DNA of 64,000 nt from Candidatus Eisenbacteria bacterium (GTDB lineage: Bacteria > Orphanbacterota > Orphanbacteria > Orphanbacterales > Orphanbacteraceae). Positions 1 through 64,000 of the stretch are shown piece after piece (within the stretch, counting starts at the first letter, position 1; each line of letters starts with the position of its first letter). The position numbers and the translations under genes were made by a program. The notes beneath the pieces are model-generated. The model was given only the letters and a program-made list of their open reading frames with translations, ran no database searches and was not told where the DNA came from. Location: the NCBI GenBank assembly GCA_016930695.1, contig JAFGGD010000046.1, positions 1-64,000 of the forward strand, in the 5' to 3' direction.

Positions 1-1371
1 CGCCAGGTTCCCCCGGGCGATCTGCTCCGCGACCTCCGCCTTCCCCTTCTGCGCCGTAATCATCTTGCGGAAAGCCTCGGCGAGGTTCCCCGTCTCGTCC
101 TTGGAGCGGACGTTGATCTCCTGATTCACGTCCCCCTCGGCAAGAGCGTTCGCCGTTCCGACCATGGAGACGAGCGGATTGGTGATCCGCACCGCCACCA
201 TCCAGGTCACGAAGGCGCAGAGGGCCAGAAACGCGGCGGCCCCGAGGGCGCCCCAAAGCATGAGGCGGTCGAGGGCGCTGCCCACGTTCGCCTTGGCGTC
301 CTTGAAGTCGTCCTCGTAGGCGCCGGCGCCGATCACCCAATCCCAGGGTTCGAAGTAGGTAACGGCCGAGATCTTCTTCCGCGCTTCCGTCTCGCCGGCC
401 GCCTTGTTCAGCCACCAGTAATCCTGGTAATCCACCGAACCGTTGCTGGTGACGAGCGCCTTGTCGATCATCTGCTGAATGAAGGGGGTGTCGTTGGCGT
501 CTTTCGCGCCGTAGATGTTCTCGCCGTCCCGCTTCCCCTCGAACGAGATGATGTAATCGCCCCTCACGCTCCCCTTGCCGCCGAGCACGAACACGTAGCC
601 GGACTTCCCGACGACGATGTCCATGATCCCCCGGCGAAGGCTGGTGACGTTCTCCTGGGGGATACCGGCGTAGAGCATGCCGATTACGCGGCCGCCGGCG
701 TCGAGGATCGGCTCGTAGACCGTGATGTACCAGGCGTTCACCACATAGGCGCGGCCCCGGAAGGTCTCGCCCCGCATCACCGAGGAAACCACCGGGTTCG
801 GCGTGCCGTCCGGATTTTGCGCGGGAATGTAGGTGCCGATGGCGCGCGTACCGTCCGTTTTCAGCACGTTCGTCGCGACGCGGAGCATGTCGCCCCGCTC
901 GTTCATCCGCTGAAAGACGGTGGCCGTACCACCGGTCAGTCCGACCGCCGCGTCGATCGCGGGCACGGAAGTCTCGGCGTCATAGACCTGTCCAAGCCAC
1001 TTCCCTCCCACGTTCATCGCCGGCAGGGAGACCGTTTCCGCCACTTGCGTGTACTGGTTCACCGCGTTCCAGGTCACCGTGCGCCCCGCGACCGAAACGC
1101 CTCCCGCGCCGTCGATCTTGTCGCGAACCACGTTCAGCGTGCCGGCGAGCTGCTGCGCCAGCTGATCGTTGGAAACCTGGCACATGTGGTACACGTCGGT
1201 GGCGATTTTCGACACTTCGTTCTTCGCCAGAATGGTGAGTTCTCTATCCACGTCGCGAGCGACATAGGTTTTTTGGATGGCGATGATCGACACGATACTG
1301 GCCGCGGTCAGAAAGACTCCCGCCACGCTGAGTGTGATCATCTTCGTGCGAATCGAACGAAAACGAAACAT
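1..1371 (-). CDS. methyl-accepting chemotaxis protein, N-terminal part (cut by window edge)
   Basis: Transmembrane chemoreceptor that senses ligands in the periplasm and signals through CheA/CheW. The visible 457 residues begin at an ATG behind a strong AGGAGGGAG ribosome site. They hold a first membrane helix at about residues 11-31, a long periplasmic Cache-type sensor (about 40-320), a second membrane helix (about 345-370) and the start of a HAMP linker; the methylation and signalling tip lie beyond base 1. The sensor has the layout of Cache3-Cache2 fusions, with motifs such as WYITVYEPI and GYVFVLG. It is the last gene of the motility block and has its own sigma28-like promoter. The family call is firm; the ligand cannot be told. 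Confidence 0.92.
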   Translation of the reverse strand, partial: MFRFRSIRTKMITLSVAGVFLTAASIVSIIAIQKTYVARDVDRELTILAKNEVSKIATDVYHMCQVSNDQLAQQLAGTLNVVRDKIDGAGGVSVAGRTVTWNAVNQYTQVAETVSLPAMNVGGKWLGQVYDAETSVPAIDAAVGLTGGTATVFQRMNERGDMLRVATNVLKTDGTRAIGTYIPAQNPDGTPNPVVSSVMRGETFRGRAYVVNAWYITVYEPILDAGGRVIGMLYAGIPQENVTSLRRGIMDIVVGKSGYVFVLGGKGSVRGDYIISFEGKRDGENIYGAKDANDTPFIQQMIDKALVTSNGSVDYQDYWWLNKAAGETEARKKISAVTYFEPWDWVIGAGAYEDDFKDAKANVGSALDRLMLWGALGAAAFLALCAFVTWMVAVRITNPLVSMVGTANALAEGDVNQEINVRSKDETGNLAEAFRKMITAQKGKAEVAEQIARGNLA

Positions 1372-1454
1372 CGACTCCCTCCTGCGCATTACAACCAATA
1401 CTTTAGACGGCAACGGCCTGCGGCGCCGTCCCGATGCCACACCCCCTACACCCA

Positions 1455-1482
1455 TCATCGACGGTCCCGGGGAGTACCTTTA
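1455..1482 (-). promoter_or_regulatory. candidate sigma28 (FliA) promoter of the chemoreceptor
   Basis: Read on the minus strand: TAAAGGTA, a 12-base spacer, then GTCGATGA, compared with the enteric consensus TAAAGTTT-N11-GCCGATAA. It lies about 85 bases upstream of the chemoreceptor ATG. Chemoreceptors are classic late genes under sigma28, and fliA is in this window. The spacer is one base longer than usual, so this is a candidate only. Confidence 0.45.
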
Positions 1483-1602
1483 CCGTTATGCGTTCGCGGC
1501 GGCCGAGTGAACCGGGCGGGAAAAGGCGTCTTTTCACCGACAACGGCGGGATTGGGGAGAGAAGGGGAAAGATCGATTCGTTTGTCCCACGGGGGGATGG
1601 GT

Positions 1603-3138
1603 TCAGCCGACCGGGATGGGACGGGGGGCGGCGAATCCGTGGGTGAGGCGGTCCGCCAAACGGGCCAGATCCTCCGAAACCCTGTTCTCCGTGTCGATCT
1701 TCCAGAAGGGGATGTACGAGAGGTCCTCTCCCCGGACGGCGGGCATCACCGCCGTGCGGCCGTCGCGGACGGCGTCGGCGATCCCCCGCGCCATCCGCCG
1801 GGCCAGGACCATGTCCAGGTTGTTGGGAATCGCCCCGCGGAGATCGCGCGAGAAAGGCTCGCTGACGATTTTCTTGTTCGATGTGATCCCCGTGGATTCG
1901 AGCTGGTGGGCGAACCAGGCGGCGGCGTGCAGCCCCAAGCGGCGGCGCTCCGGATCGTCGGCGCCGTAGCCCTCCGCCACGGCGACCACGGCGTAGTCCT
2001 TCCTGTTCAGCGCCTCCATCACCGCGCGCGGGTTGAGGTCCGCTCCGGGGAGAACCGCGAGGTGCGCGCGCGCGCCCAGACTGGAGTACAGGGCGTGAAA
2101 ACCGCCTCGGGCGCCCATCATCTCGATCAGATAGATCCTCTTGTGGGTGCGCGCGTCCGCCATATAGCGGCGCAGCTTGTCGGCGCCGACTTCGACACCC
2201 GTATGCTGGCCGATGCATTCGGTGCCCGCCACGTCGCTGTCCACGGTAACGGGCACGAAGGCATTCTGCGTCGTTTCCGCCAGCCGTCCCGCCAGATCAC
2301 GGGTTCCCTTGAGCGTGCCGTTGCCGCCGATGGTCACCAAGACACGCACGTTGCGGGCCGCAAGCACGCGCGCCGCGGCGAACTGCTTCTCCGGCTCCCG
2401 GAAGTCGTCGTAGCGCTCGCTCCGGAACTGCCCTCCCGCCGCTTCCGTGAGAAAGGCGGCGTTGACCACGCCGGGAATGCTCTCGATCCGACGGTACTCC
2501 TCCTGGTCGTAGACCAGGCGAACGAAATCCTCGTCTTCGCCGCGCACGAGCGAGCGGAACCCCTCGCGGGCGCAGTACACCCGGCGCCCGTGGGTTTCGA
2601 GTTCCTCGGTGAGGAAAGCCGTAACCGGGTTGTAGCCGGGGGCGCACCCCCCCTCCTGCACCAGAAGCACGTCGATCTCCCGGTACATACGCCGCCGGGC
2701 CATCTCGTGTCCCCGGCTGCGGACCAAGGTCCTCTCCCCCGCCCGGATTCGGGCGAGCAGATCCTCCTGCGGCACGGGAGAGACGGCGAAACCGTCGGCG
2801 CCCTGGGTGAACCAGAAAGCCTCCGCGTCCGGACCCGCCCCCTCCTCCTCCAGGGCGATGAACCAGGCGGCGGCGGTGGCGGGGGTCGATTTCAAGCGGG
2901 AGCAGAGTTCCACCCCGTCCACGCCGTTCGCGCGGACGGAGCAAATCACCATGTCCGGAACGGCGTCGCCGATCGAGGCGAGCGCCTCCCGCGTGGAACC
3001 GGCGGACTGCACGCGGTAGCCCTGTTTCTTCAGGAAGGGATAGACGCGGAACTGCGCGTCCAGATCGGAATCGATCACCAGAATGCGAAGCGGCGCCGCC
3101 GGGCCGCTCGAATCGATTGCGCCGGAAATCGGACTCAC
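1603..3138 (-). CDS. degenerate receiver domain fused to a 6-phosphofructokinase-like domain
   Basis: 511 residues with a GTG start behind GGAGAGGAAATC. Residues 18-125 look like a CheY-type receiver (start RILVIDSD), but the phospho-accepting Asp is Ser67 and the conserved Lys is Ser120, so it probably cannot be phosphorylated. Residues 155-500 follow phosphofructokinase order: EGGCAPGYN (compare GGDAPGMN), IGGNGTLKG (compare GGDGS), VTVDSD with the catalytic Asp300 and Asp302, HKRIYLIEMMG with the substrate-binding Arg, and VAVAEG. The Mg-binding Asp of GGDGS is Asn273, and the Arg after MG is Ala, so activity is not certain. It follows a histidine kinase gene by 15 bases and ends the mot-HDOD-kinase run. 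A role joining sugar-phosphate metabolism to motility is inference. Confidence 0.8.
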   Translation of the reverse strand: MSPISGAIDSSGPAAPLRILVIDSDLDAQFRVYPFLKKQGYRVQSAGSTREALASIGDAVPDMVICSVRANGVDGVELCSRLKSTPATAAAWFIALEEEGAGPDAEAFWFTQGADGFAVSPVPQEDLLARIRAGERTLVRSRGHEMARRRMYREIDVLLVQEGGCAPGYNPVTAFLTEELETHGRRVYCAREGFRSLVRGEDEDFVRLVYDQEEYRRIESIPGVVNAAFLTEAAGGQFRSERYDDFREPEKQFAAARVLAARNVRVLVTIGGNGTLKGTRDLAGRLAETTQNAFVPVTVDSDVAGTECIGQHTGVEVGADKLRRYMADARTHKRIYLIEMMGARGGFHALYSSLGARAHLAVLPGADLNPRAVMEALNRKDYAVVAVAEGYGADDPERRRLGLHAAAWFAHQLESTGITSNKKIVSEPFSRDLRGAIPNNLDMVLARRMARGIADAVRDGRTAVMPAVRGEDLSYIPFWKIDTENRVSEDLARLADRLTHGFAAPRPIPVG

Positions 3139-3153
3139 GATTTCCTCTCCTTC

Positions 3154-4731
3154 CTATCGTTCCTTCACGCCGCCGGGCGCCGCCGGCAGGCGGATCGTGA
3201 AGCAGGCGCCGCGGCCCCGCCCGGATTCCAGAGTGATCGAGCCGCCGTGGTCCTCCACGATTTTTCGCGTCACCGCGAGGCCGAGGCCCGTCCCCTTGCT
3301 TCCCTTGGTCGTGTAGAGGGCGTCGAAAATCCTCTCCCTCTCCTCCTCGGGAATGCCCGGGCCGTCGTCACGGACCACCACCTCCACGCCCCCTCCTCCG
3401 GCCGGCCGGCCGGTGCGGATTTCCACGCGCCCGCCGGCTTCGACAGCCTCGACGGCGTTTGTGGTCAGGTTGGAGAGACAGCGGAAAATGCCCGTTTGGT
3501 CCGCGCGGGCCGGAGGAGCCCCTTCGTCGATCGCCGTCTCGAGAACGACCCCCTTGGATTCCGCCAGCGGTTGCATGGTCGCCGCGATCTCCCGGACCAG
3601 GGCGTTCATGTCGACGGCGGCCAGCCGGAGCCGCCCCCCCTTGGAATAATCGAGCATGTCCAGCACCAAACCGGAGATCCGGTCGATGGCGCTCCCGATC
3701 AAGGGAACGGCGCGGCGTACGCTCTCCAGGTCGCCGCCGTCGGTACCCATCCGTACGAGGCTGTAGCCGCTGCGCACCGCCTGGAGCATGTTCTTGATGT
3801 CGTGGGAGAGGCCGGCCATCACCTGGCCGATCGTCGCCATCCGCTCCTTCCGGACCGCTTCCCTGTGGAGCATCGCGTTCTCCACGGCGATGGCGGCGAT
3901 GTGACCGATCTCCTCGGCGGCGCGCAGGTTGTGCGAGCCGGGCCACGTGTCGACCGGGTTCGCCGCCTGCAGCACGCCCATGACCCGCCCGCCGGAAAGG
4001 AGGGGCATCACCAGAAGCGTCTTCAGGTTCAACATCTCCAACCCTTCCGGGGGATCCTCCGGCTCCGGGTCCTCCAGGATGAGGGGGACCCCCGCCTCGG
4101 CGACCCGCTCCGCCGCCGAACGCCCCTCCAGGCGGACCGCTCGGGTCAGTTCCTCCGGAAGACCGATGATGTATTTGGTCGTGAAACCTCGACCGTCCCA
4201 GAGCATGACCGAACCGACCTCGCTCCCGAGCAGCTTGAGAATCTGCTCCAGGGAACGGGCGAGAACGTAGTCCATGTCGAAACTGCCGACCAGGGTGTGG
4301 ACCTCGCCGATGATCTCCCGGTCCAGGCGGCTCTGGCGCGATTCCCGATCCGCGTCGGACCAGAGCTGCAGCTTGATCATCGCCGCCGCGAGCTGATCGC
4401 TTAGCACATCGAGGTCTTCCCTCTCCGTCTCCTCGGGGGCGGCGACGCGAAGATCGCCGATCACATCGTCTCGGAAATGAAGGGGGACGACGATCCAGTC
4501 GTCCAAGTGTCGGCCGGTGGTCGTGGCGCCCAACCGCGCCACCGAACCGAGCCCCTCGGCATACGTGCGAGACGCCTCGCCCGACGCGCCGGAAAGCTCG
4601 ATCCGCCAGGGAACGCCCCCGGCGAGCGATTCCAGCGCGCGGCCGAAAGCGAAAGCCAGTTCCTCCCTGTCGAGGGCTTCGTGCATCCCCGCCAGGGATT
4701 CGATCCACCGGTTCGCAGTCGTCGTCGCCAT
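3154..4731 (-). CDS. soluble GAF-domain sensor histidine kinase
   Basis: 525 residues from the ATG at 4731; the frame is open further upstream but that part overlaps the HDOD gene. No membrane segment is visible, so it is probably cytoplasmic. A possible N-terminal sensory region is followed by a GAF domain (about 160-295), then the phosphorylation helix with GLSHDIKNML (His near residue 310) and a GHKL ATPase domain with DDGPGIP and GTGLGLAV. Both the phospho-acceptor His and the ATP site are intact. It sits between an HDOD gene and the receiver-phosphofructokinase fusion with tiny gaps, so the three are probably made together. The fusion's receiver lacks its Asp and cannot be the phosphate target, so the true partner is unknown. 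Confidence 0.88.
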   Translation of the reverse strand: MATTTANRWIESLAGMHEALDREELAFAFGRALESLAGGVPWRIELSGASGEASRTYAEGLGSVARLGATTTGRHLDDWIVVPLHFRDDVIGDLRVAAPEETEREDLDVLSDQLAAAMIKLQLWSDADRESRQSRLDREIIGEVHTLVGSFDMDYVLARSLEQILKLLGSEVGSVMLWDGRGFTTKYIIGLPEELTRAVRLEGRSAAERVAEAGVPLILEDPEPEDPPEGLEMLNLKTLLVMPLLSGGRVMGVLQAANPVDTWPGSHNLRAAEEIGHIAAIAVENAMLHREAVRKERMATIGQVMAGLSHDIKNMLQAVRSGYSLVRMGTDGGDLESVRRAVPLIGSAIDRISGLVLDMLDYSKGGRLRLAAVDMNALVREIAATMQPLAESKGVVLETAIDEGAPPARADQTGIFRCLSNLTTNAVEAVEAGGRVEIRTGRPAGGGGVEVVVRDDGPGIPEEERERIFDALYTTKGSKGTGLGLAVTRKIVEDHGGSITLESGRGRGACFTIRLPAAPGGVKER

Positions 4732-4738
4732 AATCCGC

Positions 4739-5704
4739 CTATCCGAGGAAGGAGAAGAGATCGCCCGCGCCGGCGCTCTGCTCGGAGTAATCATTGAGCA
4801 GATCCCCGAATCCCGATTCGGAGATCCCCAAGAGGCCCAGCGCCCGACGCTCCCGCTCCGGATTTTCATCGGCGGCGCCGAGTCCCATACCGAGCCGCCG
4901 CGCCCCCGCGTCGGCGAGGGTCACCAGCTGGACTTCCCTCTCGAAATCCTCCGGTTCCCCCTCGCAACTGTGGTGGCAGCGCACGCACCGGGTGGTCACC
5001 GGCGCGAGCTTCCACTTCGCGGCGATCATTTCTCCCACTCCGGCGTGGGTGACGCCGGCCACCCGTTTCTCCCACTGGCGCTCCGTCTCGCCGCCGCCCG
5101 AGCGGAGCGACGCCTCGCCCCGCCCGATCACGTCGGTGAGAATGCCGGAGAGCACGATCTTGCCGATGTCGTGAAGAAGCCCGCCGACGTAAACCGCCTC
5201 CTGAACCTCTTCCTCGTCGCCGGAGACCCGGGCGAGACGGCGGGCCAGCTCGGCGGTGCCGTAGGAGTGCAACCAGAGACCACCCGCGCCCATGCCGTAG
5301 GCGTCCATGCCGCCGGAGAGGAACTTGAGCGTCGCCGCCGCCATGGCGAGGCTTTTCACGGTCTGCTGGCCGAGCATCACCACCGATTGCCGGATCGACG
5401 CCACCGAGGAACGGGGGGAGTAGAAGGCGGAGTTCGCCAGCTTGAGCAGCCGGGCGGCGATGACGGGATCCTTTTCGATGCACGTCTCGAGATCCCCCGC
5501 GGCCGAGTCGTCGCTTTGGGTCAGGCCGATCAGTTCGGTGAGAACGGTGGGGAACGGCGGCAACCGGTCGATCCGCGAATCGATCTCCGTCGAAATCCGC
5601 CGGAGGCGGACCTCGCTCGGCTGATGGATCGGCGGCGAGCCGCTCTCACCGAACCCGGCGGCCGCTTCCGCCCCCTTCCGCACCCAGAGGACCTTTTGCG
5701 TCAT
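4739..5704 (-). CDS. HDOD domain signalling protein
   Basis: 321 residues. The HDOD domain fills about residues 40-240, with LLKLANSAFYS and the HD-like motif GGLLHDIGKIVL, which keeps His-Asp as in HD hydrolases. HDOD proteins are non-enzymatic or poorly defined scaffolds often tied to motility, c-di-GMP signalling and kinase control. No output domain is attached. It lies 24 bases downstream of the second motB-like gene and 7 bases upstream of the GAF kinase start, which suggests that it works with that kinase. The first 25 residues look unstructured, so the real start could be slightly downstream. Confidence 0.88.
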   Translation of the reverse strand: MTQKVLWVRKGAEAAAGFGESGSPPIHQPSEVRLRRISTEIDSRIDRLPPFPTVLTELIGLTQSDDSAAGDLETCIEKDPVIAARLLKLANSAFYSPRSSVASIRQSVVMLGQQTVKSLAMAAATLKFLSGGMDAYGMGAGGLWLHSYGTAELARRLARVSGDEEEVQEAVYVGGLLHDIGKIVLSGILTDVIGRGEASLRSGGGETERQWEKRVAGVTHAGVGEMIAAKWKLAPVTTRCVRCHHSCEGEPEDFEREVQLVTLADAGARRLGMGLGAADENPERERRALGLLGISESGFGDLLNDYSEQSAGAGDLFSFLG

Positions 5705-5728
5705 TCCTATTCCTCCGTCGCGGACGGC

Positions 5729-6439
5729 TTACACGCCGCCGCAAGCCGGCTCGCACTCCAATATGATTTCCACGCGGCGATTGATCTCTCTGTGTTCATC
5801 GTCGTTCGGCGCGACGGGCGACGAATCGGCCATCCCCATCGCGGCAAGCTTCGATCCGGCGATTCCCCGCGTCTCGAGGTAGCGAACCACCTCGACGGCG
5901 CGCGCCACCGAGAGATCCCAATTGGACGGGTAGAGAACGGTGTGGATCGGCAAATCGCAGGTGTGGCCGACGACGGTCGTGTTCCCCGACCATTCCCGGA
6001 GAAAGAGGACCACTTCGTCCAGCACCGGCGACGCCCCGGGCTTCAGCATCGCTCTCCCCAGATCGAAAAGGACCAGGCTCCCCAAGGTGAGCCGAAAACC
6101 GTCATCGGTGATGTCCACGCGGAAGAGCCCCGCCAGATCGTCGCCGAGTATCTCGTCGATCTGTTCTTTCAGCTCCACGGCTTCCCTCACCTTGGCCTGT
6201 GCCTTAAGGGGGAGCACGCCCGGTCCTCCCTCGTCCGCGATCGACTCCCCCGCGCCGCTCGTCAGCATGGAGAAGGCGCCGTGAACCGAACCGATCGCCT
6301 TTCGGAAGCGCGGTCCCTCCATCTGCGCGAGGGAGACCATGATCACCATGAAGCAGAGCAGGAGGAGCATGAGCGCGATGAAGGTGATCTCCTGCGACTC
6401 GTCCGCCGGCTCCAGTTTCTCGCTCTTCTTCGCGGCCAT
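5729..6439 (-). CDS. MotB-like OmpA-domain protein lacking the channel aspartate
   Basis: 236 residues: a short cytoplasmic start, one membrane helix (about 18-38), a linker, and an OmpA/MotB peptidoglycan-binding domain (about 110-230) with VVGHTCDLPI and NWDLSVARA. In MotB the membrane helix carries an essential ion-binding Asp (GDLATLL in the neighbouring MotB). Here the aligned stretch reads TFIALMLLLLCF, with Ala22 at that place. It should therefore not conduct ions by itself and may act as a stator partner, brake or anchor. It lies 18 bases downstream of motB and is surely co-transcribed with motA-motB. The alignment of the helix is clear; the function is inference. Confidence 0.85.
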   Translation of the reverse strand: MAAKKSEKLEPADESQEITFIALMLLLLCFMVIMVSLAQMEGPRFRKAIGSVHGAFSMLTSGAGESIADEGGPGVLPLKAQAKVREAVELKEQIDEILGDDLAGLFRVDITDDGFRLTLGSLVLFDLGRAMLKPGASPVLDEVVLFLREWSGNTTVVGHTCDLPIHTVLYPSNWDLSVARAVEVVRYLETRGIAGSKLAAMGMADSSPVAPNDDEHREINRRVEIILECEPACGGV

Positions 6440-6457
6440 CGTCTCCCCGTTCCCGGA

Positions 6458-7195
6458 TCAATCCTCGTATTCGAGGCGGATATCGACGCGGCGGTTTCTC
6501 CGCCGGGCTTCTTCGTTCACGTTCGGAAAGCGGGGGTGGTACTCCCCGCACGCCTTCGCGGCGATGGCGCCTCCGGCGACCCCTTCGCCGACGAGAAAGC
6601 GGACCACCTCCGCCGCCCGCGCCCCCGAAAGGTCCCAGTTCGAACCGTAGCGGCCGGTTCGGACCGGGAGATCGTCGGTGTGCCCCTCCACCGTCACCCG
6701 CCAGGGCCGCTCGCGGATGATTTGCGCGATCGAACGGAGCACCGGCGCCGCCTTCGGATCCAGTTCGGCGCCGCCGGAGCGGAAGAGAACCGGTTCCTCC
6801 ATCCGGAAGAGGATCCCCTTTTCCAGGAGAGAGATTCCCAGATTCTCCCCGTACTCGGTCGATCCGGCCAGCCCGAGGAGTTGCTCCATTCCCTGGACCG
6901 ACTCGGGATTGTCGAGCTCGAGACGGGTGATGATCATCGAAAGAAGGGGGACCGCTTCGGTCCCCGCGTTCAACATGCCGCCGCTCCCGCGCTCGATGAG
7001 ACCGACCCGGGACTCGCCGGGCGTGAGACCGAGCATCCGTTCGATCGCCCCCTGGGCGGTTTCCCAGTCGCCGGGCTGATACGTGGAGGAGGCGTAGATC
7101 AGCACATAGAACGTGAGTAACAGCGTCGCCAGATCGCCGAAGGTGGCCAACCAGGACGCCGGCTCCTCCTGCCCCGGACCCTTCTTCCTCGCCAT
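6458..7195 (-). CDS. motB: flagellar motor stator protein MotB
   Basis: 245 residues. Single membrane helix near residues 16-40 with FGDLATLLLTFYVL, in which Asp21 matches the ion-binding Asp of MotB/PomB. The C-terminal OmpA-like domain (about 120-240) carries VEGHTDDLPV and SNWDLSGARA, which hold peptidoglycan. With MotA it forms the ion-driven stator that turns the flagellum. The gene starts 2 bases after the motA stop codon, so translation is coupled. Proton or sodium use cannot be decided from sequence alone. Confidence 0.95.
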   Translation of the reverse strand: MARKKGPGQEEPASWLATFGDLATLLLTFYVLIYASSTYQPGDWETAQGAIERMLGLTPGESRVGLIERGSGGMLNAGTEAVPLLSMIITRLELDNPESVQGMEQLLGLAGSTEYGENLGISLLEKGILFRMEEPVLFRSGGAELDPKAAPVLRSIAQIIRERPWRVTVEGHTDDLPVRTGRYGSNWDLSGARAAEVVRFLVGEGVAGGAIAAKACGEYHPRFPNVNEEARRRNRRVDIRLEYED

Positions 7196-7197
7196 GA

Positions 7198-7974
7198 CTA
7201 GGAGCTTCCGATCAGCTTCAGATCGTTACGGATCGCCGGCGGGAGGAAAGTCTTCAGCTTCCGCTCGACCAACCGAGGATTATCCCCCGCCTGAATCGCC
7301 TTGATCCCCTCGAGGATCAGTTCCTTGACGAGAACCTCGTTTTCCGAGATCGCATCGAGTTTGCCGGCGATCGGGTTGCAAATCATGTTGGCCACGAGGG
7401 TGCCGTAGAAGGTGGTGATCAGCGCGACCGCCATGCCCGGACCGATACTGGAGGGATCGTTCACGTTCCGCAGCATCTGGATCAGGCCGATGAGCGTGCC
7501 CATCATGCCGAAGGCGGGGGCGTACTTCGCCATCTGCTTGAACATGCCGCTCCCCCGGCTGTGCCGGTCCGCGAGCAGCGTGAGTTCCATCGTCATGAGC
7601 GCGTCGATCCGCTCCAGGTCCATTCCGTCGATGGCCAGTTCCATCCCCGCCCGAAGGAAGGCGTCGTCCGCCACCTTCAGGTCCTTCTCCAGCGCGAGGA
7701 GACCGTCCCGCCTCGCTTTCTCGGCGAAACCGACCAGTGTGCGGATCGTATCCTCCGGAGAGGCGGTCTTGTTCAGGAAGGCGTTCTTCACGACCTTCAT
7801 GACGCCGAGGAAATCCGAGAGCGGGTAGTTGATCAGCGTCGCCGCGGCGGTTCCGCCGATCACGATCATCATGGATGGAACGTTGATGAAAGTGGCGATG
7901 CCGCCGCCCATCAAAATAGACAGGAGAAGCAGACCGAAACCGGAGGCGATCCCGATGACGGAAGCGAGATCCAT
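7198..7974 (-). CDS. motA: flagellar motor stator protein MotA (PomA-like)
   Basis: 258 residues with four membrane helices, two near the N-terminus (about 5-25, 32-50) and two near residues 145-200, separated by a cytoplasmic loop. Motifs APAFGMMGTLIGLIQML and TTFYGTLVANMICNP are those of the MotA/PomA family, including the conserved prolines of the last two helices. The length matches PomA (about 250), not the longer E. coli MotA. It pushes on FliG in the rotor. It is followed immediately by motB and preceded by flbD. Confidence 0.96.
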   Translation of the reverse strand: MDLASVIGIASGFGLLLLSILMGGGIATFINVPSMMIVIGGTAAATLINYPLSDFLGVMKVVKNAFLNKTASPEDTIRTLVGFAEKARRDGLLALEKDLKVADDAFLRAGMELAIDGMDLERIDALMTMELTLLADRHSRGSGMFKQMAKYAPAFGMMGTLIGLIQMLRNVNDPSSIGPGMAVALITTFYGTLVANMICNPIAGKLDAISENEVLVKELILEGIKAIQAGDNPRLVERKLKTFLPPAIRNDLKLIGSS

Positions 7975-8007
7975 GAACCGAACCCTTTTACGGAGATCGC
8001 GGGGACG

Positions 8008-8205
8008 CTAGTCGCGTTCCGCGCAAGCGCTCCGCCGCTGCGTGTATGCCTCCACCAACCGGGCCACCTCGGAAACCGATTCGCGGACCACGATCTTCTT
8101 GCCCGTCGTGAGGGTGACCACCGTGTCCGGCGTCGCCTCCAGGCTTTCGATCAGGTCCGCGTTGAGGACGATCTCGTCCCCCTTGAGATGCGTGAGCGTG
8201 ATCAT
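8008..8205 (-). CDS. flbD: flagellar protein FlbD
   Basis: 65 residues starting MITLTHLKGDEIVLNADLI, the typical opening of the small FlbD/SwrD family, with the conserved TTGKKIVVRES stretch after it. In Bacillus the homologue SwrD increases swimming torque by raising stator power, which fits its place directly upstream of motA. No clear ribosome site is visible before the ATG. This SwrD-type protein is unrelated to the Caulobacter regulator also called FlbD. Confidence 0.9.
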   Translation of the reverse strand: MITLTHLKGDEIVLNADLIESLEATPDTVVTLTTGKKIVVRESVSEVARLVEAYTQRRSACAERD

Positions 8206-8277
8206 GGGATGTTATTCGCCCCCCTGCCCGACCACACACAGCCCGGCCGGAAACCGCGTCTCGTCCGCGGGACCGCG

Positions 8278-8598
8278 TTAGATCCCGAAGGCCTCCATGA
8301 GTTCGTCGGCCAACGCCAGGCAGGTCTCCTGCCTGTCGTAGAAGCCGGACTCCAGGCGCCGGACGATCTGCTCCATCCGGTTCCCGTCGCTCGAGCTCCG
8401 CACCGCCTCCGCCCCGTCGCCGGAGCCGGTCCGGCCGGCCTGGAGATCCCGCGCCTCTTTCGAGATCTGGACGGTGTCCCGGCCGCCCTTGCGCGAAGAG
8501 GCCTTGTCGGCCTTCTTCTTCGCATCCTCGGCTCTACCGTTCTCCCGGGTGGGATCGAGGAAAGGCGCTCCCTGTTCGACTCTCATAGCCATATTCAT
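8278..8598 (-). CDS. flgM: FlgM-like anti-sigma28 factor
   Basis: 106 residues. The middle part DTVQISKEARDLQ and the C-terminal MEQIVRRLESGFYDRQE match the FlgM pattern, in which the C-terminal helices bind sigma28. FlgM keeps FliA inactive until the hook is finished and FlgM is exported. The gene lies between fliD and flbD, in the late gene run. The first 50 residues are low in complexity and rich in Lys, Arg and Ala, as expected for an unfolded export substrate. The start is uncertain: three ATG codons (8598, 8592, 8586) are in frame. Confidence 0.75.
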   Translation of the reverse strand: MNMAMRVEQGAPFLDPTRENGRAEDAKKKADKASSRKGGRDTVQISKEARDLQAGRTGSGDGAEAVRSSSDGNRMEQIVRRLESGFYDRQETCLALADELMEAFGI

Positions 8599-8624
8599 AC
8601 CCGTTGTTCGGCGGGCCGCCGTGA

Positions 8625-10043
8625 TTAGTAAAGCCCGCTGGTGATCGAGTTCAAGATCGACAACATGTTCTGTTGATCGGCTATCGCCTGCTGGAGCTTG
8701 CTGTACTGCTCGATCAGGCCCTCTTCTTCCATGTCCATCAGGACCCGATAACGATCGATTCGGTCATCCAGGTTCTCGACCTTCGTGTTGATCGCCTCTT
8801 TGCTCGAGTAGATAATCCCCGACGCCGAGGAATACTGCTCGAGCAGGCTTTCCAGGCGGACGCCGATACCGTCCTCGGAGTTAAAGAGCGCCGCCACTTC
8901 GTCCAGATTCCCCTCCAACGCCTCCTCGAAATCCTCCGTGTCGGAGATGGAGAGGAACCCGTCCGAACCGGCCGTGATTCCGATCTGGGAAAGCGCCGAG
9001 TAGACACCCCCCTCGAGCGAACCGACGGAACCGGACATGGCCGAGCGCAGGTTCTGCCAGAGATTGACGTAAGGGTAATCTCCGGCGAGAACGCCGCGGG
9101 TGTAGGTCGTCGTGTCGATGGAGATCTTGCTCTTCAAAAAAGAGTACGCTTCGTTATAAGCGCTGATGAACTCCTGCACCGTGGCCTTGACCGCTTCCGT
9201 GTCGGTCGCGATCGTCATGGTCACGTCGCCGTCCTCGGCGTCCTGTGCCCCGAGAAGCTCGATGGTCACGCCGGCGAGCACGTCCTCGACGGTGTTGCTG
9301 GAGTGAGTGATGTTGATGCCGTCGAGGACGAACAACGCATCCAGCTCTTCGTCGGCGTAGATGAACCCCCCCGTCGTGTCGGTCGCTTCCACCGCCGGGT
9401 TGATTCCCAGCGCCGCCAGAAGCCCGTCCGTGTCGGTGAAGGTCATCTTGTATTCCGCGCCGGTTTCGGCGCTCGCGATGGTGAGCTTCGCCGTGCTCGG
9501 CGTGTCCGCCATCTTGGAGGCGCCCACCGGATCGTCGGTAATCGTGTTGATCGCGTTCGCGACCGCCGTCAGCACTTCCTCGTTCGTGGATCCCGCCTCG
9601 ATGTCCACGCTCACCGCGTGGTTCTCGCCGTCGACGGAGATGGCGAAAGTCTGCGTGCCCGCCCAAGTCGTGCTCAGGCTCGTTCCTTCCTTGTCGAAAC
9701 GGTCGGACACCACCGTGTGCGCGTGGGCCAGCTGATCCACGTGAATCGAATGCGCCAGCGACATGGCGCCCGCGCCGGCGCTCACCCTGAGCACGCCTTC
9801 CGAACTCAGCGTCGTCGTCTTCGCCCCGAACGCGGAGAGAGATCCGGTCCCCGCCATGTCTTCGGCCAGACCGCGCAGCGTGGAGAGCTTGGTCCGCAGG
9901 TCGTTGTAAACGGCGAGCTTGACCTGCAGCGAATCTCTCTGTCCCGTCAGAGTCGAAAGCCGGCTGTTGGAGTCGGCCATATAGACTTCGAGGAACTGCT
10001 GGAGTTCCGCCGTCCGAATCGTGGAGACCGAAGAAGTGCTCAT
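8625..10043 (-). CDS. fliD: flagellar filament cap protein FliD (HAP2)
   Basis: 472 residues, close to the usual 450-500. The N-terminal coiled region (about 1-100) includes LTGQRDSLQVKLAVYNDLRTKL, and the C-terminal part (about 430-470) is a coiled coil ending in MLSILNSITSGLY; the variable cap domains lie between. FliD caps the growing filament and guides flagellin folding outside the cell. It starts 4 bases after the fliS stop codon, so the two are translationally linked. Confidence 0.96.
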   Translation of the reverse strand: MSTSSVSTIRTAELQQFLEVYMADSNSRLSTLTGQRDSLQVKLAVYNDLRTKLSTLRGLAEDMAGTGSLSAFGAKTTTLSSEGVLRVSAGAGAMSLAHSIHVDQLAHAHTVVSDRFDKEGTSLSTTWAGTQTFAISVDGENHAVSVDIEAGSTNEEVLTAVANAINTITDDPVGASKMADTPSTAKLTIASAETGAEYKMTFTDTDGLLAALGINPAVEATDTTGGFIYADEELDALFVLDGINITHSSNTVEDVLAGVTIELLGAQDAEDGDVTMTIATDTEAVKATVQEFISAYNEAYSFLKSKISIDTTTYTRGVLAGDYPYVNLWQNLRSAMSGSVGSLEGGVYSALSQIGITAGSDGFLSISDTEDFEEALEGNLDEVAALFNSEDGIGVRLESLLEQYSSASGIIYSSKEAINTKVENLDDRIDRYRVLMDMEEEGLIEQYSKLQQAIADQQNMLSILNSITSGLY

Positions 10044-10047
10044 CCCC

Positions 10048-10419
10048 TTAGATCTCCTTGGGGATCATGGGAACCGAGGGCCCCTGCTCCGAGGCGACGC
10101 CCTCCATCGCCTTCACCCAGGCTTCCCGGAGTTCGCAGAGGATCCCTTCCGCCTCTTCGTAGCGTTCCGCTCGAATGATGTCGAGCAGGTACTCGTAGAT
10201 CCGGAAAAGAGGGCCCGACACGTCCAGGTAGTCCAGGTCCAACGCCCCCATGAGCTGGACCACGCCGTCCTTCGCGCGCATCATTTCCCGGCGGCGGCAG
10301 CAACCGAGGACGTGGTCGTAGCAGATCAGGACCAGTTCCGCCGGCGACGCCCCTTCGATTTTGTTGACGGTGTACGTGGCCAGAGCCTCATCGGCCATCG
10401 TCGGGCAATCGGCAGCCAT
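10048..10419 (-). CDS. fliS: flagellin export chaperone FliS
   Basis: 123 residues from the ATG at 10419, which has GGAGGG four bases upstream; a TTG at 10440 and an ATG at 10431 are also possible. The start ALATYTVNKIEGASPAELVL matches the FliS helix that binds the end of flagellin, and FRIYEYLLDIIRAERYEEAE matches the conserved middle. FliS stops flagellin from polymerising in the cytoplasm and delivers it to FlhA. In Bacillus the flagellin-FliS pair also competes with FliW, and fliW is in this window. Confidence 0.92.
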   Translation of the reverse strand: MAADCPTMADEALATYTVNKIEGASPAELVLICYDHVLGCCRRREMMRAKDGVVQLMGALDLDYLDVSGPLFRIYEYLLDIIRAERYEEAEGILCELREAWVKAMEGVASEQGPSVPMIPKEI

Positions 10420-10472
10420 CGATCCCTCCATTCCCGGCAAACGGTTCTCTTGTTCTTACTTATCGGTAGGAA

Positions 10473-10498
10473 GCCCGGGGGGCATTAGCCCCCCGGGC
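10473..10498 (-). terminator. perfect GC hairpin between flagellin and fliS (attenuator or processing site)
   Basis: An 11-base perfect stem (GCCCGGGGGGC and its complement) with a four-base loop, 17 bases after the flagellin stop. The run after the stem is TTCCTACCG, not a U-tract, so full termination is doubtful. It could lower readthrough into fliS or protect the 3' end of the abundant flagellin message. Confidence 0.6.
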
Positions 10499-10514
10499 GC
10501 GGTCTCGGAACGGG

Positions 10515-11360
10515 TTAACCGCCGAGAACGAGCTGCAGCACCGACTGCGGCGCCATGTTCGCCTGAGAGAGCATGGCGGTCGCCGACTGCTGCAAGAGCG
10601 AGTATTTGATCAGGTTCACCTGCTCTTCCGCCAAATCGGCGTTGTAGATCCGGTTGTGCGAAGAGAGCTGGTTGTTGATGGAGACCGACAGGTTGGCTTC
10701 CTTGATGCCGACGCGCATCTGAGTGGAGCCCAGCGTCTGGAGACTGGAGTTCAGCGTGTCGATCGCGGTGTTGACGTTGTGGAGCGACGTCGAAGACGCG
10801 GAGGCACTGCTCACGTCCAGATCGGTGTCGGAAACCGTGAGGCCGGAAGCCTGATGGTCCTGGGTGATGCCGAAGGTCATCACGTCCACGGACTGCTCGC
10901 CCACCTGGAAGGACTTACCGGTGAAGGTACCGTCCAGCAGCGTGTTACCGCCCCAGGTGGTGGTGGAGACGATGTTGTTGATCTCCGCCGCGAGGTCGTC
11001 GAGCTGGGACTCGACGGCGTTCCGCTCCTCGGTGCCCATGGTGTCGTTGGCGGCCTGGAGGATCTTCTCCTTCATGGTGAGGAGAATCTCGCTGATGCTC
11101 TGCACGCCCGCTTCGGCGGTGGAGATCAGGTTCTGCACGTCGCCCACGTTGTTCTTGGCGACTTCCAGGCCACGGGCCCGCGACTCGAGCCGTTTGGCGA
11201 AAACGAGACCCGCCGGGTCGTCGCCGGCGGTATTGATCCGCTTACCGGTGGCGAGCCGCAGCTGGTGCACCGTCAGCTTGCTGTTGGTATCCCGCAAAGC
11301 CTTGAGAGCGTTCAAGGCGGCGATATTGGTGTTGATCCGTGACAGGTCAGCACCCGGCAT
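10515..11360 (-). CDS. fliC: flagellin
   Basis: 281 residues, a short flagellin of the Hag type with little more than the D0/D1 core. N-terminal INTNIAALNALKAL and the LATGKRINTAGDDPAGL motif (about 34-50) are diagnostic; the C-terminus has SQANMAPQSVLQLVLGG. The middle (about 150-200) is a Ser/Thr-rich segment that could carry glycans, in line with the transferase genes just upstream. The ATG has AAAGGAG seven bases before it. The 5' leader of roughly 215 bases holds a sigma28-like promoter and a hairpin with GGA in its loop, a likely CsrA site. It is the only flagellin in the window. Confidence 0.97.
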   Translation of the reverse strand: MPGADLSRINTNIAALNALKALRDTNSKLTVHQLRLATGKRINTAGDDPAGLVFAKRLESRARGLEVAKNNVGDVQNLISTAEAGVQSISEILLTMKEKILQAANDTMGTEERNAVESQLDDLAAEINNIVSTTTWGGNTLLDGTFTGKSFQVGEQSVDVMTFGITQDHQASGLTVSDTDLDVSSASASSTSLHNVNTAIDTLNSSLQTLGSTQMRVGIKEANLSVSINNQLSSHNRIYNADLAEEQVNLIKYSLLQQSATAMLSQANMAPQSVLQLVLGG

Positions 11361-11417
11361 AATCTTGCTCCTTTCCCGAAGTTCATCTAGCGATTCGGCA
11401 TCCCTGCCACCCGTCCC

Positions 11418-11439
11418 GATCGGTCATCCGTGACCGATC
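11418..11439 (-). promoter_or_regulatory. flagellin leader hairpin with GGA loop, probable CsrA binding site
   Basis: Perfect nine-base inverted repeat (GATCGGTCA, loop CGGA, TGACCGATC) in the transcribed leader, 43 bases before the ribosome site (11368-11374). CsrA binds GGA shown in a hairpin loop; the core reads TCACGGATGA, close to the known ACARGGAUGU preference. A second GGA lies in the ribosome site itself (AAAGGAG). This two-site layout is that of the Bacillus hag leader, which CsrA blocks and FliW frees; csrA and fliW are both here. Confidence 0.65.
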
Positions 11440-11583
11440 CTCACCCCCCGTTATTCATTCAGGGTTCGGGAGCCGCGAAGTACTCCCATCGTCTGATGAA
11501 TCCACCTCCTTTCGCGGGAACACAACAAACAGGAAGCCCGTTGCAGTTCGACTCACGAGAACGATATTTCGTCTCTGTAGAGT

Positions 11584-11610
11584 CAATCGCAATCGACCCG
11601 CGAAACTTGA
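11584..11610 (-). promoter_or_regulatory. candidate sigma28 promoter of flagellin
   Basis: Minus strand TCAAGTTT (7 of 8 with TAAAGTTT), an 11-base spacer, then TGCGATTG, which keeps the central CGAT of GCCGATAA at the right place. It lies between the TPR glycosyltransferase and flagellin and predicts a leader of about 215 bases. The segment also has another GGAGG at 11502-11512 with no gene behind it, which could bind CsrA too. Confidence 0.55.
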
Positions 11611-11639
11611 GCGGCGACGATGATTTTTCTGAATATATT

Positions 11640-13154
11640 TTATGAGGAAATTTTGTGAGGAACGGCGTTGTCGTTGGAACATCGTTCCGATTCGACGAGA
11701 TGTTCCTTCGCTTTTTCCGAATCGCCCAGCTTGTGGTAGAGCCCGGCGAGGCGGCGATGCGCCTCGACGGAGCCGGGACACAGCCCCGCCAGACGGCGGT
11801 AGCTTTCCACCGCGCCGCGAAGATCGCCCCGAACGACGCGGAGCCGCGCTTGGAGGTCGACGAGATCGGCGCTCTCGACCGACCGGAGCGCGCCATCCAC
11901 GACCGCGAGCGCCGAGGCGGGATCCCCCCCGCGGACCCGCACGACGGCGAGGTCTCGAACCGTTTCGATCCGGTCCGGTTCTCTGTCGAGGGCGCGGCGG
12001 AAGGATTCCTCCGCGCGCGCCCAGTCCTCGCGCGCCGCCGCCGCCCGTCCCAGAAGCCGGTGCCCGCCCCCCCAACCGTCGTTCTCCCGAATCACGCGCT
12101 CCGCCTCCCGCTCCGCCTCGACGGTCCTTCCCATGCGGAGGAGCGCTTCGCCCCGAAGCAGGTGCGCCTTCGCCCGGTCCGGCGTGAAGCCGAGGAGCGT
12201 CTTTCCGCCGGAAAGGGCCCGGTCGCACAGCTTCAGATAACGGTCCACGTCCCGAACCGCGCCCTCCGGATCGCCGGTCCGAATGCGCGCCGACGCGAGC
12301 ACCAGCCAGGCCGCGACGGCCGAGCCGGCGCCGGTCCGTGCCGCCCGTTCCGCCTCCTCGATCGCTTCCGCCGCGCGGCCGAGCCGGAGAAGAGCCGCGG
12401 CGAGATTCTGTCGCGTCGCCGCCGAATGATCCGCGGAGAGGCCGCCCCGGGCGATCGCCCCGGAGTACGCCTCCACCGCCCGTTCCGGATCGCCGAGGAG
12501 GGTGTGGGTCTCACCCAGATGGAAGAGGACGAGGGCGCTCTCCGGCCGCTCCTCCCGGTCCATCTCGAGCAGCCGGAGGTTCCTCTCCAGTTTACGGCGG
12601 CGCGACTCCCGGTCCATCGCGTACCCGCTGTGATCGATGGTGAGGTCCGAAAACCGGACGCGCGCGCCCGTCCGCTCCAGCGAAGGAAGGATCTGCTCGT
12701 GCACCCTCCCCTCGAAGCGGTGCGCCGGATGGTTGCGGAAAAGCCGCGGAAAGGCGTGAATGGAAAAGCGGCCCTCGTCCGCGTCGGCCAGGGCGCTTCG
12801 CAGCCGAACGAACCAGGCGTCGGCGCGCTTCTCCTCGAGAAGACGCCTCAGCTTCCCGCCCTCCCTTTCCGGGAGGGTTTCGTCCGCGTCGAGGCAGAGA
12901 ACCCAAACGCCGGTCGCCGCTTCGAGACCGTGGTTCCGCGCGTCGGAGAAGTCGTCCCGCCAGGGCCGCTCGATCACCCGCGCGCCGTGGGAGCGGGCGG
13001 CCGCCACGGTTCCGTCCGTCGAACCGGTGTCGACCACCACCACCTCCGCGGCGAAGGGGGCGACGCTCTCGATCGCGACGGGGAGGCGCTCCTCCTCGTT
13101 CTTCGCGATCAGGCAGACCGAAAGGGGCGGGCCGGCGGCTTCCCTACCGTTCAT
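11640..13154 (-). CDS. family 2 glycosyltransferase with C-terminal TPR repeats
   Basis: 504 residues. The GT-A domain (about 8-230) begins PPLSVCLIAKNEEERL, with VVVDTGSTDGT and the metal-binding LCLDADE. From about residue 230 to the end it is a string of tetratricopeptide repeats. This GT2-TPR design resembles peptide or protein glycosyltransferases such as the SunS group and large flagellin-glycosylating enzymes in which TPRs hold the protein substrate. The start overlaps the end of the upstream gene by 11 bases. Position just before flagellin suggests a filament glycosyltransferase; the sugar is unknown. Confidence 0.88.
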   Translation of the reverse strand: MNGREAAGPPLSVCLIAKNEEERLPVAIESVAPFAAEVVVVDTGSTDGTVAAARSHGARVIERPWRDDFSDARNHGLEAATGVWVLCLDADETLPEREGGKLRRLLEEKRADAWFVRLRSALADADEGRFSIHAFPRLFRNHPAHRFEGRVHEQILPSLERTGARVRFSDLTIDHSGYAMDRESRRRKLERNLRLLEMDREERPESALVLFHLGETHTLLGDPERAVEAYSGAIARGGLSADHSAATRQNLAAALLRLGRAAEAIEEAERAARTGAGSAVAAWLVLASARIRTGDPEGAVRDVDRYLKLCDRALSGGKTLLGFTPDRAKAHLLRGEALLRMGRTVEAEREAERVIRENDGWGGGHRLLGRAAAAREDWARAEESFRRALDREPDRIETVRDLAVVRVRGGDPASALAVVDGALRSVESADLVDLQARLRVVRGDLRGAVESYRRLAGLCPGSVEAHRRLAGLYHKLGDSEKAKEHLVESERCSNDNAVPHKISS

Positions 13155-16100
13155 CGCCCCCTCCGGCGCCGGCTCCGGCGAGAGTCACGAGGCGCTCGCG
13201 CGCCTCTCTGTTCCTCGGGTCCACCTTGAGGGCCTGCGCGTACCAATCGCGCGCCCCCGCCGCGTCGCCGAGTTTCTCGAACCACGCGCCGAGGTCGAGG
13301 TAGTTGTTCGGGTCCTTCGGATTCCGCCGCACCAGATCCTGATAGAGATCCATCGCTTTCTGCAGGGCGCCGGTGCTCAGATAGAAATCACCCAGGTTGC
13401 GCCCGATCTCTCCGTTCCCGGGGTCGACGGCGAGGGCTTCGCGGAAGTGCCGCTCCGCCTCCTCCGGCTCTCCCTTCTCGAAAGCGAGACAGCCCAGGTT
13501 GTTGTGCGCCCGCGAAAAGCCCGGATTGATCTCGAGAACGCGCTTCAGATCCGCTTCCGCCTCGGCGACCCGCCCCTCACCGGCGAGGAAGAGCGCCCGG
13601 CAGTAAAGCGCGTGGGTGTAATCCTTCTTGGCGTCGAGTGAGAGTTCCACGGCCCGCATCGCCCGCTCCAGGTCGGACCCGGCGAACAGCTCGTTCGCCT
13701 CGGCCAGCCGGAGAACCGCCTCCATCTCGCCGCCGTCCGGAACGGAGGGACAATCTCCGGCGCCGGAGAAGTGGACGAAGGCTCCGGGCGCGACGCCGGT
13801 GATCCACCCATGATCGCTCATGCGCGCCGCCAAGTCGGACCAAACCGCGCCGGACCGGAACTCCGACGACAGACCGCCGGCGAGGATGAACCCCCTCCGA
13901 TCCACCAGGAGCGCCCATCCGGCGAACTCCCCGGTCTCCCGCCAACCTCCGGTGAAACGGCGGCGGCACAGATCGGTCTGCTTTTGCACGCCGCTGCGGG
14001 AGGAGGGGAACTCGGCGCGGATCCTCTGCGCCGGAGGTCCCTCGTCGGAGGCGGGAACGACGATGCCCCGCCGCTCCGCCGCCGCGGCGGCGATCAGTTC
14101 CTCGGTCCATTTGCGGCCGGTTCGGACGCGCGTCGAGAGCACGAGCAGGTGCGTCGCATCCGCGGTGCGGATCTCCCGGTCGATGCGGCGGAACAGATCC
14201 TCCGGCCGGACCGCCTTCACATCATACCCTTTATTCATCAGGGATCGAAAGCGGCCCGGATCGGTCGCCAGGATCCGCACGGGCGTCCCTTTGGGGAGGG
14301 TCTGAAGAGTCTCCTGCACGTGGTTCACCGGGACGTCGGGGCCGTCCTGGAAGAGGATCACCGGCGGCGTCTCGGCGGCGCGAGGCGCGGAGGACGCGGC
14401 GCCGACGCCTCCGCCGAGCACGGGCGCCCACTTCTTGAGGAACAGTTCCCCGTTCCTCTTGAGGAGCGCCTGGTAATCCACGTTCATCGCCTTGAAGGTG
14501 GCGCCCCCCTCGTGATGGATGAAGACGTCCTCCGCCACCGCCACCCGGTAGCCGGCGAGTCGCACCCGCAGGCAGATGTCGTCGTCTTCGAAGTTACCGA
14601 TCCCGAAGCGCTCGTCGAAGAGGCCCACCTCGTCGATCACCCGGCGGGGAATCACCATGCACATGCCGACCACTTTCTTGTGGTCCTTGCGGCGTCCCGC
14701 GTTTCTCCGGTGCAGATCCTCGGCGAACCGGTAGAGACCCTCCTCGTTCTTGTAAGGGACGGGTATCTGCTGCTCCGTGGCCGCGAAATTGGTGAGCGGC
14801 GCCAGGATGCCGATTTCCCGGTCCTCCTCGAGATGGGCGATCATCCGCCCCAGCCAGCCCGGGGGGACGATACAGTCGTTGTTCAGGATCACAAGGTAGT
14901 CGCCGTACGTGTTCCGGATGCCTTGGTTGACCGCCGCGGCGAAGCCCCGGTTCTCCTCGTTCCGGATGCAACGGATGTTGTTCTGCTCCGCGTCGTACTT
15001 CACCGGCTCCTGGGAGCCGTTGTCGACGATGAGAAGCTCGTGGGGGATGGCGGTGTTCTTCCGGACGCTGGTCCAGAGGTTCCTGGTCAGGTGCAGGTTG
15101 TTGTAGACCGGCACGATGATGGACGCGTTCGGCGCCACCGCGGGAAGGCGTTCGATTCGCCTGTACGGCGCGTATCCCCGTTCCGGCTCCTCCTCGGCGG
15201 CGGGGACCGGCTCGGGGCGTCCCGCGTCGATCGCCTCGAAGACCTCTTCCCAGTAGCGGCGGGCGTTCTCCACGCCGTAACGGCGGGCGACCAGATCGCG
15301 TGCGCTCGCCGCGATGCGTCGCTGGAGCTCCTCGTCGCGATAAAGCCGAATCACTTCACGAGCGAAAGACTCGGGGTCGTCGGCGACCAGCACGTCCCTC
15401 TCGTGAGCCATACCCATCCCCTCGACGCCGACCGATGTCGAGACCTGGGGAATGCCGGCGGCCATCGCCTGGCCCACCTTCCCCTTCAGGCCGGCGCCGT
15501 ATCGGAGCGGCACCACGCATACCCGCCCGTTCTGCAGGTAGGGGACGATGTCGGGCACGAAACCGGTCACCTCGACCCGGTCGCCGGCGAGCGCCTCCAC
15601 AGCCGGCGTAGGTCCGTTCCCGACGATGCGGAAAACCGCCTCCGGCAGTTCCGCGTGAATCCGCGGCAGAATCTCCTCGGTGAACCAGATCACCGCGTCC
15701 TCGTTCGGCTGGTGCTTATAGTTGCCGATGAAGACAAGGTCCTTCCTGTCCGGATTCCACCGCTCCTCGGCGAGCGGGTGGATATCGGTGCTGATGCCGA
15801 CCCGAAGCGACGGGTCCTCGGCGAGGAGCACCTCCCGGTCCCGCTCCGTCACGGTGAGGACCATGTCCGCCTTGCGGTACCAGTCCAGCTCGATCCGCCG
15901 GATCTCCTCGGCGTGCCAGAGGTCTTCGTCGGAACCGGAGAGTTCCGCCCTCCGCCTCTCACGCAGGAAAGCCACGTCGTAGGAATCGATGATAAAGACC
16001 GCCTGAGGCGCGTAGGCGCGCACCTCCCGTTCGTACTGGGCGGCCATGTGATAGAAGCCGATGATGACCGCCCGGAAATCGTTCGACCGAAGGAGCTGAG

Positions 16101-17145
16101 GGAAGTCGATCCAGAGCGGGCCGACCATGTCGCAGCCGAATGCGCGCAGCTTCTCCGTGTCGGTATGGAAGACGGTGATCCCCTCTTCCTCGAGCGGGTT
16201 GATGTACTTGATCCCGTCTTGGCCGTTTCGCGCGAGGAGAACCACCTGGTAGCGTTCGTTCAGGATCCGGAGCGTGTGCCACCAGCGCATCTCGCCGGCG
16301 GCGCGGTCCCAGATCGGGAGGAAGGGAAGAACGACGAGGATCTTCTCTTTCCCCTCCGCCGGGGGAATCTCGAAGACGTTGGAGCGCTGCCCGGTCAGTT
16401 CCTCGCGCCATTTGGCGACGAACTTCGGTTTGTTTCGCTCCTGTAATTCTCGGGAGCGGCTCTTTTGCCCCGGCGCGCCGAAGCTCCCCCCCTCGTGGTG
16501 GATCACCGTGCATGCCGGCTCGTAAACAACGCGCAGGCCCGCCTTGCGGCAGGAGAAGCAGAGATCCGTGTCCTCCCAGTAGGCGGGGGCGAACTGCGGA
16601 TCGAAGCCGCCGATACGATCGAGGGTGGATCGTTTCAGATAGAGACAAGCGCCCGAGCAGTAGTCCACGTCCGCGACGACGTTGTAAATGCGGCGGTCCG
16701 GATCGTCGTGCTTGCCGATTTCCCGACCGGACGCGTCGGCGAAGATCTCGCATCCCGCCGTCTGCAGCCGCCCGTTCGGAAAGACCAGCTTACCGCCGAC
16801 GACGCCGATCGACTCGTCCGAATAGGCCCGCTTCGCGAGCGCCTCGAGCCAGCCCTCGGTCACCTCCGTGTCGTTGTTCAGGAGCACGATATCCCGGTCC
16901 GGGAATCGATCCATGATCAGGTTGTTCCCGAGCACGAAACCGAGGTTCTTTTCGTTCGCCACGTGATGCACCCTGTCCCCGATCTCCTTCAGATAGTTCC
17001 GGGTGCCGTCGGTGGAGGCTTGGTCGAGGACGCAGACCTCGTAAGGGTGCCGCGTGTTTTTCTCGATGCTCTTCAGGCAGCGGCGGAGCAGGTCCACCTT
17101 GTTCCAGCTCAGGATCGCGATGATCGGCGGCTTGGACGGTCTCAT
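13144..17145 (-). CDS. giant glycosyltransferase: GT2 - GT4 - GT2 - TPR
   Basis: 1333 residues from the ATG at 17145. Domain order: a GT2 domain (about 1-260) with AILSWNKVDLLRRCL, VLLNNDTEV and the galactosyltransferase-like WEDTDLCFSCRKAG; a GT4-like GT-B domain (about 280-640) with VLPFLPIWDR, DLVFIGNYKHQPN and PLRYGAGLKGK; a second GT2 domain (about 685-940) with SIIVPVYNNLH, VILNNDC and FEDDDICLRVRLAG; a loosely related segment; and TPR repeats from about 1130 to the end. It could build several linkages of one glycan on one scaffold. It overlaps the next gene by 11 bases and follows the methyltransferase by 32. Both DxD-like sites look intact. Substrate unknown. Confidence 0.88.
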   Translation of the reverse strand: MRPSKPPIIAILSWNKVDLLRRCLKSIEKNTRHPYEVCVLDQASTDGTRNYLKEIGDRVHHVANEKNLGFVLGNNLIMDRFPDRDIVLLNNDTEVTEGWLEALAKRAYSDESIGVVGGKLVFPNGRLQTAGCEIFADASGREIGKHDDPDRRIYNVVADVDYCSGACLYLKRSTLDRIGGFDPQFAPAYWEDTDLCFSCRKAGLRVVYEPACTVIHHEGGSFGAPGQKSRSRELQERNKPKFVAKWREELTGQRSNVFEIPPAEGKEKILVVLPFLPIWDRAAGEMRWWHTLRILNERYQVVLLARNGQDGIKYINPLEEEGITVFHTDTEKLRAFGCDMVGPLWIDFPQLLRSNDFRAVIIGFYHMAAQYEREVRAYAPQAVFIIDSYDVAFLRERRRAELSGSDEDLWHAEEIRRIELDWYRKADMVLTVTERDREVLLAEDPSLRVGISTDIHPLAEERWNPDRKDLVFIGNYKHQPNEDAVIWFTEEILPRIHAELPEAVFRIVGNGPTPAVEALAGDRVEVTGFVPDIVPYLQNGRVCVVPLRYGAGLKGKVGQAMAAGIPQVSTSVGVEGMGMAHERDVLVADDPESFAREVIRLYRDEELQRRIAASARDLVARRYGVENARRYWEEVFEAIDAGRPEPVPAAEEEPERGYAPYRRIERLPAVAPNASIIVPVYNNLHLTRNLWTSVRKNTAIPHELLIVDNGSQEPVKYDAEQNNIRCIRNEENRGFAAAVNQGIRNTYGDYLVILNNDCIVPPGWLGRMIAHLEEDREIGILAPLTNFAATEQQIPVPYKNEEGLYRFAEDLHRRNAGRRKDHKKVVGMCMVIPRRVIDEVGLFDERFGIGNFEDDDICLRVRLAGYRVAVAEDVFIHHEGGATFKAMNVDYQALLKRNGELFLKKWAPVLGGGVGAASSAPRAAETPPVILFQDGPDVPVNHVQETLQTLPKGTPVRILATDPGRFRSLMNKGYDVKAVRPEDLFRRIDREIRTADATHLLVLSTRVRTGRKWTEELIAAAAAERRGIVVPASDEGPPAQRIRAEFPSSRSGVQKQTDLCRRRFTGGWRETGEFAGWALLVDRRGFILAGGLSSEFRSGAVWSDLAARMSDHGWITGVAPGAFVHFSGAGDCPSVPDGGEMEAVLRLAEANELFAGSDLERAMRAVELSLDAKKDYTHALYCRALFLAGEGRVAEAEADLKRVLEINPGFSRAHNNLGCLAFEKGEPEEAERHFREALAVDPGNGEIGRNLGDFYLSTGALQKAMDLYQDLVRRNPKDPNNYLDLGAWFEKLGDAAGARDWYAQALKVDPRNREARERLVTLAGAGAGGGDER

Positions 17146-17177
17146 GTCGGTTCCACTCCCTCGCCCGATCGGACGAT

Positions 17178-18203
17178 TCATCCGGCGGCGGACGGCCCCG
17201 CGCCTGCCCGCTCCCGCGTCAACTCTTGGATGAGACGGGCCTGCTCTTCCGTTTTCCGGTCGAGTTCCAACGCCCATCGTGTTCTGTCCTCGAATTCGGC
17301 CTGCAGTTTCTCGATCGTTTTGTCCCGCAGCTCCAGCTCGCGCTGCAGATCCAGCGCCCAGCGCCCGCGCTCGTCCAGCTGCTGTTGCAGGCGCCGGCCG
17401 TGCTGGACAAGCGCGGCGGCCCGTCCCGATCCGTCGGCGAGGTCATCGCCCAGAGCGATGCAGATCGCGCCGGGCGACGGGAATCCCTCGGCCCCGCTCA
17501 TCCGGCAGAGGGCGACCATGTAGGAGCATCTCTCCAGCTTCGCCGCGACCGGAACCGGTGCGCCCCAGCCGGAACGGTCCGGAGGGGCGATGAGCCGCAT
17601 CTCCGCGGAAAGCGACGCCTTCTCCCCCGGATCGACGACGGGGAGAATGGAGAGCCCCGAGGCCGGACCCTGGACGTACCAGTCCACGCGCCCGAACCGC
17701 CCCTCCAAAAGCGCCCGCATCTCTTCCGGCACGTACTCCTTGACGTGATAAGGATTGTCGCCCCCTTCGCCGCCCGCCTCGTAGGTGTGCGCGTTCGGCG
17801 TGGAGAGAACGAGAGCGCCGTCCGGCCGGAGCAACCGTTTCATCTCGTCCAGGAAACGCTCTGGACGGTCGACGTGTTCGAAGACCTCGAAGGCGACGAT
17901 CCGGTCGAAGGAGCCCGCTTCCAGTCCCGTTTCGAGGACGTCCCGGCGCTCGTAGGCGACGGCGTCGTGCGGATGGTTCTCGCGGCAATAGGCGATCGCC
18001 TCTTCCGAGACGTCGATGCCGAGCACCGACGCCGCGCCCGCCCGGGCGAGATGATAGGAGCCGTATCCGCAGCCGCATCCCGCGTCGAGAACGCGTTTCC
18101 CCACGGTGAGTGGCGCGGCGAAGGCGTAACGGGACACGTGTTCCAGAAAGAGCTCGTCCAATCCTTCCACGCCGGGGACCAATCGTTCACCGGTGAATTC
18201 CAT
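17178..18203 (-). CDS. SAM-dependent methyltransferase with coiled-coil tail
   Basis: 341 residues from the ATG at 18203 (MEFTGERLVPG); the frame is open upstream but overlaps the heptosyltransferase gene in another frame. Residues 30-180 are a class I methyltransferase with the SAM motif VLDAGCGCGYGSYHLA, followed by GIDVSEEAI and FEVFEHVDRPERFL. The last 80 residues form a coiled coil with two copies of a 28-residue unit containing RWAL(D/E)L. The same unit occurs in the radical SAM protein at 60979-63165. It probably methylates a sugar or glycan made by the neighbouring transferases. Confidence 0.88.
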   Translation of the reverse strand: MEFTGERLVPGVEGLDELFLEHVSRYAFAAPLTVGKRVLDAGCGCGYGSYHLARAGAASVLGIDVSEEAIAYCRENHPHDAVAYERRDVLETGLEAGSFDRIVAFEVFEHVDRPERFLDEMKRLLRPDGALVLSTPNAHTYEAGGEGGDNPYHVKEYVPEEMRALLEGRFGRVDWYVQGPASGLSILPVVDPGEKASLSAEMRLIAPPDRSGWGAPVPVAAKLERCSYMVALCRMSGAEGFPSPGAICIALGDDLADGSGRAAALVQHGRRLQQQLDERGRWALDLQRELELRDKTIEKLQAEFEDRTRWALELDRKTEEQARLIQELTRERAGAGPSAAG

Positions 18204-19368
18204 GCGTCTCTCCCTCCGGTTCTTGCGCCGCCTCGGCCGGCGCCTCGGCCGCTTCCGACCCCAGCAACCCCTCCAACGCGCGGCGAACCGTTTCCACGTC
18301 GATCGATTCCATGCAGTTCGGCGACCGGTCGCACGCGCCCCGGTAACAGCAGAGACAGTCCAGGTCCGCCGTGACGCGGACGCCGAGACCGTACATGTCG
18401 ATTTCCCAGGGGGAGGTGGGGCCGAAGAGGGCGACCGTCGCGCGACCCAGGGCGAGAGAGGCGTGGAGCGCCAGCGTGTCGCCGGTGACCACGGCCTCGC
18501 AACGCTCGAGGAGCGCGAAGAAATTCCGCATCGAGTGGTCCGAACCGACGTCGATCGCGGCGCCGCCCGAGCGTGCGGCGATCCACCGGTTCGTCTCCGC
18601 CTCCAGTTCCCCGCCGAGAAGAAGCACCCGGATATCCCCCCGATCGTCGAAACGCCGGGCGAGATCCAGGAAACGCTCCTTCGGCCAGCGCTTGAGCGGC
18701 CAGCGCGCGCTCGATCCCGTGTTGAATCCGACGATCCTCTCCGACGGGCCGATCCCCCCCCTCTCGAGCCGGCCGGCGGCGGCGGCGCGTTCCCGGTCGG
18801 TGAGGCGAAGCAGGATCCTCTGTCCCTCCGGGTCGAGACGGAGTAGGCGGTGGACGTGCTCCTGGTAGGTCCGGCGGTTCGCCCGTTTCCGGTCGTCCCG
18901 GCCGCCCATCTCGAGCCACTCCTCCGCCTCCGGTCCGGCGGGCCGGACCACGCCTTTCTCGTCCAGGACATAGCCGCGCCGCTCTCCGCCCCGGGCGAGC
19001 GAGGCGAGCGCCGCGCTCTTTCTCGAGGCGTCCGGGTTCAGGATCCGGTCGAAGCGCTCCACGCCGAGTCGTGCGATCGCCTCCGGGCCGAGCGTCCATA
19101 TCTCCTCGATCAAGGGGTTGTTGTCGAGAACCGGTTTCGCCGCCGGCGACGTGAGCCAGACCACCCACGAACGCGGACTCTCTCGGCGGACCGCCGGCAG
19201 GATGGAGGTGGTGCGAAGCACATCGCCGACCGCATCCAGTTTGACGACGAGGATCCGCTCCCCGCGCTCCTCGCGATGGGGGCAATCGTCGCAGGTCATC
19301 CCGTCCCGCTTGTGATACCCGCAGGGGCGGTCCCCGGAGAAATGACGGCACTCCAGGTCAAGATCCAT
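18187..19368 (-). CDS. GT9 heptosyltransferase-family protein with N-terminal Cys cluster
   Basis: 393 residues. The start has four cysteines (7, 16, 26, 29) in CRHF, PCGYHK and CDDCPH, a probable zinc site. The GT-B fold follows: ILVVKLDAVGDVLRTTSIL is the N-terminal loop of ADP-heptose transferases, and the C-terminal half has GFNTGSSARWPLKRWP, TGDTLALHASLALG and VALFGPTSPWE. A second Cys group (CLCCYRGAC) lies near residue 340. Members transfer heptose or another sugar to lipopolysaccharide or protein, as in autotransporter and flagellin modification. The start overlaps csrA by 11 bases, so expression is coupled to the flagellin regulators. Confidence 0.88.
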   Translation of the reverse strand: MDLDLECRHFSGDRPCGYHKRDGMTCDDCPHREERGERILVVKLDAVGDVLRTTSILPAVRRESPRSWVVWLTSPAAKPVLDNNPLIEEIWTLGPEAIARLGVERFDRILNPDASRKSAALASLARGGERRGYVLDEKGVVRPAGPEAEEWLEMGGRDDRKRANRRTYQEHVHRLLRLDPEGQRILLRLTDRERAAAAGRLERGGIGPSERIVGFNTGSSARWPLKRWPKERFLDLARRFDDRGDIRVLLLGGELEAETNRWIAARSGGAAIDVGSDHSMRNFFALLERCEAVVTGDTLALHASLALGRATVALFGPTSPWEIDMYGLGVRVTADLDCLCCYRGACDRSPNCMESIDVETVRRALEGLLGSEAAEAPAEAAQEPEGETHGIHR

Positions 19369-19573
19369 CGCCGCCTCCGCTCCCGGCGCCGCCCGCCGGA
19401 ACCGGCGCGCCGTCGCGCTTTCCGTCGGCGAACAGCTCGCCGCGGGCCACCGCGACCGACTGGGGCGCTTCGATGGCGATCCGCACCTGTTTCCCCTGCA
19501 CCTCCCGTATCACCAGAACGATGTCCGGGCCGATGCGTAGGGATTCACCGACTCTGCGGGCGATGACCAGCAT
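19358..19573 (-). CDS. csrA: carbon storage regulator CsrA
   Basis: 71 residues from the ATG at 19573 (MLVIARRVGESLRIG), the standard start. The family core, including VQGKQVRIAIEAP, is complete; the Gly/Pro-rich tail is longer than usual. CsrA is an RNA-binding dimer that blocks translation at GGA sites. It sits 8 bases downstream of fliW, its protein antagonist, and a GGA hairpin lies in the flagellin leader, so flagellin is the expected target. Confidence 0.96.
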   Translation of the reverse strand: MLVIARRVGESLRIGPDIVLVIREVQGKQVRIAIEAPQSVAVARGELFADGKRDGAPVPAGGAGSGGGDGS

Positions 19574-19581
19574 GGCTTCCC

Positions 19582-20040
19582 TTATCCCCCGAAGACCGCG
19601 CGTCTCTCGCCGCGGATCCCATCGATCACGTTGTGCCGCGGCGACCACTCGTCACCGGGAAGGATCACCTGACGGCCGATCCGCCTCGCGCGGTTCACAA
19701 TGATCGGCCCCTTCAGATTGGCGGTCATCTTCTCCGGGTTGTCCGGCACGCCCACCACGACCCACACGTCCAACGCGCTCCGCCCGTCCCAACCGAGCGC
19801 CTGCCGGTCCTCGGCGGAGAGGTCGATGCGGTAACCGGGACAAAAGAGGGACGGGTCGAGCACCACGAAGGCGAGATCCGGGCGGTCCACCGACTGGAGC
19901 CATTGGAAAGGCGATTCTCCGCGCCGGTTCACGACCAGGTAGCGATGAACGTCGCCGAATCCGTAGAGGCCATCGGGAAAGCCCAGGAATTCTTCCTCGC
20001 CGGCCTCCAAGGCTCCGAAGCGCGTCGTTTCCACTCGCAT
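19582..20040 (-). CDS. fliW: flagellar assembly factor FliW
   Basis: 152 residues of the FliW family, with FLGFPDGLYGF near the start, PFQWLQSVDRPDLAFVV in the middle and LKGPIIVN towards the end. FliW binds CsrA allosterically and releases the flagellin message; free flagellin takes FliW away, which closes a feedback loop. It lies between flgL and csrA, the same order as in Bacillus. Length is normal. Confidence 0.95.
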   Translation of the reverse strand: MRVETTRFGALEAGEEEFLGFPDGLYGFGDVHRYLVVNRRGESPFQWLQSVDRPDLAFVVLDPSLFCPGYRIDLSAEDRQALGWDGRSALDVWVVVGVPDNPEKMTANLKGPIIVNRARRIGRQVILPGDEWSPRHNVIDGIRGERRAVFGG

Positions 20041-20076
20041 GCCGCGTCGATCCTTTCCCGCGCCGCCGACGGGGCG

Positions 20077-21186
20077 CTAGAGATAGTTCACCAGAGACAT
20101 CTGCATCAGGTTGGCCGAAGTGGCCAGCGCCGCTTCGTATCCCATCTGCTCCGCCTGGAGGCGCACCACCGCCTCGGCCAGGTCCACGCCGTCCAGGTCG
20201 GCGATCATGCTCTCCAGGTTGATGGCGTTGCTCTCCAACGAGATCTGTTGGTTCTCGAGGCTCACCGAACGCGTGCCCACCACGCCGAGCACCTCGGTCA
20301 CGTGATCGATCGCCGTGTCGATTGAATCGAGCAGGCCTTGCACGCCCACCGCGTCGTCCTTCCAGAGCTGGTTTTTCAGCCCCACGACCATCTCGAACAG
20401 ATCCACGTCCGCCTGAAAGACTTCGGGGGCGACCAGGTTCACGTTCACGGTCCGGTCCCGCGCGACCTGCCGCACGATCTCCCCTTCGATGTCGTCGGCG
20501 AGGGAGAAGGAGCTGTATGTCTCGGTCTCGTAGTCGGCGAGGTAGCCGGTTCCTTCCGCCATGGCGCCGCCCCCGAGCAGGGTGATCCGCCCCGTCTCGT
20601 AGTCCGCCTCGTAATCCACGCCCTCCACGTAGGTGACCGTGCCGCTCAGGTCGGTGACGACCAGCGACCCGCTCTCGATCCGCGCGTTTTCCAGGTCCGT
20701 CGCCGCGCCGACCGCGCCGGCGGTGAACGCCTCTCCGGTCACGGTGGTGCTCGCCGTGTAAGGGGCCGTGGAGGTGCTATAGCCGGAGAAAAGATAGCGA
20801 TCGTCGATCATCACCCGGGATTGATCGAGAAACTCCGTCAGCAGCTCGTTCACCGTGGAAGCCATGGCGTTGCGGTCCACCGGGACCTCGTTGGCCGCCT
20901 GAAGGGCGATCTCCTTCAGCTGCATCAACACTTCGGTGATCTCGTTCAGGGAGTTCTCCGTCTCGGTGAGCCACCGCAGGCCGTCGGCGATGTTCCCCTG
21001 ATACTGGGTGTTGTCCGCCTGCAGCTGCTGAAGCGCGAGCAGCCGCCGCGTCGCCCGCGGATCGTCGGAGGGCTTTTGAATGCGCCGGCCCGTGGCCATT
21101 TCGGTTTGGATCCGCTCGATCCGCCCCATCGAGTTGTTCAGGATGTTCATCATGTTATGGCTCAAACGATTACTCGGAATACGCAT
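20077..21186 (-). CDS. flgL: hook-filament junction protein FlgL (HAP3)
   Basis: 369 residues. N-terminal flagellin-like helices carry MATGRRIQKPSDDPRATRRL, and the C-terminus has ALATSANLMQMSLVNYL. FlgL joins hook and filament with FlgK. A middle insert (about 160-225) holds repeated Tyr-Glu-rich strands (VDYEADYETG, GYLADYETETY), probably a surface domain. It starts 12 bases after flgK and precedes fliW. Confidence 0.95.
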   Translation of the reverse strand: MRIPSNRLSHNMMNILNNSMGRIERIQTEMATGRRIQKPSDDPRATRRLLALQQLQADNTQYQGNIADGLRWLTETENSLNEITEVLMQLKEIALQAANEVPVDRNAMASTVNELLTEFLDQSRVMIDDRYLFSGYSTSTAPYTASTTVTGEAFTAGAVGAATDLENARIESGSLVVTDLSGTVTYVEGVDYEADYETGRITLLGGGAMAEGTGYLADYETETYSSFSLADDIEGEIVRQVARDRTVNVNLVAPEVFQADVDLFEMVVGLKNQLWKDDAVGVQGLLDSIDTAIDHVTEVLGVVGTRSVSLENQQISLESNAINLESMIADLDGVDLAEAVVRLQAEQMGYEAALATSANLMQMSLVNYL

Positions 21187-21198
21187 GACCTTCCCCCG

Positions 21199-22581
21199 CT
21201 AACCGAGGTTCTGAATCAGGGACGCCATCATCTCGTCGATGGTGCTCGTAACCTGCACCATCGCCTCGTAGGCGTGCTGATAGGCGAGGAGGTTCGTCAT
21301 CTCCTCGTCCAGAGACACGCCGCTGACGCCCAGTTTCTGGTTGTCGATGTCCAGCAGCAGGAACTCTTCCGCGTCGGCGAAGGAGGCCGCTTCTTGGGAG
21401 TCGAAGCCGATCCGGCCCACCATCGCGTTGTAGAAGGTGCTGATGGTGGCCGAACCGCTCTCCATCACGAGGCCGTTTTTCAGGTTGGCGATGAGCAATG
21501 CCTGGTTGCCGTCCCCCTCCAACCCGCCGGTGGACGCGGCGATGGAATCCAGACCGCAGAGAATCGCCGTATCGAGATCGATGACGGCGGCTCCCGTTCT
21601 CTCCGGGTTGAAGAAGTTGCGGCCCGTGCCGCCGTCCAACCCGAATCCCGCGGCGTGCAACGTGTTCACCTGCCCCACGAAGGCGGCGGCCAGCTCGTCC
21701 AGATCGTCGATGTATCCCTGGATTTTATCGTCCCGAGCGGTGATGTAACCGCTCAGCAAACCGCTGCTGAAACTGGCTTCCTGGTTCGAATCGCGCCACA
21801 TGATCTCCGTCGAATGAGCCGTCCTGTCGGTGCCCGTCGCCAGAACCAGTTGCCTTCCCGTGTAGCGCTGTACGAGAACCTGAGAGCCCATCATCACCGT
21901 GGTCGAGCCGTCCAGCTGCTCGTCCACCTGGATGTTCACGATCTCCGAAAGCTGATCCAGCAGAAGATCGCGCTCGTCGCGCAGTCCGCTGGCCCCGTGG
22001 CCGCCGAACTCCCCCTCCATGATCATCGTGTTGAGCTGGGCCAACCGTTCCGAGATCCCGTTGATCTCGTCGATGTGCGCTTCGATTTCGTCGGTCAGGT
22101 TGCTCTGGAGATCGAGCAGGTGGCCGTGCAGTTCGTGGAAACTGCTGGTCAGCTGTTTCCCCAGCTCCCGCACCTGCGCGCGCGCCGCCTGGTTCTCCGG
22201 CTCCATGGAGAGGTCGTACCAGGACCCCCAGAAAGCCTCCATGGCATTGCCGAGGCTTCCGACGTTCGGCTCGTTGAGAACCGTCTCCACCTTGCTCAGG
22301 TGGTTCCGGAGCCCTCCCCACTTGCCGTAGTTGCTGTTGTGCTTCCGGAAAAGCGTGTCGATGGTCGCGTCGCGGATTCGCTCGATGTTGACGATCTCCG
22401 CGCCCGCGCCGACGGTCCCCACGCCCGTTTCGATCTCGATTCCGGACTGGAACACGGTGCGGCGGCGCGAATAGCCCGGCGTGTTGACGTTGGCGATGTT
22501 GGTGCCGATCACGCTCATGGCGAGTTGCTGTGTCTGCAGCGCCCGCCGCGCGATTTCCAGACTCGCGTTCAGGCTGAGCAT
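21199..22581 (-). CDS. flgK: hook-filament junction protein FlgK (HAP1)
   Basis: 460 residues. The rod-type N-terminus reads MSVIGTNIANVNTPGYSRR (about 22-40) and the C-terminus NLLAYQHAYEAMVQV, both diagnostic of FlgK. It forms the first junction ring between hook and filament and needs FlgN as export chaperone; flgN is just upstream. Length is at the short end for the family (about 450-650). Confidence 0.96.
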   Translation of the reverse strand: MLSLNASLEIARRALQTQQLAMSVIGTNIANVNTPGYSRRRTVFQSGIEIETGVGTVGAGAEIVNIERIRDATIDTLFRKHNSNYGKWGGLRNHLSKVETVLNEPNVGSLGNAMEAFWGSWYDLSMEPENQAARAQVRELGKQLTSSFHELHGHLLDLQSNLTDEIEAHIDEINGISERLAQLNTMIMEGEFGGHGASGLRDERDLLLDQLSEIVNIQVDEQLDGSTTVMMGSQVLVQRYTGRQLVLATGTDRTAHSTEIMWRDSNQEASFSSGLLSGYITARDDKIQGYIDDLDELAAAFVGQVNTLHAAGFGLDGGTGRNFFNPERTGAAVIDLDTAILCGLDSIAASTGGLEGDGNQALLIANLKNGLVMESGSATISTFYNAMVGRIGFDSQEAASFADAEEFLLLDIDNQKLGVSGVSLDEEMTNLLAYQHAYEAMVQVTSTIDEMMASLIQNLG

Positions 22582-22627
22582 TTCTCGTCCTCTCGTTCCC
22601 CGCGGGGGGATCCCGTCTCCCGCTCCG

Positions 22628-23128
22628 TCAGGTGGTTCGATCCACCAGCGCGTACAGCGCCCCGCCCGGCTCTAAATCGCCCGAGGATCCGTAGGTCCTC
22701 TTCTCCGGGCCCTTGCCGCCGACGACGCCGAGCAGTTCCCGAATAAAAGCGAGGGAGTTCTGGATCAGTCGTCGGTTGTGCCGGTTCACCCGGCCGATGT
22801 CTTCGAGTGTGGCGCGGATCGCCTCGCCCATGGACCGCAGCTCCGCGCCGGCCTCCGGATCCACGTTCTCGGCGAGTTTCTTCAGGGTCATTCCTCCCGG
22901 ATCGACGCCCAGCTCGCCGGAGATCCGCGTCATCAGTTCCTTCCGGGAGCGGTCGATCGCCTGGACCCGCTCCAGGCAACGCTCCTGCTTCTCTATGCTC
23001 TCCAGAATCCCCGGCACGTCCCTCTTGGCTAAAATGCCGCGCTGCTCGCGAAGCACGGCCTCTAAGTCGCGGAGGTTCTCAACCTGCCGGGAGAGGAGTG
23101 TCCGGAGATCGCCCAACATGGCCTCCAC
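22628..23128 (-). CDS. flgN: FlgN-type export chaperone
   Basis: 166 residues, nearly all helix. It starts at a GTG (23128) with AGGAGG eight bases upstream inside flgJ; an ATG at 23119 is the other choice. The start LGDLRTLLSRQVENLRDLEAVLREQ and the later RRLIQNSLAFIRELLG fit the FlgN family, which guards FlgK and FlgL before export. Sequence identity in this family is low, so position between flgJ and flgK counts strongly. Confidence 0.82.
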   Translation of the reverse strand: MEAMLGDLRTLLSRQVENLRDLEAVLREQRGILAKRDVPGILESIEKQERCLERVQAIDRSRKELMTRISGELGVDPGGMTLKKLAENVDPEAGAELRSMGEAIRATLEDIGRVNRHNRRLIQNSLAFIRELLGVVGGKGPEKRTYGSSGDLEPGGALYALVDRTT

Positions 23129-23971
23129 CTAGTCCGCCTCCTCTTGATCGGTTCGGCCCATCCGCCGTTTCACGCGGCTCACGTAATCCCGCGTCTCCCG
23201 GTAAGGAGGCACGCCGTCGTGGCGTTCCACCGCGCCGGGACCCGCGTTGTATCCCGCCAGCGCCTTTTCCAGGTCGCCGGAAAAGCGGTCGAGCAAGCCC
23301 CGCAGGTAACGGGCGCCGCCCCGGATGTTTTGTTCGGGGTCAAAGGAATCCCGCACGCCCATCTCCTCCGCCGTGCCGTCCATCAACTGCATCAGGCCCT
23401 TGGCCCCCTTGGGCGACGTCGCCTCGGGACGGCCCGCCGATTCTTGGGCGATCACGGCGCGCAGGAGTTCCGGCTCCAACTCGAACGCGGAGGCCGCCTC
23501 GCGGATGATCTCGTCGTAGCGCTCCACGCGCCCCTCGATCGTGTCCGGTTCGGCCGGTTCGCCCGCCGCCGCGTACCCGTCCGGGATCGGCAGCGACCGG
23601 ACGGGAGAGACGACGTTCCGGTAGCGGACGGGCGCGTCGGGATCAAAACGGGAGGCGAACTGGCGCTCCAGCGCGTCGCCGAGACCGATACCCCCCTGGG
23701 TGGCGATCTCTCGTGCGAGGTGCTCGTCCATCACTTCCGTCATCAACCCCGCGCCGGCCGGTTCCTCGCCGTCGCTCATCACTTTGGTCGTCTCCCGCAT
23801 CGTCTTGAGAAGGTGCCCGATGAAGATCGACTCGAACTCGCGGCACGCCCGCCGCAGTTTCTCCCGCTCCATGTTCTCGGCGGGCGCCGCTTCGGTGGTC
23901 TCCGCGTACTTCCCGATCGCCGCCGCCGGCGTCGGGATGGCCCGAGTCACGGATGAGATCCCCCCCACCAT
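23129..23971 (-). CDS. flgJ: FlgJ: rod-binding domain fused to SLT lytic transglycosylase
   Basis: 280 residues. The N-terminal part (about 30-115) is the FlgJ rod-cap domain, with REFESIFIGHLLKTM and GLMTEVMDEHLAREI. The C-terminal part (about 155-275) is a soluble lytic transglycosylase-like domain, with catalytic Glu in VIAQESAGRP, then KGAKGLMQLM and ALAGYNAGPGAV. It opens peptidoglycan so that the rod can pass. Enteric FlgJ carries a glucosaminidase domain instead; the transglycosylase form is known from other lineages. Its stop codon directly abuts the flgN start. No signal peptide is seen, as expected for a protein exported by the flagellar route. Confidence 0.94.
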   Translation of the reverse strand: MVGGISSVTRAIPTPAAAIGKYAETTEAAPAENMEREKLRRACREFESIFIGHLLKTMRETTKVMSDGEEPAGAGLMTEVMDEHLAREIATQGGIGLGDALERQFASRFDPDAPVRYRNVVSPVRSLPIPDGYAAAGEPAEPDTIEGRVERYDEIIREAASAFELEPELLRAVIAQESAGRPEATSPKGAKGLMQLMDGTAEEMGVRDSFDPEQNIRGGARYLRGLLDRFSGDLEKALAGYNAGPGAVERHDGVPPYRETRDYVSRVKRRMGRTDQEEAD

Positions 23972-23973
23972 CG

Positions 23974-25101
23974 TCAGATAATCCTCAGCTCGGCGCGAAG
24001 CGCTCCCGCTTCCTTCAACGCCTGGAAAATGGCGATCATGTCCCGGGGGCTCACGCCGAGCGCGTTCAGCGCGCGGGCCAGGTCCCCCACGTTCGCCGCC
24101 TCTTCCAACGGCGTGAGGGCGCTGTTCTCCTCGCCCACCGTAACCTGCGAATCCTCGAAGAGGACCGTCTCCCCCTGCGAGAAGGAGGTGGGCTGGGAAA
24201 CGAAGGGCCGTCCCCGGATCTCCACCGAGAGATTGCCGTGGGCGATCGCCACCGCCGAGATGGTCACGTGCTGCCCGGCGACGATCGTGCCGGTCCGCTC
24301 GTTCACCACGATCCGCGCGGCCGCGTCCGGCTGTACTTCCACCAACTCGATCCGGGAAAGGAGCGCCACCCGTTCCTCCACCGTCTCCTCGTCGGTGGGA
24401 TCGATCACCACCGTGGCGGCGTCGAGCGCCGTCGCCCTTTCGCCGCCCATCTCACCGTTGATCGCCTCGGCGACCCGCTTGGCGGTCGTGAAGTCCGGGT
24501 CGTACAAAAGGATCGTGATTTGTTCCTCGTCCACATCCGGCTCCCACTCCCGCTCCACGATGGCGCCGCCGGGGACGCGGCCGACGAGCACGTAGTTCTG
24601 CCCCACCTTGTCGCTCCCCGAACCCTTCACCGAGAAACCACCCACCGACACGGGCCCCTGGGCGCTTGCGTACACGAAACCGTCCGGCGTCGCGATCGGC
24701 GTGTGGAGAAGCGTTCCCCCTTCCAGGCTGGACGCGTCGCCGATGGAGGAGAGGGTCACGTCGACGGTGGAACCCTTCCGGTGAAAACGATTCAGCTTCG
24801 TCACCACCATCACCGACGCCGCGTTCCTCGAGCGGATCTTGCTCTCCGGGACCGTCACGCCGAGCCGCGTCAGCATGTTGGCGATGGACTGCATCGTGAA
24901 GATGGACGACTTGGAGTCGCCCGTTCCGTCCAGGCCGACCACGAGCCCGTAGCCGATCAGCTGGAGATCGCCGCCCACGTCGATGCGGGCCATGTCCTTG
25001 AGACGGACCGAGCCGTGCGCCGCGCCGGCGACGAAAAGCGCCGCCAGAAGCGCGCAGGCGATCCGGAGTCGGAAACCGCGCGGAAAAGTCCGAGTGTTCA
25101 T
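23974..25101 (-). CDS. flgI: flagellar P-ring protein FlgI
   Basis: 375 residues from the ATG at 25101, with a Sec signal peptide (about 1-25, ending AGAAHG). Motifs RLKDMARIDVGGDLQLIGYG, VVGLDGTGDSK and the C-terminal DMIAIFQALKEAGALRAEL are those of FlgI. It forms the periplasmic ring around the rod in the peptidoglycan layer and needs FlgA, encoded two genes upstream. Length is normal. It shows that the organism has an outer membrane motor. Confidence 0.97.
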   Translation of the reverse strand: MNTRTFPRGFRLRIACALLAALFVAGAAHGSVRLKDMARIDVGGDLQLIGYGLVVGLDGTGDSKSSIFTMQSIANMLTRLGVTVPESKIRSRNAASVMVVTKLNRFHRKGSTVDVTLSSIGDASSLEGGTLLHTPIATPDGFVYASAQGPVSVGGFSVKGSGSDKVGQNYVLVGRVPGGAIVEREWEPDVDEEQITILLYDPDFTTAKRVAEAINGEMGGERATALDAATVVIDPTDEETVEERVALLSRIELVEVQPDAAARIVVNERTGTIVAGQHVTISAVAIAHGNLSVEIRGRPFVSQPTSFSQGETVLFEDSQVTVGEENSALTPLEEAANVGDLARALNALGVSPRDMIAIFQALKEAGALRAELRII

Positions 25102-25113
25102 GCCGCCGCCCAC

Positions 25114-25713
25114 CTAAAAGATCCAACTCAGCAACCGCACGAAGATGTTCGGCCGGCTGCCGCTGGTCACCACGCCCTTCCCCTTGTAGGAGATTTGCGC
25201 GTTGGCGATGTCCGTCGAATAGACCATGTTCCCCGCGCCGATATCCTCGGGGCGGATCACGCCGCTCAGGGAAAGGATCTCCGTCTCGTCGTTGATGCCG
25301 ATCTCCCGCTCCCCTTGGATCAACAGGTCGCCGTTGGGCATCACCTGGGTCACCGTGGCCGCCATGTTCGCCGTCAGGCGCCCTTCGCGGGAGAGCTGCC
25401 CCGAGCCGTCGTGGCTCCTGTCGAACTCGGCGTTCATGCCGAAGTCGGGAAAGAAATCGAGGATCCCCGTTCCCTCGTCCGCGTTGTTCTGGAACTGCGT
25501 GTTCCGCCGCGTCGAGAGCTTCGAGGAGTTGCTGCCGCTCGCCCTCTCCACGATGGCGACCGTCACGATGTCGCCCACCGAGCGGGCCTTCACGTCCGCG
25601 TAGAGTGAGGCCTGCCGTACCGTCCGCGGCGGATCGATCTCCCCTTTTTTCGCTTCCGCCCCGGCGGCCGCGAGAACCGCCGCGAGGCAGATGATTCCGA
25701 TCATGCGAGTCAT
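25114..25713 (-). CDS. flgH: flagellar L-ring protein FlgH
   Basis: 199 residues from the ATG at 25713, chosen because GGGGAGG lies nine bases upstream; the ATG at 25722 touches that site. Core motifs ASLYADVKARSVGDIVTV, GRLTANMAATVTQVMPNG and GVIRPEDI are diagnostic. It makes the outer-membrane ring. FlgH is usually a lipoprotein, but here the signal peptide ends VLAAAGAEAKKG with no Cys at the cleavage site; the only nearby Cys (residue 9) is inside the hydrophobic core. It overlaps the flgA stop region and is followed by flgI. Confidence 0.95.
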   Translation of the reverse strand: MTRMIGIICLAAVLAAAGAEAKKGEIDPPRTVRQASLYADVKARSVGDIVTVAIVERASGSNSSKLSTRRNTQFQNNADEGTGILDFFPDFGMNAEFDRSHDGSGQLSREGRLTANMAATVTQVMPNGDLLIQGEREIGINDETEILSLSGVIRPEDIGAGNMVYSTDIANAQISYKGKGVVTSGSRPNIFVRLLSWIF

Positions 25714-25718
25714 ATGGA

Positions 25719-26474
25719 TCATCCTCCCCACCCGGGTAGGGCGCTGATGTCGACCCAAACAAGGCCTTGGCCCATCACCACGCCGGTGAGCCTCTTTCCG
25801 CTTCGATCGTTTTTCACGGCCACGCGCTCCCCCTCGGCGCCGTCGTCCTGACAAACGGCGCTCGCGGAGACGGTGATTCCGCCGACGCTCGCCATCAAGA
25901 TCACCTTGTCGCCGCGCTGCACCACCGGAACCGCCTCGACCGCGCCCGCCACGATCGCCGCCCCCTCGGGCAGCATCCGCCGCGCCCGTAGACCGGTCAG
26001 GCGTTCCGTCTCGGCGAAGGGGCGGTCGCCAAGAGCGCGCAGGTCCACGCGGTCGAAGCGCACCGAAGCGGCGTCGATCACCTCGTGGCGACCGATCCGT
26101 CGCGCCGCCACGGCCACGTTCTTCCAGACCCGAACCTCCGCGGAAACGGCCTTTCGGCCGATCCGTTCGCCGTCGCGCAAAAAGTCGACGGTAACGATCA
26201 CCGGCCCGCGCGCCATCGGGTCGCGAAGCAGCTCGGCCCGCAGGCTCAGCTCCTCCCCCTCCAGATCGCCGAGCGCCGGCACACGACCGCAGAGCACCTC
26301 CGTTTCCCCCCGGCCGGCGAAAGCCTCGCGAACCCGGGACTCCACGGCGGCGCGCACCGCCTGCTCCGTCACCGGTTCGGCGGCGGCGGTCGCGAAGGCG
26401 GCGCAGAGAAGAAAACAGAGGAGAGAGGAAACGTACGGAACTCTCCATCCCTGGACGGCGTTTCGAACCTTCAT
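25719..26474 (-). CDS. flgA: P-ring assembly chaperone FlgA
   Basis: 251 residues from the ATG at 26474, with a signal peptide (about 1-32, ending AAFATAAAEP). The C-terminal SAF-type domain (about 120-250) holds VAARRIGRHEVIDAASV, LTGLRARRMLPEGAAI and GDKVILMASVGGITV, as in FlgA. It helps the P ring form in the periplasm. The open frame continues far upstream into flgG but that part is out of the flgG frame and is discarded. Confidence 0.93.
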   Translation of the reverse strand: MKVRNAVQGWRVPYVSSLLCFLLCAAFATAAAEPVTEQAVRAAVESRVREAFAGRGETEVLCGRVPALGDLEGEELSLRAELLRDPMARGPVIVTVDFLRDGERIGRKAVSAEVRVWKNVAVAARRIGRHEVIDAASVRFDRVDLRALGDRPFAETERLTGLRARRMLPEGAAIVAGAVEAVPVVQRGDKVILMASVGGITVSASAVCQDDGAEGERVAVKNDRSGKRLTGVVMGQGLVWVDISALPGWGG

Positions 26475-26494
26475 GGTTCCGCTCCGTGCCCGGA

Positions 26495-27283
26495 CTACCG
26501 GGTCAGGTTGTTGGCCATGCTCATCATGTCTTCGGAGGTCTTGATCGCTTTCGAGTTCACCTCGTAGGCGCGCTGCGCCGAAATGAGGGCGATCATTTCC
26601 TCCACGATATCTACGTTGGAAACCTCGAGATAACCTTGGTTGAGTTGTCCCAGTCCGTCCGCCCCGGGCGTCCCGGGGAGCGCCTCGCCGGAAGCGGGCG
26701 TCTGCTGGAAGATGTTCTGGCCGAGGGCCGTGAGGCCCGCCGGGTTGATGAAGCGGACGATCTCCAACTGGCCGACCGGCTGGGGGGTCGTGTCCGATCC
26801 GAGGGTGACCGACACCAGCCCGTCGGAGGAAACGCTGATCGCGGTCGCGTCTTCGGGGATGGTGATGTCCGGATCGAGGGTGTAGCCGTCGGAGGTCATC
26901 ACCCTTCCTTCGGCGCTCAGCTTGAAGCTCCCGTCCCGGGTATACGCCTCCCCGCCCTGGGCGAGGACCACGCGGAAGAAGCCGTCCCCCTCGATCGCCA
27001 AATCGAGCGGGTTTCCGGTTTGCACCATCTCGCCCTGGGTGAACATCCGCTGCGTCGAAACCGGAGTGGCCCCGTAGCCGATCTCCAGGTTCGCCGGCGA
27101 GTCCTCGCCGGTGGCGGTCGGATTTCCGGGGACCTTGGTCTGCTGGTAGAAGAGATCCTGGAACTCCACCCGGCCCTTCTTGAAACTGGTGGTGTTCACG
27201 TTCGCCAGGTTGTGGGCGATATTGTCCACGTTCAGCTGTTGCGCTTTCATGCCCGTGGCGGCGGTCCGCATCGCTCGAATCAT
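26495..27283 (-). CDS. flgG: distal rod protein FlgG
   Basis: 262 residues, the standard length. The start MIRAMRTAATGMKAQQLNVD and the rod motif NIAHNLANVNTTSFKKGRV identify FlgG, as does the C-terminal VDIVEEMIALISAQRAYEVN. It forms the distal rod through the P and L rings. It lies between flgF and flgA, as in many Gram-negative clusters. Confidence 0.97.
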   Translation of the reverse strand: MIRAMRTAATGMKAQQLNVDNIAHNLANVNTTSFKKGRVEFQDLFYQQTKVPGNPTATGEDSPANLEIGYGATPVSTQRMFTQGEMVQTGNPLDLAIEGDGFFRVVLAQGGEAYTRDGSFKLSAEGRVMTSDGYTLDPDITIPEDATAISVSSDGLVSVTLGSDTTPQPVGQLEIVRFINPAGLTALGQNIFQQTPASGEALPGTPGADGLGQLNQGYLEVSNVDIVEEMIALISAQRAYEVNSKAIKTSEDMMSMANNLTR

Positions 27284-27298
27284 CGGTACCTCCCGGGG

Positions 27299-28015
27299 CT
27301 ATCCCTGGACCAGCTCGTTGACGACGCGCCCGAGCGCCTCGTTTTGGAGCTGCAACATGCGTTGACTCGCTTCGTATCCGCGAAGCAGCGTGGTCATCCG
27401 GATCGTCTCGTCTATCGTGTTGACGTTCGAGTCCTCCAGACAACGCTGATGAACCCGTACGTCCGGCTCCGTCTCCTGAAGCCGCGCGCCTGGGCGGGGC
27501 GCAAAGAGCCCCGCTCCTTCGTGCCTCAATTCTTCCGTGTTCGTGAAGTTCTTGATCTCCAGGCGCCCGATCGATTCTCCGCCGGCGAAGATCTCCCCCG
27601 ACTCGTCCACCTCGATCGTCCTCGCGCCATCCAATACGATGGGGCCGCTCTCACCGAGGACCGGGTATTCGGACCGGTCCACCAGAGTGCCGTCGCCGGA
27701 GAGCCCGAAGCCGCCGTCCCTCGTATAGCGCTCGCCGTTCGGCGTGAGGACCGTGAAAAATCCCTCCCCCTCGAGCGCCATGTCCAGGTCCGCGCCCGTG
27801 GGCCGGATCGTTCCCTGCGAAAAATCGATGTAGACGCGCTGGGCGCCCTCCGCGTTCCGGGCCGCTCCCGCGTCGACATCGCTCAGGACATCCTGAAAAA
27901 CGCGTGTCGCCTTGAAACCGGGCGTGGAAAGATTCGCCAGATTGCTTGCCAGCATGTCTTGCCGGACCTGCTGGCGAATCATCGAAGCGCCGGCCAGTTG
28001 AATTCCGTCCGCCAT
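27299..28015 (-). CDS. flgF: proximal rod protein FlgF
   Basis: 238 residues, with the rod motif DMLASNLANLSTPGFKAT near the start, the LEGEGFFTVLTPNGERYTR strand and a C-terminal MTTLLRGYEASQRMLQLQNE. It is the first gene after the sigma54 promoter at 28072-28087 and has GAGGTTTCG before the ATG. FlgF and FlgG are close paralogues; the shorter length and the place before flgG favour FlgF. Confidence 0.92.
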   Translation of the reverse strand: MADGIQLAGASMIRQQVRQDMLASNLANLSTPGFKATRVFQDVLSDVDAGAARNAEGAQRVYIDFSQGTIRPTGADLDMALEGEGFFTVLTPNGERYTRDGGFGLSGDGTLVDRSEYPVLGESGPIVLDGARTIEVDESGEIFAGGESIGRLEIKNFTNTEELRHEGAGLFAPRPGARLQETEPDVRVHQRCLEDSNVNTIDETIRMTTLLRGYEASQRMLQLQNEALGRVVNELVQG

Positions 28016-28071
28016 CGAAACCTCCCTCGGTCACCCCCGGTCCGGGGGCGATCCGATTCGTGACCCATAAG

Positions 28072-28087
28072 CGCAATCCCCGTGCCA
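28072..28087 (-). promoter_or_regulatory. sigma54 promoter of the flgF-csrA-glycosylation operon
   Basis: Minus strand TGGCACG, four bases, TTGCG: the -24 GG and -12 GC elements match the sigma54 consensus (TGGCACG-N4-TTGC) with exact spacing. It lies 57 bases before the flgF ATG. A NtrC-type activator gene is at 51507-52997. A small inverted repeat (CCCCGT/ACGGGG) overlaps the -24 region. The 128 bases between flgF and the next gene upstream hold nothing else that I recognise. Confidence 0.8.
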
Positions 28088-28143
28088 GACGGGGCGGCGG
28101 GCGGGACGAATGTCTATCAAGCTGATTTACAAAGGATTAGGGC

Positions 28144-28425
28144 TTACCAGCAGAGAAAGGATCGGGGTGTTCCCTCCGAGGTCGGGGGGAAAGGGGGGAA
28201 AGAATTTCCGGGCCGAGGGGCAACTCCTTCCCCGGACCTCGGTGAAACCCGTCGCTCCAGGATCGTTTCCAGCGCGGCGCCGATCAGGGGGAGGGAGGAT
28301 TCCGCCCCGGGAGGAAGGGCGTGGAGGAGTCTTCCCCTGGAGAGGACCAGGAAGAGACGCAAGTCGTCGGTATCCTCGTTCCGGGGATCGCCGAATCGCT
28401 GATGCCACCAGATTTCGTCGTTCAT
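28144..28425 (-). CDS. small hypothetical protein at the end of the basal-body operon
   Basis: 93 residues; not recognised. It starts MNDEIWWHQRFGDPRNE behind GGAGAAG, 16 bases after the FliK-like gene, so it is probably the last gene of that operon. The first 60 residues look folded, with a hydrophobic strand (LRLFLVLSRGRLLHAL); the tail is rich in Pro, Ser and Gly. It does not resemble the small FlhB-C-like proteins often found near FliK. It could be a real flagellar accessory protein or a decaying gene. Confidence 0.5.
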   Translation of the reverse strand: MNDEIWWHQRFGDPRNEDTDDLRLFLVLSRGRLLHALPPGAESSLPLIGAALETILERRVSPRSGEGVAPRPGNSFPPFPPTSEGTPRSFLCW

Positions 28426-28441
28426 CGCGACTTCTCCGCCA

Positions 28442-29710
28442 TCAAATGTTCAGGTCGACGGGGTGGATTTCGTCCCGCTCGACGCGTGCCGGATGATCGG
28501 GCGACGCGCCGTTCCGGGAGCCGAACCGGACCGTCGCCCCGGGCGCGTCGTGAGCGACGCGTTCCTTAAGGCGCTCCGCGGTTTCCGGAGAGGAGTCCTC
28601 CGGCTCCGCCGGGAAAACCGTGAGAAGCGGATGTTTCCCCCCTCCATGCACATCAAGGCCGAGCGGCTCGCCGTCGCCCATGTCGAGCCAGCACCGGGTC
28701 CTCTCGCCGGAGAAGAAGAGATGGAGCGTTCCGCGCACCCCCCGGGCAAGCACCGGGAGTTGGTACTCGGCGGCGTACCGCGACCCGTCCGGACCGGGCA
28801 GGTTCCCCACCTGAAACGCCTCGATCCGATCCAGAGCCCTGGCGGACCAGGCGAGGGCCCTTTCCAGGGCACGGCGCGTTTCGTCCCTCTTCTCACGCGG
28901 GAGCCCTCCGTCCCGCATACGGGCCAACCTCCGGAGTAGGAGGAGCAAGAATCCCTTGAGGTCTTGATCGTTCTCCTCGGTTCCCGCCGGCGGGTCGTCC
29001 CATCCGGAAGCTCCGCGGGCGGCGAGCTTCTCCTCGTAGGCGTAACCGCAGAGACGGATCCCCCGGGCGATCGCCTCCGCGACGGGGGCTTCGTCGAGAT
29101 CGATGAAGAAACCGCGGAGCCGCGCGGCCATCTCCGCCGCCTCGCGACCGCCCGATCCTCCCAGGTTCGCGGCCGCCTCGCCCAGGGAACGATCCAGACG
29201 ATCCAGGGCGATTCCGAGTCTCGCCTCGCCGTCGGCGCCGAGCGCGGCGAGGGAGCGCGAGGTCGGGTCCAAGCCGCGCGCCAGAGCGGCGACGACACGC
29301 GCGGCTTCACCGCCCAACCGCTCCAAGGGGATGACCGCCCCCTTCGCCAGGTCACGGTCGGCGCGGGCGACCTCGCGGCGTACGCGATCCAGGAAAGATC
29401 GGGTGATCGGGATCCCCCACTCCCGGGCGTGCCGGGCGATCGCGCGGTCCAGGCCGTCCGGCGACGCCCCCGCGGGGGGAGCGGCGGCGGCCAGGTCGAG
29501 TGGGCGTTCCGGCTCCGCCTCGGCGACGACCCGGAGCCGGAGCACCCCGCCGGAACGCTCCACGCGGGCGGCGATGAGCCGCCCGCGCACCAGCGGAAGG
29601 TCGCTCGCGGCGAGCACCGTCTCCCCTTCCAGATCGAGCACCACACGGTGGCCGGGGAGAAAACCGGCCACGCGGGCGAATACCTGTTCCCCTTCGCGCA
29701 GATGGTTCAA
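28442..29710 (-). CDS. FliK-like flagellar protein (second hook-length control type protein)
   Basis: 422 residues, TTG start with GGAGG ten bases upstream. The N-terminal 60 residues form a beta-rich domain (FLPGHRVVLDLEGE); the middle is a long Ala/Arg-rich helical stretch; the C-terminal part (about 315-400) has YQLPVLARGVRGTLHLFFSG and a PLGLDVHGG strand, resembling the FliK C-terminal fold. A true FliK is encoded at 41775-44282. Proteins of this design follow fliA in several clusters and may tune export switching through FlhB. The assignment rests on layout and weak motif likeness. Confidence 0.6.
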   Translation of the reverse strand: MNHLREGEQVFARVAGFLPGHRVVLDLEGETVLAASDLPLVRGRLIAARVERSGGVLRLRVVAEAEPERPLDLAAAAPPAGASPDGLDRAIARHAREWGIPITRSFLDRVRREVARADRDLAKGAVIPLERLGGEAARVVAALARGLDPTSRSLAALGADGEARLGIALDRLDRSLGEAAANLGGSGGREAAEMAARLRGFFIDLDEAPVAEAIARGIRLCGYAYEEKLAARGASGWDDPPAGTEENDQDLKGFLLLLLRRLARMRDGGLPREKRDETRRALERALAWSARALDRIEAFQVGNLPGPDGSRYAAEYQLPVLARGVRGTLHLFFSGERTRCWLDMGDGEPLGLDVHGGGKHPLLTVFPAEPEDSSPETAERLKERVAHDAPGATVRFGSRNGASPDHPARVERDEIHPVDLNI

Positions 29711-29773
29711 GGCTCGGGATCCTCCGACAAACGGGGGGCGAAGGCGCGGCCGGACTGCGGGACGAAGGAAGGT

Positions 29774-30046
29774 TCAGACGAGAAGATCGAGCCGGTCGCC
29801 GCGCCTCGGAGGGGGCGGCGGCCGGTCCGCGGTCTCCCCCTTCTTCTCTTCCGGCTCCGCCGCGGAAGGGGTCGGCTCCTGCGTATCGCCGCCTTTCTCC
29901 TCCTCGTGGTCCTTTTCCCCCTCGACCAGTTCCCGGAACTCCTCCCGGGAATGCTCTTCCCGTTCCTTACTACGGGAAGGGAGGACGCGGCGGATCGGCT
30001 CCGTGCGGAGCGGGTTCGCCGGTATGTCCATTCCGTCGGAAAGCAT
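29774..30046 (-). CDS. small charged hypothetical protein after fliA
   Basis: 90 residues, starting 15 bases after the fliA stop with GGAG just ahead. It begins MLSDGMDIPANPLRTEPIRR, then is very rich in Glu, Lys and Pro, and ends PPRRGDRLDLLV. A disordered body with a short conserved-looking end is usual for flagellar linker proteins encoded here, but I do not recognise a family. Operon position is the main reason to call it. Confidence 0.55.
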   Translation of the reverse strand: MLSDGMDIPANPLRTEPIRRVLPSRSKEREEHSREEFRELVEGEKDHEEEKGGDTQEPTPSAAEPEEKKGETADRPPPPPRRGDRLDLLV

Positions 30047-30061
30047 GATTCTCCGCCCCGG

Positions 30062-30787
30062 TTATTCCGTCAGCCTCCGCATGTGGGCTCTCAGCAGAGC
30101 GACCGCCCGGGCGTGGATCTGGGAAACCCGGGATTCGGTGATCTCCAACAGCTCACCGATCTCCTTCATCTTCAGATCTTCATAATAGTAGAACATCAGA
30201 ACGAGACGTTCTTGGCGCGGCAGTTCCCGGATCAGGCGGGAGAGGATTTCGCGGATTTCCTGCCGTTCGATCGCGGAAAGCACGTCCCTCGTCTCGTCCC
30301 GTTCCTGTTCGCGACAACCGTCCTGCGACTCGTTCAGCGAGAAGAGCGTGAGGGAAGCGGCCTGCGCCATCAGATTGGAGACGTCCGCCTCGGTGAAGCC
30401 CAATTCCTCGGCCACCTCCCGCTCGCTGGGTCCCCGCTTGAGGATCTTCTCGAGGTAGAGAATGGATTCGTCGATCTGGCGGATCTTATAGCGCGTGGAA
30501 TAGGGGAGCGGGTCCTGGGCACGCAGGTAATCCAGGATCGAGCGGCGGACGCACTGAGCGACGTAGATCCGCAGCTCCACGCCCCGGCTCGGGTCGAATT
30601 CGTCGACGGCGCGGATCAAGCCGAGGTTCCCGGCACTCAAGAGATCCGCCGTTTCCACCCGGTTCGGCAGGCGACACGCGAAGGTCCGCGCGATCTGCTG
30701 AACCATCGGCAGGAACTCGAGGATGCGCTCCTCCCGCTCGACCACGCGTGCTTCGTGATACGGATTGGCCAGCGTCGATGGTCCCAT
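30062..30787 (-). CDS. fliA: flagellar sigma factor FliA (sigma28)
   Basis: 241 residues, normal length. Sigma region 2 carries LLSAGNLGLIRAVDEFDP and the FliA-type YVAQCVRRSILDYLRAQDP; region 4 has LVLMFYYYEDLKMKEIGELL and the helix ITESRVSQIHARAVALLR. It directs RNA polymerase to late flagellar promoters and is held by FlgM (8278-8598). It starts 14 bases after flhA with no clear ribosome site, so it may depend on coupling. flhF and flhG, which often lie between flhA and fliA, are absent here. Confidence 0.96.
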   Translation of the reverse strand: MGPSTLANPYHEARVVEREERILEFLPMVQQIARTFACRLPNRVETADLLSAGNLGLIRAVDEFDPSRGVELRIYVAQCVRRSILDYLRAQDPLPYSTRYKIRQIDESILYLEKILKRGPSEREVAEELGFTEADVSNLMAQAASLTLFSLNESQDGCREQERDETRDVLSAIERQEIREILSRLIRELPRQERLVLMFYYYEDLKMKEIGELLEITESRVSQIHARAVALLRAHMRRLTE

Positions 30788-30801
30788 GGTTTTTCAACCG
30801 C

Positions 30802-32916
30802 TTAGGTTGCAGCGAGGGCCGCCTCCTCGACTCTCGACGAGGCCCGAGGAGCCTCCGTCGAGGTGGACAACACCCCTACTGAATAAACATCGACATCCGG
30901 CGCGATTTCATGATAGGAGAGCACCGGCAGCGTCGGGAAGGAGGCCTCGGTCAGACGGCGGAGCGCCAGACGGACCTGGGGCGCGCAGAGAAGCGCGGCC
31001 CGCTGCTGCCGGGACAGAACACTCTTAACCATTGTTTCCAAACGTTTTAGCAGGGTCTGTGTCTGGTCGGGGGGAAGCGCCCAGGAGTTGCCGCCCTCCC
31101 GCATCGCCTGCACGACGGTGTGCTCCAACGCCGGATCCAGCGAGACCACGTTCAGCTTTCGGTCCGGACCGACGAAGTTGTCGCTGATGGCGCGGGAGAG
31201 GCCGGCGCGAACGTACTCGGTCAGGAGATCCACGTCCTTGACCTGGGGCGCGTAGTCGACCAACACCTCCAGGATCCCCGCCAGATCCCGGACCGGCACA
31301 CGCTCTCGGAGGAGATTCTGCAGGACCCGGTGAACGGTGCCGAGAGAGACGATCTCCGGGATGGCGTCCTTCACCACGGCCGGGCTCTCCTTCTTCACCT
31401 CCTCGATGAGCGTCTGCGCGTCCTGGCGCGTCAGGATCTCGGCGGCGTTCCCCTTGATCATCTCGGTGAGGTGGGTCGCCAAGACCACGCTCGGGGCGAC
31501 CACGGTGAGACCCAGGTCCTCCGCCTTCTGCTTGGCCGCGCCGGTCACCCACTTCGCCTTGAGACCGAAGGCGGGCTCTCGCGTATCGACCCCATCGAGA
31601 CGTCCGAGCGCCTCCTCGTCCCCCATGGCGAGGTGGTATCCCATGTGCAAGCCGCCCTGAGCCACCCGGTGCCCCTTGACGCGGATCTCGTATCGGTCCG
31701 GCCGGAGCCGGATATCGTCCCGCACGCGGATCCGTGGAACGAGCAGGCCGATCTCGGCGGCGAGCTGACGCCGCATCGCCTTGACGCGATCGAGGAAGTC
31801 GCTTCCCCCCTCGGCGTCCATGAGCGGGATCAGACCGTAGCCGATCGCCACCTCCAAACGGTCGACGCGCAGAAATTCCTCCGGCGCCTCCTCCGGCTGG
31901 AGGGCCGGCGGCGGGGGCGGCACGGCCTCGGCGGCCCTCCGGCGGCGGACGTGGCCGATCCGGGCGATCGCCAGAAAACCGCCGGAGAGGAGGAGCAGAG
32001 GCACGGTGGGAATCCCGGGGATCAGCCCGATGGCGATCAGCGCCGCCGCGACGATGGTCAGCGGCTTGCTCTTCCCGAAGAGCTGTTGCTCGATCTCGCT
32101 TCCCAGTTGGGCGTCCGAGGCGGTGCGGCTCACCACGATGCCCGCGGAGGTGGAGATGATCAGCGCCGGAATCTGGCTGATCAGCCCGTCACCGATCGTA
32201 AGGCGCGTGTAGGTCCGAAGCGCTTCGCCGGGATCCATCCCCATCTGCAGGATGCCCACGGCGAAGCCGGCGAGGATGTTCACCAGCGTGATCACGATGC
32301 CGGCGATCGCGTCGCCTCGGACGAACTTGGCCGCGCCGTCCATGGCGCCGTAAAAATTCGCCTCGCGGCTTAATTCCTCCCGGCGGTGGATCGCTTCCTT
32401 CTCATTGATCAGTCCGGCGTTCAGGTCGGCGTCGATGCTCATCTGCTTCCCCGGCATCGCGTCCAAGGCGAACCGGGCGCCCACCTCCGCGTTCCGCTCG
32501 GTGCCGCGGACCACCACCAGGTACTGGATCGCCACGAGGATCACGAAGATCACGAAGCCGACCACGTAGTTGTCCTTCACCACGAAGGACCCGAAGGCGG
32601 AGATCACCTCGCCGGCGTAGGCCTGGCCGAGGATGAGCCGGGTGGAGGCGACGTTGAGCGAAAGGCGGAAGAGGGTGACCACCAGCATCAAGCTCGGGAA
32701 GACGGAGAGCTGCAGCGGCACCCGCACGTAGAGCGCGTTCACCAGCACCACCAGGGAGAAGCTGATGTTGAAGGTGAGCAACAGATCCATGAGGAAGGTG
32801 GGCATCGGCACGATCATCACGCCGAGGATGCCGATCACGCCGACGGCGAGCATGATGTCCGGATGCTGCACCAGGCTGAGAAAGCCGCTCTTGCTCGTTT
32901 CCGTTTGATCCTTCAC
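30802..32916 (-). CDS. flhA: flagellar export gate protein FlhA
   Basis: 704 residues, the usual length. About eight membrane helices fill residues 20-310, with the FHIPEP-type loop seen as VVLVNALYVRVPLQLSVFPS and VEVGARFALDAMPGKQMSID-like stretch near residue 145. The cytoplasmic half (about 360-690) has LGTVHRVLQNLLRERVPVRD and CAPQVRLALRRLTE, as in FlhA. It is the core of the type III export gate and docks chaperone-substrate pairs. It lies between flhB and fliA. Confidence 0.97.
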   Translation of the reverse strand: MKDQTETSKSGFLSLVQHPDIMLAVGVIGILGVMIVPMPTFLMDLLLTFNISFSLVVLVNALYVRVPLQLSVFPSLMLVVTLFRLSLNVASTRLILGQAYAGEVISAFGSFVVKDNYVVGFVIFVILVAIQYLVVVRGTERNAEVGARFALDAMPGKQMSIDADLNAGLINEKEAIHRREELSREANFYGAMDGAAKFVRGDAIAGIVITLVNILAGFAVGILQMGMDPGEALRTYTRLTIGDGLISQIPALIISTSAGIVVSRTASDAQLGSEIEQQLFGKSKPLTIVAAALIAIGLIPGIPTVPLLLLSGGFLAIARIGHVRRRRAAEAVPPPPPALQPEEAPEEFLRVDRLEVAIGYGLIPLMDAEGGSDFLDRVKAMRRQLAAEIGLLVPRIRVRDDIRLRPDRYEIRVKGHRVAQGGLHMGYHLAMGDEEALGRLDGVDTREPAFGLKAKWVTGAAKQKAEDLGLTVVAPSVVLATHLTEMIKGNAAEILTRQDAQTLIEEVKKESPAVVKDAIPEIVSLGTVHRVLQNLLRERVPVRDLAGILEVLVDYAPQVKDVDLLTEYVRAGLSRAISDNFVGPDRKLNVVSLDPALEHTVVQAMREGGNSWALPPDQTQTLLKRLETMVKSVLSRQQRAALLCAPQVRLALRRLTEASFPTLPVLSYHEIAPDVDVYSVGVLSTSTEAPRASSRVEEAALAAT

Positions 32917-32940
32917 GGACGTCGTTCCTCCTTGGTCCGG

Positions 32941-34023
32941 TTAGGCTTTCCCGACGGGGACTTTCTTCCCCTTGACCCGGTACACGTAGCTGAGAACCTC
33001 CGCCACCGCCCGGTAGAGCTCGACGGGGATCTCTTGCCCCACCTCGGCCATTTTGAAGAGAGCGCGCGCCAGAGGTTTGTCCTCCACCACCGGCACGCCC
33101 GCCGCGCGGGCGATCGCCTTGATCCTCTCGGCGATGAGGCGCTGCCCCTTGGCGACCACCCGGGGCGCGCCCATCTTTTCGGGGTCGTACTTGAGGGCGA
33201 CGGCGATGTGCGTCGGGTTGGTGAGAACCACGTCCGCCTCCGGCACCGCCTGCATCATCCGGCGACGGAGCAGATCCTTCTGCGCCGATCGGATCCGCCC
33301 CTTGATCAGCGGGTCCCCTTCGGACTCCTTCGATTCATCCTTCACCTCCTGCTTGGTCATCATCAGATCCTTGTTGTGCTTGCGCCTCTGAAAGCTGAAA
33401 TCGGCGGCCCCGAGCAGGAGAAGGACCAAGCTCGACTTGAAGAACAGATCCAGGGTGAAACCGCCCGCGTTGCCGAGCGCGCGGGCAAGCCCCACATCGG
33501 CGTTGTTGATGAAAAAGGCGACGGCGTTGCGGAGCACGGACCAACAGACCAATCCGATCAGCACCACCTTGACCATGTCCACGCCCAGCTTGAACCAGAC
33601 CCGGGACCCGAAAAGGCGTGCCGCGCCGCGCACCGGATTCAGCGCCCCCGGGTTGAAGCGGATCGATTCGGAGCTGAAGACCAGTCCCCCCTGGGTGAGG
33701 ATGTTCACGCCGATGCCGGTCACCACGAGCACGCTCACGATGGGGGCGATCAACGCCGCCCCCCACTTCATATAGGAGAACATCAGATCCGGCGTCGACG
33801 CGGGGGTGATGGTCACGTCGGCGAGACCGGAAAAGCAGATCTCGAACCGCTGCACCAGCAGCTCCTTCATCGCCGGGCCGAGAAACTTGATCGCCGCGGC
33901 GGCCGAGATCGTCATCAGCGCCGTCTTCAGCTCCTGGCTCTTGACGACCTGGCCTTTGCTCTTCGCCCGCTGCTTTTTTCGATGAGTAGGTTGTTCTGTC
34001 CTCTCACCACCCTGGCTCGACAC
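32941..34023 (-). CDS. flhB: flagellar export switch protein FlhB
   Basis: 360 residues from a GTG start behind GGGAGGG. The N-terminal tail GGERTEQPTHRKKQRAKSKG is typical, followed by four membrane helices (about 35-210). The cytoplasmic part has the self-cleavage motif NPTH in DVVLTNPTHIAVALKY, needed to change export from rod/hook to filament proteins. It follows fliR and precedes flhA, the conserved order. Confidence 0.97.
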   Translation of the reverse strand: MSSQGGERTEQPTHRKKQRAKSKGQVVKSQELKTALMTISAAAAIKFLGPAMKELLVQRFEICFSGLADVTITPASTPDLMFSYMKWGAALIAPIVSVLVVTGIGVNILTQGGLVFSSESIRFNPGALNPVRGAARLFGSRVWFKLGVDMVKVVLIGLVCWSVLRNAVAFFINNADVGLARALGNAGGFTLDLFFKSSLVLLLLGAADFSFQRRKHNKDLMMTKQEVKDESKESEGDPLIKGRIRSAQKDLLRRRMMQAVPEADVVLTNPTHIAVALKYDPEKMGAPRVVAKGQRLIAERIKAIARAAGVPVVEDKPLARALFKMAEVGQEIPVELYRAVAEVLSYVYRVKGKKVPVGKA

Positions 34024-34038
34024 GGCTTCCCTCCCGCG

Positions 34039-34818
34039 CTACGGCGCGAGCTGCAAAATCAGTCCTTGAAGTTCCGCGGGTATGGTCTGAATGGCGCCGC
34101 GCATCAGATTGATGAAGACCGGCATGGTCGCGATCAGCACCAAGCCGCCCAGCACGATCCGGAGCGGCAGGCCGACGGTGAAGATGTTCATCTGCGGCAC
34201 GCTCCGGGACAGGATTCCGATGGCCGCCTCGGCGAGAAACACGCTGGCGAGCACCGGGCTCGCGATCTGCACGCCGAGAACGATCACCTGGCAGAAGAGG
34301 CGGACCATGCCGTCCAGCGCGTTCGTCGGGAAACAGGCAGCGCCGAGCGGGATGAGCCGGAAGCTCGCGCCCAACGCGACCAGGATCATCCGGTGCCCGC
34401 CGAGAGCGAGGAAAAGGATCAGAACCATCATTCCCTGGAGTTGATCCACCAGAGTCCCCTGCTCGCCGGTGACCGGATCCATCACGCTGGCCATCCCGAA
34501 ACCGATGTGCACCCCCGCGATCCGTCCGGCGTACTTCGCCGATTCCAAAAAGAGGAGCACCGTGAATCCCATCAGCATCCCCACCGCCAGCTCCTTGGCC
34601 ATGAGAGGCACGAGGTCGAGGCTGATCGTTCCCGTGATCCCTTCGGGCCGGGCGAGGGGGAAGAGGAGGAAGGAGAGGAGCAGGGTCATCCAGATGAAAT
34701 GCACCGCCGGCACCGAGCGGCGCCCGAAGACGGGGTTCAGGTAGAGAAGCCCCGTCACGCGGACGCCGGTCAACAGAAACGCCGGAATCTGCCCGATCAG
34801 TTTGTCCAGTCCGTCCAT
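34039..34818 (-). CDS. fliR: flagellar export protein FliR
   Basis: 259 residues, with six or so hydrophobic helices and family motifs RVTGLLYLNPVFGRRSVP, AGVHIGFGMASVMDP and IASPVLASVFLAEAAIGILS. FliR joins FliP and FliQ to form the export channel in the inner membrane. The gene is in the fliPQR-flhB order with gaps under 20 bases. Confidence 0.96.
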   Translation of the reverse strand: MDGLDKLIGQIPAFLLTGVRVTGLLYLNPVFGRRSVPAVHFIWMTLLLSFLLFPLARPEGITGTISLDLVPLMAKELAVGMLMGFTVLLFLESAKYAGRIAGVHIGFGMASVMDPVTGEQGTLVDQLQGMMVLILFLALGGHRMILVALGASFRLIPLGAACFPTNALDGMVRLFCQVIVLGVQIASPVLASVFLAEAAIGILSRSVPQMNIFTVGLPLRIVLGGLVLIATMPVFINLMRGAIQTIPAELQGLILQLAP

Positions 34819-34830
34819 CCGCTTCGCGCC

Positions 34831-35100
34831 TTACCGTATGAAAGACTGAAAGTCCCCGAATAACGTGGTGGTGAACCGCATCAGCTTTTGAATCATCCAG
34901 GGCATGAAGATCAGAAGCGCCACCGACACGCCGAGAATCTTGGGAATGAAGCTGAGCGACGCCTCCTGGATCTGCGTCACCGCTTGGAGCACGCTCATCG
35001 CCAGTCCCGCCACGAGCCCGCAGAAAAGCATGGGCCCCGCCACCTGGAGCGCCGTCCAGAGCGCCTCCCGTCCGAGCCCGATCAACATCTGTTCGCTCAT
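34831..35100 (-). CDS. fliQ: flagellar export protein FliQ
   Basis: 89 residues with two membrane helices. LGREALWTALQVAGPMLFCG and VTQIQEASLSFIPKILGV match FliQ over its whole length. Four copies surround the FliP/FliR gate. It is set between fliP and fliR. Confidence 0.96.
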   Translation of the reverse strand: MSEQMLIGLGREALWTALQVAGPMLFCGLVAGLAMSVLQAVTQIQEASLSFIPKILGVSVALLIFMPWMIQKLMRFTTTLFGDFQSFIR

Positions 35101-35118
35101 CGCCGCCTCTCCCCTACC

Positions 35119-35904
35119 CTAGCCGAAGCTGGAAACCAAAGATTGAATGATCAAATACCAACCGTCCACCAGCACGAAGAGCAGGATCTTGAACGGCATG
35201 GAGATCATGATGGGCGGGAGCATCATCATGCCCATGGACATGAGAACGCTCGCGACCACCATGTCGATGATCAGGAACGGGATGAACAGAAGAAACCCGA
35301 TCTGAAACGCCGTGGTCAGCTCGCTGACGACGAAGGCGGGGATCACCAGATAGGTGGGCGCGTCATCCCGCGACTTCACCTCCGGGAGCCCCGCGATACC
35401 CAGGAACAGTCCCAGGTCTTTCTCGCGTGTGTGGTGGAACATGAACGCCCGCACCGGCTTCAGGGCGCGGTTCCACGCCTCCCCCTCATCGATCTCCCCC
35501 GCGGAGAGCGGGGTGAGCGCCTTCTCGTTCACCTCTTGCCAGACCGGCGCCATCACGAACACGGTGAGGAAAAGCGCCAGCCCGATCAGGATCTGGTTCG
35601 GCGGCATTTGCTGCTGTCCGATGGCGTGCTTCAAGAAGGAGAAGACCACCACGATCCGGGTGAAACAGGTGACCAGCACCGCGAAGGCGGGCGCCAGGGA
35701 GAGGACCGTCATCAGAAGGATGATCTTCAGCGTGAGCGGCAACCCTTCCGCGTCCCCCTCGTTCCCCACATGAAGGGAGATTTCCGGAATCGCATGGGCG
35801 ACGCCGGCCCAAAGGAGAAGAAGCGCCGCCGCCGCGATCAGCATGAAAGGGACCGACCCCCGGTCTCGCTTTTGAGCGCGCATTCCCACGTTCCCTTTCA
35901 TCAT
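35119..35904 (-). CDS. fliP: flagellar export protein FliP
   Basis: 261 residues from the ATG at 35904, which overlaps the fliO stop codon (ATGA). It has a cleavable-type signal (ending WAGVAHAIP) and four membrane helices. Motifs VLVTCFTRIVVVFSFLKHA, MPPNQILIGLALFLTVFVM and FLLFIPFLIIDMVVASVLMS are those of FliP. Five copies form the export gate with FliR. Longer open frame upstream belongs to fliO on another frame. Confidence 0.97.
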   Translation of the reverse strand: MMKGNVGMRAQKRDRGSVPFMLIAAAALLLLWAGVAHAIPEISLHVGNEGDAEGLPLTLKIILLMTVLSLAPAFAVLVTCFTRIVVVFSFLKHAIGQQQMPPNQILIGLALFLTVFVMAPVWQEVNEKALTPLSAGEIDEGEAWNRALKPVRAFMFHHTREKDLGLFLGIAGLPEVKSRDDAPTYLVIPAFVVSELTTAFQIGFLLFIPFLIIDMVVASVLMSMGMMMLPPIMISMPFKILLFVLVDGWYLIIQSLVSSFG

Positions 35905-36434
35905 GCCCGCCCCCGTCCCATCTTGGCGGCCACGCCGCGCAGGATCGCCGGAAAACCCTCCGCCGCCTCGATTCCCTCCGGCGGATTCGGGTAGAGCCGC
36001 TCCCCCTCTTCCGAGGAGAGTTCCATGACCGGCGTGATCGCCGTTTCGGTGACCCCCACCACGACCGTCCGGGCGCCCATCCGTACCGTGTAGAGCGCCC
36101 TCTTGGGTGCGAGGTAGCAGCGATCGAGCACCTTCACCTTTCCCGCCGCCGGAATGCCCGCGCGGCCGCCGAAGACGCGAAGCGCCCAGACCGCCCCGAA
36201 AATGAGCAGGACGATCAGGCCGAGCGCCAACACCACGCGGAAGAGGAGCCCCGGATAGGAGGAACGCCCGCCGGCCAGCCCCTCGCCTTCCACTGAGCCG
36301 GAGCCGTCGGCGATGGTCGCGTCGGGGGCGTCGGCGCTGTGGAGCGCGCTCCATCCGACGAGCACGGCCGCCAGGCAAAGAAGCGGGAAGAGAACCGTTG
36401 CGAGCTTTCTCCCGCGGCGCATGGTCGGAATCAT
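35901..36434 (-). CDS. fliO: flagellar export accessory protein FliO
   Basis: 177 residues from the ATG at 36434, overlapping the fliN stop (ATGA). A signal-like helix (about 10-30) is followed by a membrane helix (about 60-85), then the cytoplasmic FliO domain with AGKVKVLDRCYLAPKRALY and VVVGVTETAITPV. FliO helps FliP assemble. Its place between fliN and fliP agrees. Confidence 0.9.
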   Translation of the reverse strand: MIPTMRRGRKLATVLFPLLCLAAVLVGWSALHSADAPDATIADGSGSVEGEGLAGGRSSYPGLLFRVVLALGLIVLLIFGAVWALRVFGGRAGIPAAGKVKVLDRCYLAPKRALYTVRMGARTVVVGVTETAITPVMELSSEEGERLYPNPPEGIEAAEGFPAILRGVAAKMGRGRA

Positions 36435-37021
36435 TTCGCTTCCTTCTTCTCGCTTACCGGATGGCACAACTCGGTCACGCGAAGACCGTAGCGGTCGTCT
36501 ACGACCACCACTTCGCCGCGCCCCACCAACTCGCCGTTGACGAGCAGGTCCACCGGCTCGCCGATGGGCCGGTCGAGCCGGACCACCGATCCCGGACCGA
36601 TCGCCATGATGTCCCGGAAGAACATCTCCGCCCCCCCCAGCTCGATGGTGACCGGCACGGTGACCCCCAGAACCAGATCCAGGTTGTCGCTGATCGCGGC
36701 GCCGGCGCCTCCCTTGAGTGGGGAGAACTCCGCGCGCCGGACCTCTTCGCCTTCGCCCGAATCCGCGCCCGAATCCGCCTGAGGCTCCGACTCCATCTCC
36801 GCTCCGATTTCCGCGGCCACTCCCTCACCCGCCGCGGAAGCGTCGTCCGCGGCGGCGGAAGCGTCGTCGCCCGCGGCGCTCTCCGCGCGCGCCTCACCCT
36901 CCGAAGCCTCGCCGGCCTCCGGAGAGGGGGTCTCCGCCGTCGCCTCGGGCGGGCTCTCGGCGGGAGCGGCGGCCTCCTGATCCTCCACCGCCTGATTCGT
37001 CTCGTTCAGGTTCTCGCTCAA
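36431..37021 (-). CDS. fliN: flagellar switch protein FliN with long acidic N-terminus
   Basis: 196 residues if the TTG at 37021 is used, which has AAAGGAG seven bases ahead; a GTG at 37048 overlapping fliM is the alternative. The C-terminal SpoA domain (about 115-190) is standard: LDLVLGVTVPVTIELGG, LDRPIGEPVDLLVNG and VVVDDRYGLRVTEL. The first 100 residues are an Ala/Glu/Ser-rich acidic run, much longer than in short FliN proteins. FliN makes the bottom of the C ring, binding FliH and CheY-P. Confidence 0.94.
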   Translation of the reverse strand: MSENLNETNQAVEDQEAAAPAESPPEATAETPSPEAGEASEGEARAESAAGDDASAAADDASAAGEGVAAEIGAEMESEPQADSGADSGEGEEVRRAEFSPLKGGAGAAISDNLDLVLGVTVPVTIELGGAEMFFRDIMAIGPGSVVRLDRPIGEPVDLLVNGELVGRGEVVVVDDRYGLRVTELCHPVSEKKEAK

Positions 37022-37044
37022 TGATCCGCTCCTTTCCGCTCTGC

Positions 37045-37917
37045 TCACGCGTTCCGCGCGATCTGTACGCCGATTCGGTCGTCCACCCGGCCGGGGTGCC
37101 CGTAGTACGCGAGCCGGTCGCCGATCCGGATCTCCACCGGATCGGTGATGGGCCGGTCCAGCGAGAGCACGTCGCCGACGCGCAGCGCCATGATGTCGCT
37201 GATCCGGACCGGTGTGGGATGAAGCCGCACACGGAGTCCGATGGGAACGGCGCCCACGTGCTCGCGGGTCATCCGCTCCGCCTTGCCGTCGGCGACGGTC
37301 TCGACGGCGCTCAGGTTCATGTGGAAGAGAGAGGTGAGACTCTCATAGGGATAGAAAAAGCGAAGCGCCCCGCTCTCCTCGCCGAACGTGACGTCGAAGA
37401 CGCCGATCACGCCGGCGCCTTTCGCGTGCTCCGCCCGCGCCTCGCCGTCCAGATAGAGAACCGTCGCGGAGGAGTTCCCCTCCGGGGCGTTCCCCTGGAA
37501 AAGCGCCTCTCCCAGTCGAAGAGCGATCCTCTCGAGCAGGGAGAGCTCGATCGCCGTCGGCGGGCGATCCACCGGACGGAGCGCTCCCGGCCCGCCCAGC
37601 GACATCTCCACGAAAGCCTGCGCGAGAGGCGCTTCCACGCCGCAGAGAACGCCTTCCGTCTCGGCGCCGGCCCGCAAAGCCCAGGCCGGGTTCGCCGCTT
37701 CGGCGAGAATCGCGCCGGCGGGATCTTCCGTCGCCTCCTGGAACGCCACCGGGACTTCCCGGTTCAGCTCGTCCGACAGAGCGCGGCCGATCACCGCGGC
37801 GAGAGCGTTCTGCGTCTCCCCGAACCGCTCGCGGATCAGGCCGGTCAGCCGTTGGGGGCGACGGAAATCGTAGAGACGGACATCCCGCGGTTCGCTTCGG
37901 TTCTCGATGGTCGTCAT
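37045..37917 (-). CDS. fliM: flagellar switch protein FliM
   Basis: 290 residues. YDFRRPQRLTGLIRERFGET (about 16-35) and the C-terminal SpoA domain with IMALRVGDVLSLDRPITDP identify it. The N-terminus lacks the LSQxEIDALL-type CheY-binding peptide found in most FliM proteins; it starts MTTIENRSEPRDVRLYDF, so CheY-P may bind elsewhere, perhaps FliN. It sits in the C ring between FliG and FliN. It is placed between fliL and fliN. Confidence 0.93.
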   Translation of the reverse strand: MTTIENRSEPRDVRLYDFRRPQRLTGLIRERFGETQNALAAVIGRALSDELNREVPVAFQEATEDPAGAILAEAANPAWALRAGAETEGVLCGVEAPLAQAFVEMSLGGPGALRPVDRPPTAIELSLLERIALRLGEALFQGNAPEGNSSATVLYLDGEARAEHAKGAGVIGVFDVTFGEESGALRFFYPYESLTSLFHMNLSAVETVADGKAERMTREHVGAVPIGLRVRLHPTPVRISDIMALRVGDVLSLDRPITDPVEIRIGDRLAYYGHPGRVDDRIGVQIARNA

Positions 37918-37933
37918 TTCGCCGTTCCTCCCT

Positions 37934-38503
37934 TTACTGGAGAACGAAATTCACGAAATAGACGGCATCGAGCCCTTCCGGCGGAAGGATCTCCTCGACA
38001 CTCGTCCGGATCTCGGCCCGGATTTTCTCCCGGGACGTCACGTCCACCAATTCCGGAACCGTCTTGGAACCGAAGATGCGGATCAAACGGTCCTTGATCT
38101 GGGGATCGCGCAGTTGCATCTGCTCCAGCACGGCCGGGTTCGCGGACTCCAAGCCGACGCTGACGCAGACGTAACGCATGCCCGCCGAACCGGCGGGGTT
38201 GATCACCAGATCCTCGATGACGTGAATGGTGCCGATCGGGGGAACGCCGACGGTCCCCACCGTAGCCTCGGCCTCGGCCAGCCGCTTTTCCGCGAGCCAG
38301 ACCGATGCCTGCGGCACCACGACCGATTGGGTGAACGTGGACGAGGCGTAAACCATCCCCGCGAACACGGAGACGGTGACGAGGAGGAAGATGAACTTGA
38401 ACTTGTTGATCTTCCAGGTGCCGGAATCGTCCGGCTTCGTCACGGCATCCCCGGGCTGGGGCGCCCCTCCCTGAGCCGCTGCGGCCTGCTTTTCGTCAGC
38501 CAC
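37934..38503 (-). CDS. fliL: flagellar basal body protein FliL
   Basis: 189 residues from a GTG start behind GGAGGAG. One membrane helix (about 35-53, FKFIFLLVTVSVFAGMVYAS) is followed by a periplasmic domain with MRYVCVSVGLESANP and a C-terminal PPEGLDAVYFVNFVLQ. FliL forms a ring around the stator units and helps them hold torque. It lies between flgE and fliM, as usual. Confidence 0.92.
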   Translation of the reverse strand: MADEKQAAAAQGGAPQPGDAVTKPDDSGTWKINKFKFIFLLVTVSVFAGMVYASSTFTQSVVVPQASVWLAEKRLAEAEATVGTVGVPPIGTIHVIEDLVINPAGSAGMRYVCVSVGLESANPAVLEQMQLRDPQIKDRLIRIFGSKTVPELVDVTSREKIRAEIRTSVEEILPPEGLDAVYFVNFVLQ

Positions 38504-38573
38504 GACTTCTCCTCCTCACAGGCGGCACCCGCGAGTCGGACGGGAGGGAAACGCCCCGAGCCCGTACCGCGGA

Positions 38574-40487
38574 CTACCGCTTGATGTTGATCAGCTCTTG
38601 CAGGATCTCATCGCCCGAGGTGATCACCCGCGAGTTGGCCTGGAAGCCCCTCTGCGCGGTGATCATCTGCACGAACTCTTCCGAGAGATCCACGTTGGAC
38701 ATCTCCAGCGACTTGGAGTTGATCGACGCGCCGATGGTCGTGCCGGCCGCGCCGGTTATGATATGGCCGGAGTTGGGCGAAACCTGATAGAGGCTGCCGC
38801 CCACCCGGTTCAGACCATCCGGGTTGTTGAACTTCGCCAGCACCACCTGGCCCATGTCGCGGAGGGTCCCGTTCGTAAACAGACCCGTGATTTTGCCGGA
38901 CGCGTCGATCGAGATGGTGTTCAGGTTCCCCATCCCGTACCCGTCCTGTCCGCTCGCCTTCGTCGTGAAAGGCGAGGAGAACTGCGTAATGCCGTCCAGC
39001 CGGTTCGCCGTGCCGGCCCAGAACTCGATCTGTATGCCTTCGGCGCCGGTTCCCGGCTCGAGCCGGAGGTAACCGGTGTCGTCATCGAACGTCATGTTCC
39101 GATAGGAGCCGTCGGAATTGAACTGCACCATTCCCGTGCTTCCGGCCGACACCGTTTCGTTCCCGTCGAAAGAGGCGTCCCAGTACCAGGTGTTCTCCAT
39201 CGCCGACCGGGTGAAGGTCATGTTCAGCGTGTGCTCCATTCCGAGGGTGTCGTACACCAGGATGGAGGTGAGGTGCTCCGTGGCGGCCGTGTCGATCGTC
39301 GCCGTACCGGCGGCGAAGCCGTCCTCGGCGGAGATGGTGACCCCACCGCCGGCGAGATTGGAGATCCCGGTGGCGAGACCGGTCTCCTCGTCGTAGGTCA
39401 GGGCCAAGGACGACGCGGTCATGGCGGCATGGTCCGTGGGGGTGAAGACGTCCGTCGCCTCCAGCGTGCTGTTGGTGCCGCTGTTCGCCGTGAAGGTGGA
39501 ACCCGCGGCGACGCCCAATACGATATTCGCGATGTCGCCCGCCACGGCGGTGTTGGACTCGATGTTGTAGAGCGTACCGATGCCGTGATAGACACGGGTG
39601 AGACGGACCTCGCCGGTATCCAACTCGGCGGTCACGCCGGCGCCGGAGTTATTGATCGCCGCGATCAGGTCGTTCACCGTCGAATCGGTGGTGAGTCCGA
39701 GAATCTGGAAGGAGTCGCTCCCGTCGATGGTCAGCTCGAAACTGGACGCGTCGGTCACGCCGAGCGCCCCCAATTCCTCCGTGCCGGTGAGCGCGAGCCC
39801 GGCGGTCCCCGCGGCGGTGCTCGCGGTGGCGTTGGCGCCGGTGAAGGTGATGGCGTGCGAACCGCCGGCGCCGTTCACGGCGGTGCCGGAAACGCTGGTG
39901 ATCCCGGTGGTCCCGGCGTCGTCCAGCTCGGCGAGACTGTTGGAGGCCAGAGCGTCCAGGTTGCACTCGAATTTCACTTCCGTGGTCGACCGGGCGTGGG
40001 TCTTCTCGCCGAAGGGGAGACGCATGTTCTCGAGAGGCGCGCCGGTCGGGATCTGGCCGCTTTCATTGGCCAGCCAACCCTGCACCTTCAGCCCGCTCCC
40101 CGAGGCGGTGAGATAGCCGTCGGCGTCGAAGCTGAAGTTGCCCGCTCGGGTGAAGTACTGCGACTCGCCGTCGCTCAGCACGAAGTATCCCTCGCCGTCG
40201 ATGGCCAGGTCGGTCACGTTGCCGGTCGACCGGAGCATTCCCTGCTCGCGGATGGAGTCGATGCTGGCCACTTCCATTCCCAGTCCGACCTGCATGGCGT
40301 TCGAACCGCCGTAGTTGCCGCGCGCGGCCGACGCCGGCCGCTGGGTCTGCACCAGAGCCTCCTGGAAGGTGGTCCGGCTCGACTTAAAGGCGTTGGTATT
40401 CACATTGGCCACGTTGTTTCCGATCACGCTCATGCTGAAGAGATGACCCTTCACACCCGTAACCGCGCTCCAAAAGAATCCAGACAC
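38574..40487 (-). CDS. flgE: flagellar hook protein FlgE, extended
   Basis: 637 residues from the GTG at 40487, with GGAGGAG six bases upstream. Rod/hook motifs are intact: FSMSVIGNNVANVNTNAFKS at the start and VDLSEEFVQMITAQRGFQAN at the end. Common hook proteins have about 400 residues; here some 200 extra Ser/Thr/Ala-rich residues fill the middle (about 150-420), probably surface domains. The insert includes STVNDLIAAINNSGAGVTAE, a flagellin-hook IN-like segment. The gene is followed by fliL and preceded by the TIGR02530-type gene. Confidence 0.95.
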   Translation of the reverse strand: MSGFFWSAVTGVKGHLFSMSVIGNNVANVNTNAFKSSRTTFQEALVQTQRPASAARGNYGGSNAMQVGLGMEVASIDSIREQGMLRSTGNVTDLAIDGEGYFVLSDGESQYFTRAGNFSFDADGYLTASGSGLKVQGWLANESGQIPTGAPLENMRLPFGEKTHARSTTEVKFECNLDALASNSLAELDDAGTTGITSVSGTAVNGAGGSHAITFTGANATASTAAGTAGLALTGTEELGALGVTDASSFELTIDGSDSFQILGLTTDSTVNDLIAAINNSGAGVTAELDTGEVRLTRVYHGIGTLYNIESNTAVAGDIANIVLGVAAGSTFTANSGTNSTLEATDVFTPTDHAAMTASSLALTYDEETGLATGISNLAGGGVTISAEDGFAAGTATIDTAATEHLTSILVYDTLGMEHTLNMTFTRSAMENTWYWDASFDGNETVSAGSTGMVQFNSDGSYRNMTFDDDTGYLRLEPGTGAEGIQIEFWAGTANRLDGITQFSSPFTTKASGQDGYGMGNLNTISIDASGKITGLFTNGTLRDMGQVVLAKFNNPDGLNRVGGSLYQVSPNSGHIITGAAGTTIGASINSKSLEMSNVDLSEEFVQMITAQRGFQANSRVITSGDEILQELINIKR

Positions 40488-40581
40488 TTTCTTCTCCTCC
40501 GTCACCGCGTCAGTCGATCGGCGGTGAGGGACCTCCTCCATCCATGGAGGACCAGCCCCGTTGTCGATGCTCCTCGTTTTT

Positions 40582-41037
40582 CTAGGCGATCACCGCGCTG
40601 TCGATTGCGGTGAAGACGCCGCTGCTCTGTCGCGATTGCATGGCCGTCACCACGGTCCGGTTCTTGACGCTCACCACGAAGGCGAGTTCGTCCAACAGGA
40701 CCAGGGACTCCTTCGCGCCTTTTTCTCCCGCGCGCCCCACGGCGTCGCCGAGCCGGCTCAGTTCCGACTCGCCGAGATTCACGTTGCGTGAGTGCAGGCG
40801 CTGCTGCGCGTGCTGCGAAAACTTGAGTTGATGCCTCTCGCACGCCTCGGACCAAACCTCGTCGAAGGCTTTCCCTTCCGACGTTCGGGAAACGGTCGCG
40901 TTTCCCCCCGCCGGCTGAATCGCCTCGGTCGAGGTCGCCGTTCTCGGCGGCGTCGGCCTGGCTTCACCCAGGGCCGCCTCCGCCTGAATGCGGGGATTCA
41001 CCACGGGGCCGAAGCTCACCGCGTCTCCACCGCTCAT
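40582..41037 (-). CDS. flagellar operon protein, TIGR02530 family
   Basis: 151 residues. The C-terminal part, with LKFSQHAQQRLHSRNVNLGE and LAFVVSVKNRTVVTAM, is the conserved core of a family found between flgD and flgE in many non-enteric flagellar operons. Its role is not settled; position suggests a link to hook assembly. The first 60 residues are Ala/Pro/Thr-rich. The gap of 94 bases to the flgE start holds only the end of the message and the flgE ribosome site. Confidence 0.85.
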   Translation of the reverse strand: MSGGDAVSFGPVVNPRIQAEAALGEARPTPPRTATSTEAIQPAGGNATVSRTSEGKAFDEVWSEACERHQLKFSQHAQQRLHSRNVNLGESELSRLGDAVGRAGEKGAKESLVLLDELAFVVSVKNRTVVTAMQSRQSSGVFTAIDSAVIA

Positions 41038-41074
41038 CTTCGTTCCTCCTTCCCCTTACCGGTTCCGTTCACGA

Positions 41075-41752
41075 CTAAAAGTCCTCCATGACTTCCGTGA
41101 CGTGGCTCAGCAGAAGCTCCCGGCCGTTCACGACGACGTAGGCGCTTCCATCGATGTACCGCACGCCTTCCACGTGACCCAGGAACAGCTCCGTAGCCGA
41201 CACTTCGTTGCCGCCGCCGTCTTCGGCGGTGATCGCGAAGGTGTAGTCCCCGGAGGACATGATGTTGCCGTCGGCGTCCTTCCCGTCCCAAGTGAAGGTG
41301 TGATCTCCGACGGACGTTTCCAGATCCTCGAGAACGGCCACTTCGATCCCCGACGAATCGAAGATCGTGGCGGACACGTTCACCGCGTTCCCCCCCAGCC
41401 GGTAGCCGAGGGTCGACTCTTCGCTCCGCTCGTGGACGAAACCATCGTCCGCGGAGCGGATCCCCTTGCCGATCAGCGTGGTGGCCATCGTGTTGTTCAG
41501 CAGCTGGCCGAGCATGAGATCCATGTCCAGGTTGGAGCTGAGCGACTCGTTCATGTTCTCCATCTGTTCGAGGGAGCTGAACTGCGCCAGCTGGGCGATC
41601 ATTTCCGTGTTCTCCATCGGCTCGAAGGGGTCCTGCATCTGCAGCTGCGTGATCAGCAGCTGTAGAAACTCCTGTTTCCCCAGTTCGCCGCCGGCGGTCG
41701 CGGACGTCGTCGCCGCCGTATCGCCCGAGCCCAGAATCGACGAGATTTCCAT
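41075..41752 (-). CDS. flgD: hook cap protein FlgD
   Basis: 225 residues from the ATG at 41752; the open frame upstream overlaps fliK and is discarded. The N-terminal part has GKQEFLQLLITQLQMQDPFE and EMIAQLAQFSSLEQM, diagnostic of FlgD. The C-terminal part has the FLIG-type fold, with TFTWDGKDADGN. FlgD sits on the growing hook and is later lost. It follows fliK by 22 bases. Confidence 0.95.
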   Translation of the reverse strand: MEISSILGSGDTAATTSATAGGELGKQEFLQLLITQLQMQDPFEPMENTEMIAQLAQFSSLEQMENMNESLSSNLDMDLMLGQLLNNTMATTLIGKGIRSADDGFVHERSEESTLGYRLGGNAVNVSATIFDSSGIEVAVLEDLETSVGDHTFTWDGKDADGNIMSSGDYTFAITAEDGGGNEVSATELFLGHVEGVRYIDGSAYVVVNGRELLLSHVTEVMEDF

Positions 41753-41774
41753 TCCTTCACCTCTTCCCGGTCCG

Positions 41775-44282
41775 CTACATCCAGGTGTCCACGAGCCGCG
41801 ATCCGTTGACCCCGCGGGGTCGTTCCGGACGGGCCGTCTCGGTCGCCTCTCCTTCGCCCGCTTCCGAGGAAGCGCGGTCCCGGAGGGACTTGCCGGCCTG
41901 CCGGCCGCCGGAGCGCCGGTTGTCATGGAGCAAGACGTCGAACTGGGTCAGGTCGAGCCCGCTGTCCGCCAGCGCGGACGTAAGCCGCGACAGGTCGGTC
42001 TGCAGGGCCGCCTGCACGTTCGGGTTTTCCACCTCGATGAAACCGCGGACCGAACCTTCGGTGACCATCAGTTTCACCCGGACCTTGCCGAGCTCGGGCG
42101 GATCGAGTTGGATTTCCGCTTCGTTGCGGCCGGATTTCACGATCCTTTGGGTCTGCTCGATCAAACGGTCCAGGATTTCTTCACGCACGGCGCGGCTCTC
42201 GAGGAGCGCGCGCTCCGCGCGATCCTGCGCCGACGGTTCCGATACGACGGAGAGAGAGGTTCCGGTGCTCGGCGACGCCGCCGTCTCCTTCACGCCCACG
42301 GCTTCGATCGCCGGCGACGCTTCGGATCGGTGGGAATTGATATGCTCCGACTTCCGCCCCGCGGCGTACGCCGCGGCGGCTTCCGCCCCGTTCCGGCCCG
42401 TTTCCTCCCGGCGGTGGGAATCTCCGGACAGGCCGTCCTTCGTCCCCTCGCGGGTCTCGGTCTCCGCCGTCTCGATCGCCTCGGAGGGAGTCCCCTCACG
42501 CGGCTCCGGCGTCGCTTGCGCGTTCATGACTTTTTCGCTCTCTTCTCGGACGGCGACGCGCTCCGTGCGGGTCACGACACGTTCCTCGACGACGATCGTT
42601 TCGGAACGCCCCTCGGCGGCGGAACGGGCCGGGATCGTTTCGACACGCCGGTCGACACGCTCCTCGGTTTCCACCGTCTCGGCGTTCCCCGCTTCGCCGG
42701 AAGGAACCGTCTCGGCGCGGCGCTCGATCCGCTCACCGACCACGACCGTTTCCGCGCGCCCCTCGCCGGCGGAGCGAACCGGGATCGTCTCGGCGTCGCG
42801 GCCGATTTGTTCCGCGGTCTCCGCAATGGAGGCGCGCCCGTCGGTCCGGACCGTTTCGGATCCTGCTTCACGCGTGATCCTCTCGCCGGCCTCGTCCGTG
42901 ACGGGACGTGCGTCCGTGAAAGAGCTTTTCACTTCCGCCATCTTCGAACCACGCGCCTCCACGCGGTGATCCGGTACTTCCATCTTCTTCTCGACCGGCG
43001 CGGCGGGCTCGGCGCCCCCGGCCCGTCGGGCTTCTTCACGAGTCGATCCGGTCGTCGCGACGGACTCCGCTCCACCCCGCACGGGGGTCGCGGTTTCCGT
43101 CTTCCCGGACGCCGCCGGAGATTCCGGCGTCTCCATCCGGAGAGAGGACCGCCGTTCGGCGCGCCCTTCCCGTTGGAGACCGGTCCCGTCCGCGTCGCGG
43201 AGAGTCTCTCCCTCCGCCTCGGCGGACCGTGCCCGCGCTCCCTCCACGGTCCGGGTCACGGGAGTGTCCTCCAAGCGAGGCGAAACCCCTCGGTCCCCGC
43301 CGCGGGCCGGCGCGGATTCTTTCGATTCGATCCCCCGGACGTCGTCGCCGCGGGTCGAGGTCGCGGCGGAACCCTTCGGCTCCTCCGTCGTCCGCCCGGC
43401 GGCGCGCCCGTGCTCACTCTCCTTGATTCCTCCTCCATCGGCGACTCGATGAACGGCTTTCCCTTCGTCGAGCGCGCGCTCCCCGTCCGCGGTCCTTTCG
43501 ACGCGCGTCCGGGACTCCGTCCCCATCCGATCCCCTTTGACCTTTTCCGGTTCTGCCGCGATTTCCGGTCCCCGCTCGGAGAATGAAACGGCGGAGCGAA
43601 GCCGGCCGGCATGACCGACGGTCTCTGGGTTTTCGACCCGTCCCTCGCGGGCGCCCTCGGCGGGGCGCTCCGATTGGACCGTTCCCCGATCCGATCCGCT
43701 CGTTTCCTCGGCGGGCGCGTCCGCGGCGGCGAGGGCTTCCCTCCCGACCGCGACGGCCTCCTTCGAAACGGCGGCGGACCCGGGGAACATCACCGGCGCC
43801 GGCCCCGGTTCTCCGCCCCTTCGCGGGGTCGCGAGATCCGGACCGGCGGCGTTCGTCCCCTCACCGGACGGCGGGTCGCCGAACAGACGAATCCATTCTT
43901 CCTTACTGCCGATATTCCCCTCCTCACATGTCTCCTGCGCGGCGACCTTCCCCTCCGACTCCGAGGCGCCGACGTACTCGGGCACCGCGACGACTCCGGG
44001 CGGTACCGGCGCGGTCGATGCGCCGTCGATCTCGACGGCGTCGGCCTCCGGTTCCACCGCGTCGCGCGGCAACCCGCGGACGGCCTCCCGCAGGACCTCT
44101 TCGACCCGGATGTCCGGCGCGATCTCCGCCGCCGTCCCCGCTCCCATGGACTCCATGAAGGAGAGGAACGACCCTGCGGAACCGCCTTCCGGTCCGGTGA
44201 AGAGCCCCTTCGCGGTCGCGCCGCCCGTAACGTCGGGCTGTGGCGTCGGCTCGGGAAGGAACAGGAAAGAGCTAACGTTCAT
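41775..44282 (-). CDS. fliK: hook-length control protein FliK
   Basis: 835 residues, about twice the enteric length. The C-terminal domain (about 690-790) has EAEIQLDPPELGKVRVKLMV-type sequence and LSRLTSALADSGLDLTQFDV, the FliK export-switch domain. The remainder is disordered and rich in Glu, Thr, Arg and Ala, serving as the ruler; a set of about 25-residue repeats lies at 42564-42791. A long ruler would fit the extended hook protein here, though hook length does not simply follow. It overlaps the motE-like gene by 11 bases. Confidence 0.92.
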   Translation of the reverse strand: MNVSSFLFLPEPTPQPDVTGGATAKGLFTGPEGGSAGSFLSFMESMGAGTAAEIAPDIRVEEVLREAVRGLPRDAVEPEADAVEIDGASTAPVPPGVVAVPEYVGASESEGKVAAQETCEEGNIGSKEEWIRLFGDPPSGEGTNAAGPDLATPRRGGEPGPAPVMFPGSAAVSKEAVAVGREALAAADAPAEETSGSDRGTVQSERPAEGAREGRVENPETVGHAGRLRSAVSFSERGPEIAAEPEKVKGDRMGTESRTRVERTADGERALDEGKAVHRVADGGGIKESEHGRAAGRTTEEPKGSAATSTRGDDVRGIESKESAPARGGDRGVSPRLEDTPVTRTVEGARARSAEAEGETLRDADGTGLQREGRAERRSSLRMETPESPAASGKTETATPVRGGAESVATTGSTREEARRAGGAEPAAPVEKKMEVPDHRVEARGSKMAEVKSSFTDARPVTDEAGERITREAGSETVRTDGRASIAETAEQIGRDAETIPVRSAGEGRAETVVVGERIERRAETVPSGEAGNAETVETEERVDRRVETIPARSAAEGRSETIVVEERVVTRTERVAVREESEKVMNAQATPEPREGTPSEAIETAETETREGTKDGLSGDSHRREETGRNGAEAAAAYAAGRKSEHINSHRSEASPAIEAVGVKETAASPSTGTSLSVVSEPSAQDRAERALLESRAVREEILDRLIEQTQRIVKSGRNEAEIQLDPPELGKVRVKLMVTEGSVRGFIEVENPNVQAALQTDLSRLTSALADSGLDLTQFDVLLHDNRRSGGRQAGKSLRDRASSEAGEGEATETARPERPRGVNGSRLVDTWM
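42564..42791 (-). repeat. three tandem 24-26 residue repeats inside FliK
   Basis: Three consecutive units of the form ET(I/V)P followed by ERxxRR in the ruler part of FliK. The first and third units, 150 bases apart, are the most alike (ETIPVRSAGEGRAETVVVGE and ETIPARSAAEGRSETIVVEE). Gain or loss of units would lengthen or shorten the ruler. Confidence 0.7.
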
Positions 44283-45006
44283 TGACTCCCACCCTGACGA
44301 TCAGCTCGCTCATGCGAGCCGCCTTCTTGGGTTCCAGTTCGGCCAACACGCTCGCCGCCGATTTCTCCTTCATGTTGGCCAGGATCGCCGATGCCTGGCG
44401 CTCAGGCATCGTGTTCAGAATCAGCGCCACCTGCTTGGGCCGCATCGCGTCGTAGACTTTCACCAGGCGCGCCAGATTCTCTCCATCCAGGGGGAACCGG
44501 TACGGCTCCTCCTCGTCCTCTCCGCCTTCGCCGGCGGGATGCTTCCCCTCCGGCGGCCACGGCGGACCGGTCGTTTCGACCATTGCCGGCGTCTCCTCCG
44601 CCGCTTCCGAGGCGGCGCCGACGTTCTTCGATTCCTCCGTCAATTCCGCGTCCCCGTTTTCTTCCGGAGATTCCGCGCGTTCATCGCCGGACTCCGCCAG
44701 CTCCTCCGGCGGGCCCATGGTCTCGATCGCGGGTGTCGCGTCCGCCGCCGCCGGCGCGGCGCCGGCCTCCTCGATCGTGCGGACCGCGGCGAGAATGCTG
44801 TCCACCGCCGCGAAACCTTCCGCCGGCACGAGATAGGGGGCCTGGAAGGTAAGCATCCCGTTCAGATAGAGAAAGACCGGCATGGATCCGACAAAAATCA
44901 GCACCGCCCCCCCGAAGAGCAGGAGGAACTTCTTCACGCCGAAGCCGCCCTTTTTCTTCTCGGGGGCCTTGGCCTTCTCTTTTTCCTTGGCTTCCTTATC
45001 AGCCAT
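44272..45006 (-). CDS. MotE-like flagellar membrane protein
   Basis: 244 residues. A Lys-rich start is followed by one membrane helix (about 27-48), an acidic Pro/Glu-rich linker, and a C-terminal MgtE-N-like helical domain (about 170-240) with VKVYDAMRPKQVALILNTM and ERQASAILANMKEKSAASVL. This is the layout of MotE, a periplasmic chaperone for a stator protein, and of YlxF between fliJ and fliK in Bacillus. The gene is in that same place. Function is by family likeness. Confidence 0.75.
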   Translation of the reverse strand: MADKEAKEKEKAKAPEKKKGGFGVKKFLLLFGGAVLIFVGSMPVFLYLNGMLTFQAPYLVPAEGFAAVDSILAAVRTIEEAGAAPAAADATPAIETMGPPEELAESGDERAESPEENGDAELTEESKNVGAASEAAEETPAMVETTGPPWPPEGKHPAGEGGEDEEEPYRFPLDGENLARLVKVYDAMRPKQVALILNTMPERQASAILANMKEKSAASVLAELEPKKAARMSELIVRVGVNER

Positions 45007-45048
45007 TTTCCCTCTCCTCCGTGAGCGGGGCGTCCGACCTCCGCCGGA

Positions 45049-45507
45049 TCAACAAAGCTCTTTCTTCGGTTTCCGCAGATAGGTGTCCCGGCCGATTTCG
45101 TCGGTCTCCTTCTGTTCCGACCGAAGCCATTCCCTCATATGCTCGATCAGGTTGTTTTCCCGAAGCTTCTCCAGGGTCTTTCGCTCCTTGCTGCACTCCA
45201 CCAGCTCCTCGCGCTCCCGACTCACCCGGCGCCGGGAATGCTCGACCGCCTCGATCTGCCGGCAGATATCGCGCATCAACCGATCGAAACGGGCGCGGTG
45301 CACCTCTTCCCATGCAATGTCGATCCGTCCGGTACGCTGCTCCAGGACCGCCCGCCGGCATTCCTCTTCCAGGTCGTGCAGACTCGACAGGGCGCGTTCC
45401 TCGCGCTCCAGCGTCCGCTCGGCGACGGCGAGATCCTGTTTCTTCCGGTCTTCGATGCACTGCTTGACGTTCATCACTTTCTGCAGCCGGAAACGGAACT
45501 TGGTCAT
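45049..45507 (-). CDS. fliJ: flagellar export protein FliJ
   Basis: 152 residues, almost all coiled coil, starting MTKFRFRLQKVMNVKQCIED, typical of FliJ. It is the central stalk of the FliH-FliI ATPase, like the gamma subunit of F-ATPase, and touches FlhA. It starts 8 bases after the fliI stop codon. Confidence 0.92.
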   Translation of the reverse strand: MTKFRFRLQKVMNVKQCIEDRKKQDLAVAERTLEREERALSSLHDLEEECRRAVLEQRTGRIDIAWEEVHRARFDRLMRDICRQIEAVEHSRRRVSREREELVECSKERKTLEKLRENNLIEHMREWLRSEQKETDEIGRDTYLRKPKKELC

Positions 45508-45515
45508 CGTCTTCC

Positions 45516-46835
45516 CTAATTCAGCAGCCGCTTCAGGGCGCTGGAAGTGTCCGCGAATTCCGTCCGCTCCCGCATCCCTTGACGCAAGAAGGAACGTATC
45601 GTTTCGATCCTCTCGATCGCGAAATCGATCCGAGGATTGCTCTTTTTGACGTAGGCGCCGATGTTGATCAGATCCTCCGCCTCGCGGTAGGTGGCGAGCA
45701 CCTCCCGGACCCGGGCGGCCTGCTCCTGGTGCTCCGGGTCGACCACGTCGATCATGACCCGGCTGACGCTCTCGAGCACGTCCACCGCCGGATAATGGTT
45801 TTCCGTGGCGAGCTTGCGCGAAAGCGCGATGTGTCCGTCCAGGATCGATCGGGCGGCGTCCGCCACCGGATCGTTCATGTCGTCCCCCTCGACAAGCACC
45901 GTGTAGAGGCCGGTGATGCTCCCCACCGCGGCGGTGCCGGAGCGCTCCAACAGACGCGGCAGGAGAGCGAAGACCGAGGGCGGATAACCCTTGGTGGTGG
46001 GCGGTTCCCCCACGGCGAGACCGATCTCCCGTTGCGCCATGGCGACCCGGGTGAGCGAGTCCATCATGAGCATCACGTTCAGACCGAGTTCGCGGAAGTA
46101 CTCCGCCACGGTGGTGGCGAGCATGGCGCCCTTCAGGCGGATCAGCGCCGCCTGGTCGCTGGTCACGGCGACCACCACCGACTTGCGAAGCCCTTCCTTG
46201 CCGAGGTCCTTCTCGATGAAATCCCGCACCTCGCGCCCACGCTCGCCGATCAGCGCGATCACGTTCAGGTCCGCCTCGCAGTTCCGGGCGATCATGCCGA
46301 GAACGACGCTCTTCCCCACGCCGCTACCCGAAAAGATGCCCACCCGCTGTCCCTTGCCGCAGGTGACGAGACCGTCGATGGAGCGGATACCCGTCGCCAG
46401 CGGCTCGGCGATCCGCTGCCGCGTGAGCGGGTTGGGCGGCGGCGCCAGCAGCGGGCGGTTCTTCTTGGCGCCCGTCGGCCCGCCGCCGTCGATCGGGTTC
46501 CCGAGGCCGTCCAGCACGCGGCCCAAGAGCTCGTGTCCCACCGGAACCCGCATCGGCTGGCCGCAGGCGGCCACAGCCGAACCGGCCGCCACGCCGCTGA
46601 TTTCACCGACCGGCATCAGCAGCACATGATCGTCGCGGAAGCCGACCACTTCGGCGCGGACCGAACGGTTCTCGGACAGACCCTCGATCACGCAGACGTC
46701 GCCGATGGAAACGGCGGGACCCCTGGACTCGATCACGAGCCCGATGATCTCGCTCACCCGACCGGTCCGGCGCACCGGATCGATGCGCTCGACCACGTCG
46801 AGGTACTTCTCCGCTTTCAGCGTCGGCGCGCTCAT
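45516..46835 (-). CDS. fliI: flagellum-specific ATPase FliI
   Basis: 439 residues from the ATG at 46835, overlapping the fliH stop (ATGA). Walker A is seen as GIFSGSGVGKSVVLGMIARN and Walker B as LNVMLMMDSLTRVAMAQRE, followed by AVGEPPTTKGYPPSVFA, all signature FliI sequences. It is an F1-beta-like hexamer that releases chaperones and readies export substrates. The open frame goes further upstream, but that stretch lies over fliH in another frame. Confidence 0.97.
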   Translation of the reverse strand: MSAPTLKAEKYLDVVERIDPVRRTGRVSEIIGLVIESRGPAVSIGDVCVIEGLSENRSVRAEVVGFRDDHVLLMPVGEISGVAAGSAVAACGQPMRVPVGHELLGRVLDGLGNPIDGGGPTGAKKNRPLLAPPPNPLTRQRIAEPLATGIRSIDGLVTCGKGQRVGIFSGSGVGKSVVLGMIARNCEADLNVIALIGERGREVRDFIEKDLGKEGLRKSVVVAVTSDQAALIRLKGAMLATTVAEYFRELGLNVMLMMDSLTRVAMAQREIGLAVGEPPTTKGYPPSVFALLPRLLERSGTAAVGSITGLYTVLVEGDDMNDPVADAARSILDGHIALSRKLATENHYPAVDVLESVSRVMIDVVDPEHQEQAARVREVLATYREAEDLINIGAYVKKSNPRIDFAIERIETIRSFLRQGMRERTEFADTSSALKRLLN

Positions 46836-47524
46836 CGCACCCTCTCCACCAGCGCCTTCTCCAGCGTCTGCAGTTGCTTCTCGAGTTGCGCCTCCACGTT
46901 CCCCGCCTCGGTCTCCACCAGGCAGCCGCCGCGGCGCACCCGACCGTCCTCGACGATCTCGAGCGAACGGGTTCCCTCGAGAATGGCGAGCCAATCCGAG
47001 CCGTGCTCGCGTACGATCTTCAGGTCTTCCGGGTTCACGCGGAGCACCACGCTCTCCTTCTCCGTCACGAGCCGGAGCGCCCGGCGCACGGTCTCGAGCA
47101 CGAGCGCCTCGTCCACTTGCACCGCGTCCCCCACGATCCGCCGCGCCACCGCCACGGCGAGTCGGACCACCGTTTCCTCGGAGGCGAGGAACAGGTCTTC
47201 CCGCTGAGCCATCAGATCCTTGGCGGCGCCGGCGAATTTTTCCACCGCCTCGCGGACGGCGTGCTCCCCCTCCGCGCGCGCCCGGGTCAGTTCCTCGGCG
47301 TGCTCGCGCTCGCGCCGCTCCAACCGTTCCCGCATCTCGTCCAGCGACGCTTTCAGTTCCGCCTCCCGATCGACGCAATCCTTCACGTCCGACTCGATGG
47401 CGTTGGCGATCCATTCCGCCTCGCCGGCGAGCCCTTCCCGGTCGGCGTGCCGCGGGTCGGGAAGCCGCACCAGAATCGACTCGGGGAGCACGCGGGCGGA
47501 CCGGAAAACGCGGCGGCTATTCAT
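46832..47524 (-). CDS. fliH: flagellar export regulator FliH
   Basis: 230 residues. The middle is coiled coil (about 40-95), and the C-terminal half, with VVRLAVAVARRIVGDAVQVD and VLRVNPEDLKIV, matches FliH/HrpE. It holds FliI to the C ring through FliN. It overlaps fliG by 8 bases and fliI by 4, so the three are translated together. Confidence 0.93.
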   Translation of the reverse strand: MNSRRVFRSARVLPESILVRLPDPRHADREGLAGEAEWIANAIESDVKDCVDREAELKASLDEMRERLERREREHAEELTRARAEGEHAVREAVEKFAGAAKDLMAQREDLFLASEETVVRLAVAVARRIVGDAVQVDEALVLETVRRALRLVTEKESVVLRVNPEDLKIVREHGSDWLAILEGTRSLEIVEDGRVRRGGCLVETEAGNVEAQLEKQLQTLEKALVERVR

Positions 47525-48533
47525 CGGCGCTCCCTCCCCGGTCGATCTCCACCTCGCCCTGCTCCTCGAGACTCCGGACCACCTCGATGATCCGATCGCG
47601 GGCCTGCTCGATCTCCGCCTTCTTCACCTTGCCGGCGTACTCCATCTCCTCCTGGATGCTGACCGCCGCCCGCTCGGAGACGTTCTTGAAGATCTTCTCC
47701 TTCACGTCCTCGTCGGCGTTCTGCAGCGCCAGGGAGAGATCCTTCAGGTCCACTTCCTTGAGGACCCTTTGCATGGACCGGTCGTCCAGAAGAAGGATGT
47801 CGCGGAAGATGAACATCATCTTGCGCACCCGGGTCGCCAGGTCCGGATCCCGGTCCGTAAGGGTCTGCATGACCACCTTCTGGATCGAGAGAGGGATCAT
47901 GTTGAGGAGGCCCGCCGTCTTCCGCTCGCCGCCGAGGCTCTCCTTCCGCTTCTTCTGCTTCTCCTCCTCCTTCGGGTTCACCACCGGATCGAGCGCGGCG
48001 TGCACCCGCGCCGCGGTATCGGGGACGATCTCCCCCATGGTGGCGATCCGCCAGGCCGTGTCCGGCTGGAGTTCCTCCGGGAGAGCGGCCACCACACGGC
48101 CGGAGACGTCCGGCTCGATCTGGGTGAGCAGGAACGCCACGGTCTGGGGGTGCTCGCCGGCGATCAGCTCGGCGAACTTCTCCGGGTCGCGCCGCGCGAA
48201 GCTCCAAAGACTCTGGTTCGAGCGCCAGCTGATCCGGCGGACGACCTCGGTCGCCTCCGACTTGCCGAGCGTCGCCTCGAGCATCTCCGAAGCCCTTTCG
48301 ATGCCGCTCACCGTCTTCGCCTGGCGCGCCGCCAGTTCGTTCAGGAACTCGGTGAGCACCTCGTCCTTCACGTTCTGCGGAACCTCGCCGAGCATCAGAA
48401 TCTCCTCGGCGAGACGCTCCATCTCGCTCCGGGGGAGTTTCTCCATGAGCGGCTTGGCGTCCGGGCCGAGGGTCATCACGACGATCGCCGCCTTCTGCCG
48501 CTTGGTCAGTTCCGCTGTGGAGAGAGGCGCCAT
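47517..48533 (-). CDS. fliG: flagellar motor switch protein FliG
   Basis: 338 residues, standard length. It has ELTKRQKAAIVVMTLGPDA at the start, the EHPQTVAFLLTQIEPD motif in the middle domain and MFIFRDILLLDDRSMQRVLK in the charged torque helix region. It links FliF to FliM and takes the push of MotA. It lies 5 bases downstream of fliF. Confidence 0.97.
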   Translation of the reverse strand: MAPLSTAELTKRQKAAIVVMTLGPDAKPLMEKLPRSEMERLAEEILMLGEVPQNVKDEVLTEFLNELAARQAKTVSGIERASEMLEATLGKSEATEVVRRISWRSNQSLWSFARRDPEKFAELIAGEHPQTVAFLLTQIEPDVSGRVVAALPEELQPDTAWRIATMGEIVPDTAARVHAALDPVVNPKEEEKQKKRKESLGGERKTAGLLNMIPLSIQKVVMQTLTDRDPDLATRVRKMMFIFRDILLLDDRSMQRVLKEVDLKDLSLALQNADEDVKEKIFKNVSERAAVSIQEEMEYAGKVKKAEIEQARDRIIEVVRSLEEQGEVEIDRGGSADE

Positions 48534-48538
48534 GGTTC

Positions 48539-50056
48539 TTAGTCGCTCTCCGAGATCAACGTTTTAATCAGTTCAGCCGATTCTTCCGGCCGGTTGCGGG
48601 CCGCCTGGGTGACCTTCTGCGCGCTCGACCCGTAGGCGGCGACCGCCTGCGCCGCCGGTGCGCCGAACATCTCCATCCCCTCCGCCTCGACGGCGCGGCG
48701 CGCCGGCGCCTGATTGAGCAACGAACCGGCGGAACGGAGGAACCGGCGGAGAACCAGGAACACCACCAGGGCGCCGAGCGCCCAGAGCGCCTTCTCCAGC
48801 ACGGTTCGAACCAGGAGGCTCCGCTCCACCTTCTGCATTTCGCTTCGCTCGTCAAGTAGATGGCGCTGATCGAACTGCACGCAGGCGACGTGGATTTGGT
48901 CCCCCCTGTCCTCATCCAGACCCACGGCATTCCGAACCAGCGCCTCGATTTCGCTCAGTTCCCGCCGGTCCCGCTCCACGAAACTCGGAGCCGACTCGGC
49001 ATCTCCCTCGGCGCCCTCGGGGACTTCATAGCGTCCGTCCACCGTGACCGCCACGGTCAGGCGCTTGAGGTTGCCCGGCGCCTTCACGACCGTCTCCACC
49101 GTCCGGTTCAGTTCGTAGTTGGTCACCGTGGTCCGGTACTCGCTCCCCTCCTCCTCTTTCATTTCCTCGGTGGTTTCCTCGCTGCGAACGGAGGCGTTGT
49201 CGGGATCGAACCTTTCCACGTTGCGCTCGAGCTTCTCGAAATCGAGTTCCGCGGTCACCCGGACCACGGCGTTGCCGGGGCCGACCACACGATCCAGGAG
49301 CGTTTGGGCTTTTTCCTCGAGAAGGCGCTCCACTCCCGCTTCGACCTCATAGCGGGCGGCGCTCTGCACCTCCGCCCCATCCTCGTCACCGGGGGTGGAG
49401 AGCAGGTTCCCGAAGTAATCCAGAATGCTCACGTTCTCCGGATGGAGCCCCTCGACGCTTCCCGCCACGAGGGCGCCGATCCCTTCGATCCTCTTCTGCG
49501 TGAGCCGGCTGCCCGGCTTCAGGCGAACCATGACCGCGGCCGAGGGAGCGCGTTGGCCGTCCAGGAAGAGGCTTCGCTCGGGAATCACCAGATGCACCCG
49601 CGCGTTCATTACCTCGTCCATCTCCCGAATGGTTCGCGTCAGTTCCCCCTCCAGGGCGCGCTGGTAGTTCACCTGTTGCATGAAATTGGTCATGCCGAAC
49701 TTGCTCTGGTCGAACAGCTCGTATCCGGAGGCGCCCCCTTCGACGCCTCCCTCACCGGCCAGATCGAGACGAACCGCGTAGACGTCCTTTTCCGGGACGA
49801 GAATGGTCCGGCCCGAATCGCTGATCCGGTAGGGAACCTTCAGATCCCGCAGGCGGTCCACCACTCCGCTCGCCTGCTCCGCATCCAGCCCGGCGTAGAG
49901 CACGCCGTAGGAGGCGTGCTTCGCGAGAAAGAAGGAGAGAACGATCGTCACGACCGCCCCGGCGATCAAAGAGCCGAGCACGAACTTCTGGCCGGACCCC
50001 AGTACGCGCCAGCGCGCCGCCAGGTTCTCCGTCATTCCCTTCATTCCGTCAGCCAC
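48539..50056 (-). CDS. fliF: MS-ring protein FliF
   Basis: 505 residues from the GTG at 50056 with AAGGAGG six bases upstream. Membrane helices lie near residues 25-45 and 420-440. YGVLYAGLDAEQASGVVDRL, MTNFMQQVNYQRALEGELTR and ERSLFLDGQRAPSAAVMV are diagnostic ring-building stretches; the C-terminal tail (RPEESAELIKTLISESD) binds FliG. It is the base on which the motor is built. Confidence 0.97.
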   Translation of the reverse strand: MADGMKGMTENLAARWRVLGSGQKFVLGSLIAGAVVTIVLSFFLAKHASYGVLYAGLDAEQASGVVDRLRDLKVPYRISDSGRTILVPEKDVYAVRLDLAGEGGVEGGASGYELFDQSKFGMTNFMQQVNYQRALEGELTRTIREMDEVMNARVHLVIPERSLFLDGQRAPSAAVMVRLKPGSRLTQKRIEGIGALVAGSVEGLHPENVSILDYFGNLLSTPGDEDGAEVQSAARYEVEAGVERLLEEKAQTLLDRVVGPGNAVVRVTAELDFEKLERNVERFDPDNASVRSEETTEEMKEEEGSEYRTTVTNYELNRTVETVVKAPGNLKRLTVAVTVDGRYEVPEGAEGDAESAPSFVERDRRELSEIEALVRNAVGLDEDRGDQIHVACVQFDQRHLLDERSEMQKVERSLLVRTVLEKALWALGALVVFLVLRRFLRSAGSLLNQAPARRAVEAEGMEMFGAPAAQAVAAYGSSAQKVTQAARNRPEESAELIKTLISESD

Positions 50057-50107
50057 GGAAGGCCTCCTTCTTTCGTTCCGAAAACGCTGCATCCCCGCGG
50101 CGATCGA

Positions 50108-50440
50108 TTAGATCGAGGTGCGGGAGATTTCCTGATACGCTTCCAAGAGCTTGTTGCGGACCTGGATGAGCAGGTCGAGAGCCATGTTCGCCTCCTCGAC
50201 GGCGAGCATCACCTGGTGCACGTCGGTCACCTCGCCTCTGGCGAGACCCTCCACCAGCTTGTCCGCGTTCTTATCCATGGCGGAGACGTCCTGGACGTAA
50301 CCCTCCAGGATCTTGCGGAAGGAAGTGGCCTCCTTCACGTCGCCGCCGGCTTTCCCCGCGACCGCGTTCTCCAGGCCGGCGGACCCGATCGAACCGGACA
50401 GGGAAACCGCCTTGGCCACGTTCACCGGAATCACTTGCAT
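50108..50440 (-). CDS. fliE: MS ring-rod junction protein FliE
   Basis: 110 residues. The C-terminal half, with VHQVMLAVEEANMALDLLIQ and VRNKLLEAYQEISRTSI, is the FliE signature. It joins the MS ring to the rod and is the first exported part. It lies between flgC and fliF, the conserved order. Confidence 0.95.
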   Translation of the reverse strand: MQVIPVNVAKAVSLSGSIGSAGLENAVAGKAGGDVKEATSFRKILEGYVQDVSAMDKNADKLVEGLARGEVTDVHQVMLAVEEANMALDLLIQVRNKLLEAYQEISRTSI

Positions 50441-50462
50441 TCTCGCTCACCCCCGATACGCG

Positions 50463-50963
50463 TCAGATCTCGAGCGACTTGCTCACGATGCTCTGATAGG
50501 CCTTCATGGCCGTAAGGTTCGCCTCATAAGCCCGCGTGGCGGCCACCATATCCACCATCTCCGTGATGGTGCTGATGTCCGGCACACGAACGTAGCCCTT
50601 CTCGTCCGCGTCGGGATGGGCGGGATCGAAAACGAGTTCGAAGCCCGCGCTCTCATCCACCACCTCACGCGCGTCCAAAGAGGGTCCTTCCGCCGCTGCG
50701 CCCGGGCGCGTCGCCGCGCTCCCTCCGAGATGTCCCGGCGAGGTCCGGGTCAGCGAAACGCGGTGCTCCGCCGCCCTGGACCGGGAAGGGGCGCTCCCCT
50801 CGTCGGAGGAGATCACGATCTGCCGACGCCGGTAGGGCCCGCCCTCCTCGGAACGGGTCGTCTCGGCATTGGCGATGTTTTTTGCGATCGTCTCCATCCT
50901 CTTACGCTGGGCGGAGAGACCGGAGGCGCTGATTCCCAGGGCGCCGAAGAGATCGTTGCTCAT
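50463..50963 (-). CDS. flgC: proximal rod protein FlgC
   Basis: 166 residues from the ATG at 50963, with GAGGAG eight bases ahead. ALGISASGLSAQRKRMETIA and KNIANAETTR are the rod N-terminus, and DMVAATRAYEANLTAMKAYQ the C-terminus. A Ser/Arg/Ala-rich insert (about 55-95) makes it longer than the usual 135-150 residues. It follows flgB. Confidence 0.95.
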   Translation of the reverse strand: MSNDLFGALGISASGLSAQRKRMETIAKNIANAETTRSEEGGPYRRRQIVISSDEGSAPSRSRAAEHRVSLTRTSPGHLGGSAATRPGAAAEGPSLDAREVVDESAGFELVFDPAHPDADEKGYVRVPDISTITEMVDMVAATRAYEANLTAMKAYQSIVSKSLEI

Positions 50964-51000
50964 CGCTTCCACTCCTCAATCCCGCGAGGGACCCGGCCGG

Positions 51001-51396
51001 CTATACCTGTCCCCGAATACTGTTGCGCAGCCCGGCGATCTTCAGCGTCGCCAGGCGCGCCGACACGGCGAAACGGAGCTGCGTTTCCGCCAGGGAAACC
51101 ATCTCCTTCTCCATGTCCACGCCCTCGCCGAGCGTTTCCGGATCCTCGACCACCTCGATGGAGGGGGCTTCCGGCGCGCCGGACGCCCGATGGCCCGGCC
51201 GCGTCTCCACCGGATCGATGGTCGCTCCCTCCGCCCGGTTCAACTCGTCGGCGAAACGCGCCTCCCGGCGGCTGTAGCCGGGCGTGTTCACGTTCGCCAG
51301 GTTCTCGGCGGAGACCCGCTGCCGGGCCGCCGACAGATCCATCAATCGCCGGAGCGCCGGAAGGGCCGTCCGACTGAACAATCCGATCGTGGGCAC
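51001..51396 (-). CDS. flgB: proximal rod protein FlgB
   Basis: 131 residues from a GTG start with AAGGAGG eight bases upstream. LSAARQRVSAENLANVNTPG and YSRREARFADEL are the FlgB signature; the end is MVSLAETQLRFAVSARL. It is the first gene of the large basal-body operon, 55 bases behind the sigma54 promoter at 51451-51466. Confidence 0.95.
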   Translation of the reverse strand: MPTIGLFSRTALPALRRLMDLSAARQRVSAENLANVNTPGYSRREARFADELNRAEGATIDPVETRPGHRASGAPEAPSIEVVEDPETLGEGVDMEKEMVSLAETQLRFAVSARLATLKIAGLRNSIRGQV

Positions 51397-51450
51397 CGTT
51401 CCTTCCTCCTTAGGGGAAACGACCGGCGGCTATGCGTCGAGGGACAACCC

Positions 51451-51466
51451 CGCAAAATCCGAGCCA
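51451..51466 (-). promoter_or_regulatory. sigma54 promoter of the flgB basal-body operon
   Basis: Minus strand TGGCTCG, four bases, TTGCG, one mismatch from TGGCACG-N4-TTGC, with exact GG-GC spacing. It lies between the sigma54 activator gene and flgB and predicts a leader of about 45 bases. The activator encoded directly upstream is the natural regulator. Confidence 0.75.
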
Positions 51467-51506
51467 GTCCGTCGCATGCCGCGCAACCCCTCATTCTTCA
51501 ACGGTT

Positions 51507-52997
51507 TCAGTATTGACTCTGCACCAGAACGCCCGGTTCTTCCGGCGCGGTCCGGGTGGATTTTTCCGGTCTCGGGGGAAACTGTTTCCCCCCGCTTCGG
51601 CCCGGCTTCATGTAATCCATCATGCCGAGGCGATGGAGCTTGTTCCGGAGAGTGCGCGCGGTGATGCCGAGGCGTCGCGCCGCGCGGGTCCGGTTGCCGT
51701 CCTCCTCCTCCAACGTCTTCAGCAGGAGCGTCGCCTCCATGTCGCGGAGGGTGGTGACGGAGGGCACGTGCTCGTCGGTCATGGCGCGCCGCTCCACCTC
51801 CATCTCGTTGACCAGCTCGGGGAAATGCTCCGGCTCCACGATCCGCCCCGGCGAAACGAGCGCCGCCCTCTCCAGGCTGTTCTCGAGTTGGCGCACGTTG
51901 CCCGGCCAGGGATACTCCGCCAGCAGTTCCATCGCGGCCCTGCCGATCTCCTTGTAGCCGAGTCCGTTCTGCCGGCAGTGCCGGGCGAGAAAGTGGTCGA
52001 TCAGGATCGGTATGTCCTCCGCCCGCTCGCGGAGCGGCGGCACGTTGATCGGGAAAACGCTGAGCCGGTAGTAGAGATCGGCGCGAAAACGGTCTTCGCG
52101 GATCTCGCGGGCCAGGTCCTTGTTGGTGGTGGCGATCACCCGCGAGTCGGCGCGGATGGTCTGGCAGCCGCCGACCCTTTCGAACTCCTTCTCCTGGAGA
52201 ACGCGGAGCAGCTTCGCCTGCACGCCCCAACCGATCTCGCTGATCTCGTCCATCAGAAGCGTGCCGTTGTGGGCGAGTTCGAATCGGCCCTTCTTTTGGC
52301 GCACCGCGCCGGTGAAGGCGCCCCGCTCGTGCCCGAAGAGCTCGCTCTCGTAGAGCGCCTCGGGAAGTGCGGCGCAGTTGAGGCGGACGAAACGCCCGCG
52401 GCTCCGGCGGCTCCGCCGGTGAATCTCGCGGGCCACCAACTCCTTGCCGGTTCCGGTCTCGCCGGTGATCAACACCGTGGCTTCCGTGCCGGCGGCGAGG
52501 CGGATCAGGGCGAAAATCTCGCGGATCTGGCGACTCTCGCCGACCATGTCCCGTTCCATCTCCCACTCCGGCGAAGACGGACCGGGCGTTTGCGCGTGGA
52601 GACAGTCCGGACCGAGCACGCGCTCCACGATCCTCTCCACCTCGTCGGTCTGGAACGGCTTGGTCAGATAATCGCAGGCGCCGAGGCGCATCGACTCGAC
52701 GGCGTTCTCCACCGTCGCGTAGGCGGCCATCACCACGGAGCGGAGGTCCGGCGCGATCTCCCGGGCGGCCCGGACCAGGTTGACGCCGTCGGCGGTTTCC
52801 GCGCGAGAATCGGCGAAGAGAAGGCGATAGCCGTTCGCGCGGAGACGGGTCATCGCCTCGACGCCGTCGGCGGCGGTGTCCACGGCGAACCCGCGGCGGG
52901 TGAGCACCTCGCGCAGGTAGTCCCGCAGAAGCGCCTCGCCGTCGACGATCAAGGCGCGCGCCCTCGTGTCCGCTTCGGTGCGGGTCACCACGTTCAC
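51507..52997 (-). CDS. FlrC/NtrC-type sigma54-dependent flagellar activator
   Basis: 496 residues, GTG start overlapping the sensor gene stop (GTGA), with GGAGGG upstream. A receiver domain (about 13-125) is followed by an AAA+ sigma54-interaction domain (about 145-375) with Walker [19 protein letters not shown] and an intact GAFTGA loop, and a Fis-type helix-turn-helix (about 425-470, [16 protein letters not shown]). In the receiver, Asp63 and Lys113 are present, but the acidic pair reads VDGE (one acid lost) and the conserved Thr is Ala91. It should open sigma54 promoters at flgB, flgF and probably 55901. Placement just before flgB, paired with a sensor gene, points to a FlrC/FleR/FlgR role. 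Confidence 0.92.
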
Positions 52998-54403
52998 GAC
53001 TTCGCCCTCCTCGCCCCGGCGACGCCGCGAATGACGGGGAGCCTCACGGTCACCCGGGTCCCAGAGTCCGGGGAGCTGGTCAGGTCGACCTCGCCGCCGT
53101 GACCGGTCACGATCCGGCGGGCGGTCGTGAGACCGAGACCCATCCGCTTCGGTTTCGTGCTGTAGAAGGGGGAGAAGGCTTTCTCCGCTTCCTCGGCGGT
53201 CATCCCCGCGCCGGTGTCGGCGACGGCTACACGGATGAACGAGGCGGGGCTCTCCTCGTCCCGCTCGCCCGGCACCCTCTGAGCGCCGCCCGGGCGTGCG
53301 GACTCGGCGCCGGCGGTCACGGTGAGAACGCCGCCGCCGGGCATCGCCTCGTAGGCGTTCACGAAGAGGGCGCGGAAGGCGCGGGCGATCCGGGGCGCGT
53401 CCACGCGCACCGGCGCGCCGTCCCGTGAGAGACGCCGCACCACGACGATCCGCGCGTCGTCGCCGATTCCCGTCTCGAACCGGTCCAGCTCCCCCTCGAT
53501 CAGGGAGATCAGATCGACCGGGTCGAACCGGACCGGCGTCTCCCGCGTGCTCTCGAGAAGGCGCTCCACCGCGCGCTCCACGCCGGAAACGCCCTGCTGG
53601 ATCTTGCGGACCAGCGGCATCCGATCCGGATCGGCGGCGAGATCCCGGGCGAGAATGTCCGCGAAGCCGGAAAGCCCGGCGAGGGGATTCCGCACCTGGC
53701 GCGCCGTCTCCGCCGCGACCTCGCCCACGGCGGCGAGTGTGCGGCTCCGGAGAAGCTCCTCCTCCATTCGCTTCGCCTTGCGGAGATCGGTGAACGCTTC
53801 CACGGCGCCGACGACCGAACCGTCCTGCGCGCGCACCAGCGAGGCGCCGAAGGCGACGGGGATCTCCTCGCCGGAGGCGGTCACCATGGTCCGCTCGCCG
53901 CCGTCGACGGCGACGCCGCTCTTCATCGTGTGGAGCAGTCCGAGACGTTCCGCGAAGCCGCGGCCCAACGCTTCCCGATAGTCCGCGCCGATCACTTTCT
54001 CCCGCGGATAGCCCGTGATTCTCTCCGCGGCGGCGTTGTACTCGATGACCCGGCCGGACGGATCGATGGCCACCACGCCGACGGAGAGGCAGCGGAGAAT
54101 CCCGTCGAGACGCGAGGCGAGTCGCCCCCGTTCCTCCAGACTCTCCTTCAGCTTCCGGTTCGATTCCTCGAGCGCCCAGTTGAGTTCGGCGCAGCGACGC
54201 TCCAACAGGGAGCAGCTCGACTGCAGGGCGTCGACGCTCCGGCTGAAGACGCCGAGAGAGTCCCCGAAGGGATCGTCCGGCGCGCCGGGCAGAATCAGCG
54301 ACACGGTCTCTTCCGCGCTCTCGGTCTCCACGGCTTCGAAACGGTCTTCCCGATCCCGGAGCGCGGGGGCGGAAACTCTTTCTTCTTTATCGTTGTCGGG
54401 CAT
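52994..54403 (-). CDS. FlrB-like PAS sensor kinase lacking the phospho-accepting histidine
   Basis: 469 residues, no membrane helix. A coiled stretch (about 55-100), a PAS domain (about 100-205, RLDGILRCLSVGVVAIDPSG) and a kinase core follow. The phosphorylation helix reads AVGEVAAETARQVRNPLAGL, where kinases have AHEIRNPL: Arg235 stands for the His and Gln236 for the Glu. The ATPase part looks intact, with FVNAYEAMP (N box), VADTGAGM, FSPFYSTK and MGLGLTTA. It is the first gene of the regulator pair and is cytoplasmic like FlrB/FlgS. It may act without normal phosphotransfer, for instance by binding the activator. The substitution is one base from a His codon. Confidence 0.88.
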   Translation of the reverse strand: MPDNDKEERVSAPALRDREDRFEAVETESAEETVSLILPGAPDDPFGDSLGVFSRSVDALQSSCSLLERRCAELNWALEESNRKLKESLEERGRLASRLDGILRCLSVGVVAIDPSGRVIEYNAAAERITGYPREKVIGADYREALGRGFAERLGLLHTMKSGVAVDGGERTMVTASGEEIPVAFGASLVRAQDGSVVGAVEAFTDLRKAKRMEEELLRSRTLAAVGEVAAETARQVRNPLAGLSGFADILARDLAADPDRMPLVRKIQQGVSGVERAVERLLESTRETPVRFDPVDLISLIEGELDRFETGIGDDARIVVVRRLSRDGAPVRVDAPRIARAFRALFVNAYEAMPGGGVLTVTAGAESARPGGAQRVPGERDEESPASFIRVAVADTGAGMTAEEAEKAFSPFYSTKPKRMGLGLTTARRIVTGHGGEVDLTSSPDSGTRVTVRLPVIRGVAGARRAKS

Positions 54404-54780
54404 CTTCCTCTTCTCCGATTTCCGGTCGCCGGCCGGCGGCCCGCTTCACGCCGGTGGCCCGGCGTCGGACATCGCGCGGAAATGAATCGCTTCTTTCCTC
54501 TATTTCGGGAAAAGGGGAGGAAGGCTTGAGAAAAAAATGCCCATTTCGGCAATCTTTTTCCCGGTTTTTCCCCTTCGGCGGGAAAAAGGGGAAAGAGGAT
54601 GCGCGGGGACCGCCCGTTCCCCGGAAAAAAATGACCCGGAAGAAAGAAAAGAGGGGAAAAGGGGAAGAAGTGCCTCGCAGAAAGGGAGGAAGGCGAAGAT
54701 CGAGGCGGCGTTCCCTTCGGCCCCGTATGCTCTTTCCGCGGGCCCGTGCGAGGGGAAGTGCTTCCGGCAGATCGTAAAAC
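54404..54780 (-). other. intergenic region upstream of the sensor/activator pair
   Basis: 377 bases without a credible gene. The plus strand is very rich in runs of G and A (for example GGGGAAAAGGGG types) and the minus strand in C and T. A hairpin with a TTCG loop and one bulge lies at 54565-54587 but has no U-tract after it on either strand. It must hold the promoter of the regulator pair, but I find no convincing sigma70, sigma54 or sigma28 site. Confidence 0.6.
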
Positions 54781-55602
54781 CTACGGTTTGACCGCTTCGA
54801 AGACGATGGCATTGTCCCCGAGAATGCCGTAGCGGACGTTCCGGAGACGGTACTGGCGGGTGCGGAAACCGATCTCGCGAAGGCGGACCAGCATCTCCAG
54901 GCCGAAGATTTTGAAAACCAGCGCCCCTTCGGAGCGGATCGGGTCTCCGTGATACATGGGCTCCTTCAGATGGACGATGTTCCCGTCGTCGTCCGGAACG
55001 GCGCGGTCGTCGTCGAGGCATTCGGTCTGCAGGAAGGGGACGGTGAAGATGTGCCGCCCTCCGTTTCTCAGAACGCGGAAGACCTCTTCATGGGCGCGGT
55101 AGGGAAGAGGGATGTGCTCGAACACGTCCGAGGAGAGGACCATGTCGATGCTCCCGTCGTCGAAGGAGATGTCCTGCAGGTCTTGGTGCATCACGCCGTT
55201 CACACGGTCGCCGCTTTTGTAGGAATCGCCGTAGTACTCGCTGCAGAGGTAGCGGGACATGCGGGAGAGTTCCGCGTGCACCGGCCCTTCCGCCTCGGTG
55301 TTGTAGATCGTGAAGTTTTCGAACCGCTTCATTTCGCGGAGCGCTCGGATCGGGACGCCGCTCATGGCGCGCATCGCCTCCACGATGACGAGCGCCATCT
55401 GGCGATGGCGGTTGCCGGCGCCGCAACGGACGCAGCGGCATGTCTCGCGCAGATTCTCCCCCACGTCCCGGATCAAGGTGAGATCGCCGCAGACCGGGCA
55501 ACGGGCGATCCCCCCGAAGTTCGCCTTCCTCATCAGCCCTTCCAGACGGGAGGGTTTCGATAGGAGTGGGTACGCGATTTGTTTTTCGATCCGGCTCTTC
55601 AC
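54781..55602 (-). CDS. methyltransferase with N-terminal zinc ribbon
   Basis: 273 residues from a GTG at 55602, chosen for the AAGGAG ten bases upstream; the frame is open to 55761. Residues 30-75 have four cysteines in two pairs (CPVCGD and CRCVRCGAGNRHRQ), a zinc ribbon. A class I methyltransferase core follows, with DISFDDGSIDMVLSSDVFEH, the motif typical of glycan or small-molecule methyltransferases, then VLRNGGRHIFTVPF. It has a sigma28-like promoter and stands with the sulfotransferase fusions across a divergent promoter region. A glycan target is inference. Confidence 0.85.
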   Translation of the reverse strand: MKSRIEKQIAYPLLSKPSRLEGLMRKANFGGIARCPVCGDLTLIRDVGENLRETCRCVRCGAGNRHRQMALVIVEAMRAMSGVPIRALREMKRFENFTIYNTEAEGPVHAELSRMSRYLCSEYYGDSYKSGDRVNGVMHQDLQDISFDDGSIDMVLSSDVFEHIPLPYRAHEEVFRVLRNGGRHIFTVPFLQTECLDDDRAVPDDDGNIVHLKEPMYHGDPIRSEGALVFKIFGLEMLVRLREIGFRTRQYRLRNVRYGILGDNAIVFEAVKP

Positions 55603-55690
55603 GGTCGATCGGCTCCTTTTGCGTCGGGTGGAACGGAGGCGCGGCCTTCCCTCCCCGGACATTCCTTCGCTTTCATACGCATTTTTCCAT

Positions 55691-55718
55691 GAATCGGTCG
55701 GCATCGATCCATACTTGA
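55691..55718 (-). promoter_or_regulatory. candidate sigma28 promoter of the zinc-ribbon methyltransferase
   Basis: Minus strand TCAAGTAT, 12 bases, ACCGATTC. The TCAAGT and CGATT parts repeat those of the flagellin promoter. It lies about 90 bases before the GTG start. The spacer is one base long compared with the consensus, so the call is tentative. Confidence 0.4.
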
Positions 55719-55900
55719 GATTTATTAGAAAGGAGGGCGAAGAGTTCTCTCTCTTTCTCACGTCGGGGGAGAAAGGGACGACCTCCGGGGAGGAAAACCT
55801 TTCCGGGATCGGCCGAGGGCGAAAGTCGGCGGCCGGCGACCAACAGGCCCTATCCGCCTATTTCAAAGGGATTACAGGGTTGTTTTCGGGGCGCCCCATC

Positions 55901-55916
55901 TGGCACGCACTTTGCC
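55901..55916 (+). promoter_or_regulatory. sigma54 promoter of the sulfotransferase/radical SAM genes
   Basis: TGGCACG, four bases, TTGCC: full match to the TGGCACG-N4-TTGC consensus with exact spacing, 77 bases before the ATG of the next gene. It would place these modification genes under the same activator class as the hook-basal body operons. Confidence 0.8.
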
Positions 55917-55992
55917 TTCTTCATATTAGATCGTCCGTCGCGGGCGAGTCTCCCGGCCGCGGCCCCTGGAACGGAAGGAGAGGAGAAGACCG

Positions 55993-58035
55993 ATGCTGTG
56001 TAGAAAAAAGATCGTCGTCGTGGGCTACCCTCTCGGCCGGGTCGGGTCTTCGGCGCTCATGGGGCTTCTGGAGAGGGCGGGGGCGCATCCGGGGGATGTG
56101 CGCTTCCTCGCCGGATCGGCGCCGATGAATCCGAAGGGGTTTTTCGAGCTGCCCGCGCAGGAGAAACTTCTCCGCGAGGCGTGGGCCGGGATCTATCCCC
56201 ATCTCTCCCTCCCCCCCTCGCCCGCGCAGACCGACGCGATCGGCGCCGAATACGCCGAGCGCTACGCCGATCTCCTTGCGGAGATCTTCGGCGACGCGGA
56301 TCCGATCGCCGTGAAGTCGCAGTGGTTCCTCACCCTTCCCTTCCTCCACCGGCTGCGGGACCGCTATGACGTGCGGCTCCTCTCTTTGGAGCGTGACACC
56401 GGGGAACAGATCCATTCCCTCCTCCGCGTCTTCCGGACCACGGACCGTCCCCCCTACCAACACGCGGACGAGGAGTACGTCACCGCCTACATCGAGCAGT
56501 GGCGCCGCTTCGGCCGACGGATCCGGGAAAACCTCTCCTTCCCCGCGTCGGAAGTGCGCTTCGAAAAACTCATGGCCGATCCGGTCGCCGTGACCGAGGA
56601 GATCTGCCGCTTCGCCGGTCTCGAGACACCGCCGGAGGAGGAGATCCTGGATTGGCTCGATCCATCCCTCGTCAACCGGAAGACGCTGGAACCTCTCCCC
56701 GTCGATCCCGCCCCGGCGACGAACACCGCGAAGCGTCCATCCCTCTCGCTGGTGGTGAACACGCGGAACGAGGAGGCGAACCTGGAGGAGTGCCTCCGGA
56801 GCGCCGCGGGAGCGGTGGACGAGATCGTCGTCGTGGACATGGAGAGCGAGGACCGTACCGTGGAGATCGCCCGACGCTTCACGGACCGGGTCTTCACCCA
56901 CCCCAAAACCGGCGTGGTGGAAGGGGCGCGACAGTTCGCCATCGACAAGGCGCTCGGCGATTGGATCTTCCTTCTGGACGCGGACGAGAGGGCGACGCCG
57001 GAGCTGGCGGCCGGGCTCCGCGGAGTGATCGCCGGGGCGGGGGACACGACCGTCTTTCGAATCCCGAGAAGAAACCGAATCGCCGGGCGTTGGTTCACCG
57101 GGAGCGGCCTCGGACCGGACGTGGAACGCAAGCTCCGCCTCTTCAGGAGGGGGACGGTCCGCTGGCCGGCGCGGGTCCACGCGGTTCCGGAGACGATCGG
57201 TCCCGAAAGGATTCTTCCGCTCCCTCCGGAGGCACGGATCGACCACTACGCCTACCCCGATCTTTCCTCTTTCGTGGAGAGGTTGAACCGCTATACCGAC
57301 CACGAGGCGCGCGCGCTCGTCGAGGCGGGCGCCTCCTGGTCGCCGGCGGCGATGCTCGAGGCGATGCGAAGGGAGATACTCTTCCGCTATGACCCGGAGA
57401 AGGACGGGGCGCACAGCCTCGCCGTCACCGGGCTGATGGCGTTCTACCGCTTCGCCGCGTGGGCGAAGCTGTGGGAGATCGAGGGGTGCCCCGAAGCGCC
57501 TCTCCCCGCGGACGCGGCGGCGCTCGGTCTCGCCCTCTCCGGCGCCGAGGACGCCGGAGCCGCTCGCGGCGAGGACGCTGCGGGGTACGACGAGAGTAAA
57601 CGCTGTCTTGTCGGCGCCGGCTTCCATGCCGACGAGGGGGGCTGGCGATGGATGGACCGCGAAGCGATCCTCCACGTGCTCGGCGACGACGCCCCCTCGG
57701 ATCTTCGGTTCACGCTCGCCTGCGGCGAGGCGGAGCATTACGACACCTTCCCCTTCGACGTGCGGATCGAGACCGCGGGCATTCCCCCGCGCACGGTTCG
57801 TTTCGACCGGCCCGGCACAAGCCGCATCGTCCGCCTCGATTGGGAGAAAACGCCGCGCCACGCACCGGTCCGCCTCGTAAGCACGGCCTCCTTCGTTCCC
57901 GCCATCCTCGGCCTGAACGAAGACCGAAGGCGCCTCTCCGTCCGGATCAGCGGCATCGCCGTCTCCGCGGGGGCGGGCGTTCCGGAACGCGCCGGTGCGG
58001 AGAAGGGGCGGCTTCCGGAGCCGAGCCGGGCGTAA
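55993..58035 (+). CDS. sulfotransferase - GT2 glycosyltransferase fusion with C-terminal beta domain
   Basis: 680 residues, ATG behind GGAGAGGAGA. Residues 1-235 resemble the P-loop sulfotransferase family (IVVVGYPLGRVGSSALMGLL, then LLSLERDTGEQIHSLLRV). Residues 250-510 are a GT2 domain of the WaaE-like type, with SLVVNTRNEEANLEECL, IVVVDMESEDRT and FLLDADERATPE. Residues 540-665 form a beta-rich domain with GFHADEGGWRWM, which recurs at the end of the next protein. It may add both a sugar and a sulfate to one glycan. It is the first gene after a sigma54 promoter. The sulfotransferase call is by P-loop likeness and weaker than the GT2 call. Confidence 0.82.
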   Translation: MLCRKKIVVVGYPLGRVGSSALMGLLERAGAHPGDVRFLAGSAPMNPKGFFELPAQEKLLREAWAGIYPHLSLPPSPAQTDAIGAEYAERYADLLAEIFGDADPIAVKSQWFLTLPFLHRLRDRYDVRLLSLERDTGEQIHSLLRVFRTTDRPPYQHADEEYVTAYIEQWRRFGRRIRENLSFPASEVRFEKLMADPVAVTEEICRFAGLETPPEEEILDWLDPSLVNRKTLEPLPVDPAPATNTAKRPSLSLVVNTRNEEANLEECLRSAAGAVDEIVVVDMESEDRTVEIARRFTDRVFTHPKTGVVEGARQFAIDKALGDWIFLLDADERATPELAAGLRGVIAGAGDTTVFRIPRRNRIAGRWFTGSGLGPDVERKLRLFRRGTVRWPARVHAVPETIGPERILPLPPEARIDHYAYPDLSSFVERLNRYTDHEARALVEAGASWSPAAMLEAMRREILFRYDPEKDGAHSLAVTGLMAFYRFAAWAKLWEIEGCPEAPLPADAAALGLALSGAEDAGAARGEDAAGYDESKRCLVGAGFHADEGGWRWMDREAILHVLGDDAPSDLRFTLACGEAEHYDTFPFDVRIETAGIPPRTVRFDRPGTSRIVRLDWEKTPRHAPVRLVSTASFVPAILGLNEDRRRLSVRISGIAVSAGAGVPERAGAEKGRLPEPSRA

Positions 58036-58061
58036 AAAAGAGCGCGTTTTTGTCCGGTTTT

Positions 58062-58088
58062 TCAGAATCGTGCCCGCCGGGCCGATAA
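58062..58088 (+). promoter_or_regulatory. candidate sigma28 site before the sulfotransferase-radical SAM gene
   Basis: An exact GCCGATAA (-10 of sigma28) at 58081-58088, 61 bases before the TTG start, in the 114-base gap between the two fusions. The -35 at the right distance, TCAGAATC, is poor. It may give late expression in addition to readthrough from the sigma54 promoter. Confidence 0.3.
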
Positions 58089-58149
58089 AAAGGAAAGAAG
58101 GGTCCGGGCGGACCCGTGAACGGAAAATGCGAACGCGGAGGATCTCGCG

Positions 58150-60837
58150 TTGTTCTTTGTCTTCGGCTCGCCCCGATCGGGGACCACTCTTCTGGCGCAG
58201 ACGCTGAACGCCCACAGCCGTTTAGCCGTTCCCCACGAATCCGATTTCATCGTTCCCCTCGCCTTCCTATTGGAAAGGGTCGTCGATCCGGAGATTGGGC
58301 GGGATCTCGTCTCCCGGCTCATCCCGAGCACAAAGCTGTACCGCGCCGGGTGGAGCCTCGCCGAGCATCTCTCACCGGACGAGATCGAACGCGTCGTGCG
58401 GGGATGCGAGTATTCCCTGCCGGCGATTCTAAACGCCCTCTACGCCGAGACGGCCCGGAAGGCGGGGAAGACGTCGGCGGGGGACAAATCGCCGGACGAT
58501 CTCCAGAGCGTGCATCGTCTCGATGTGAACGGCGCTTTCTCGAATCCGTGCCGGATCATTCACATCGTAAGAGATATCCGGGACGTCATGGAGTCGCTGC
58601 TTCGACAGGGCTGGGCGGCCGGTCTCGACAGCTACTTCCCGCGGATGTGGTCGGAGAACAACCTCTACCTTCGCCGCATGGGCGAATCGATGCCGGATCG
58701 GTACGCGTTCGTCCGCTATGAGGACATGGCGCGCGAACCGGAGCGCGTCTTCCGCGGAATCTGCGCCGTCCTGGGCGTGGAGTACGAAGAGGAGATGCTC
58801 CTCCCGGAGAAACGGCGCCCCCCTCTGTTGGAACTGCCGTACCACCGCAAGCTCCGGTTCCCGATCAACACGGAGAGCATCGGGCTGCACCGCGGCCGCC
58901 TCAATGAGGACCTTCTCCGCGGATGTGAACGGCAGGCGGGCGAGGCGATGGAAGAATTCGATTACATCGGGAGCGGCGTCGCGGGCCGGACGAGCACGCG
59001 TCCCGAGGAGGACGCCCCGCGGAAAGCCGCGGCGCGGCGCGGGATTCGTCTCGGTCTCCTGATGGCCGACTCGACGCCGCCCGAGGAGCGTTACAACGAG
59101 CAGAGCCCCGCCGCCTTCGGCCACTTCCGCTCCTATCTGCGCGGGAAGATGCCGGAGTGCGAGGTGGTTTATCGCTACACCGTGGAGGATCTTCTCGCCG
59201 AAAAAGTCGACATCGTCGGGATCAGCTCCTCCACCGAAGAGTACGAGTCGGCGAAGGAGATGGCGCGCGACTGCCGCGAGGCGGGCGTACCGGTCCTCGT
59301 CGGCGGCGTCCACATCACCGCGATTCCGGAGAATCTCTCGCCCCACATGGACGTGGCCGTGCTCGGCGAGGGAGAGGAGACGCTCCACGAGCTTCTCCGC
59401 CTCTTCGCCCTTCGCGGCCGCCGCTTCCCCGAGGAGGACCTCCGGCGCGTCCGGGGGATCGCCTTCCGCTCAGGCGCCTCCCTGGTCCGCACACCGCCGC
59501 GCCCGCTCATCGCGAACCTGGACGACCTGCCGATCCCGGAGAGGGAGTTCATGTGGATCGGGCGGCCGAGCGAACGCGCCTTCCTCTCCACCACCCGCGG
59601 CTGCCCCTACCGGTGCGTCTTCTGCGCCAGCTCGAGCTTCTGGGGATCGATGCGGCACTTCTCCGCCGAGCGGGTGGCGGACGAGGTGGAAACGCTTCAC
59701 CGAGATCTCGGTCTCGGGGAACTGCACTTCCACGACGATCTCTTCATCACGCCGCGCAGGCGGCTCGAGAAGATCGCCTCCCTGCTGGAGGAGCGCGGCC
59801 TCGCCGGAGCGATCCGCTTCAGCGGGACGGTGCGCGCGAATCTAGTGGATGACCGCCTTTGCGAGACCCTGAACCGGATGGGTTTTTGGGCGGTCATGTT
59901 CGGCGCCGAATCCTTCTCGAAAAAAGTGCTCGACTACCTCAAATGCGGGACCGTAAGCCCCGAAGAAAACCAGCGCGCCCTCGACACGCTTCATCGGAAC
60001 GGGCTGACCGCCTTCGTGCAGATGATTCACGCCTCGCCCGTCGAGACCCGAGAGGATCTCAGGACCACTTTCGAGGCGCTGGAGCGCAACTTCGCCGACG
60101 GCCGGTTGAAGCGGTGGCAGGAAGGGGTCCTCACTCCCTATCCGGGGACGCCGGTCTGGGAGGAGGCGAAGCGGGCCGGGCTCGTTTCGGAGACGATGAA
60201 CTGGAACCGGATCCGGGACCGGGAGATCTACATGGGCGGAATCCCGGAGAGGGAGTTCCGCGCCATGCTGGAGGAGCACCGGGACCGGTGCATTCTTCTT
60301 CGACCGGAGCAGGAGGACCTCTGGCGCGAGTGGGGACTTACCAAGGAGCGGGTGCTGGATACGGCACTGCGGGAACGGCCGGAGCGGATTTTGTCGGCGC
60401 TCGACTTTGATACGGACGGGCAAAACCTGCAGATCGGCGACGGTTGGTACGACCGGGAGGGCTCTGAATCGGGGGGAGGCTTCCGGTGGATGGGCCGGGA
60501 ATCGACGACCTGGCTCCGCGGCGGCGCGAACCTCGGCCGTCTGGAGATCGCCGGATACGCCTTCCCGGATCGGCACCCCGATGGGAAACTCCGGATCGAC
60601 GTGAGCGTAAACGGCGAGACGATCGGCGAGACGTTCGTCGAGGAATCCGGGTTCACCGTCGCTTTCGAGCTACCGGAAAACCTCCGCGGAGAGCGACTGC
60701 TCCGCGTACGCCTCCGCCTGGACCACTCCTTTCACTCCCCACCCGACCTGCGGGAGCTGGGGGTCTCGGTCTCACGGGTCGGTCTCGTCCCCGATCCCGT
60801 CGCCGCGGCGACGAGCCCCGCTCTTCGACCGGCCTAA
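58150..60837 (+). CDS. sulfotransferase - B12-binding radical SAM fusion with C-terminal beta domain
   Basis: 895 residues, TTG start with GGAGG eight bases upstream. Residues 1-265 are a sulfotransferase domain: FVFGSPRSGTTLLAQTL is the 5'-PAPS loop and IIHIVRDIRDVMESLLRQGW the 3' part. Residues 300-430 look like a cobalamin-binding domain (VDIVGISSSTEEYESAKEM, VPVLVGGVHITAIPE), though without the DxHxxG motif. Residues 455-670 are a radical SAM core with CPYRCVFC as the 4Fe-4S site. Residues 755-885 have GWYDREGSESGGGFRWMG, the same end domain as the upstream protein. It may sulfate and also methylate or rearrange a surface molecule. The substrate is unknown. Confidence 0.85.
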   Translation: MFFVFGSPRSGTTLLAQTLNAHSRLAVPHESDFIVPLAFLLERVVDPEIGRDLVSRLIPSTKLYRAGWSLAEHLSPDEIERVVRGCEYSLPAILNALYAETARKAGKTSAGDKSPDDLQSVHRLDVNGAFSNPCRIIHIVRDIRDVMESLLRQGWAAGLDSYFPRMWSENNLYLRRMGESMPDRYAFVRYEDMAREPERVFRGICAVLGVEYEEEMLLPEKRRPPLLELPYHRKLRFPINTESIGLHRGRLNEDLLRGCERQAGEAMEEFDYIGSGVAGRTSTRPEEDAPRKAAARRGIRLGLLMADSTPPEERYNEQSPAAFGHFRSYLRGKMPECEVVYRYTVEDLLAEKVDIVGISSSTEEYESAKEMARDCREAGVPVLVGGVHITAIPENLSPHMDVAVLGEGEETLHELLRLFALRGRRFPEEDLRRVRGIAFRSGASLVRTPPRPLIANLDDLPIPEREFMWIGRPSERAFLSTTRGCPYRCVFCASSSFWGSMRHFSAERVADEVETLHRDLGLGELHFHDDLFITPRRRLEKIASLLEERGLAGAIRFSGTVRANLVDDRLCETLNRMGFWAVMFGAESFSKKVLDYLKCGTVSPEENQRALDTLHRNGLTAFVQMIHASPVETREDLRTTFEALERNFADGRLKRWQEGVLTPYPGTPVWEEAKRAGLVSETMNWNRIRDREIYMGGIPEREFRAMLEEHRDRCILLRPEQEDLWREWGLTKERVLDTALRERPERILSALDFDTDGQNLQIGDGWYDREGSESGGGFRWMGRESTTWLRGGANLGRLEIAGYAFPDRHPDGKLRIDVSVNGETIGETFVEESGFTVAFELPENLRGERLLRVRLRLDHSFHSPPDLRELGVSVSRVGLVPDPVAAATSPALRPA

Positions 60838-60894
60838 CCATTCCTCGCCGGCGTTCTTACCGATAAATTCCTCGCCGATCGAAAGCAATGCGAA

Positions 60895-60916
60895 AGGCCC
60901 GGCGCTGGCCGGGCCT
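60895..60916. terminator. bidirectional terminator hairpin between convergent genes
   Basis: Nine-base perfect stem AGGCCCGGC/GCCGGGCCT with loop GCTG. On the plus strand a CTCTTCTCTCT run follows; on the minus strand TTTCGCATTGCTTT follows. It serves the plus-strand fusion gene and the minus-strand radical SAM gene that converge here. Confidence 0.75.
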
Positions 60917-60978
60917 CTCTTCTCTCTCCACAATCCCGGGAACGATTCGGCATCCGTCCCCGGTTTTTCGCTCCACGG

Positions 60979-63165
60979 TCAGATCACCGGGAGCGCCTCC
61001 AGGCGTGCGTTCAGTTCGACGATACGGCTCTCCCTCTCCCGAATGCGCGCCTGCAGACCTTCCGACGTCTCGCCGGGAGGCGGCCCCTCGCGGAGGGTGC
61101 GGATCATCCGTTCACGCTCCCGCACGAGCCCGAACAACTCCGTTTCCCAGCGAACCCGCTCCTCCGGCGACGACGCGGTGTGGATCCCCGGGGACTCCTC
61201 GGCGGAGAGCGAGGATCCGTTCCCCACGCGGCGTAGTTCGGCGCGCAGGCTCGCGATAATCCGGTCCCGCTCCTTCAACGCTCGGTCGAGACCAAGCGCC
61301 CACTCGCCGCGCGCTTTCAGCTCTTTTTGCAGCTCCTCGACGCTCCGGTCCCGCTCCTTCACCGTCCGGTCCAGGTCGAGCGCCCACTTGCCGCGCTGCT
61401 CCACCTCGCGCCACAGCTTGATCCTCTCCTCCGATCGCCTGCCGATGTCGTCGGCGAGTCGAAGCACCAGATCGGACCGCTCGATCAGTTCCTCCTTCAG
61501 GCGGAGGGACCGCACCTCCGGCGTCAGGCGGCCGAGTAGGTTCCGGGCGAGCATGATCCGTTCGCCCCGCTTCTCCGGGTCTCCCTCGCCGCTCGCGGCG
61601 AGCGCCCCGTCCAGAAGGGTCCGGATCTCGTCCAGGTTCACTTCCTCCGGCGACGGGACCCAACCGCCCGCCTTCTCCCGAAGGGCGTTTTCGTCGCCGT
61701 CGAAAAGCGCGGAGAGTTCCCTTATCGGTTTGTGCAGCACGTTTTTCATGATCCAGAGCGCGCCGGTCTCGGTTCGGAAGTCCTTCGCCGAGGCCCGATA
61801 CGCCTCGTACCGGTAGGAGAGCGCCATCACCGCCGACCGCGGGATCGGATCGTAGAAGGCGAGTTCGTTCAGCATCTCCCAGAAAGAGGCGTAGTCCGGA
61901 TCGAAGGGGTCCGTGAGTCCCCTCTCCACCGCCATGTGCGTGATCGTGGAGTGGGGGAAGTAGGTGAGACGGCTCTGGCAGTAGTACCAGGCGCGATCGG
62001 GCCCGTTGAATCTGGTGTTCTTCTCCATGCGAAGCATCAGGTCGAGGGTCTCGCGCCGGTCGTCGTCGGTCTCGAAATTATTGGCCGTGATGAGATCGAT
62101 CTGGACGCGGCACTTGAGTCCCTTGAGCACCGAAGCCGCCTCGAGGATCTTCGCCCGAGGTGTCTTCCGGTTGAACACCTCGAAGAGCGTGCGCTCGCTG
62201 CCGGACTGCACGCCCATGGCGGTGTTGTTCAGGCCCGCGTCGACCAGCGCCTCCATCACGTCCTTCAACACGCGGCTCGGGTAGGTGTAGCACCAGAACG
62301 GGAGACCGATCTTCTCTTTGTATTGCCGGGCGAACTCGAGAGTCCACTCCCGGTTGAAATTGAAGAGGTCGTCGTAAATGGAGATCATCGTCGTGCCGGG
62401 GACCGCCTTCGCGCGTTCCATCTCGCCGATCACGCTCTCCACGCTCCTCTGGCGGCAATAGCGCTGGCCCCGGTACAGGTCGTGCACGTTCGAGTTGTGG
62501 CAGTACGTGCAGGCGAAAGGGCAACCACGGGAGGTGAGCATCGGATAGGCGCCCACGTCGTTGTCGTAGCGCCCGTCGTTCTCCTTCAGCTCGCCCCGCA
62601 CGATGGAGTATTTGTTGTCCGGCGCGTAGTCGATATAGGGGAGATCGGAAAGCTCCTCCTTGGTCACCAACCTCTCCAAAGGGTTCCGGACGATCTCCCC
62701 GCCGGATCGGTGCCACAGGTTCGGCACGTCCGGCGCCGCCGCCGCGAGGGAGCCGCGCTCGTCCATCAGGTCGAGCAGCCGGGGAAGCACGAAGTCCGCC
62801 TCGCCGATGCAAACCGCCTCGGCGCGTTCCATCGCCTCCTCGGGATCGGATGTGGCGCCGATTCCCCCCATCAGAATAGGGATGTCGAACCGCTCACGGA
62901 GCAGACCGGCCAGGTGCATCACCAACTCCCCCTGCACGGAACGGTAGGAGAAGCCGATCAGATCGGGGCGCAGCCTCGCGATGAGGTCCAGTAGGAGCCG
63001 TTCGTCGGCGGCGTGTCCCGGCTCCGCCGTGTAGCCGAACCGGGAGTGGTCGTACTCGCCGTAGCAAATCAGATGAAAAGCGTGCCTGTCCTTCACGAGC
63101 GACGAGAGCTGCCGCGCGCCCATGCAGCACCTGTCGTTGACGGTGATCACCGCGATACCGGCCAT
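60979..63165 (-). CDS. B12-binding radical SAM protein with coiled-coil tail
   Basis: 728 residues from the ATG at 63165 (MAGIAVITVNDRCCMGARQL) behind GGAGGAACTC. Residues 1-150 resemble a cobalamin-binding fold (PDLIGFSYRSVQGELVMHLA, IPILMGGIGAT); residues 215-430 are a radical SAM core with SRGCPFACTYCHNS as cluster site. Residues 580-728 are coiled coil, including two 28-residue units with WAL(D/G)LDR, the same unit as in the methyltransferase at 17178-18203. It has a sigma28-like promoter. A role in modifying a flagellar or surface glycan is inference from the shared tail and the setting. Confidence 0.85.
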   Translation of the reverse strand: MAGIAVITVNDRCCMGARQLSSLVKDRHAFHLICYGEYDHSRFGYTAEPGHAADERLLLDLIARLRPDLIGFSYRSVQGELVMHLAGLLRERFDIPILMGGIGATSDPEEAMERAEAVCIGEADFVLPRLLDLMDERGSLAAAAPDVPNLWHRSGGEIVRNPLERLVTKEELSDLPYIDYAPDNKYSIVRGELKENDGRYDNDVGAYPMLTSRGCPFACTYCHNSNVHDLYRGQRYCRQRSVESVIGEMERAKAVPGTTMISIYDDLFNFNREWTLEFARQYKEKIGLPFWCYTYPSRVLKDVMEALVDAGLNNTAMGVQSGSERTLFEVFNRKTPRAKILEAASVLKGLKCRVQIDLITANNFETDDDRRETLDLMLRMEKNTRFNGPDRAWYYCQSRLTYFPHSTITHMAVERGLTDPFDPDYASFWEMLNELAFYDPIPRSAVMALSYRYEAYRASAKDFRTETGALWIMKNVLHKPIRELSALFDGDENALREKAGGWVPSPEEVNLDEIRTLLDGALAASGEGDPEKRGERIMLARNLLGRLTPEVRSLRLKEELIERSDLVLRLADDIGRRSEERIKLWREVEQRGKWALDLDRTVKERDRSVEELQKELKARGEWALGLDRALKERDRIIASLRAELRRVGNGSSLSAEESPGIHTASSPEERVRWETELFGLVRERERMIRTLREGPPPGETSEGLQARIRERESRIVELNARLEALPVI

Positions 63166-63244
63166 GAGTTCCTCCCGCGCCGCTCGCCGGCGGCTCCCGA
63201 ATCGGGCACACCGGCCCGGAGCGTTCGATTCGCCTACACCCCGC

Positions 63245-63271
63245 GTATCGTCCGGGAAGGAGAAAAGTTGA
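63245..63271 (-). promoter_or_regulatory. candidate sigma28 promoter of the radical SAM gene
   Basis: Minus strand TCAACTTT (6 of 8), an 11-base spacer, GACGATAC (6 of 8 with GCCGATAA). It lies 80 bases before the ATG. The rest of the gap between this gene and the HDOD gene (63166-63432) shows no gene. Confidence 0.5.
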
Positions 63272-63432
63272 GCCGGATTGACGCGGTTTCGTTGAAAACG
63301 GCGAAGCTGTCTTTTGAAGCGGCGGCGAAGGAAGATCCCCGAACCACGAAGAGTTCTTCTTCCCTCCACGGCTCCGCGCGAGATTCTTTTTCCGGATATT
63401 TCCGTGAGAACGGGGAAAGGGGAGGATCGGGC

Positions 63433-64000
63433 TCAGACGCCGACGCGGACTTCGCCGGCGAAGAGGGTACGCGCCATCTCCAGGTCCTCCGAGACCTCAC
63501 CGGCGATCTCCTCCAAGGAGCTTTCGTCTTTGATCGGTTCCAGCTCGCGGCGCACCGTCGGGTTCGCTTTCCGCACGAGCGCGTCGAAGAGGACGGGAGG
63601 TTCGAACGACTCGGCCCGCGCGAGGATGTCCGCCGTATGGACGACCCAGATGAGGCGCTCCAGCTCCGGATCGGCGGTCGGCGAGCCGGTGGGCTCGTGA
63701 TGCCAGCGAACCGCTTCCACCAGCGACTCGGGGAACTTCCAGCGCCCCGCCGCCCATCCACCCACCTGGGCGTGGTCGAAACCGATGCTGTCCCTCTCGA
63801 GGCTGCGGGCCTCGTCTTCTCCGAGGAGCCACTCCTTCAGCTTCAGCCGGTCCTCCGGAAGTTCCCGGAGGATGAGGTTCTTGCCGATATCGTGCAGCAA
63901 CCCGGCGGTGAACGCCTCTTCCGGATCGACCCCTTGGGTGCGGCGCGAGAGCGAACGGCACCAGACCCCCACGTCGATCCCGTGGTTCCAGAGATGATGC
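63433..64000 (-). CDS. HDOD domain protein, C-terminal part (cut by window edge)
   Basis: The frame is open to the end of the window, so the start lies outside; 188 residues are visible. LWNHGIDVGVWCRSLSRRT and AGLLHDIGKNLILRELPEDR are the HD-like part of an HDOD domain, and VVHTADILARAE a later helix. It is a second HDOD protein next to the flagellar block, besides 4739-5704. Partner and output are not visible. Confidence 0.85.
   Translation of the reverse strand, partial: HHLWNHGIDVGVWCRSLSRRTQGVDPEEAFTAGLLHDIGKNLILRELPEDRLKLKEWLLGEDEARSLERDSIGFDHAQVGGWAAGRWKFPESLVEAVRWHHEPTGSPTADPELERLIWVVHTADILARAESFEPPVLFDALVRKANPTVRRELEPIKDESSLEEIAGEVSEDLEMARTLFAGEVRVGV

Follow-up and report, generated by a model that had tools for sequence, protein, structure and literature searches.

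A gene that ends a motility operon encodes a degenerate receiver domain fused to a phosphofructokinase (PFK) module. With moderate confidence, and judging from sequence, we propose that the product is an atypical, probably active sugar-phosphate kinase that is controlled by its N-terminal signalling domain and has lost the classical effector site. PFK is a textbook allosteric enzyme, and this proposal, if true, would mean that PFK can also be controlled in another way, through fused domains instead of ligand sites at subunit interfaces. Known mechanisms are lacking for pseudo-receivers, and an enzyme with measurable activity on the same chain would make one directly testable; should the protein and the neighbouring kinase act together, central carbon metabolism would also be tied in a concrete way to the flagellar motor. 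The gene lies in a 64,000-nucleotide stretch of contig JAFGGD010000046.1 from a Candidatus Eisenbacteria bacterium (the window), where we distinguished the following features.

1603-3138, minus strand: pseudo-receiver–PFK fusion gene (PsR-PFK), single open reading frame, 511 aa, GTG start; Pfam PF00072 and PF00365
1642-2688, minus strand: atypical PFK module, residues 151-499; PF00365, 1.3e-39; motifs GGNGT, VDSD, THKR, EMMGA, and AEGY
2743-3084, minus strand: pseudo-receiver domain, residues 19-132; PF00072, 4.9e-11; aligned to 3t6k, PleD, and CheY
3144-3154, minus strand: purine-rich ribosome-binding site GGAAGGAGAGG between the kinase stop and the fusion start; GGAG to GTG, 8 nt
3154-4869, minus strand: GAF-domain histidine kinase directly upstream of the fusion; GAF, HisKA with SHDIKN H-box, HATPase_c
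4739-5704, minus strand: HDOD protein; PF08668, 6.6e-48
5729-6439, minus strand: MotB paralogue 2, without the proton-binding Asp (Ala at the position of E. coli D32)
6458-7195, minus strand: MotB paralogue 1, proton-binding Asp kept
7198-7974, minus strand: MotA; PF01618, 9.2e-29

The fusion is one intact gene

A preliminary description of this DNA had proposed a receiver–PFK fusion at 1603-3138 on the minus strand, with a Pfam search as the check and with a missing PFK match or a frameshift between two genes as grounds for rejection. The 511-residue frame is unbroken, with no internal stops or frameshifts, and both domains scored above their curated cut-offs: PFK (PF00365) at residues 157-454 (E = 1.3e-39; 136.7 bits vs. 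30.9) and Response_reg (PF00072) at residues 19-132 (E = 4.9e-11; 43.2 bits vs. 30.2). Third-position GC content (GC3) was 0.86 for the gene, compared to 0.83-0.87 in its neighbours. Thus, the Pfam matches, the open frame, and GC3 exclude both grounds for rejection, and the fusion is real. An assembly chimera or a frame error joining two genes might still be suspected in a draft genome of 60 contigs, as no second copy of the exact fusion is known, but the single open frame, the uniform GC3 of the two halves (0.85 and 0.87), the completeness of both domains, and a counterpart of the linker (residues 130-150) in PFKs from two other genomes (G601 and G179) largely refute this explanation, which we consider very improbable. 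A single-sequence AlphaFold2 model of the fusion protein had a mean pLDDT of 36 and was not used. In the open-access literature, a scope that makes the result weak evidence, we found no report of receiver–PFK or cNMP–PFK fusions, in agreement with the preliminary description, which knew of no receiver–PFK precedent.

The N-terminal domain is a pseudo-receiver by sequence

In alignments to 3t6k, PleD, and CheY, the five receiver active-site positions (D, D, D, T/S, K) read D, S, S, E, S: Ser replaces the phosphoacceptor Asp and the second acidic residue, Glu replaces the Thr, and Ser replaces the Lys, with the aromatic residue three positions before the Lys kept as Phe. Because of this pattern, we classify the domain as a pseudo-receiver, incapable of Asp phosphorylation; it fits the published definition (PMC12632262) as one of the aspartate-less kind. 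The preliminary description had treated the receiver as ordinary, a view at odds with the loss of four of the five active-site residues, the Asp among them. Phosphorelay from the neighbouring histidine kinase to the receiver was ruled out, as the receiver has lost the Asp along with the Thr, the Lys, and the second acidic residue. In ShkA, a pseudo-receiver binds the HisKA domain without phosphotransfer (PMC12632262), which sets a precedent for such a mode of action. The fusion protein resembles other aspartate-less atypical response regulators in having a PF00072 match without the phosphoacceptor Asp; as for outputs, phosphofructokinase is mentioned in neither PMC12632262 nor PMC4395418, the latter of which names pyruvate phosphate dikinase and HDOD as enzymatic outputs.

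The PFK module belongs to a rare clade with exchangeable N-terminal domains

Genome surveys, which are samples of draft genomes, covered 386 genomes domain-wide, 24 of the G069 phylum, 195 of the G034 phylum, and 386 of the G053 phylum, with some overlap; a second sample, of G179 relatives, coincided almost entirely with the domain-wide 386. PFKs of the type found in the fusion were present in 10 of roughly 900 genomes, and these 10 represent four phyla of small or medium size: they are the window genome (G000), G179, G601, and seven genomes from the phylum of G069. A tree of 39 PFKs placed the ten proteins in a single clade (support 100/100) whose branch is 2.2 substitutions per site long; inside it, the window, G179, and G601 proteins grouped together (95/94). 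Identity to the window protein was 52% for G179, 49% for G601, and 38-41% for the G069 group. Scans of viral contigs with the clade alignment and of plasmids by tblastn gave no match, and a contig scan for close relatives of the fusion returned unrelated receivers only.

The clade exchanges its N-terminal domain, which is a pseudo-receiver, a cNMP-binding domain, or none. Among the ten genomes, the receiver fusion occurs in the window genome only, a cNMP-binding domain (PF00027, E = 4.8e-17) takes the N-terminal place of the pseudo-receiver in the G601 protein, and the other eight members (G179 and the seven of the G069 phylum) show no extra domain, the latter seven as judged from their open frames. 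The G179 gene (L048 3351-4971) immediately follows a PTS EIIA gene and lies opposite genes for transketolase and transaldolase, hinting at a pentose-phosphate or fructose-related substrate. Frames of the G069 group are 372-419 aa long, one of them cut at a contig end, and the genes lie near ligA in all three genomes examined. Because the window genome holds two other PFK genes, which can serve glycolysis, and G069 has at least one further PFK gene, both genomes have the clade member on top of other PFKs. We also note that the cNMP–PFK gene of G601 (L072 1060-2553, plus strand), an architecture that is possibly unreported so far, adjoins nuoJ-like genes and not motility genes.

Catalytic residues are kept and the effector site is lost

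Sites in the PFK module were numbered by E. coli PfkA, whose sequence we checked to be identical to 1pfk; save for the donor-type signs cited below, we take the roles of individual residues from general knowledge of PfkA. The window protein retains G11, R72, T125, D127, D129, R162, M169, G170, E222, and R252, and carries the substitutions D103N, G124V, N128S, R171A, and R243K, the alignment around K213 and R243 being less secure. Its TVDSD aligns to TIDND of PfkA and preserves the T-x-D-x-D pattern of the catalytic base. The motifs quoted in the preliminary description (VTVDSD, HKRIYL, VAVAEG, GGNGT, and EMMGA) are present and align with PfkA T125-D129, R162, E222, D103, and R171, respectively. 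All clade members retain D127, D129, R72, R162, E222, and R252, and a 7-member clade alignment shows no variation in the catalytic Asp pair or in THKR. At the effector site, R21, R25, R54, and R154 of PfkA correspond to A, E, a gap, and M in the window protein; R21, R25, and R154 are replaced in all clade members, which have either a gap or a different residue at R54.

These residues set the protein apart from both established classes. It shares with ATP-dependent PfkA (group A, PF00365) the fold family by profile, the Asp pair, R72, R162, E222, R252, and the Gly at positions 104 and 108 that is found in ATP-dependent enzymes, GGDG and a Gly opposite BbuPFK Asn181 being signs of the ATP type (PMC12203962). 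It differs from PfkA, however, in its identity of ~25%, in R171A, N128S, G124V, and R243K, in the lost effector arginines, in an insert of ~20 residues before the R72 loop, and in the N-terminal pseudo-receiver; scores against the PfkA equivalogs TIGR02482 and PRK03202 were below cut-off (94 vs. 371 bits and 127 vs. 253 bits), and the Mg-binding Asp103 and the Arg171 of PfkA are Asn and Ala, a difference that is weak in its position-103 part because Asn or Glu occurs there in 14 of 35 other PFKs. The protein resembles PPi-dependent PFKs (GGDD / PKTIDND) in looking non-allosteric and in having His at the E187 position, as do several PPi-type sequences, but the PPi signature is absent, with Gly in place of Asp104, Val in place of Lys124, and Gly at 108.

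The preliminary description read the Asp-to-Asn change in GGDGS as a hint of a non-enzyme. In 35 non-clade PFKs drawn from diverse genomes, position 103 is Asn in 8 and Glu in 6, all with a T/S-I/V-D-N-D motif. Because Asn and Glu are common there alongside an intact motif, GGNGT is no argument for lost activity; the base is also kept across the clade, and we rejected the change as evidence for a sensor. The replacement of the Arg after MG by Ala, also pointed out in that description, is real and within the clade is confined to the window protein and its closest relatives, G179 and G601; we regard it as the main hint of changed chemistry.

The invariant catalytic base and most substrate residues, kept across several phyla, argue for an enzyme, and the missing effector site and the two kinds of N-terminal signalling domain together argue that control may have moved to the front end. 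The main rival, which we consider somewhat unlikely, is a non-catalytic sensor, in which sugar-phosphate or nucleotide binding by the PFK module is signalled via the pseudo-receiver to the GAF kinase or the motor. It keeps this standing because of Arg171 → Ala and the very long clade branch, and it would also suit the two other PFKs of the window genome, the signalling-domain fusions in two of the ten genomes, and the position beside a kinase in a motility operon. Mere binding, however, would not need D127 and D129, which are invariant over 38-52% identity and several phyla, and other PFKs whose TIDND motif is intact commonly carry the GGDGS change. The sensor idea of the preliminary description is kept only as this rival, and without receiver phosphorylation. 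For the active-kinase proposal, R171A and the branch of 2.2 substitutions are the adverse evidence, and the substrate or even catalysis may be altered.

The fusion is a lineage-specific occupant of the operon end

Upstream of the fusion and on the same strand are fliC, fliS, fliD, motA, two motB-like genes, and the HDOD and GAF histidine kinase genes; the names FliS and FliD rest on position and sequence, and the other products were matched to Pfam. The fusion is the last gene of the motA-motB-motB-HDOD-kinase operon, so that its placement with motA-motB, HDOD, and the GAF kinase in the preliminary description was correct. About 144 bp downstream is a gene for a Cache-domain receptor, which the end of the contig truncates. 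The true start of the kinase is probably the ATG at about 4731, because the longer frame overlaps the HDOD gene. A gap of 15 bp separates the kinase stop from the PFK start, with GGAAGGAGAGG directly after the stop, and co-translation of the kinase and the fusion is therefore likely.

We found no full-length match to the fusion in the other six genomes of the phylum (1 of 7 with the window genome). In G001, the order from the glycosyltransferase–TPR gene to the kinase is conserved, and a second HDOD protein takes up the final position. In G004 and G002, motA-motB-motB is followed by a gene of the type of G001's second HDOD, and the first HDOD gene and the kinase are absent at this place. The slot after motB or the kinase thus holds an HDOD gene in three relatives (L063 9243-10142, L070 9070-9942, and L071 8901-9803); this HDOD type is missing from the place in the window genome, which has the PFK fusion there instead. 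These results, together with the lack of a fusion in the six other genomes, show that the fusion is a lineage-specific occupant of the operon end. Pairing of kinase and PFK is not obligate, because the kinase orthologue in G001 has no PFK beside it. In the other genomes examined, the neighbours of clade genes are sugar-phosphate genes, ligA, or nuo-like genes, and none was seen near motility genes; co-localisation with mot genes is found in the window genome only.

The same observations bear on another possibility, that the protein is an ordinary accessory PFK isoenzyme with a degenerate receiver, inserted into the operon by chance and unrelated to swimming. The HDOD gene in the slot of three relatives, the finding of no other clade member near motility genes, and the presence of the fusion in one of seven genomes of the phylum favour it; the tight 15-bp spacing with a dedicated ribosome-binding site directly after the kinase stop, the second kind of signalling domain fused in G601, and the clade-wide loss of the effector site speak against it, and we judge it unlikely.

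A proposed mode of control

In the active-kinase proposal, the PFK module would be a catalytic sugar-phosphate kinase of the PFK superfamily, acting on a fructose-6-phosphate-like substrate with ATP as the presumed donor. With the classical nucleotide/PEP effector site gone, control would have shifted to the N-terminal signalling domain, where partner docking or ligand binding at the pseudo-receiver would most likely switch the PFK module; the co-encoded GAF histidine kinase would be the first candidate partner. Because a single genome has the receiver fusion, regulation of PFK by the pseudo-receiver is argued by analogy with the G601 fusion. A role in swimming is possible, given where the gene lies in one genome. 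The link between energy state and swimming suggested in the preliminary description is drawn from gene position, and elsewhere the clade lies beside sugar-phosphate genes, ligA, or nuo-like genes. We also entertain, as a rather doubtful extension, that the PFK-like module is an exchangeable signalling effector or sensor, which here would tie sugar-phosphate state directly, and with no need for Asp phosphorylation, to a histidine kinase and the flagellar stator operon.

The trypanosomatid flagellar fusions of PGK to cNMP-binding domains (PMC4106842) offer a parallel, in that they combine a glycolytic fold with a signalling domain in the context of a flagellum, and they recall the cNMP–PFK of G601; they differ in being eukaryotic, in containing PGK, and in being stated to be degenerate, and we claim no homology. 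Pfam was remarked in 2014 to be without fusions of cNMP-binding domains to glycolytic enzymes (PMC4106842).

Other features of the motility locus

The tandem MotB-like pair after motA is conserved in all four genomes of the phylum examined. In each, the first protein keeps the proton-binding Asp and the second lacks it (window 5729-6439, minus strand; L063 12780-13544; L070 8315-9040; L071 8225-8929), and the second is possibly a heteromeric or regulatory stator subunit. Directly upstream of fliC, the window also encodes a family-2 glycosyltransferase with TPR repeats (11640-13154, minus strand), kept in two of three relatives, which is a candidate flagellin glycosyltransferase.
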